From a virus: a stretch of DNA of 23,442 nucleotides. Shown in pieces: positions 1 to 23,442 of the stretch. The notes under the pieces are model-generated. The model worked only from the letters and a program-made list of their open reading frames with translations, made no database searches and was not told where the DNA came from. The first letter of the stretch is position 1, and every line of letters begins with the position of its first letter. Both the position numbers and the translations under genes were made by a program. The stretch lies in IMG/VR virus record IMGVR_UViG_3300020578_005189, positions 1 to 23,442 of that record; one strand, given 5' to 3'.

Positions 1-133
1 GGCAGGGTGCGGCCTGCTCATGAGCTCCGTCGGGCAGGAGGCGGCCTGCTCATGAGCTCCGTCGGGCAGGATGCGGCCTGCTCATGAGCTCCGTCGGGCA
101 GGATGCGGCCTGCTCATGAGCTCCGTCGGGCAG
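1..133. repeat. 32-bp tandem repeat, four copies plus a 5-base stub
   Basis: Four head-to-tail 32-bp units start at 1, 33, 65 and 97, followed by a 5-base remnant at 129-133. The copies differ only around unit positions 7-8 (GT, AG, AT, AT). Each unit carries the perfect 10-bp palindrome GCTCATGAGC (16-25, 48-57, 80-89, 112-121) and short GCAGG/CCTGC arms that could form a small hairpin. The array runs off the left edge, so its total length is unknown. There are no spacers, which excludes CRISPR. It could be iterons or protein-binding sites, a host intergenic minisatellite at a prophage boundary, or a phage non-coding repeat. Confidence 0.95.
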
Positions 134-319
134 TAAACCGCATAAAAACGCAACAATTATGCAGGAAATATACGGGTATTTGTCTTCAACTTTACCCCAC
201 CGCTCATTTTTCCAAAAAATCAAAACAAAACTTCTACCATTTTTCTACATCTTAATGTACACTAAGCACTGGGGTTGGTTTGTTCCGGCCTTTATTCTTC
301 AACATGAAAGCAGGAAGCA
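134..319 (+). promoter_or_regulatory. AT-rich leader upstream of the first gene
   Basis: This 186-base gene-free stretch is much more AT-rich than the rest of the window. It holds two short inverted repeats: GCATAA/TTATGC (140-145 and 157-162) and TACAT/ATGTA (246-250 and 255-259). These could be operator or hairpin elements. Its position before a long same-strand gene run makes it the natural place for the module's promoter, but I found no convincing -35/-10 pair. The AGGA at 312-315 is the likely ribosome binding site for the gene starting at 320. Confidence 0.35.
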
Positions 320-808
320 ATGAGTACAGAGGCATCAGATTCCGCCACCGCCAGTCCTTCCCCGATTTCACCGCATGAGCCGATTGTGGAGACGGCGACG
401 GGGTCTAGGGGGATTCGGACACCGGAGCCACCGGCTGGTTATCGGTGGCTGATTCCGGGGGAGGACAAGATTGAGGCGACGGACATGACGTGGACTGGCC
501 TCTCGATGGTGGATGGCGTGGCAACGAGGACATTGGAGCCGGTTTTTCACGCTCAGGCCGGGGCTAAATGTTATGTCTTTAACACATATTTGCGGCGGAT
601 CACTGTTGATGGCATGGGAGAGGACAGTGGCGAAGAGATTTTGATTCGTGAACTGAAGATTCGTTTGCAGAGCCAGACTCTGTCTCTCACGAAGCTGGCT
701 CATTGGATGGAGATGGAGGAGATCAGGACTAGTTCAAAGGACTATTCCTCGGCACTGGTGATTTTGAATTCGATCCTCGATGCAAAGGACACGACGGCCA
801 ATGAGTAA
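320..808 (+). CDS. Hypothetical phage protein, 162 aa
   Basis: This is the first gene of the module, starting at an ATG with AGGA 4 bases upstream. The first 35 or so residues are rich in Ser, Pro and Thr and look disordered. A segment near residues 38-60 (GYRWLIPGEDKIEATD, then a Trp) resembles a short motif I know from many small phage proteins (GYRLLEPGE-x-I-x-x-GD), which has no established function to my knowledge. The C-terminal half is mixed alpha/beta with no recognised motif. Its stop overlaps the next ATG (801) by 8 bases, so the two are probably translationally coupled. I cannot assign a function. Confidence 0.7.
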   Translation: MSTEASDSATASPSPISPHEPIVETATGSRGIRTPEPPAGYRWLIPGEDKIEATDMTWTGLSMVDGVATRTLEPVFHAQAGAKCYVFNTYLRRITVDGMGEDSGEEILIRELKIRLQSQTLSLTKLAHWMEMEEIRTSSKDYSSALVILNSILDAKDTTANE

Positions 809-1238
809 TCCGATTTTTACGCAGGAGGTGATGCACCTTGCGCATGAGATTTTGCAGCGGTACGAGGCAAAAAAACCGAAAACCGGCAAGGTGTTGACGA
901 AATCTGGCCGAGTGCTGGCATCATCGATCATTGAGTTTTGTCAGATGGCGATACAGCGTCGATGGATTGGGTGGACGACTGACATTCAGTCGATTCCGAT
1001 GACGGACTGTGAGTACGCAGTGGACTGGGACCGGATCTCTCGGGATCAGGAGCGAGCGGCGGCGCGTCGTCGGATGAAGGGTGAGGACGGGCGGGTGGCG
1101 TGTCCAGTGGGGCGTTTAGAGTTGAACAAGGTGGGTCGAGCGACTTTGAACTTGGGAAGTAGACCACGCAGTTCTGGCACGGCTCGCAGGGTGAATTCAA
1201 GTTTCAACAATTTCTCAAATCAGAACCAGAAGAAGTGA
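801..1238 (+). CDS. Hypothetical basic phage protein, 145 aa
   Basis: The ATG at 801 is preferred over an in-frame ATG at 780 because it gives the usual 8-base overlap with the upstream stop and has AAAGGA about 10 bases upstream. The first half looks helical. The second half is strongly basic (RDQERAAARRRMK near residues 85-97), with a Ser/Asn/Arg-rich tail ending in lysines, which could bind nucleic acid. It lies in the interval before the large terminase where a small terminase subunit often sits, but I see no helix-turn-helix that would support that, so it stays unassigned. Confidence 0.7.
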   Translation: MSNPIFTQEVMHLAHEILQRYEAKKPKTGKVLTKSGRVLASSIIEFCQMAIQRRWIGWTTDIQSIPMTDCEYAVDWDRISRDQERAAARRRMKGEDGRVACPVGRLELNKVGRATLNLGSRPRSSGTARRVNSSFNNFSNQNQKK

Positions 1239-1242
1239 AACC

Positions 1243-2106
1243 ATGAGTAGTAAAATGGCAAATTTTGCACAGTCACTGATTGCTGACCGAGAACTGCTGA
1301 TTGCTGACCGGGATCGGTGGAAAGCATTGGTAGACCATCTTGAGCAAAAGTTGAGGGAATCTCAGGCAGCGGAGAAGAATTGTGACCGTCTGTTAGCTCC
1401 ATCAGTGTTCAGTAATCCGCCTGATTTGGTTGCCAAGGCACTTGCGAACGGGAAGCCGGACACTTCTGCAAACCTGCAGTTAATCGTTGATGCTCTATGT
1501 GCTGTTGTTGACACCGGAAGGCCGATTAGCAAGACGGAATCTGTTTTAAAGTCGGATTCTTTGGCTTGCAGTCTTGCCGAGGCTGGTCTGAAAATGACGG
1601 CGATGTTATTGCGTAAGAACCGGGATTATGGTGGTTCGGCATACAAAAAGCCGGTGCTGGCTGCTGGGCTGTCGCCACTTGAGGCGATGTTGTGCCGGTT
1701 GTCTGACAAGGTGGCGAGGCTGAGTCGTCTGCTGTCTGGAGAAAAGGCGGCGGTCGAGTCGGAGTCGGTGGCTGACACGTTGATGGATCAGGCTGGTTAC
1801 TGCATTCTGATCTGGAACTGGGTCACGCAATACATTGATGGGACATTGGATCTGGAGAAGACGCTGGAGCAGAAAAGCAAAGCGGCAGACAGTTGCAAAG
1901 CGGCAGACGATGCTTCAGGGGAGTTTACGCACCGTTCGTATCGAATTCGATACAATCCGCCTCCCGTCCCGTTTAGAGGATTTGACTGGGAATGGTGCCA
2001 CATCGATTACGATGGACCAGAGGATAACAGAATCGGCAGGTCTTGCAGCTTGGAAGCTGCAAAAGAAGCAATTGACGATTTGGATGAATTTCACCCTGAA
2101 GGATAA
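1243..2106 (+). CDS. Nmad1/DUF1599-like nucleotide-modification-associated protein, 287 aa
   Basis: Residues about 118-198 match what I know of the Nmad1 (DUF1599) all-alpha domain: KNRDYGGSA (125-133), RLSDKVARLSRLL (152-164) and ESVADTLMDQAGY (174-186). In phages this domain is associated with genes for modified-nucleotide metabolism; its exact reaction is not established. The N-terminus is a short predicted coiled coil with a duplicated heptad (LIADREL/LIADRDR) encoded by a 21-bp DNA duplication (CTGATTGCTGACCG at 1276 and 1297). A second small duplication of 18-bp period sits at 1877-1908. The C-terminal segment (WEWCHIDYDG, from 249) resembles another small phage domain of unknown role. 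It starts 4 bases after the previous stop. The family call is fairly secure; the activity is inferred. Confidence 0.8.
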   Translation: MSSKMANFAQSLIADRELLIADRDRWKALVDHLEQKLRESQAAEKNCDRLLAPSVFSNPPDLVAKALANGKPDTSANLQLIVDALCAVVDTGRPISKTESVLKSDSLACSLAEAGLKMTAMLLRKNRDYGGSAYKKPVLAAGLSPLEAMLCRLSDKVARLSRLLSGEKAAVESESVADTLMDQAGYCILIWNWVTQYIDGTLDLEKTLEQKSKAADSCKAADDASGEFTHRSYRIRYNPPPVPFRGFDWEWCHIDYDGPEDNRIGRSCSLEAAKEAIDDLDEFHPEG

Positions 2107-2111
2107 AAACT

Positions 2112-2405
2112 ATGAAAGTCTTAGAAAACACATTGGCAGTAGAGGTTGATCGATGGGATGATCCGGGTGATTACCCAAACAGCATAGCCTCTTCTCCATT
2201 ACCAAGCTACGATTACGTTACAGGTCTGGAAGGTTACGTCAAGGTAAAACTTGACGTGGACGAACTTGACCTCAAGGACAGTGAACTGATTGACGTTTTG
2301 AAGGAAACAGGCGACTTGGACATTCCCTCGGGCATCGAAGTGACTGAATGGTCACTTACCCGACACGGGGAAGAAGTCGTTTTTGTGGCAGAGGACATCG
2401 ATTGA
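2112..2405 (+). CDS. Hypothetical acidic protein, 97 aa
   Basis: A small acidic protein starting 5 bases after the preceding stop, with AAGGA about 8 bases upstream of the ATG. Residues about 38-97 alternate beta-like and acidic helical segments (VKVKLDVDELDLKDSEL, then EVTEWSLTRHGEEVVFVAED). It has no membrane segment, signal peptide or known motif. It lies between the Nmad1-like gene and the terminase, and no function can be assigned. Confidence 0.7.
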   Translation: MKVLENTLAVEVDRWDDPGDYPNSIASSPLPSYDYVTGLEGYVKVKLDVDELDLKDSELIDVLKETGDLDIPSGIEVTEWSLTRHGEEVVFVAEDID

Positions 2406-2427
2406 TTAACTACATTGGGCATCAGTC

Positions 2428-3873
2428 ATGCTGCCTGAAGGGCTGCTGATGCAGGTGTCACCGAAGCAGTATCAGTTGCTGACCTGCCCCGCCGACTGGG
2501 TTTTGTTTGGCGGGGCAGCCGGTGGCGGCAAGTCTTATGGGCTAATGCTGGACATGCTGAGGCATGTGCAGGGGCCGCACACGCAGTCGCAGTATCGTGG
2601 TGCGATGTTCAGGCGGACGTATCCGCAATTGTCGCAGCCGAAGGGGCTGCTGGACACGACAAAAACGCTGTTTGGTGAGTGTGGGGCGAAGTTCAACCAC
2701 ACCAGAAGCGAACATTTGTTTCCGTCAGGGGCCAAAATCAGCCTGTTGACGCTGGAAAACGAGAAAAAAATCGAGGGATACCTCGGGGCGCAGTTCGATC
2801 AGTTGTGTATCGACGAAGCGAACCAGTTCAGTCAGAAAAACGTGTTGTTTTTGTGGGGTCGGTGTCGATCGGCGTGCGGGATCAGGCCGACATTGAGGAT
2901 GAGTTCGAATCCGGATCATGATTCGTGGCTATTTTCGGTGGTGCAGTGGTATTTGGACGCAAGCGGGTATCCGGACCCGGCAAAATCCGGGAAAATCCGT
3001 CATTTCCGGGTGATTGACGAGCGTTTTGAGTGGTTTGACGCTCCGCAGGTCGATCCGAAGTCGGGCAAAATCGTTTCGAACAGTTTCAGTTTCATTCCGT
3101 CGAAGTTGTCGGACAATGAGTTTTTGATGCGGTCTGACCCGGAGTATGAGCAGCGGTTGTTGCAGCTGAGTGAGCAGGAGCGGGAGAGGTTCCTTGACGG
3201 CTGCTGGTTTGCGTCGAGCAAGACCGATACGGAGTGGAGCCGCGATTGTTTTTTTGATGTGATGGTGACTGAGGACGAATGGCCAACTCCGGAGCATCAG
3301 GCAGATTCGGTGCGGATGTTTGCGGTGGACCCTAGTAAGGGAAGAAAGACCAAGCAGGGGGACTTTAGCGCAATTACATGTTTGATGCAGATGTCTCCTA
3401 AGGGAGGCGGGTTAAAATATGTCGATTGTGACATGCAACGCAGGCCCCCCGGTCAGATTGTGGAGGATTTGTTTCAGTTCTGTGAGAGTCCGCTGCATCC
3501 GGTGACTTCGGGAGATTTAGTGGGGATTGAATCGACGGCTTTTCAGGAAGTGTTGCAGTCATTGGTGTACAAGTATGCTGCTGAGAATCCGGGGTACAGA
3601 CTGAGCCGGTATTTGACGGCGGGCGGGTTTCTTGTGCCGATTCAGGACCACCTGAAGAAGGAGATCCGGATCAGGCGACTGGACGACCCGATCCGGAAGC
3701 GGCAGTTTCGGTTTCTGCGGAATCCCGGTACGACGCTGCTGGTGAGTCAGCTGAGGCAGTTCGACGGGGTGGATCGCGTGGGCCAGCATGACGACGGTCC
3801 GGACAGTCTGGACATGTGTCAGCAGTTGCCGCTGCAGTTGCAGCGGTGGTTCGATGAACAGAGAAAGCGGTGA
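2428..3873 (+). CDS. terL: Terminase large subunit (TerL)
   Basis: This is the ATP-driven motor and nuclease that cuts concatemeric DNA and translocates it into the prohead. The ATPase domain shows Walker A GGAAGGGKS (residues 28-36), Walker B with its acidic pair DQLCIDEA (124-131) and the coupling motif MSSNP (158-162). The RNase H-like nuclease domain shows the expected acidic positions: AVDPSKG (D301), VGIES (E368) and HDDGPDSLDM (D456/D459). At 481 aa it is a normal length. The ATG at 2428 has a weak ribosome binding site; an in-frame ATG at 2449 is an alternative start and would leave the ATPase intact. No gene immediately upstream is a clear small terminase subunit. Confidence 0.95.
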   Translation: MLPEGLLMQVSPKQYQLLTCPADWVLFGGAAGGGKSYGLMLDMLRHVQGPHTQSQYRGAMFRRTYPQLSQPKGLLDTTKTLFGECGAKFNHTRSEHLFPSGAKISLLTLENEKKIEGYLGAQFDQLCIDEANQFSQKNVLFLWGRCRSACGIRPTLRMSSNPDHDSWLFSVVQWYLDASGYPDPAKSGKIRHFRVIDERFEWFDAPQVDPKSGKIVSNSFSFIPSKLSDNEFLMRSDPEYEQRLLQLSEQERERFLDGCWFASSKTDTEWSRDCFFDVMVTEDEWPTPEHQADSVRMFAVDPSKGRKTKQGDFSAITCLMQMSPKGGGLKYVDCDMQRRPPGQIVEDLFQFCESPLHPVTSGDLVGIESTAFQEVLQSLVYKYAAENPGYRLSRYLTAGGFLVPIQDHLKKEIRIRRLDDPIRKRQFRFLRNPGTTLLVSQLRQFDGVDRVGQHDDGPDSLDMCQQLPLQLQRWFDEQRKR

Positions 3874-3879
3874 GTCGCC

Positions 3880-4512
3880 GTGAGGATTCTGGTCAGCGGA
3901 GCGACGGCTACGGTCCGTGAGTTGGCGGCGGTGTATCCGGATCATCTCGGAGTCCTGCAGACGCCCCACAATGGCAACAGGCTATGCAGTCTGCCACTGC
4001 CATGGGCGTGCGACAACGCGGCGTTCTCTCGCCCCGATGACGACAAGTTCTGGCGATTCTGTATCGATGCGTGGGGCATGGACAGGCACAGTCCGCCGCT
4101 GTGGGTGGCGGTGCCGGATGTTGTCGCGAGCCATGCAGAGACGCTGAGGCTGTTCGGCTGGTGGCGGGATTACTGGCAGAGCGAGCTGGGGCAGATCCCG
4201 TTTCCGCTGGCGTTCGTGCTGCAGGATGGCTGCAGCGCACCAGAAGTCCCGTGGGATGAAATCGCGGCGGTTTTCGTCGGCGGGTCGACCAAATTCAAGC
4301 TCCGGCACAGCGAGCCGCTGATCCGGGAGGCTCAGGCCAAACAGAAACTCGTTCACATCGGGAGGGTCAACACCCTTCAAAGACTCAGATTTGCCCACGA
4401 CGTGGGAGCCGATACAGTGGACGGGACGGCGTTCAGCATGTTCCCGCGAGTCAAAATCCCGTGGGCCGTGAAATATCTGCAGTCGCTGAAGAAAAGCCGG
4501 ACGCTGTTTTAG
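3880..4512 (+). CDS. DpdA-like (TGT-related) putative deazaguanine DNA transglycosylase, 210 aa
   Basis: A GTG start 6 bases after the terL stop. The protein resembles a phage family I recall as DUF7221/DpdA-like, related to the TIM barrel of tRNA-guanine transglycosylase. Visible motifs are CDNAAFS (44-50), VAVPDVV (76-82, D80), FVLQDG (112-117), VFVGGSTKFK (131-140), VHIGRVNT (158-165) and GADTVDGTAFS (176-186). Characterised DpdA proteins swap guanine in DNA for preQ0-type 7-deazaguanines, which protects phage DNA from restriction. At 210 aa it is about half the size of a full TGT, but similar to the short phage forms as I remember them. No preQ0 synthesis gene is visible here, so a substrate would have to come from the host or from elsewhere in the phage. 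The family match is good; the activity is inferred. Confidence 0.7.
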   Translation: MRILVSGATATVRELAAVYPDHLGVLQTPHNGNRLCSLPLPWACDNAAFSRPDDDKFWRFCIDAWGMDRHSPPLWVAVPDVVASHAETLRLFGWWRDYWQSELGQIPFPLAFVLQDGCSAPEVPWDEIAAVFVGGSTKFKLRHSEPLIREAQAKQKLVHIGRVNTLQRLRFAHDVGADTVDGTAFSMFPRVKIPWAVKYLQSLKKSRTLF

Positions 4513-4539
4513 TCTCGATTATTCCGTGGAAACCATCCA

Positions 4540-4776
4540 ATGACGAAAACCTGTCCCTCCTGTAGCCCACCTGACTGGGCGACGAACGCGTCAGAGACAA
4601 AATCGTGGGTCTGTCTACAGGGTCAGCATCTGCGGTGGCACTGGCGACTGTGGGGCGGTGCGATCTGGTGTGTGGACGCCGGTCCGGCTCGGTCCTGTTA
4701 CGATAATTGGCGAGAATCTGCAAAAATGTTCGTCACTTCTGCACTGGAAGGGGTAGTTCTACAGATAGGTGATTGA
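4540..4776 (+). CDS. Small hypothetical Cys/Trp-rich protein, 78 aa
   Basis: This ORF fills most of the gap between the DpdA-like gene and the next clear gene. It opens with a CPSC pair (residues 5-8) and has further Cys at about 25, 44 and 53 plus seven Trp residues, so a small metal-binding or disulfide fold is possible. GTGGAAA lies about 10 bases upstream as a weak ribosome binding site. The composition is unusual enough that it could be a chance ORF in spacer DNA. Nothing else is seen in 4513-4849. Confidence 0.4.
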   Translation: MTKTCPSCSPPDWATNASETKSWVCLQGQHLRWHWRLWGGAIWCVDAGPARSCYDNWRESAKMFVTSALEGVVLQIGD

Positions 4777-4849
4777 GTGCCACAAATCCTGTGGAATTCG
4801 CGCGCAAAGGTGTGTTTTTACGGTATATGTAACCTCGGGAGGGTGAATT

Positions 4850-5443
4850 ATGGTGAAGTTGCCTGATTTGCGTGAACACGAAGTGGATGTTCTGAAAGAG
4901 ATTGTGACTCAGATGGACCAGACTGGCGTCGAGTTCACGAACAGCCAGATCGACCTGAAAAGCCTGTACAAACGACTGAATCGGCTGCACAAGAGCAAGG
5001 ACCAGTATGTCCGGTACATTGCTCAACTGGCGGCACTTGGCGATGCGGTATCAGCCTCCATTGACATGCGTCAGACCTGTTTGGCAAAGGCACACCGGCT
5101 GCATCAGGCAATTCTGTCGGATGTGGAGTGGGAAGCAGAGCAGATTGTGAAGTTCAAGACGTTCGTTCAGTTGCCGGCTGGTGAAATGGACGAAGAAGAA
5201 GAAACGGTGGCGGTAGAGATCGAGCAGATGGAGGGCCGCCGGGGACTGACGGACACTCGGTGGCGGTCCGGCTACCGGATCCGGGTGGTGCTGTTGTTTA
5301 GTGAACAGCATCCTGCGCCGGAACTGGAGTGGAAGATCGAACATGATCAGATGGATTTTGATCAGGTTCTGGTGCAGTCAGTGCAATCAGCGAGGAAATG
5401 GCTGCGGAATCGAGCCAAACGGAGACGCGACAGAGATGCCTGA
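4850..5443 (+). CDS. Hypothetical phage protein, 197 aa
   Basis: The ATG is preceded by a strong Shine-Dalgarno (GGGAGGG, about 7 bases upstream) after a roughly 70-base gap, so it probably begins a new translational unit. Residues 1-100 are charged and helical (likely coiled coil: LREHEVDVLKEIV, LKSLYKRLNRLHKSK). After an acidic linker (DEEEETVAVE), residues about 130-175 look beta-rich, and the C-terminus is very basic (RKWLRNRAKRRRDRD). Its place between terminase and portal fits a packaging or head accessory role, but no motif supports that directly. Confidence 0.75.
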   Translation: MVKLPDLREHEVDVLKEIVTQMDQTGVEFTNSQIDLKSLYKRLNRLHKSKDQYVRYIAQLAALGDAVSASIDMRQTCLAKAHRLHQAILSDVEWEAEQIVKFKTFVQLPAGEMDEEEETVAVEIEQMEGRRGLTDTRWRSGYRIRVVLLFSEQHPAPELEWKIEHDQMDFDQVLVQSVQSARKWLRNRAKRRRDRDA

Positions 5444-5561
5444 TTTTCCACAGCAGCCTGTGACCTGTTATTCTGAGCATTGCGGGAATGATGTTGCGGT
5501 GCTTAGAGAGGGGTTATGGTATGTCGAGATTATCCAGAACACGTCTTGGATCTGTGGGTAG
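5436..5561 (+). CDS. Small Cys-containing hypothetical protein, 41 aa
   Basis: The ATG at 5436 overlaps the preceding stop (5441-5443) by 8 bases, a junction type used repeatedly in this window, with GGAG roughly 11 bases upstream. The product contains TCYSEHCGN and ends in WICG, giving three Cys that could bind a metal, and its sequence looks protein-like rather than random. It overlaps the preferred portal start (5521) by 41 bases. A longer ORF in this frame runs back to 5301 but is hidden within the previous gene. Confidence 0.45.
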   Translation: MPDFPQQPVTCYSEHCGNDVAVLREGLWYVEIIQNTSWICG

Positions 5562-7206
5562 CTTGCGTGGTGCGTCTACGCGAGATGAATTTGATTTGCC
5601 GCTCGATCTAACGACGGAACTGAAATCGAGCATGGAGCAGTTGTCGATCGCGATGTCTCGGGCTGCCCAATCAATCCTCGAGGACTTGGGGACCAGTTGT
5701 GGCGGATTGGCGTCTGGGGGGCTTGATGACCGGGACGTGTACGGGTCTGAAGATCCGTTTGAGAACGCCACGGTGGAAACGGTGCGGGACCTGATTGATC
5801 TGGGGAACCAACGATGGCGGACACCGTGGGGCGACAATGCGGCGACGAACCGGGCGTACTACAACGTGGACCGGGGCCACAAATATGTGGTGAAGCCTCA
5901 GCCGGATTCCGGGGCTGGTGCGGATGCCGTCCGGCGTGTTCAGCGGTGGCTTGATCAGTGGTGCGTTGACACAGGTTGGCAGGAGCGTCAATCCGAGGTG
6001 TCGATCCGGCTGGACCGGCACGGGGAGGTGTTCGATCTGCTGGTGTACGAGCCGTCAGGGATGCTGAGGCTGGGGTATGCGGAGCCTCAGGATTTGGAGG
6101 AGGACCCAAACAGTCAGTACCACTCGGCAGAAGATGGCAAAGAGTTTTGGGACTATTTAGGTGTTCGTCGAACAAATGACGTTCTGTTCCGGAAAACAGC
6201 GTATTTTGTGGACGGGACTGGTGACTCCAATGGCGTGTGGATAGGTGATTTGAACTATTACAAGGCTCCGGACCCATTTGCATTGGGCAATTTCGAGGCA
6301 AACAGCGCAGGGCTCAGGACGCTGATAAATTGCCGCCGACGGAATGTGTTGTCGAGCGATCCACGGGGGCTGACGTTGTATTATCCGGTGCGGGATGAAC
6401 TGGCGTGGGCAAAGCTATTGCTTAGTAACTTGATGCGTGTAAGTAGCTTTCAGGCAGCTTTTGGTGCGATTCGAGTTGTAAATTCTGCACATGGTGCAGA
6501 CGCAGTCCGGCAATACGCCAGTTCGTCACAGGGGGGGGCGGTTGGCGAGACTCCTGATAAGATGAATTTTCCAAGTCCAGCGGTGGTGACGACTCCAAGC
6601 ACGGTGAAGTATGAATTCCCTGACACAGGGGCAGGAAACAGCAACCACATCGAAGTGCTGACAGAGTTGCTGCGGGCATGCAGCAGCGGGATGAAACTCC
6701 CAGAATTTATGTTGACGGCCAATGTGAGTCAGGGGAACTTTGCCAGCACTCTGGTGAGCGAGGGTCCGTTTCACAAATCAATCCAAAAAATGCAGTATCA
6801 GTTGATTCAGGAGGATCTGCAGATTATCCGTCAGGCAATGATTTGGGCGGCTCGCAGCGGGAATTTTGAAATTTCTGAGTCAGATGTGCGATCGGTGATG
6901 GTGCATGTGAAACCACCGACAGTACAGACTAGAAACCGCAAAGAGGACTGGGATATTAGTTTTGAAGCGTGGAAATCTGGCAGAATTAGCGGTGCAACCC
7001 TAAACGCCACTCAGGGTTGGGACTACGAAGAGGAGCAGGAAAAGATTCGGCAGGAGCAGGAAAGCGAGCCCGGTCCTCCACTGGCCGAGCATCCGCAGCA
7101 GCCTCAGGTTCCGGGGCCTGAGCCGACCCGTCAGAGCGGCGGGATTCGGGAGCCCGGCGTGATGAACGGGGATCCGGCTCAGGGGCAGCGAGCAAGCCGA
7201 CAGTAG
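5521..7206 (+). CDS. Portal protein, 561 aa
   Basis: The portal is the dodecameric ring at the capsid vertex through which terminase packages DNA and to which the neck attaches. Recognition rests on the region around residues 270-410: a DPRG segment followed by a helical LLLSNLMRVSSFQAAFGA stretch, then the LPEFMLTANVSQGNFASTL segment and a long FHKSIQKMQYQLIQEDL helix, the usual portal arrangement. Size and position fit the family. The ATG at 5521 is chosen over 5488 because AGAGAGGGG lies just upstream. The C-terminus is Glu/Gln/Pro-rich and probably disordered. The next gene follows after a 57-base gap that may hold a promoter. Confidence 0.85.
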   Translation: MSRLSRTRLGSVGSLRGASTRDEFDLPLDLTTELKSSMEQLSIAMSRAAQSILEDLGTSCGGLASGGLDDRDVYGSEDPFENATVETVRDLIDLGNQRWRTPWGDNAATNRAYYNVDRGHKYVVKPQPDSGAGADAVRRVQRWLDQWCVDTGWQERQSEVSIRLDRHGEVFDLLVYEPSGMLRLGYAEPQDLEEDPNSQYHSAEDGKEFWDYLGVRRTNDVLFRKTAYFVDGTGDSNGVWIGDLNYYKAPDPFALGNFEANSAGLRTLINCRRRNVLSSDPRGLTLYYPVRDELAWAKLLLSNLMRVSSFQAAFGAIRVVNSAHGADAVRQYASSSQGGAVGETPDKMNFPSPAVVTTPSTVKYEFPDTGAGNSNHIEVLTELLRACSSGMKLPEFMLTANVSQGNFASTLVSEGPFHKSIQKMQYQLIQEDLQIIRQAMIWAARSGNFEISESDVRSVMVHVKPPTVQTRNRKEDWDISFEAWKSGRISGATLNATQGWDYEEEQEKIRQEQESEPGPPLAEHPQQPQVPGPEPTRQSGGIREPGVMNGDPAQGQRASRQ

Positions 7207-7214
7207 AACGAGTT

Positions 7215-7244
7215 TTGGAAAACAGGTTGCGTTGCTTGTATAAC
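7215..7244 (+). promoter_or_regulatory. Candidate sigma70-type promoter before the capsid genes
   Basis: TTGGAA (7215-7220) and TATAAC (7239-7244) are separated by 18 bases and match the consensus boxes at 4 of 6 and 5 of 6 positions. The pair lies in the short gap after the portal gene and just upstream of the strong ribosome binding site of the 7264 micro-gene, a sensible place to boost expression of the protease, decoration and capsid genes up to the terminator at 10272. Such pairs occur by chance and the host's sigma factors are unknown. Confidence 0.35.
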
Positions 7245-7263
7245 ACTGCGAGGGAGGTGGCGT

Positions 7264-7335
7264 ATGTGTGCGTGCAACAAGGGACGGCGGAAACCCAAGC
7301 CGCCAGCGACTCCACCAGCTGGGGAGGCAAAATGA
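7264..7335 (+). CDS. Micro-protein with an N-terminal Cys-x-Cys, 23 aa
   Basis: This ORF encodes a 23-residue peptide beginning MCACNKGRRKPKPP and continuing Pro/Ala-rich. It has one of the best ribosome binding sites in the window (GGGAGG at 7252-7257, about 6 bases from the ATG), and its TGA overlaps the next ATG as ATGA (7332-7335), so it is probably translated and coupled to the protease. The CxC plus a basic patch suggests metal or nucleic acid contact, but this is a guess. Alternatively it is only a leader for coupling. Confidence 0.6.
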   Translation: MCACNKGRRKPKPPATPPAGEAK

Positions 7336-8372
7336 GCATTGAAGTCAATGAACACGAAGTGTGCGATGCGGTGGAAGCGGTTGACGCTGAAGCCGGTATC
7401 GTACGCGGAGTGAAGTTGCTGGGGCTTCGCAGCGGGAACCGGAATCCTGACGGCAGTGTTGGGCGGGTTTATGACACTGTAGGGGTTCAGGAGTCTGCGG
7501 CGAAGCTGTTTCCCGGCGCGAGAGTGTACATTGACCATCCGGAGAATCCGGGGGCGACTCGGAGGTATGCGGATGCATTTGGTGTGGTGGAAAATCACAG
7601 GTATGTTCCCGGCAAGGGGCATTTTGGGGATTTGCGATACAACACCAGCCATCGACTGGCGGCTCAGTTTGCTGAGGATGTGAAAAAGTTCCCTCGGGGG
7701 CTTGGGTTTTCAATTAACGCTGCAATTAAGCCAGCAAAAAGCAAGGCTGCAGACGGTTCGCTGGTGGTGGAAAGTCTTGAGTTTTTGCGAAGTGTGGACG
7801 TTGTGACCAGGCCGGCAACGGCTGTAGGTGTTTTTGAGCATACAGACCCGGCGGAAGCCGTGGCAGAAGGAGGACCGCAGGTGGACGTAAAACAACTCGA
7901 AACAATGCTGGAGACCATGAAGGTTGAGCAGGCGAAAACCAGCCAGGCTCTGGAGGCTGCGATGGCCGAAAATACACGACTGAAGGCTGATGCCGAGCAG
8001 GCAAAGATTGCCCAGCAGGTGACTGAGTCCTTTGGTAAGCTGTTGTCTGGCGGCGTGTTTGAGAGCGTGGACGACGCAAAGAAAACCGTGGCAGGCAAGT
8101 TTCGGCAGGATGCGATTGAGTGTGCGTGCCAGATGTCAGGTGATTTGCGGATGAAGTTCGAGCAGATGCTGAAGGATGCAGGACCGCTTTTCGTCGATGA
8201 CGAAACTGATATTACGGCTGGTGCTGACGATGAAAAGCCAGCATTTGGCAACCGGGATGCTTCGGAGGGCGACGGGGACGGCGACGACGATGGCTGGAAG
8301 GCTCCGGCGATTGGGAAGCGGGCTGCTGGTGGTTATTCGGGGCTCCGGGTGAGCCTTGGCATGAAAAAGTGA
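7332..8372 (+). CDS. Prohead protease with C-terminal scaffold region, 346 aa
   Basis: The N-terminal half (residues about 23-170) resembles phage head-maturation proteases that process capsid and scaffold: GVKLLGLRSGN, VYIDHP (His69), HFGDLRYN, LGFSINA (Ser127) and LRSVDVVTRPAT. His69 and Ser127 are plausible catalytic residues by analogy with HK97-type proteases. Residues about 185-235 form a predicted coiled coil (QLETMLETMKVEQAKTSQAL), typical of a fused scaffold. An acidic DGDGDDD tract (around 315) precedes a short basic end. The ATG at 7332 has GGGGAGG upstream and overlaps the micro-gene; the longer frame start at 7215 is rejected. The functional call rests on motifs plus position before the capsid genes. 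Confidence 0.75.
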   Translation: MSIEVNEHEVCDAVEAVDAEAGIVRGVKLLGLRSGNRNPDGSVGRVYDTVGVQESAAKLFPGARVYIDHPENPGATRRYADAFGVVENHRYVPGKGHFGDLRYNTSHRLAAQFAEDVKKFPRGLGFSINAAIKPAKSKAADGSLVVESLEFLRSVDVVTRPATAVGVFEHTDPAEAVAEGGPQVDVKQLETMLETMKVEQAKTSQALEAAMAENTRLKADAEQAKIAQQVTESFGKLLSGGVFESVDDAKKTVAGKFRQDAIECACQMSGDLRMKFEQMLKDAGPLFVDDETDITAGADDEKPAFGNRDASEGDGDGDDDGWKAPAIGKRAAGGYSGLRVSLGMKK

Positions 8373-8378
8373 TCTGAC

Positions 8379-8397
8379 CGACCGGGGGTTCCGGTTG
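8379..8397 (+). other. Short hairpin in the protease-decoration gap
   Basis: CGACCGG (8379-8385) and CCGGTTG (8391-8397) can pair over 7 positions with one G-T wobble and a 5-base loop. It sits 7 bases after the protease stop and about 38 bases before the next start. No T-tract follows, so it is not a canonical terminator; it could be an RNA stability or processing element, or chance. Confidence 0.3.
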
Positions 8398-8434
8398 TTG
8401 TGATTGGTGATCTCCGAGTCTGAGGAGTGTAAAG

Positions 8435-8959
8435 ATGCCGCAATGTCTGGATAATATGTATCAGCAGGGGTATTACGGGGTTGATGTCGATGTCGAGTCG
8501 ATGGCTATTCCGAATCCTGCTGTGGATGTCTGCCCTGGGGATTTTCTAGTGGCTGACACGTCACTCGCTGGAGTGACCGAAGCTAAATTGCTGAGTGCCT
8601 ACACATGGGACACCAATTTGGCGACCACTCGGACTGCAGCTAAGGCAGCTTTCCGTGGCGTGAGTGCTGGTGAGTACGGGACAGAGGACTGCATTGAACA
8701 GCAGGACTGTCTGCCGTACTGGCGGTACAACAGGGGTAACGGTTGGATGCGATCGTACTTGATTGTCGATGATTCTGGTGCGGCAGCCCCGACTACTTGG
8801 CATGCAGGTCAGTTGTTTACGTTTGCGAAGAACCCAAGCAGTAATGCTTTGGTAGACAGCAAGATCGTAAAGACCTCGGATGCGACTGTGGCGGTGTTTC
8901 GGGCTCCGAACGCCAGCGGGACTGAAGACCAGACCCGTGCTTACGTTGAATTTTACTGA
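8435..8959 (+). CDS. Probable capsid decoration protein, 174 aa
   Basis: A beta-rich protein of a size and position (between protease/scaffold and major capsid protein) typical of head decoration or stabilisation proteins. It has no signal peptide or membrane helix. Residues about 25-60 (VDVCPGDFLVADTS) and the end (TRAYVEFY) look like strands of a compact beta fold. Cys occurs at about 4, 33, 90 and 96 (DCIEQQDC). The ATG at 8435 has GAGGAG about 8 bases upstream, implying high expression. The role is inferred from context, not from a diagnostic motif. Confidence 0.6.
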   Translation: MPQCLDNMYQQGYYGVDVDVESMAIPNPAVDVCPGDFLVADTSLAGVTEAKLLSAYTWDTNLATTRTAAKAAFRGVSAGEYGTEDCIEQQDCLPYWRYNRGNGWMRSYLIVDDSGAAAPTTWHAGQLFTFAKNPSSNALVDSKIVKTSDATVAVFRAPNASGTEDQTRAYVEFY

Positions 8960-9021
8960 TCCGTTGGGTGTTTTGGGGCTTTACTTTTGTAGGGTGAACT
9001 ACACCCAGTGGGGAGATTGAA

Positions 9022-10236
9022 ATGCCGAATCGCAGAGTGACACAGAGAGTTCTGTCCGACTATCAGAAGTACGGTGGCAGGGTTCTTTCCGACCTTGATG
9101 AGATGCTTGAGTCTGGCGAAATGAAGGGTGCGGACCTTGATATCCCCACCATTCTGGAGCATGACTTTGGGCCAAATTGGCGTGGGAAGATCACTAACGG
9201 TGATCAGGAAGTTGTCGAGCAGACGATTACCAGCGGAACATTTAACAAAATGATTCCGAGGATTATTCGGACAACTCTGGCTGAACAGCCGAAAGAGCAA
9301 TACTTGTTGCTCAATCGAGTGTTTCGCGAGACAAAGGGTGAGTGCGAGGATGGCTTTGAGGACCATGGAGTTTTCAGCGATCCACAGGTGGAAGACCTGT
9401 GCGAATTGCAGAAAGCTCCGCAGTTCGGCGTGGCAACGGATTTTATGACTCACCCCAAAGGCAAGATGCGGGGTCTGGGTCTGTCGTTCACTCGCGAAGC
9501 TCTTTGTCGCGATCCCGCCGGGTTCATTGCACAGCAAGTGCCAAAGATTGCGGACGCCCACAACAACCGCATCGAGGACCTGCTGCTGGACCTGTTCATT
9601 GGCTACACGAACACCTACAACCGCAGTGGTACGGATTACAACACCTACTATGCGGCTGATGGCAGCAGCACTCCTTTTGACAGTGGTGCTGGTGGTCCGT
9701 GGATCAACGCCCAGGCCAATGACTTCGTGTGCCCTTCCGACCTCGAGTTGATCCTGCAGTTGTTTGACGGTTTCCGAGACATGGTCCATGGCCGTCCGAT
9801 CCCGGTCCCAAGTCAGGGGCTGACGGTCGTAACAAGCAAAAAGCAGGCGCGGTATATCAACCGTAAGCTTGCTGCAAGTCAGGTTGAGGAAGACGTGACC
9901 TGCAACAGCGGTCAAACTGTGAAGTATGTGCTGACTGGTGCGCAGGCAAACCAAATGGACTTTGGCGAGATTCTGGGCTACCAGCGATTTGTTGACCGAA
10001 TCGTTCTGCGGTATGGTATTTCGGTTGCCGAAGCCGAAGGCTGGTGGTGGGTTGGTTCGATCAATGAGTTCCTGAGCTGGGTGACGAACATCGCCCCGTC
10101 AGTGACTCGGTGTCCGCTGGGTGCTGAAGAGTGCCAGCGGCGGATCGTGGCAAACTACAGCAGCCTGAGCAAGGGTTACGGTTATGTCCGGAACCCGTAT
10201 CGGGCACTGATGCTGACACCTCCCGTGGACACCTGA
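9022..10236 (+). CDS. Major capsid protein, 404 aa
   Basis: The main shell protein, assigned from position after protease and decoration genes, size, a strong ribosome binding site (GGGGAG about 8 bases before the ATG) and a dedicated strong terminator directly downstream. The sequence fits a capsid subunit: a charged N-terminal region, a central LSFTREALCRDPAGFIAQQV helix followed by IEDLLLDLFIGY, and a C-terminal half with VVTSKKQARYINRKL and an acidic/aromatic stretch. No HK97-type motif can be pinned down by eye, so the fold is inferred. A 333-codon antisense ORF overlaps it and is considered a shadow. Confidence 0.8.
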   Translation: MPNRRVTQRVLSDYQKYGGRVLSDLDEMLESGEMKGADLDIPTILEHDFGPNWRGKITNGDQEVVEQTITSGTFNKMIPRIIRTTLAEQPKEQYLLLNRVFRETKGECEDGFEDHGVFSDPQVEDLCELQKAPQFGVATDFMTHPKGKMRGLGLSFTREALCRDPAGFIAQQVPKIADAHNNRIEDLLLDLFIGYTNTYNRSGTDYNTYYAADGSSTPFDSGAGGPWINAQANDFVCPSDLELILQLFDGFRDMVHGRPIPVPSQGLTVVTSKKQARYINRKLAASQVEEDVTCNSGQTVKYVLTGAQANQMDFGEILGYQRFVDRIVLRYGISVAEAEGWWWVGSINEFLSWVTNIAPSVTRCPLGAEECQRRIVANYSSLSKGYGYVRNPYRALMLTPPVDT

Positions 10237-10271
10237 TCTGGTGTTCGGATAAAGCGTTCCCTCCCGAACGC

Positions 10272-10308
10272 GGACACGGTGTCGGAAACGGTGCCGTGTC
10301 CTTTTTTT
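10272..10308 (+). terminator. Intrinsic terminator after the capsid gene, with GAAA tetraloop
   Basis: Bases 10272-10284 pair with 10289-10301 along all 13 positions (three of them G-T wobbles), closed by a GAAA (GNRA-type) tetraloop at 10285-10288, and are followed directly by seven T (10302-10308). It begins 35 bases after the capsid stop and is the only strong rho-independent terminator I see in the window. It likely limits transcription into the connector and tail genes, giving excess capsid message. Confidence 0.9.
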
Positions 10309-10322
10309 GTTTGGAGTGTGGA

Positions 10323-10784
10323 ATGCAGAACGGTAAAATTTGGGTTGCTCGAGTTCGTGGTGGTCCGACAAAGGTGTTGATTGCCGACAAGCCAGTCAAT
10401 CGCCGCGAGGTTGAGAAGAAGTACATGGACAGTTTTGCCCATAATGCGTGCCGAGCCTTGAGTTCAGGGGACGATGACGCTTGGGTGCAGATGGATGTAG
10501 TAACTGAAGAAGAACTGACGACAAAGTATAGTCAGTTGTTGGTGGAGCATCCTGCGATAGGGCGGCCACTAGCTTTGATTCGCATACAGAACGGGGAATC
10601 CGATGGCATGCCTAACGTGCGAAGAACTCGACGCTCGGATTTGCAGTCTGGCGGAGGAGTTGGCGACGGCGAGCCAATGTCTGGGGGGGGTGACGGTCGA
10701 AGCCGGCGTCGAGTTCGACAACAGCGGTCAGCTGAAAGCGAAGCAGGCGGCGTTGAAGACGTATCAGGACCTGTGGACAGCTAA
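10323..10784 (+). CDS. Hypothetical protein, 153 aa, with long 3' overlap
   Basis: The ATG at 10323 follows the terminator by 14 bases with GGAGTGTGGA just upstream. An in-frame longer start at 10131 is rejected because it lies inside the capsid gene and terminator. Residues 1-93 look like a real small domain (VARVRGGPTKVLIADKPVNRR, then a helical KKYMDSFAHNACRAL and VVTEEELTTKYSQLL). From about residue 94 it becomes Gly/Arg/Ser-rich, exactly where the gene at 10603 starts in another frame, so the last 60 residues may be an unselected run-on caused by a missing stop. Function unknown. Confidence 0.6.
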   Translation: MQNGKIWVARVRGGPTKVLIADKPVNRREVEKKYMDSFAHNACRALSSGDDDAWVQMDVVTEEELTTKYSQLLVEHPAIGRPLALIRIQNGESDGMPNVRRTRRSDLQSGGGVGDGEPMSGGGDGRSRRRVRQQRSAESEAGGVEDVSGPVDS

Positions 10785-10920
10785 ACGGTGCGGAGAGGCC
10801 AATGAGGGGCAACTCTACGAGTTCACGGCGGTGGCGTGCGTGACTCCGGGCAGTTGCCGGACGACGGGGTGTCGGGGCAGTCGCCAGAGTCTCAGGGGGT
10901 CTCGGAGATATCGTCGATGA
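10603..10920 (+). CDS. Hypothetical connector-region protein, 105 aa
   Basis: The ATG at 10603 has ACGGGGAA a few bases upstream, and its stop overlaps the next ATG as ATGA (10917-10920), which argues that this is the frame in use. The first 75 residues look genuine: CLTC at residues 3-6, a helical EELDARICSLAEELA segment and KAKQAALKTYQDLW. The last 20 residues are Arg/Ser/Gly-rich. Its place between the capsid and head-completion genes fits a small head-tail joining protein, without a specific motif. It overlaps the upstream ORF by 182 bases in a different frame. Confidence 0.6.
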   Translation: MACLTCEELDARICSLAEELATASQCLGGVTVEAGVEFDNSGQLKAKQAALKTYQDLWTAKRCGEANEGQLYEFTAVACVTPGSCRTTGCRGSRQSLRGSRRYRR

Positions 10921-11582
10921 GCAGCGGCACGGATCAGGCGTGTTGTGCAGACTTGACCTGCCAATGTGAGCATTGGCTGAGTCGATTTTGTGACTACGAA
11001 GCAGTGACTCATAGTTACTGCGGCGTGGAAACAGAATTTGAGTCAGCACGGTCTGTGGCAATGCCGACAGAGTCAATTCGGCCAGAAATGGGTGTAGAGC
11101 AGGCAGACCGTCTGTGGTTTGTGTCGCGTGCTGAACACGATGTGGAGAGTGGTGTTGGTGCTACGATTACGGCCTCGGACGGTTCTGTTTGGCAGGTCTA
11201 CAATTCTGCTTATGTGAAAACATACTGCCTCTGGAAACTTTGGGGGCGGAATGTCGCAAAGTGTTTTGCACTGTTAGATCCGGTCGAGATCTGGCAGGTA
11301 GATCGATGTGAAGCAGAGTGTGCCGACGGTCGCGAGGAAAAACTGGTCGCGAGGGTTCGGGCGTCGATCGTCTCCGCAGGTGGCCGTCAGCAGATCAGGA
11401 ATGACTCAGATGACATGGTGGTCGGTTACACAGCCAGGTTGGAATCGTGGCCAAAAAAGGCGGGCGAGCATCCGCAGCCGAATCACCAGCTGCGGGTGAA
11501 GGGTGTCGAGTACCGGGTGTTGAGTTTTGAGGATGGCGGGCGGTTTGTGCCGTTCACGATGTCGCTGGAGAAGGTTCAGTGA
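10917..11582 (+). CDS. Probable head-closure (stopper-type) protein, 221 aa
   Basis: The ATG at 10917 gives a 4-base overlap and has GGAGA 8 bases upstream; an in-frame ATG at 10836 would add 27 residues of low-quality sequence. After a Cys-rich N-terminus (ACCADLTCQCEHW, residues 8-20), two beta-rich halves follow, about residues 50-140 and 145-221. The second half (QLRVKGVEYRVLSFEDGGRF then SLEKV at the end) has the pattern of phage head-completion proteins, which seal the packaged head and dock the tail. The halves might be two copies of the same fold. The call depends on position between capsid and gp10-like genes. Confidence 0.5.
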   Translation: MSSGTDQACCADLTCQCEHWLSRFCDYEAVTHSYCGVETEFESARSVAMPTESIRPEMGVEQADRLWFVSRAEHDVESGVGATITASDGSVWQVYNSAYVKTYCLWKLWGRNVAKCFALLDPVEIWQVDRCEAECADGREEKLVARVRASIVSAGGRQQIRNDSDDMVVGYTARLESWPKKAGEHPQPNHQLRVKGVEYRVLSFEDGGRFVPFTMSLEKVQ

Positions 11583-12277
11583 TTACCGTCAGGATCGAAG
11601 ACAACATTGACGCGGTGATGGACGAACTGCGGGACCGTGTCTGGCTGCTGCTCAACAGTGTGGCCAGTGAACTGGTCGAGGTGTACAAGAACGACTCGAC
11701 AGGGCTCGGGCGAATTCAGTCGTTTCTGACGGAGGAGGGTCCGCCTCACAGTGCGCCGGGCGAGGTGCCGCACTACTACAACGGCCCTCGCCCCGGTGGC
11801 TATTCTTCGCCGGCTCCCGGCAGTGCAAAAAACAACGCACCGGGGAGCGGGTTTGCGGTGGATCAGGAAGCTCCGCTGTTTGAATTCATTGATTACACGA
11901 TTACTGAACGCGGCTCTGGCACGATGCCGGAAGCTGGTGTAGGATTCAACCTGCAGACAAGTGACTCTGGGGCTCCGGCTCACGTCGTGAACCGCCAGAA
12001 GAATTATCTAATTGGCTGGGATATTGGTATTGGTGCGGCGGCATCCGGTGGTTCTCGAAGAACTCCAGGCCCTGGTGAGGTGATTGACCGAAAAACTGGT
12101 CAAATACGGAAACGAAGGACCAATGCGGGACGACCAAGGACATCTGCACCGAAGTCCACCGGCGGAGGCGGGAAAAGACCGTGGGTTCGTCCGCTGTACG
12201 ATCAAGGTGTCCCACGATTGAAAGCTGCAATTTTGAGGACACTTAGTCAAATAAATCAGCCATTTGACCTGTTTTGA
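11579..12277 (+). CDS. HK97 gp10-like neck/tail-completion protein, 232 aa
   Basis: A GTG start overlaps the previous stop (GTGA, 11579-11582) and has GGAGAAGG just upstream. The N-terminal helix (residues about 8-38) followed by PPHSAPGEVPHYYNGPRPGG (55-74) is the signature I associate with HK97 gp10-like proteins of the head-tail junction (the SAPGEPP-type loop). Residues about 170-205 are basic and Gly/Ser/Thr-rich, longer than usual for this family and probably disordered, before a conserved-looking C-terminal helix (VPRLKAAILRTLSQI). At 232 aa it is larger than typical members of about 130-150 aa. Confidence 0.7.
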   Translation: MITVRIEDNIDAVMDELRDRVWLLLNSVASELVEVYKNDSTGLGRIQSFLTEEGPPHSAPGEVPHYYNGPRPGGYSSPAPGSAKNNAPGSGFAVDQEAPLFEFIDYTITERGSGTMPEAGVGFNLQTSDSGAPAHVVNRQKNYLIGWDIGIGAAASGGSRRTPGPGEVIDRKTGQIRKRRTNAGRPRTSAPKSTGGGGKRPWVRPLYDQGVPRLKAAILRTLSQINQPFDLF

Positions 12278-12294
12278 CTTCGGGATGATTACTT

Positions 12295-12453
12295 ATGATG
12301 AATCAGTATTTGGTCTACGGCTTGGGACCAGCAATTTATGTCGAGGCTGTGTCTCCCGAGGTTGCTGAGGCGATTGTGATTGCATCGGTGACGCCGCATC
12401 CGGATGTTTCGCTGTTGCTGACTCGGAGGGTTTACGAGGTGCCGTGTGCCTGA
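12295..12453 (+). CDS. Small hypothetical protein, 52 aa
   Basis: A short ORF with tandem ATGs (12295 and 12298), CGGGATGA upstream, and an 8-base overlap of its TGA (12451-12453) with the GTG start of the next gene at 12446. The product (beginning MMNQYLVYGLGPAIYVEAVS) is hydrophobic, beta-like and protein-like, ending RVYEVPCA. It fills what would otherwise be an unexplained 170-base gap in a gap-free gene string. Small proteins of this kind between gp10-like and tail-terminator genes are not assignable from sequence alone. Confidence 0.6.
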   Translation: MMNQYLVYGLGPAIYVEAVSPEVAEAIVIASVTPHPDVSLLLTRRVYEVPCA

Positions 12454-12865
12454 TTGCTGCATCGAGGAAGCGTGGCTGCAGGCTCTGCGGGGCCTGAACT
12501 GCACTCCGATCCCGGAAAAGTCTCACTTTGCGGAGATTAGGACGGGTTCGGAAACGACTCCGTATGTGGTAGTAAATGTTGCCACGGTGTCGGGACTGCG
12601 AACATCGGACGGTGTTCAACTGGGCTACAGTGTCCGAATTGCGGGATACTTTGACAAGGACGCTGTGGCTGCGAAGCGGGAGTGGGCCGAACTGCTGATG
12701 ACATATTTGACTGGTTCACGATGCTTGAGTCTTGGGAATTGTGGCTGTTTCTGTGTAACATCACTGGGAATCCTGCAAAGCACAGTTTCTCAGCAGTTGC
12801 TACAGGTTTCAATTGGTCTTACGGGTCGATACATGTCTGCCGGCGGATCTGAATCCGGCACTTGA
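12446..12865 (+). CDS. Probable tail terminator protein, 139 aa
   Basis: The GTG at 12446 has GAGGT 6 bases upstream and overlaps the previous gene by 8. Order (after gp10-like, before tail tube), size and a pattern of alternating strands and helices (TTPYVVVNVATVSG, YSVRIAGYFDKDAVAAKREWAEL, then LQVSIGLTGRY near the end) agree with tail terminator (gpU-like) proteins, which cap the growing tail and join it to the head. Cys clusters (PDCC at 2-5, CLSLGNCGCFC near 93-103) are unusual for that family. Functional call from context. Confidence 0.55.
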   Translation: MPDCCIEEAWLQALRGLNCTPIPEKSHFAEIRTGSETTPYVVVNVATVSGLRTSDGVQLGYSVRIAGYFDKDAVAAKREWAELLMTYLTGSRCLSLGNCGCFCVTSLGILQSTVSQQLLQVSIGLTGRYMSAGGSESGT

Positions 12866-12878
12866 TGGGAGCTTAATT

Positions 12879-13391
12879 ATGCCATTTTCTGCCGGTGAAC
12901 TGTGTTGCGCAATGGATGCCTGTGTGTTGATTGACACTTCAAGCACCACGCCAGCGGCTTGGGATAAAATCCCGCATGTGACTGAAATCAGTTTCAATCT
13001 GCAGGCAAACACACCGAAACTTGTGACCAGCAGCACTGGAGGCCAGGAAACCAGCCTTTGCGGTACGCTGACTCAGTCTGGAACGCTGTCAGTTGCATGC
13101 CATAAGGGTACTGCCCCTGGCTTCCTGTTCCCGAATCAGGTTTACCATATTGCATGGTCAAGTGACTGTACGGTTCTTTGGAATTTCGTAAATTGCACTG
13201 TTAAGAATACTTTTGACGGCGACTACTTTGAAGCGTACATTCGCATTACGGCTTTGCCTGTGTCCTATAACATTTCAGGCAATCAGGCCACTGTGTACCA
13301 GTATGGCTTCGACATCGTGAGTTGGGTTCTGGGCCCTGATTCAAATATGGCTACACCAAAAGCCAACGTCACCGAAGGTTTTGTTTGCTGA
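12879..13391 (+). CDS. Tail tube (major tail) protein, 170 aa
   Basis: The ATG at 12879 has GGGAG about 7 bases upstream; an in-frame TTG at 12813 would run into the previous gene and is rejected. The product is almost all beta (HVTEISFNLQANTPKLVTSS, TLTQSGTLSVACHKG, AYIRITALPVSYNISGNQAT, YQYGFDIVSWVLG), matching tail tube subunits in size, composition and position directly before the tail assembly chaperone. It has several Cys including CCAMDAC near the N-terminus and a terminal VC. It should stack as hexameric rings around the tape measure. Confidence 0.7.
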   Translation: MPFSAGELCCAMDACVLIDTSSTTPAAWDKIPHVTEISFNLQANTPKLVTSSTGGQETSLCGTLTQSGTLSVACHKGTAPGFLFPNQVYHIAWSSDCTVLWNFVNCTVKNTFDGDYFEAYIRITALPVSYNISGNQATVYQYGFDIVSWVLGPDSNMATPKANVTEGFVC

Positions 13392-13411
13392 TCTAACGAG
13401 GGGGATGAACA

Positions 13412-13933
13412 ATGCAGACAGTTTCTGTTGGCGAACAGGAACTGCTGATCAAGCCGGCACGTCTGATCAATTACGTCGAGAAAGTGAACTACATCCTTTC
13501 TCGGCGTCCGGGCGTGTGGGATTTGCTGAAGCAGTTGCCGAAGACGTTTCAGTCGGACACTTATCAGTCGTTCGTCCGTGAGGCGATGACCGTGGTGCAT
13601 TCCACGGGGGCCACCGTATCCATTCAGGAAGAAGTCGATTTCGACAACAGCCTGCTTGGTTTTTACTGGACTATTTGGCGGTGCATGCCGTCTGAGCAGA
13701 AATCCAGTGTCGCGAAGAAGAAGACGTTTTTTGAGTCTGAGCAAAAAACGGCAGACATAGACCCGTCGATCGCTGGGATTCAGCGAGCGAAGGATCTGTG
13801 GGAGTTGGCGACGGACGATGAGAAACGGCAGATCCGACTGGCACTGATGGCAGCTGAGGCGAAGCCAAAAAACTCCGATGGCCCGCCGTCGAGCGAGACG
13901 ACAGCGGGCCCGGAAAATCCGGTCTCTCAATGA
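13412..13933 (+). CDS. Tail assembly chaperone (lambda gpG-like), 173 aa
   Basis: The ATG has GAGGGGG about 8 bases upstream. The gene sits between tail tube and tape measure, the invariant place of tail assembly chaperones, which bind the tape measure and recruit tube subunits. The product is mainly helical and hydrophilic, with a Pro/Ser/Thr-rich C-terminus (PPSSETTAGPENPVSQ) downstream of the slippery sequence. Its final 20 codons overlap a -1 frame ORF and contain a complete frameshift signal, as in lambda G/GT. Function is assigned from position and architecture, as these proteins diverge too far for motif recognition. Confidence 0.75.
   Translation: MQTVSVGEQELLIKPARLINYVEKVNYILSRRPGVWDLLKQLPKTFQSDTYQSFVREAMTVVHSTGATVSIQEEVDFDNSLLGFYWTIWRCMPSEQKSSVAKKKTFFESEQKTADIDPSIAGIQRAKDLWELATDDEKRQIRLALMAAEAKPKNSDGPPSSETTAGPENPVSQ
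13867..13910 (+). promoter_or_regulatory. -1 programmed ribosomal frameshift signal (A AAA AAC plus stem-loop)
   Basis: The heptamer A AAA AAC (13867-13873) is in the correct phase of the chaperone frame (CCA AAA AAC). After a 6-base spacer a strong stem-loop follows: GGCCCGC (13880-13886) pairs with GCGGGCC (13904-13910), extended past one C-A mismatch by GTCG/CGAC (13888-13891 with 13899-13902) around a 7-base loop. The -1 frame has a stop at 13855-13857 and is then open to 14098, so the slip site lies within the narrow 76-base window (13858-13933) where slippage can work. Confidence 0.88.
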
Positions 13934-14100
13934 AAATGAAGACGGCAGTCGGTGAGCCGGAAGGTGAGAAGGTCTCGTACTGCCGCTACATGTCTTTGGC
14001 TCTGGCCGTATGTGAAAAGAGGCATGTTTCGTTAGACTCTGCGCTGCAGATGACGCTGATTGAGGCGTACCAGGCACTGGGAGCAGAGGTCTATGTCTAG
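13930..14100 (+). CDS. Second tail chaperone ORF (lambda T-like), expressed by -1 frameshift as 229-aa fusion
   Basis: This frame is open from 13858 to the TAG at 14098. Slippage at 13867-13873 would give 154 residues of the upstream chaperone followed by 75 residues of this frame, a 229-aa GT-type product ending VYV. The ORF also has its own ATG at 13930 overlapping the upstream stop as ATGA (56 aa), but with only a weak ribosome binding site (GGAAAA about 15 bases away), so frameshifting is the better explanation. Its last 8 bases overlap the tape measure start. In lambda the GT fusion is the form that engages the tape measure. Confidence 0.8.
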   Translation: MKMKTAVGEPEGEKVSYCRYMSLALAVCEKRHVSLDSALQMTLIEAYQALGAEVYV

Positions 14101-17100
14101 TGGTGGCGGCCCAACATTGATGGACGTGTTCGTCGGCGTGAAGCCCGACCCACAGTTCATGCAGCAGATTGAATCGAACTTTGGCGAAGCGAGAAACAAA
14201 ATCCGCCAGATGTTTGAGGGCATCCAGACGGACGCCGGGCAGGCTGCTGCAAATGCGATGGTTTCGAGACTGCAGGAGATCAATCGACTGCTGCAGGACA
14301 TGGAGGCTCGGGCCGATCGTCTGAGGCAGGATATCGGCAGGACTGATGGTGGCGGTGGCGGCCCTCGCAGAAGGCAGCGTGGCGGTGGCGGCGGCGGCGG
14401 TGGCACTGGCGGTGGTGGCACTGGCGGTGGTGGCGCTGGCGGTGGTGGCGCTGGCGAAGAACCGCCAGACGATCTGGCTCAGCGGCTGCGGGTGGCCACG
14501 GATGAGTTTAACCGCCTGAGGCGAGCAACTGAGCCGCGGCTGAGGCTGGTTGGCGATGACGATCTAAACCGTCGCCTTCAGAATCTCGTTTCGAATGTTC
14601 AGGAGGCTCAGGCTGCATTCCGGCTTCGCGATGTCCCAGAAAGCCAGTTTTTTGATCGTGGCGAGCAGCAGATCGAGCGGGTGATTGCTGCCACTCGCAG
14701 ACTGCGAACAGGGTTGCGCCCGGCTCTTGAGACGCGAGCCACTGAGGCTGGTTTGTTGCCGGCAGATGCGGCGAACAGAGCGGATATTTCACGGACAGTC
14801 AAGCAGCAGTTTCGTGAGATCAGGCAGGAGTCCGGTCGGCTGCGAAACGAGTTCGAGGGGATCGCTCAGGCTGCTTCAAGACTGGGCCCGCAGGATATTG
14901 CGCTGAAGGAGCGATTGGGGGTTGCAAGATCACAGTTCAAGGTTTTGCAGCAGGAACTGAAGGATGCGATCGCAAACGGCAGTCTGCAGGGGGCTCAGCA
15001 GGCTCGAGACAATATCCGATCGTTCCTGAGCGGGAATGTACAGGCGGTTGGTTCATCCCCTGCAACGCCCGGATCATTCATTGGCGGATTGGGCGCTGAG
15101 ATCACGGGAGCAGCCTCAGGCCGGACTCAAAGGCAGCAGGCGCTCACTGGTATCGGGGATCTGGAGGCACAGTTTGAGGAACTGCGATCTCTGGGCAGTA
15201 AGTTTGCGCAGTTGTCGAGCACTTCAAAACTGAACATTGAAAATATCCGCCTGGCGTTCGTCGACCTGCGAGCGGAGATTGAGCGAGGAATTGAAGTTGA
15301 TCCGCTGCGAGTCGGAATGCTGCAGACTCAGATTTCGAATCTGCGAGGTTTAGTAAATCAGCGGATGGAGGCTTTGGTCAACCCGGCAGACGGTGTTGAG
15401 TCTGCGATAAATAGGGCACAGAATTTAGTCAATGAATCACAGAACAAGTCAAAACTCAAGGGAGCGCAGGTCTTATCATCACTGGCAGGTGTTAGCGGCG
15501 AAGATCGTCAAACATTGCTGAAGATCAAAACACAGCTTGAGGAAGCTATAGCTGAATACAAAGTTGCAAGGCAATCTTTCTTTGATGCTGTAGATGAAGC
15601 ATCGTCTATTAAGGCTGTTGCGCGAGTAAGAGATACGGCAGCAGAAGTGAACACAATTGCAAGTAATGCCAGCGCCAGAATGGACGAGATCTCACAGAGC
15701 AGGCTGAGAAATTTCAACGCCCTGTCCAACAGCGCCTACCAGCTCGGTCAGGCGTTCGAGGATGCAGCGATCGGATATCAGCTAAACGGGCTGGCCGGTG
15801 CGCTGCGAGGTGCGGCGAACAACATCTCGTTCGTGGTGAATAATCTTGCGCAGGCTCCAGCGATTCAGGATTCCATTGCGAGGCGGTTCGGCATTGCCGG
15901 GGCACTTGGCAGAGACTTGGTTGGAATCACGACTGGTATCGGTGCCGCACTGGCAGTCACGGTGCTGCCACCAACGGTCGAATGGCTGGAATCGCTGAAC
16001 GACATTGAACTGGAACTTGAGGACATCTCTGAGCGGTACTCTGAGATCGTTGGCAAAACAGAGCGACAGGTGAAGCTGAGCCTGGAGACGCAGCAGTTCA
16101 CTCGAGGGGTTGCACGCGCTGACAATTTTCGAGCTGTGCTGGATTCGCTGGATGATTTGCGAGAGAAGGCTCAGGATACGCGAATCGAAATTGCAGAGAC
16201 AGTCGATGGGCTGGCAAACAGCGGCGCGTTTGCAATTCTGAAAACCCAGTTTGATTCGATCAGCAAAGGCATCGACACGGTTATCGAAAAGTACCGCAAA
16301 CAAGCGGAGTTTTTGCGTCAGCCGAGTCTGATGCCGCTTGGTGCTCCTGATGGTCTTTTCAGTCCAGATAAAGTTCTCCGTGCTCAAGAAAAACCTTTAC
16401 TTCAGTTTCGGGCAACACGAGATGCTATCGTTTCGCAAATTGAAACGATTCAAAGAAGTAGTAGGGATTTCCCTGTTGCTCCAGAGTCTTTTGATAATGC
16501 CAGAAAACTCCTAAATAAGTTGCAGGACGATCTGAAGGCGACGATTGGCAGAGAGGACTTTGCAGACTTTTCAGGGCCAGCAAAGGATGCTGCTGCGCAG
16601 CTTGAGGCAAACCTGAAGCCGCTTGACAAGACTCTTGAAGATCTACGCAATCGAGCCGAGGAATTCCGTGAACTCACAACCCGCCGGCTGACTGAGGGCA
16701 TCGAGGCCGCTTTGCGGCAGACCGAGGTGCTGCAGCAGCGGCAGTTGCTGATTCGTGAGCGACTGAGCGGGCGTGAGATCCCGGGCGGTGAGATGCTGCT
16801 GGATGTGGTCGAAATGTCGAGGGCGTATCAGGACCTGATCGACAAGCAGTTGAAGCTCTACGAGCGGGCTGGGATGGCACGGCAGGATATCGAGCGGGTC
16901 CGGGCATCGCTGCAGCGGCAGGCCGATCTGGAAGTCGGGAACCAGTCTCTGGAGCAGCAGGCCGACATTCTGGAGCAGATCCGGCAGGCTGAGGAGCGGA
17001 TTGCGGAACTGCAGGGACGCCGGCGGGACGCGAGATCGCAGAACATCAACTTTGATTCACAAATGACAAAGCTGCAGGAAAACGCGCTTAGTAAGACCGA

Positions 17101-17545
17101 CGACAACACGAAGGCCCTAAAGGACGTGAGGAAGGAACTGCAAAATCTGAATGTTCGTCTGGTGAAATTGCAGGCGTCCGATTTGATCCGGAACCAGCTG
17201 AGTTTCCTTCAGGGAGAACTGGGGCAGACATCGGAGGACCCGCGGATCCCGGGGGCTGCTCAGCAGGCGGCCAGAATGCGGGAGCAGATCAACATGACTC
17301 GCCAGTTGGAAATGTTCCTGCCGGGATTCAATCCAGTTGTGCCGGGGCGTGGGGCGTTTAGTATGCCGGTGATGGCTCCCGGTATCGGGCCGACAATGGG
17401 TATGACTGAACTGGTGCTGCGGAATACTGTGCTGGACGGCTTCAGTATGCTCATGCAGTTTATGACCCAGACTGAGATCGGCCAGAAAATTCTCGGTGTT
17501 CAGGAAGCGATCAAACAGAAAGATGAGCGAGCGAGGGTGAACTGA
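14093..17545 (+). CDS. Tail tape measure protein, 1150 aa
   Basis: The longest gene of the window, directly after the chaperones. It sets tail length and is ejected at infection. Residues 1-85 are helical; about 86-122 form a Gly-rich linker coded by 15-bp repeats; then follow long coiled coils rich in Leu, Arg, Glu and Gln, a hydrophobic segment (about 601-632, ITTGIGAALAVTVLPP) as is common in tape measures, more coiled coil, and a Pro/Met-rich C-terminal region. No lysozyme or peptidase motif is seen. By the family rule of thumb of about 1.5 angstrom per residue, the tail would be near 170 nm. The ATG at 14093 has GGGAGCAGAGG upstream; the TTG at 14060 is rejected. Confidence 0.92.
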   Translation: MSSGGGPTLMDVFVGVKPDPQFMQQIESNFGEARNKIRQMFEGIQTDAGQAAANAMVSRLQEINRLLQDMEARADRLRQDIGRTDGGGGGPRRRQRGGGGGGGGTGGGGTGGGGAGGGGAGEEPPDDLAQRLRVATDEFNRLRRATEPRLRLVGDDDLNRRLQNLVSNVQEAQAAFRLRDVPESQFFDRGEQQIERVIAATRRLRTGLRPALETRATEAGLLPADAANRADISRTVKQQFREIRQESGRLRNEFEGIAQAASRLGPQDIALKERLGVARSQFKVLQQELKDAIANGSLQGAQQARDNIRSFLSGNVQAVGSSPATPGSFIGGLGAEITGAASGRTQRQQALTGIGDLEAQFEELRSLGSKFAQLSSTSKLNIENIRLAFVDLRAEIERGIEVDPLRVGMLQTQISNLRGLVNQRMEALVNPADGVESAINRAQNLVNESQNKSKLKGAQVLSSLAGVSGEDRQTLLKIKTQLEEAIAEYKVARQSFFDAVDEASSIKAVARVRDTAAEVNTIASNASARMDEISQSRLRNFNALSNSAYQLGQAFEDAAIGYQLNGLAGALRGAANNISFVVNNLAQAPAIQDSIARRFGIAGALGRDLVGITTGIGAALAVTVLPPTVEWLESLNDIELELEDISERYSEIVGKTERQVKLSLETQQFTRGVARADNFRAVLDSLDDLREKAQDTRIEIAETVDGLANSGAFAILKTQFDSISKGIDTVIEKYRKQAEFLRQPSLMPLGAPDGLFSPDKVLRAQEKPLLQFRATRDAIVSQIETIQRSSRDFPVAPESFDNARKLLNKLQDDLKATIGREDFADFSGPAKDAAAQLEANLKPLDKTLEDLRNRAEEFRELTTRRLTEGIEAALRQTEVLQQRQLLIRERLSGREIPGGEMLLDVVEMSRAYQDLIDKQLKLYERAGMARQDIERVRASLQRQADLEVGNQSLEQQADILEQIRQAEERIAELQGRRRDARSQNINFDSQMTKLQENALSKTDDNTKALKDVRKELQNLNVRLVKLQASDLIRNQLSFLQGELGQTSEDPRIPGAAQQAARMREQINMTRQLEMFLPGFNPVVPGRGAFSMPVMAPGIGPTMGMTELVLRNTVLDGFSMLMQFMTQTEIGQKILGVQEAIKQKDERARVN
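14399..14458 (+). repeat. Four 15-bp repeats coding a Gly-rich linker
   Basis: Four units of GGTGGC(A/G)CTGGCGGT lie head to tail at 14399, 14414, 14429 and 14444, the last ending GAA. They encode GGTGG, GGTGG, GGAGG and GGAGE inside the tape measure protein. A less regular GGC/GGT tract lies just upstream (14347-14398). Such tracts are prone to slippage, so copy number may vary among relatives. Confidence 0.9.
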
Positions 17546-18687
17546 TGGGCCAGAACAACATGTGCAACGACTACACGGACTTCGTTGTGTTCGTGGAGGA
17601 GACTGGGGTTCTGCCATCGTTTGATGGCAAGTCTTTGGCAACGTCTCGCCGGTTTCTCGTTCCGTGTGCGTTTGCTGAAGAATTTGCACTGCGGATGATC
17701 GGCAAGTATTGGAAAGACACCGTTTACACCACGCCTGTGCTGCCCGCAGAGTACCCCTATGATCCATCTGCGCAGACTCAGCCAGTTTCGCGTCAGCTGA
17801 AAATGGTTGCAATGCGGTTCCGGCAGGAGCCTGTTGAAAAAGCGTGTTTCAATGTACTCTACCCAGACCCACGCGATCAAGATCATCCGCTGATACAATG
17901 CGTGACAGATCCGACCAACGCAGCGCAGATGGAGAAGTATTATCCTGTTGCGTGGCCCGAAGGAGACGAAAACGGGCAGCTTGTTTCCGGTAATTGCGGT
18001 TGCATGTGTGCGGTGGTAATTGAGTACGCGAGCCCCCCGTGGCAGTGCATTGGCCCAGTTGCTGACACAGAAGTTCCGCATCTCGAGGAGCTGGAAGACA
18101 ACACGGCGATCAGTGTCCAGAGGAACCCTGGGTACGAACAGTACACACTTCCAAACAGACATCTGCAATGGGCCATTGATGATCTGCAAAACAAGCAGCT
18201 CGACGGAGAAAGCTACGCGACAATCATCGTGCCAACGGCTGACATCGTAGTGCGATGGTACAATGTTCCCGTCAAAAAGTTGTGCGACATCGAAGTGTTG
18301 CTGGCCAGCTACCGCGGGCATGTGAACTCGGAATCATTCGACGTTCTGAGCAAATGCCTGTGCGCGACTTCAGAAACCTGCAACTGTGCGTTTGATCCTG
18401 AAACTGTGATGTTCATTGAGTGGCAGGAACTGGAGCAGGACCGAACAAGCGGTTTCCACCCTGACATGAACACGACGACTCTTGAACTGCATTACAAACA
18501 GAAGCGTATTGTTGTGAAGCCGGAAGAAGGTGAAACACCAGCCATGGTGGTTGGGCATAACCACCTGTTCACAGACAAAACTGTTGATGACTATGCGTGG
18601 CAGCGTGTGCTGCGAAAGAAACCTGCCGGGCAAACGGAAAATCTGTATCCCGGAAAAGACTTCAACGACATGTTCAAGGTGCCATAA
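17545..18687 (+). CDS. Tail protein, 380 aa, function unknown
   Basis: The ATG overlaps the tape measure stop by one base (TGATG) with GAGGGTGA 6 bases upstream. Position immediately after the tape measure suggests a distal tail or tail-tip component. Residues 1-130 are mixed alpha/beta; a Cys cluster CGCMC lies near 152-156 and another, CLCATSETCNC, near 272-282, so metal or disulfide cross-links are possible. Beta-rich segments (ATIIVPTADIVVRWYNV and TTTLELHYKQKRIVV) fit a tail structural fold. I do not recognise a family motif, and the tail-tip role is inferred from gene order. Confidence 0.75.
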   Translation: MGQNNMCNDYTDFVVFVEETGVLPSFDGKSLATSRRFLVPCAFAEEFALRMIGKYWKDTVYTTPVLPAEYPYDPSAQTQPVSRQLKMVAMRFRQEPVEKACFNVLYPDPRDQDHPLIQCVTDPTNAAQMEKYYPVAWPEGDENGQLVSGNCGCMCAVVIEYASPPWQCIGPVADTEVPHLEELEDNTAISVQRNPGYEQYTLPNRHLQWAIDDLQNKQLDGESYATIIVPTADIVVRWYNVPVKKLCDIEVLLASYRGHVNSESFDVLSKCLCATSETCNCAFDPETVMFIEWQELEQDRTSGFHPDMNTTTLELHYKQKRIVVKPEEGETPAMVVGHNHLFTDKTVDDYAWQRVLRKKPAGQTENLYPGKDFNDMFKVP

Positions 18688-19442
18688 TGCGTCCGTCTGA
18701 CTGGAAGCGTGGGGACCTGATCAGAACCGACCGGCTGAACGGCGTCACCAGTGAAGCGAGACTGGGCCGCCAGTCGGTTGTGGTGGGATCTGGCACGGCT
18801 ATTGTTGGCACGAATCATGGCGTTCGTGCGGCTCATTTCCAGAAGCAGGCAATTCATCTTGTTGAGGCGATCGAGGATTTTGCTTCCGGGTACATCACTG
18901 ACAATTATCTGGCGGCTGACGTAATCCCCAGCGGGAAATGCAGGCTGTTGCAGTTGGAGCTTACGACTGGCACCTATGCAATCGACCCTGCTACTGAACC
19001 GTTTGTTGTTTATGATCCGCTGTCAGTGATTGGCGACAGTGACTCGAAGGCAAGTGGTGACAAGTTTTACTGTGTTTGGAACAGAGACAATCAGCGGGCA
19101 GAAGTTGTCAGTGGTGGTGGCGGTGGCGCGAAAGCGATTTCTTTTGCGATCGTCTCAACAGACTACAGTAATCGGTCAGCTTTGGTCGAGATTCGCCAGC
19201 GGACGTTTTCGGGGCAGGTTTTTGGCTCAATCCTAGACGACACTGTGGTGACAGTCTATGACACGGATGGGTGCTTTCTGAACGAACCGAGTGTCGATTT
19301 GACTGGGCGGCTTGGAAAGGCCATGCTGTTCATAGTTGATGGTGAGGCAATCGATGCTCACTTCAAAGACGATGGCGATTATTCACCGAAGAAGTATTGG
19401 AACGTGTTCAATCTTTGCTGCCCACACAATGAGTGCGACTGA
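18687..19442 (+). CDS. Tail-tip or fibre-associated protein, 251 aa
   Basis: The ATG at 18687 overlaps the previous stop by one base (TAATG); the longer frame reaching back to 18597 is a shadow of the upstream gene. The N-terminal 35 residues are basic and polar, followed by beta-rich sequence with a Gly linker (SGGGGGAK near 143-150) that splits the protein into two parts. The second part (FAIVSTDYSNRSALVEIRQR, DDTVVTVYDTDGCFL) looks like a small beta sandwich. It ends NLCCPHNECD, again Cys-rich. No catalytic motif is evident. Probably part of the tail tip or adhesion device by position. Confidence 0.7.
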   Translation: MRPSDWKRGDLIRTDRLNGVTSEARLGRQSVVVGSGTAIVGTNHGVRAAHFQKQAIHLVEAIEDFASGYITDNYLAADVIPSGKCRLLQLELTTGTYAIDPATEPFVVYDPLSVIGDSDSKASGDKFYCVWNRDNQRAEVVSGGGGGAKAISFAIVSTDYSNRSALVEIRQRTFSGQVFGSILDDTVVTVYDTDGCFLNEPSVDLTGRLGKAMLFIVDGEAIDAHFKDDGDYSPKKYWNVFNLCCPHNECD

Positions 19443-21163
19443 TGGCTGTTCAGAAGGGCCGACAATGTGGAGGCTGCTGTTGCGGCGGATGCTCCTCGCC
19501 TCCGCGTGACCTGCGAGGCCCGACTGTTGGTGAACTTCCTCAGTTCTCGATTCAGTCGCTGTGCTGCAGTTGCCTGCCGAACCAGATCTGTGTGCAGATT
19601 GTTGAAGATGGGGCCTATGACGAATCGTGGGCCCACATTGAGCGAGCCTGCGATAAGATGCAGCCGGCTGGCGGTGGTCCGCTGCAGTTCTCAGGGAACG
19701 TCTGGTATGACGGCGAACTGCATTTGTTTAACTTGTATCTCGAATTGAGGCCGGACGGAAACAGCCAGGTTTGCTGGGTGTTGTGGGAAATCGATTCGCT
19801 GGGCTGGTCTGGCGAGAAACTGATCAATCACAACCTGCTGACGACATCCTACGATTGCGATTTGCGGATGAAGTCTGAGGACTGTGCCACCTTTGGCGGC
19901 GAGTGGCAGGTGACTGAAGCAATCACGCTCATAATCTCGACTCCAGAAACTGTTGATTTGGCGGAGGCCGTCGAGTGTGGTGGTTGCGGTTGCGTGTGTG
20001 ACTGTATTTGCCTGTCGATCTGGTCACGGGATGCGGCTGAGACGATCGAGTTCACGGGCCAGAATGCGATTGTGTGTGCGCAAATCGATGATGGGATGCG
20101 ACAGATCTGCGCGGCTGGCGATCCGCTGAAGCTAGGCGGATTTGTGTTTTGGGAGCTGGATGGATGGCAACTGCGGATTAACGGTGGAACGATGGTCCCG
20201 CCTGACAGCTTTACGCTGATTGCTGGAACCAGCACTCTTGCCTGCAATTTGCAGGACACTCTGACAGTGATCGACGAGTGGGAACATTTGATTGACGCGA
20301 CCGCAGGCGGTGCAGCGGAGGTTGAGTATCAATGGGATATTGACGATCGCATGGCTCGCAGACTGCAGTGGGCCGGGATCTCAAATGGCAACCTATCAAA
20401 AACTGAATTCTTTGGTTGGAACTGGGCTACGAGTCAATGGGATTTGTTTGGCGAGATCGAAGGGCGTCAGTCCGGCCAGATTGAGCGTACATTCCGGCAA
20501 GATCTTTCTGATGACTTTACTGGCACCGGCGCGAATCTTGGCATAGTGAAGGTGAAGATCAAGTCCAGAACGGCACAGAGGCTGAGGAACGATCAGTTGC
20601 TTCTGCAGACAACAAGATGCTGTGAGATTGAACTGATACCACCATATTATGTTGTTCCTTCATCACCTCTTGAAAAGTTGAATCTGGCTCAGGTTGGGCA
20701 GTGTCCATCACCACACAAATTTTGGAATTTTACAGACACGTCAGGGATTGACTGGACGGTCGCCTTTGAGTGTTTGTGGTGTGGAGGGCGGTGTGGAACA
20801 TCAATTACATCCTGCTGCCCGAGGCCGATTCCAGCAGTAGTGTTTGCTGAGATTCTGATTGACTGCCCGCCGTGCGGGGCAGGATTGACTGTTCCACTGC
20901 AGAACATCAGTCCTTCAATTTGGGAGGGTGTTGGATTGCATTGCGGGAGTCCGTTGTCTGTTCGGTTTTCCTGCTCTGGATCCTCTTGGTATATTGAAGT
21001 TGAAGGAGCCGGGGCTTGCAGTTTCCGTGGTTTTGCAACAACGACAGACTGTGATCCTCTGAATGTGACATTCTCAGGCGATTTTTCTGGCGGCTTGGGA
21101 TGTTGTGGCACTCAGGAAAACGGCCAGAACGGTGCCCCAATTACGATTGTTGTGATTGAATGA
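19442..21163 (+). CDS. Very cysteine-rich tail protein, 573 aa
   Basis: The ATG at 19442 overlaps the previous stop as TGATG; a GTG three codons earlier is an alternative. About 38 of 573 residues are Cys, many in clusters: CGGCCCGGC (9-17), CCSC near 41-44, CGGCGCVCDCIC near 178-189, then CLWCGGRC and SCCPRP in the last third. Each cluster is followed by beta-rich sequence of about 100-180 residues, suggesting three modules each opening with a Cys knot. The end (GFATTTDCDPLNVTFSG, then ITIVVIE) is also beta-rich. It has no signal peptide. Position suggests an adhesin or tail-tip protein stabilised by disulfides or metal. No known family recognised. Confidence 0.75.
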   Translation: MAVQKGRQCGGCCCGGCSSPPRDLRGPTVGELPQFSIQSLCCSCLPNQICVQIVEDGAYDESWAHIERACDKMQPAGGGPLQFSGNVWYDGELHLFNLYLELRPDGNSQVCWVLWEIDSLGWSGEKLINHNLLTTSYDCDLRMKSEDCATFGGEWQVTEAITLIISTPETVDLAEAVECGGCGCVCDCICLSIWSRDAAETIEFTGQNAIVCAQIDDGMRQICAAGDPLKLGGFVFWELDGWQLRINGGTMVPPDSFTLIAGTSTLACNLQDTLTVIDEWEHLIDATAGGAAEVEYQWDIDDRMARRLQWAGISNGNLSKTEFFGWNWATSQWDLFGEIEGRQSGQIERTFRQDLSDDFTGTGANLGIVKVKIKSRTAQRLRNDQLLLQTTRCCEIELIPPYYVVPSSPLEKLNLAQVGQCPSPHKFWNFTDTSGIDWTVAFECLWCGGRCGTSITSCCPRPIPAVVFAEILIDCPPCGAGLTVPLQNISPSIWEGVGLHCGSPLSVRFSCSGSSWYIEVEGAGACSFRGFATTTDCDPLNVTFSGDFSGGLGCCGTQENGQNGAPITIVVIE

Positions 21164-23106
21164 ACTCACTTTGCGAATGTGCGGCGACTGGTTTTTGCTC
21201 AAGACATCAAATGTACAAGGGAGAGCAGCGTTTTGCTCACTGCCGTGGCGTCAGCAAAAGCGCAGACTGTGGACTAGCGTTTTGGAATAAATGGGAGCAG
21301 GGCCAACTGGGGGCGACGGCTCCGGCAAATCCCCAACTGAATCCTGCTGGGTTTTGTGATTCACTTTCAGAAGCACCGTATTCCACGATTGGTGATCAGC
21401 TCAAAGCAATCATTCAGCGTGAAACGGGAATTGAGATTCCCTGTGAGGCATGCCGACAGAGGATTGCCCGGCTCAATTCCATGAGTCGTGATGAAGCAAT
21501 GAATTCTGAGACACGACGGCAAATCGTTGATGAGATCTCACAGCAGGCGTCTGCAGGAGTCGGAAACTGGATTCAGCGTTTGGGCATTGCGTTTGACGCG
21601 ATGGCAGGAACCGGGTTACTGCGATCCAACATTGAGCGATGGTATGACGAAGCCGTGGATGCAGGGACAACAAACGTCAGCAAAACATCGGCGGCTGTTG
21701 CCGTAGTGGTGGCAAATAGGAATCAGACGGTTGTGGCTCCGCAGGCTCCCGCATGGGAGCGACCAGCCCGCAGAAAGGCCGGTGCTGAACAGGACAGGCT
21801 GCACAGAATTGCGGTGTCATCTGTTCCATTGAAAAGGCAGTGGCAGTGTGAATCTAGACCGAAGGTGAATTTGGTATATCATCTGTGGCCACGGAAAGGA
21901 TTATGGGAGCGGCATCTTCAAAGATTGCAGCAGTTGATTGCTTTGTGTGATGGCAGGGTGATTGTCGGTATTTCAACAGACGCTGAAACTGACCGATTTG
22001 AAGACGTTGCAGCAGCGGTTTGGCCTGCTCAGGATGGAAGAGTTCACTGGTTGCCAAGTGTGAATATTCGGCATAATCAGGGCATCTGGAGTCGCGGGGC
22101 GAGGTTTGGCGAGCTTCAGACCGCGATTCCAGCCATGGAGCTGCTCCGCGACCTGCCGGAGGATTCAGTGACTCTCTATGCTCACGGCAAGGGCATGCAA
22201 GATCATACCTTTAGGTCAAACGCTGTCAGGGTGTGGACGGACATCATGTACGAGTCGATAATGTTCCCGATCGATAAAACGATTGAAACAATTTCGTCAG
22301 GATATGAGTGTGTCGGAAATTTTCGCACGTTCGGTCTGCGTCCGCTAATGTGTTCGTACAAGTGGCACTACGCCGGGACGTTCTACGCTTTTCGTACTCG
22401 CGCTTTAGTGAATTCATCCGGCGTGGCTAAATATCAGATGCGATATGGTGGCACGGAAGCGTGGCTGGGAGATCACATTCGACCCTCAATGGCGGCCTGC
22501 GAATTTGCCGACAACAGTCCGATCATAAGACAGTACGACGATAATCTGATGACCGAGGTCGCCGGAGATTATCTGCGGTATGAGTCGATGCAGCATGGCA
22601 ACGGGCCGAAGCTCGAACAGCATCGGAGAGAGTGGGCGTGGTTTCTTCGCCAGGTTTCTGACGTGAAGAGCATGCTCATTATCGGCAGTCGCTTTGGTGG
22701 GATGGAACATCATTTGCGAAACGTGTTTGCAGAAATGCGTCTGGTGTCTGTTGATCTCGATCCAGATGCAACAAACAAAACAGACTGCTTAGTGATTGGC
22801 GATTCGCATAACTCTGAAATTCAGGATTTGCTTAGGAATCGTGGGCCGTTCGATGCCGTCTTCATTGATGGAGATCACACATACGACGGCGTAAAGCTAG
22901 ATTTTGAATTTGCCTGCAGCCTAAATCCTCGATATGTTTTTTTGCATGACATCACGAATGACATCTATCATCAGGCGACTGGATGCCAAGTTGAGAGGCT
23001 CTGGAAAGAGATTGTTAGCGATGCGGGATCCCTTGGATGGGCAACAGATTCATTTGCTGTCGGCTGCGGGTGGGGAGGGATTGGCAAAGTCATTTTTAGG
23101 GCATGA
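21160..23106 (+). CDS. Fusion of Cys-rich, glycosyltransferase-like and SAM-methyltransferase domains, 648 aa
   Basis: The ATG overlaps the previous stop as ATGA. Residues 1-100 carry two Cys groups (CECAATGFC-x14-C near 5-28 and CEAC at 95-98), a possible zinc-ribbon-like or disulfide region. A linker of about 100 residues follows. Residues about 235-470 look like a glycosyltransferase-type Rossmann fold (VNLVYHLWP start, VTLYAHGKGMQDH near 337-349, HYAGTFYAFRTRAL near 403-416). Residues about 500-605 match class I methyltransferases of the Methyltransf_24 type: SMLIIGSRFGG (504-514) as SAM loop, SVDLDPD (530-536) and FDAVFIDGDHTYDGV (564-578). The product could glycosylate and methylate a surface glycan or virion protein. 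The methyltransferase call is strong, the glycosyltransferase call moderate. Confidence 0.75.
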   Translation: MNSLCECAATGFCSRHQMYKGEQRFAHCRGVSKSADCGLAFWNKWEQGQLGATAPANPQLNPAGFCDSLSEAPYSTIGDQLKAIIQRETGIEIPCEACRQRIARLNSMSRDEAMNSETRRQIVDEISQQASAGVGNWIQRLGIAFDAMAGTGLLRSNIERWYDEAVDAGTTNVSKTSAAVAVVVANRNQTVVAPQAPAWERPARRKAGAEQDRLHRIAVSSVPLKRQWQCESRPKVNLVYHLWPRKGLWERHLQRLQQLIALCDGRVIVGISTDAETDRFEDVAAAVWPAQDGRVHWLPSVNIRHNQGIWSRGARFGELQTAIPAMELLRDLPEDSVTLYAHGKGMQDHTFRSNAVRVWTDIMYESIMFPIDKTIETISSGYECVGNFRTFGLRPLMCSYKWHYAGTFYAFRTRALVNSSGVAKYQMRYGGTEAWLGDHIRPSMAACEFADNSPIIRQYDDNLMTEVAGDYLRYESMQHGNGPKLEQHRREWAWFLRQVSDVKSMLIIGSRFGGMEHHLRNVFAEMRLVSVDLDPDATNKTDCLVIGDSHNSEIQDLLRNRGPFDAVFIDGDHTYDGVKLDFEFACSLNPRYVFLHDITNDIYHQATGCQVERLWKEIVSDAGSLGWATDSFAVGCGWGGIGKVIFRA

Positions 23107-23187
23107 ACGGTATCTGCTGCACTATGTGGGCGACAGGCCGGGCGATCTGAGTGTAATTTTTAAGGCAATCAAACTGGAGCCCGTTAA
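23107..23187 (+). other. Short spacer with two weak micro-ORFs
   Basis: This 81-base interval between two sugar-transfer genes contains no convincing gene. An ATG at 23103 (ATGA overlap) opens a 15-codon ORF ending at 23150. A different frame with only TTG/GTG starts (23081 or 23126) ends at 23191, overlapping the next ATG as ATGA. Either could be a coupling leader. The GGAG at 23176-23179 is the likely ribosome binding site of the gene at 23188. Confidence 0.3.
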
Positions 23188-23442
23188 ATGATCGGGATTA
23201 TTGCCACGACGGAGTTCTCAGATCTGCTGGAAATTACACTGCCGTGGAATCTGCAGGTGCTGGAACAGGTGCTGGTGGTCACGCATCCCGAGGATCAGCT
23301 GACGATCGATGTGGTGTCGAAGTATCCGCAGTGTGAGTTGCTGCTAACCGAGGTGTTCCGGGAAAACGGCGCGTACTTCAACAAATGGGCTGCGGTCCAG
23401 ATGGGATGTGATTACGGGATCCGGCATCACAACTGGGCGTGC
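23188..23442 (+). CDS. Glycosyltransferase-like protein, N-terminal part, cut by window end
   Basis: The ATG has GGAG 8 bases upstream. The 85 visible residues begin MIGIIATTEFSDLLEITLPW and continue with VLVVTHPEDQLTID, ENGAYFNKWAAVQMG and a final HHNWAC. This recalls the N-terminal half of GT-A fold glycosyltransferases of phages and bacteria, in which a VVT-x-PED strand, an FNK-AA helix and then a Trp-x-x-hydrophobic-Asp-x-Asp metal site follow; the metal site would lie just beyond the edge. With the preceding gene it would form a glycan-modifying pair. The call is provisional because the catalytic part is missing. Confidence 0.6.
   Translation, partial: MIGIIATTEFSDLLEITLPWNLQVLEQVLVVTHPEDQLTIDVVSKYPQCELLLTEVFRENGAYFNKWAAVQMGCDYGIRHHNWAC

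Follow-up and report, generated by a model that had tools for sequence, protein, structure and literature searches.

A conserved signal for predicted -1 ribosomal frameshifting in the putative tail chaperone gene of an uncultured phage group

Sequence comparison points to programmed -1 frameshifting by the ribosome, as known for lambda G/GT and predicted to yield tail chaperones of 173 aa and 229 aa, in a virus record of 23,442 bases (IMG/VR record IMGVR_UViG_3300020578_005189, positions 1-23,442), called the window below. The probability of this interpretation is put at roughly 93%. A -1 frameshift cassette in tail chaperone genes had been proposed in a sequence-only reading of the same DNA, and the proposal was supported by conservation of the signal, by codon identity and by hairpin tests; actual slippage, a slip rate and chaperone functions for both products are what we infer. 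The anatomy given in that reading, with its heptamer, spacer, interrupted stem-loop, -1 frame and products of 173 and 229 aa, was correct to the base. The features are listed in Table 1.

Table 1. Features of the window at the predicted frameshift signal and in the neighboring genes
Feature	Coordinates	Strand	Remarks
Probable major tail protein	12813..13391	+	PHROG 1407 E 0.0058, weak; upstream of the chaperone
0-frame chaperone (putative)	13412..13933	+	ORF, 173 codons; gpG-like by position; syntenic homologues ~35-51% identical
-1 frame open segment	13858..14100	+	gpGT-like extension; conserved in relatives
Slippery heptamer A_AAA_AAC	13867..13873	+	in phase with ORF 13412-13933
Spacer TCCGAT, 6 nt	13874..13879	+	between heptamer and hairpin
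Stimulatory hairpin (predicted)	13880..13910	+	outer 7 bp, mismatch, inner 4 bp, loop AGCGAGA
Small ORF, 56 codons	13930..14100	+	starts at the ATGA overlap 13930-13933; start not conserved
Tape measure protein	14093..17545	+	ORF; PHROG 167 tape measure E 1.5e-4

The slip site is an in-phase heptamer of the X_XXY_YYZ form expected of a -1 signal. It is read as the codons CCA AAA AAC, its first base being the last A of CCA. Another plus-strand AAAAAAC within the chaperone gene, at 13743-13749, is not in register. In the -1 frame a TGA at 13855-13857 precedes the open stretch, which begins 9 nt before the heptamer and is closed by a TAG at 14098-14100. The part following the slip (13873-14097) comprises 75 codons, giving a predicted shift product of 154 + 75 = 229 aa. 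GAGG at 13856-13859 was considered as a candidate for an upstream Shine-Dalgarno-like stimulator; the motif was not conserved among the relatives compared, and the candidate was rejected.

The order of the genes, major tail protein, chaperone, -1 ORF and tape measure, was the same in the relatives. The chaperone gene was found between the tape measure gene and the gene assigned, by a weak match (E 0.0058), to the major tail protein. The listed ORF of the latter starts at a TTG and the true start may be further in; the protein is 56-59% conserved in the relatives. The ATG of the tape measure gene (14093) overlaps the end of the -1 frame, and the tape measure copies of the relatives gave likewise weak tape measure matches. 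No named match for the window chaperone protein was obtained in Pfam, PHROG or PDB, and fold searches with the models of the chaperone and the extension gave no significant match. The best viral matches were uncharacterised proteins of uncultured Caudovirales. The AF2 model of the 0-frame product was only moderate (pLDDT 72), with a low-confidence tail at residues 156-173, and the C-terminus is predicted to be disordered from about residue 156. Because no named profile or fold matched, the gene is assigned as a probable tail assembly chaperone from its position in the gene order, its size, its architecture, the disordered C-terminal tail and the frameshift itself.

Scans of viral contigs with the chaperone and tape measure proteins returned only a near-identical contig (L003), which was 99.6-99.8% identical to the window in DNA over two long blocks, had a signal identical by eye, and was uninformative across the signal. 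Portal alignment gave contigs with a portal protein about 53-55% identical to that of the window, and capsid alignments gave contigs with a capsid protein 42-66% identical. In the first set of relatives the chaperone was 40-49% and the small ORF 54-57% identical, and the two preceded the tape measure gene in unchanged order. Among bacterial and archaeal genomes, scans with the capsid found no relative. Searches of 50,697 phage records by tblastn with the capsid and chaperone proteins gave no match, and the terminase was the only protein with distant matches there. When the signal region was compared with cultured phages by short blastn, the matches were at chance level only. The earlier suggestion that the phage is undescribed holds as far as tested.

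The 3' end of the chaperone gene was reached by 29 contigs (window included), all of them recruited by capsid, portal or chaperone protein and not by the motif. An in-phase heptamer was present at the equivalent place in all 29, from many metagenomes and down to 42% capsid identity, which answers the check on homologous loci proposed in the sequence-only reading. The heptamer was A_AAA_AAC in 11 contigs, A_AAA_AAA in 4 and G_GGA_AAC in 14, many of the last being closely alike, which brings the count of independent lineages closer to nine. In 29 of 29 the spacer was 6 nt long and was followed by GGCCCG; some relatives have TCAGAT, TCAAAT or TCGTCT as spacer. With the signal conserved in every contig recruited without the motif, chance is excluded. 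The split ORF on its own would also fit a sequencing error or a decayed gene, but this hardly credible explanation is refuted by the same split and phase in 29 contigs from many metagenomes and by selection on both frames. Slippage of the RNA polymerase, and not of the ribosome, on the A run would suit the A_AAA_AAC and A_AAA_AAA lineages with their runs of 6-7 A. It was rejected as highly improbable, since the 14 contigs with G_GGA_AAC have only three A in a row and yet keep the same position, phase, spacer and hairpin, and a spacer of fixed length before a hairpin is characteristic of signals acting on the ribosome.

The 20-mer pattern WAAAAAAHTCCGATGGCCCG was matched in 14 of 2.9 million viral contigs, always at the 3' terminus of an ORF resembling the chaperone. 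Two contigs found by the motif itself, L062 and L055, were left out of the 29. L055 carries the identical 20-mer in a distant chaperone on the minus strand (11109-11890), with a tape-measure-like ORF just downstream. Its chaperone-like ORF was recognised at E 4e-7 only, and the available stretch showed no recognisable capsid, portal or terminase relation.

The predicted hairpin begins 6 nt after the heptamer, within the spacing of 5-9 nt sought for a structure. In its outer stem GGCCCGC (13880-13886) pairs with GCGGGCC (13904-13910), and in its inner stem GTCG (13888-13891) pairs with CGAC (13899-13902), with a C.A mismatch between the stems and a loop of 7 nt. The region 13864-13925 had a minimum free energy of -27.3 kcal/mol (z = -3.1), and 2 of 200 shuffled sequences were as good. 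Because indels displace the 3' arm, which is then wrongly placed by MAFFT, alignment-free fold and half-swap tests took the place of formal covariation counting on the alignment. The outer helix, a hairpin base formed by the GGCCCG arm, was predicted in 19 of 19 distinct homologous sites, compared to 6-21% of dinucleotide shuffles and 24-55% of shuffles with the 5' arm held fixed. The mean z was about -3.1, and -3.0 with the 5' arm fixed; weak z-scores were seen at three sites (L018, L021 and L055). The distance to the 3' arm varies by lineage, yet the pairing is kept. When halves were swapped between lineages, the resulting hairpins lost about 3 kcal/mol of stability on average relative to the native ones. 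Outer pairs are almost invariant among the sites, and classical covariation is for this reason uninformative there. Inner pairs change type, for instance at offset 13, where 5 sites have C-G and 12 have G-C, in tables which take the partners from predicted folds and are thus biased towards pairing. No match for the signal was found in Rfam.

The -1 extension was found to be a conserved protein across 19 representatives (28-57% identity to the window), with the pattern K/G-K-L/I, mostly R, then W-P, followed by a helical domain. The last 37 residues were modelled with a pLDDT of about 80-92, and tblastn detected the small ORF in the relatives at 42-57% identity. Codon identity at amino-acid-identical columns was determined in 12 representatives. 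From the slip site to the 5' stem arm, codons were identical in 344 of 369 cases (0.93), compared to 2043 of 4216 (0.48) in the upstream chaperone ORF, and the best of 149 sliding windows all overlapped the signal. Conserved -1 coding was accompanied by suppression of synonymous sites, the latter being a check proposed in the sequence-only reading. Judged from these comparisons, both frames are under selection. A core of about 20 nt, made up of the heptamer, the spacer and the 5' stem arm, is triply constrained, by the 0-frame reading K-N/K-S-D-G-P, by the -1-frame reading K-K-L/I-R-W-P and by RNA pairing.

The ATGA overlap had been suggested to give the small ORF a second route of expression. 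Carried further, the small ORF would be a separate gene translated by re-initiation at the ATGA (13930-13933) once the chaperone stop had been reached, with an incidental or secondary role left to the slip site. An ATG is also present in L009, L011, L014, L012, L021, L039, L041 and L057, and a good AAGGAG stands a few bases before it in L011 (11535-11549) and L014 (16250-16264). The ATG of the window, however, has no Shine-Dalgarno-like sequence in front of it. L018 and L047 have no ATG, GTG or TTG before the conserved domain, L062 and L055 have no start codon until inside it, and all four keep the slip signal. The G_GGA_AAC lineage has no ATG at that place and only GTG codons further in, again with the signal kept. 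Moreover, KKLRWP, read in the -1 frame ahead of any ATG, is conserved. The start is missing in relatives that have the signal, so the second route cannot be taken as conserved, and separate initiation was rejected as a very unlikely explanation of the arrangement. Separate initiation of the extension domain may have been added in one sub-lineage, that of L011 and L014. It is conceivable, if rather doubtful, that the core of about 20 nt has been retained or transferred as a unit outside the phage group, as the shared 20-mer in L055 might suggest, and that in L011 and L014 the Shine-Dalgarno-driven start would release the extension as a free third protein.

According to the preferred reading, a programmed ribosomal frameshift, most ribosomes would stay in the 0 frame and produce the 173-aa chaperone. 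With tRNAs on A_AAA_AAC and the GC-rich hairpin 6 nt ahead, a minority would slip back by one base and read the -1 frame to the TAG at 14098, producing a 229-aa protein with an additional conserved helical domain. In E. coli, A_AAA_AAC is less shift-prone than A_AAA_AAG (PMC5009743). If the two products act as in lambda, their common part would be the one that binds the tape measure protein, and recruitment of the major tail protein would fall to the extension.

The arrangement resembles that of lambda in the order of major tail protein, chaperone, -1 extension and tape measure, in the use of an X_XXY_YYZ heptamer, and in a -1 ORF whose end adjoins or overlaps the tape measure start. The lambda heptamer is G_GGA_AAG. 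It differs from the heptamer of the window, and no protein sequence or fold similarity to lambda was detectable; a further feature here is the GC-rich hairpin, conserved and placed exactly 6 nt past the heptamer. Frameshifting by -1 in tail chaperones is classical, with lambda gpG/gpGT as the reviewed case (PMC5009743), and lambda G/G-T and its counterparts in long-tailed phages are covered by Xu, Hendrix and Duda 2004, as cited in that review. In the Caulobacter phages phiCbK (AAAAAAC) and Colossus (GGGAAAC), the heptamers lie in chaperones preceding the tape measure gene (PMC3556154). The same two heptamers and the same gene position are found here, but in a different phage group, whose chaperone and capsid had no tblastn match in the phage records searched. 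The haloarchaeal viruses HCTV-1 (G_GGA_AAC) and HCTV-2 (A_AAA_AAC), cited in PMC5009743 for g-t frameshifting, have the same pair of heptamers; their hosts are archaeal by report, and no sequence relation was seen. Acinetobacter phage Loki has AAAAAAC at gp12/gp13, where a chaperone fusion is predicted ahead of the tape measure gene (PMC5313236), as in the window. The Loki motif was reported directly beside the stop, whereas here the stop is 57 nt past the heptamer with the hairpin in between. Stem-loops 3' of -1 slip sites are standard and have been discussed for bacterial and phage clusters (PMC4066793).

The heptamer-plus-stem arrangement had been thought possibly new. It is not new in kind, both main heptamers having been published for phage tail chaperones; the site is a new example of a known phage mechanism, and no new mechanism is shown. 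Its specific trait is a core of unusual rigidity, which a wide group of uncultured phages has in common and in which the heptamer is exchangeable. An uncultured phage group whose capsid and chaperone had no match in 50,697 records is hereby placed firmly in the tail-chaperone frameshift class, and the series among the relatives would allow the trade-off between slip site and hairpin to be measured. For annotation, the two ORFs should be joined.

Some observations were made outside the signal. The window is about 99.6% identical to L003 up to about 14329, and the tape measure diverges abruptly after its first approximately 80 codons, which suggests an exchange inside the tape measure gene (window from 14330 onward, L003 from 14373 onward). 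A Gly-rich GGTGGC repeat occurs in the tape measure copy of the window, at about 14350-14460. The stretch 3875-4528, with an ORF at 3880-4512 (210 aa), separates the two blocks matching L003 and appears to be replaced in the latter. At 21160-23106 the window encodes a 648-aa protein with a Cys-rich N-terminus, and the C-terminus of this protein matched a methyltransferase family weakly, at a level that falls short of the curated cut-off (PF13578, E 1e-4).

Follow-up and report, generated by a model that had tools for sequence, protein, structure and literature searches.

A Cys-rich head, a glycosyltransferase and a methyltransferase joined in one protein of a viral tail module

The tail module and its fusion gene

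The window analysed here is the whole 23,442-nucleotide stretch of virus record IMGVR_UViG_3300020578_005189. Its plus strand carries a tail module with a tape-measure protein gene (14060..17545, 1161 aa, matching phrog_167 at E 1.9e-4), directly followed by a gene for a 380-aa protein (17545..18687), both with homologues in loci L024, L045 and L089. Next come a 281-aa tail-module gene (18597..19442), whose C-terminal ~110 aa form a conserved stretch immediately ahead of the Cys-rich gene, and this Cys-rich gene itself (19433..21163), encoding a 576-aa tail-module protein with 38 cysteines. The latter is the conserved upstream partner of a 648-aa fusion gene (21160..23106, plus strand, ATG start), which joins a Cys-rich head, a GT-A-fold glycosyltransferase (GT) domain and a SAM methyltransferase (MT) domain. 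The three parts lie in a single open reading frame, as the original prediction had it.

At the junction GTGATTGAATGAACTC, the ATG of the fusion gene at 21160 overlaps the TGA stop codon (21161-21163) of the 576-aa Cys-rich gene. This ATGA overlap (21160..21163, plus strand) makes the proposed translational coupling to the tail genes plausible. The position is not peculiar to the window, as the fusion gene directly follows the 281-aa and Cys-rich genes also in L015, L020, L023, L047 and L050, which bears out its placement in the tail module. The surroundings in L015 include a lambda-like tail tube protein, an HK97-gp10-like protein, a tape measure and a LamG virion-type protein.

Downstream of the fusion gene lies a second GT-like gene (23188..23442, plus strand), of which 85 aa are present up to the window end, where the frame is still open. 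It was expected from the original prediction, and it is indeed a conserved gene, with 44-52% identity to genes of 250-268 aa in L024, L089 and L045. These full-length relatives carry a DSD motif, and the one in L045 has a weak match to Glycos_transf_2 (E 1.3e-3, below the cut-off). The genes found downstream in related loci are two GT-like genes in both L024 and L089, a methyltransferase, a 2OG oxygenase and a GT in L045, a GT4 in L020, and a CTP_transf_3 in L023.

Two predicted catalytic domains

Improved domain boundaries place the head at residues 1-171, a linker at about residues 172-205 (21673..21774, plus strand; disorder predicted at 172-199, pLDDT <50), the GT domain at 234-455 and the MT domain at 486-646. 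No membrane segment was detected in the 648-aa protein (maximum 19-residue hydropathy 0.93), and therefore it is not a typical gtr-type membrane glucosyltransferase. A PHROGs search with the same protein gave no match at E 0.01.

For the middle part (residues 234-455; 21859..22524, plus strand), AlphaFold2 predicts the anticipated glycosyltransferase, with a GT-A fold and pLDDT values mostly >90 (GT domain model pLDDT 93.8, pTM 0.92). The best matches among solved structures are GlcAT-P and ArnC (1v84 and 9bhc, Z 11.9), and Foldseek matches the model to GlcAT-P at E 7e-6. The invariant residues include N302, E318, H342, W359, W402, H403 and E433. No column of the 55-sequence alignment corresponds to a DxD motif, and the only conserved acidic columns are E318, E433 and, mostly, D451. 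A DxD motif is usual in GT-A enzymes, but not universal, and metal-independent members of this fold exist.

The GT family has >100 viral members, yet no Pfam model matches it. Sequence profile searches against the PDB gave no match for the GT, and scanning viral and genome contigs with single proteins revealed no relatives. The family was recovered by a degenerate DNA pattern for the motif H[FY][SA]GTF, followed by alignments. Two candidates, L007 and L018, were discarded as chance pattern matches, the matched frame holding no family protein.

The C-terminal part (residues 486-646; 22615..23097, plus strand) is predicted by AlphaFold2 to be a class I SAM methyltransferase with a Rossmann-like fold, again with pLDDT mostly >90, and D570, H596 and D597 are invariant. 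Its structural matches are TrmR (5zw3, Z 18.6) and the macrolide-sugar O-methyltransferases MycE (3ssn, Z 16.0) and SpnK (Z 15.4), although a common fold with the latter two does not show a common substrate. The original prediction spoke of a clear Methyltransf_24-type domain; the window protein scores just below the gathering cut-off of PF13578 (23.6 against 26.3 bits, E 1e-4). Relatives pass this cut-off (L090 with 35.7 bits, the L083 MT with 37.8 bits), and 23 of the 43 members of the family alignment match the model at E up to 0.1. Profile searches of the PDB returned only sub-threshold O-methyltransferases for this domain. L036 was considered as a relative lacking the MT and rejected, since its reading frame runs off the contig.

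Full-length homologues of the 648-aa protein share 31-44% identity with it, and a search for proteins of the same domain order recovered five viral lineages besides the window in which both the order and the Cys motif are intact. Together with nine invariant GT columns across the 55 sequences, these homologues argue that the fusion is not a chance product. Neither a middle part without GT fold nor a scattering of the parts as separate, unrelated host genes was found.

In its domain arrangement, the closest characterised analogue of the GT-MT pair is the D2-D3 part of A064R from chlorovirus PBCV-1. The 638-aa A064R combines a methyltransferase with two rhamnosyltransferase domains, and builds the terminal part of the capsid-protein glycan by adding rhamnose and then methylating it (PMC9614988). 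D2 is an alpha-L-rhamnosyltransferase of the inverting, cation-independent type that belongs to no known GT family; the planctomycete Lacipirellula parvula has a relative of it. D3 2-O-methylates the D2-added rhamnose on the capsid glycan (PMC9614988). In both A064R and the window fusion, a GT domain is directly followed by a SAM methyltransferase within one viral multidomain protein. They differ at the N-terminus, where the window protein has the Cys-rich helical head (residues 1-171) and lacks the rhamnosyltransferase domain D1, as well as in the algal host of the chlorovirus and the capsid protein as glycan carrier. Two BFVD models (445 and 638 aa) match the window GT and MT at E ~1e-14. 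The longer of them, M1IF74, is an unnamed protein as long as A064R. A scan with distant GT members retrieved no recognisable chlorovirus A064R. The family of the GT domain is large, is not covered by any Pfam model, and is possibly related to this viral rhamnosyltransferase of a new family.

The head and its exchangeable payload

The head is Cys-rich and predicted to be mostly helical, and consists of three parts, all on the plus strand. N1 (residues 1-70; 21160..21369) carries a C-x-C-x5-C-x14-C motif, whose cysteines 5, 7, 13 and 28 are invariant in 14 aligned sequences. N2 (residues 75-112; 21382..21495) has the pattern GDxLxxII...TG...CxxC...LN, and NH (residues 113-171; 21496..21672) is modelled as helices at 116-133, 137-149 and 153-171. 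The N-terminus is Cys-rich as predicted, with 8 cysteines in residues 1-112 versus 4 in the entire GT domain. The head is not homologous to the neighbouring 576-aa Cys-rich tail protein, of which the original prediction found it reminiscent, as hhalign of residues 1-112 against the family profile of that protein gave a probability of 0.2%. Nevertheless, the two travel together. A Cys-rich ORF lies directly upstream of 33 of the 43 head-bearing ORFs, which makes it plausible that the head docks on the Cys-rich tail protein; the exact 4-nt ATGA overlap with the upstream gene recurs at 14 of the 43.

Among close phages the head occurs with various payloads, namely GT, GT-MT, Mannosyl_trans3 and Pribosyltran. 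It stands alone, with no enzyme attached, in L211-L214, and as a separate gene adjoining GT genes in L218, L055 and L128. The GT-MT pair is therefore an exchangeable payload of the head module. Glycosylation is not required for a head-type tail, as the head-only cases indicate, and the payload is not always glycan-related, since L221 has a phosphoribosyltransferase domain in place of the GT. Conversely, L024 and L089 carry GT-MT in the same tail position without a Cys-rich head, so the head is not required for this position. The recurrence of the head after the tail gene in many phages, on its own or joined to other enzymes, suggests an exchangeable sugar-decorating tool carried by tail-bearing viruses.

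The genes of the bacterial relatives neighbour sheath and DUF4157 (eCIS_core) genes. In eCIS operons, mainly of Burkholderiales, the GT-MT pair comes last, immediately after the DUF4157 gene, a position typical of eCIS cargo (PMC8213781). The eCIS-associated proteins (L090-L104) combine MptE-like, Glyco_trans_1_2, GT and Methyltransf_24 domains. They share with the window the same GT and MT in the same order (26-30% identity) and a location at phage-tail-like gene clusters, in their case at the cluster end. In contrast to the window protein, they are ~1000 aa long, with MptE-like and GT1 domains ahead and no Cys-rich head, and they belong to a contractile system, whereas the scanned window ORFs gave no sheath or eCIS_core (DUF4157) match. 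The main text of the Geller 2021 eCIS survey does not mention "glycosyl" or "methyltransf", nor does a 2024 eCIS toxin paper mention "methyltransf".

A bolder and rather doubtful extension is that N1-N2-NH could be a general docking module, loading planctomycete-type phage tails with exchangeable enzymes (GT, GT-MT, mannosyltransferase, phosphoribosyltransferase), with eCIS particles using the same GT-MT enzyme. If true, an enzymatic decoration or cargo system, previously undescribed, would be common to both kinds of tail-like particles.

Possible functions of the fusion protein

The original proposal of a methylated glycan on tail proteins or on the host surface is still the best current idea. 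In the tail version, for which we see roughly even chances, the protein would be a cytoplasmic enzyme of the tail module, expressed late. The head would tie it to the tail, most likely via the Cys-rich tail protein encoded upstream. The GT-A domain would add a sugar, the methyltransferase would O-methylate a hydroxyl of this sugar to give a methyl-capped glycan, and neighbouring GT genes may add other sugars. The acceptor would most likely belong to the virus' own virion, as a protein of the tail tip or of a fibre. Virion glycosylation is known in phages, as mycobacteriophage capsids and tail tubes are glycosylated according to work cited in PMC12619734. These are glycans on phage virion proteins, as proposed for the window. 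To our knowledge, neither a Cys-rich head nor a fused methyltransferase has been described for the mycobacteriophage system.

It is unlikely that the enzyme instead alters LPS or another host glycan during infection, leading to superinfection exclusion or serotype conversion. Phage GTs are known for such modifications, several of the phages carry additional genes downstream (GT, CTP_transf_3, oxygenase), and planctomycete chromosomes rarely contain the gene (it occurs in 4 of 294 genomes), so that it is not simply a core host gene. However, it lies inside the tail operon, overlapping a tail gene, and not in a separate lysogeny module; the protein has no membrane segments, and the head keeps its place behind the tail gene also where no GT is attached.

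Slightly less likely still is a virion-borne enzyme, anchored by the head in or on the tail and delivered by the particle to the next cell, to act at its surface or inside. The head as the constant part of the tail module, with its swappable payloads, and the cargo-like position of the eCIS relatives would fit such a role. Yet donor sugars and SAM are cytoplasmic and not extracellular, and a biosynthetic role is just as possible for the eCIS proteins.

We consider DNA hypermodification, in which the GT would attach a sugar to a modified base in the phage genome, improbable. DNA-hypermodifying phage GTs are known from work cited in PMC12619734, and the window encodes at 1243-2106 a DUF1599 "nucleotide modification associated domain 1" protein (E 3.7e-4, below the cut-off) that matches phrog_1485 at E 6e-20. 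This gene is 19 kb away from the fusion gene, though, and the GT-MT pair goes with the tail operon in phages, and in bacteria with eCIS, which contain no DNA. The least credible reading, a passing GT-MT insertion that became fused to a tail gene by chance and is functionally unlinked from the head, could draw on the loci that have only one of the two. However, many distinct lineages have head and GT either fused or side by side, and five lineages outside the window keep the full order with an intact Cys motif.

The usual description of phage and eCIS tails is that of protein machines. Here, a module that accompanies a tail gene has a predicted glycan-building enzyme fused to it, and the GT-MT part of this enzyme is common to phages and contractile injection systems, which would make sugar decoration of tails, or the carriage of enzymes by them, directly testable. 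Such tail decoration or carried enzymes could alter recognition, stability or the binding of receptors.

Gene structure and predicted folds of the fusion

The left side of the window, a piece of viral DNA of 23.4 kb from IMG/VR, encodes terminase, portal and a capsid-like protein, and the tape-measure gene lies at 14060-17545. The fusion begins where the tail genes stop. Its 648-aa ORF (21160-23106), which starts within the stop codon (ATGA) of the 576-aa Cys-rich tail-module gene (19433-21163), is a genuine gene. Just upstream of the terminase, the protein at 1243-2106 weakly matches DUF1599 (nucleotide modification associated domain 1) and also phrog_1485 (E 6e-20), possibly a sign that the phage modifies its DNA.

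Pfam returned a weak Methyltransf_24 match alone for the fusion (E 1e-4). The AlphaFold2 model, built from 43 sequences, had an overall pLDDT of 88.9, with the glycosyltransferase (GT, residues 234-455) and methyltransferase (MT, 486-646) domains mostly above 90, a mostly helical Cys-rich head (1-171) and disorder at residues 172-199. Modelled alone (pLDDT 93.8), the GT domain bears out the predicted glycosyltransferase middle, with a GT-A fold and Z 11.9 to GlcAT-P and ArnC. Invariant residues include N302, E318, H342, W359, W402, H403 and E433; the family alignment has no conserved DxD, and no Pfam family matched this domain among the 43 members. The C-terminal methyltransferase was likewise supported, as its model resembles class I O-methyltransferases (Z 18.6 to TrmR, Z 16.0 to the sugar O-methyltransferase MycE).

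The original prediction of a second GT-like gene after the fusion also held. This gene is conserved in L024, L089, L045 and L221, its full-length relatives carry a DSD motif, and the L045 member weakly matches Glycos_transf_2. A 36-aa ORF (23081-23191, TTG start, no Pfam match) overlaps the fusion end and, through ATGA, the next GT gene. Several phages carry further sugar or methyl genes downstream. Behind the head-GT gene of L045, a methyltransferase, a 2OG-Fe(II) oxygenase and two GT-like genes stand in a row (9092-11791). In L023, a 192-aa gene, whose start looks MptE-like by eye, precedes a cytidylyltransferase-like gene (CTP_transf_3, 11688-12986), possibly indicating an activated-sugar pathway in the phage.

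Relatives and the head as a separate module

The first relatives were picked up with a degenerate DNA pattern built on a presumably conserved motif; alignment-based scans then gave 69 viral and 28 bacterial loci, and later scans added more. Some homologues share the domain order: by domain profiles, head-GT-MT occurs in the window, L015 (44% identity overall in the first alignment; L019, L021 and L022 are the identical phage), L020, L023, L027 and L028. Each of these has the C-x-C-x5-C-...-C motif, whereas the head is degenerate in L025, L026 and L030, which keep the order too. L004, L010, L050, L101 and L045 have head-GT but lack the MT, and L024 and L089 have GT-MT but lack the Cys-rich head; L038 and L040 join head-GT to a further sequence that looks like a GT by eye, and L035 has two GT domains and an MT. 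In the GT tree, the GT domain of the window clusters with L024/L089, L022 and L020 (SH-aLRT 95-97). In an 850-aa phage protein (L083:6138-8690), this GT family is combined with Stealth_CR2 and Methyltransf_24, but the domains are arranged differently.

The head also occurs without the enzyme. The gene after the Cys-rich one encodes just the head (183-212 aa) in L211-L214, where the Cys-rich protein shares 58-61% identity with its L015 counterpart. A separate GT gene follows and overlaps the head gene in L218, two GT genes follow a head-like gene in L055, and one follows a stand-alone gene with the motif of N1 (head residues 1-70) in L128. Other partners are Mannosyl_trans3 (N1, L224), DUF6171 (N1, L228) and a phosphoribosyltransferase domain, Pribosyltran (N1-N2, residues up to 112; tail-module ORF at L221:5794-7188). 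Because the head stands alone, beside GT genes or with other domains, it is a module of its own and the enzyme part an exchangeable payload. A putative radical-SAM gene, judged by sequence, follows the L221 gene. Stand-alone N1 proteins lie behind tail-module genes in L228, L232 and L227, with a C-terminal DUF6171-like Cys motif (checked for L228).

Many phages keep one gene order ahead of the fusion or the head gene: a gene for 380 or 286 aa, one for 281 or 148 aa, then the Cys-rich gene. Tape-measure genes are clear in L015 and L214, and L015 also encodes a lambda-like tail tube. Directly upstream of 33 of 43 non-redundant head ORFs stands an ORF whose Cys content is 5% or more and usually the highest in its locus; 14 of the 43 overlap the upstream ORF by exactly 4 nt. 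Since head or GT searches recovered most of these loci, the numbers describe the family rather than an unbiased survey. The genetic coupling of head and Cys-rich tail gene is strong. The suggested sequence resemblance between the two was unsupported upon comparison.

Injection-system relatives, hosts and function

The bacterial GT-MT proteins of L090-L104, mainly Burkholderiales, have a GT1 domain plus an MptE-like segment N-terminally (checked for L090 and L091). These loci are contractile injection system (eCIS) operons, with the large protein beside a DUF4157 gene. DUF4157 is present in 12 of 13 genomes; by coordinate comparison, 11 have the GT-MT gene immediately after it or within a few genes further downstream, and in seven a sheath gene shares the contig and strand, ~24 kb upstream. 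The operon examined in detail, from Aquabacterium commune, runs through sheath, tube, hub, spike, baseplate J, AAA and eCIS_core to GT-MT. The main text of an eCIS survey (PMC8213781) does not mention such an enzyme.

The contigs L089 and L101 belong to Planctomycetaceae MAGs, which suggests planctomycete hosts. Within Planctomycetota the GT family is rare (4 matches in 294 genomes, two being carriers known beforehand), as expected for a mobile element.

The activity, sugar, acceptor and docking of the fusion are what we infer. Among characterised proteins, the nearest analogue is chlorovirus PBCV-1 A064R (PMC9614988), in which rhamnosyltransferase domains are combined with a methyltransferase acting on capsid glycan. 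By this analogy, the fusion enzyme would add a sugar and then methylate that same sugar, with about an even chance that the acceptor is a tail or virion protein.
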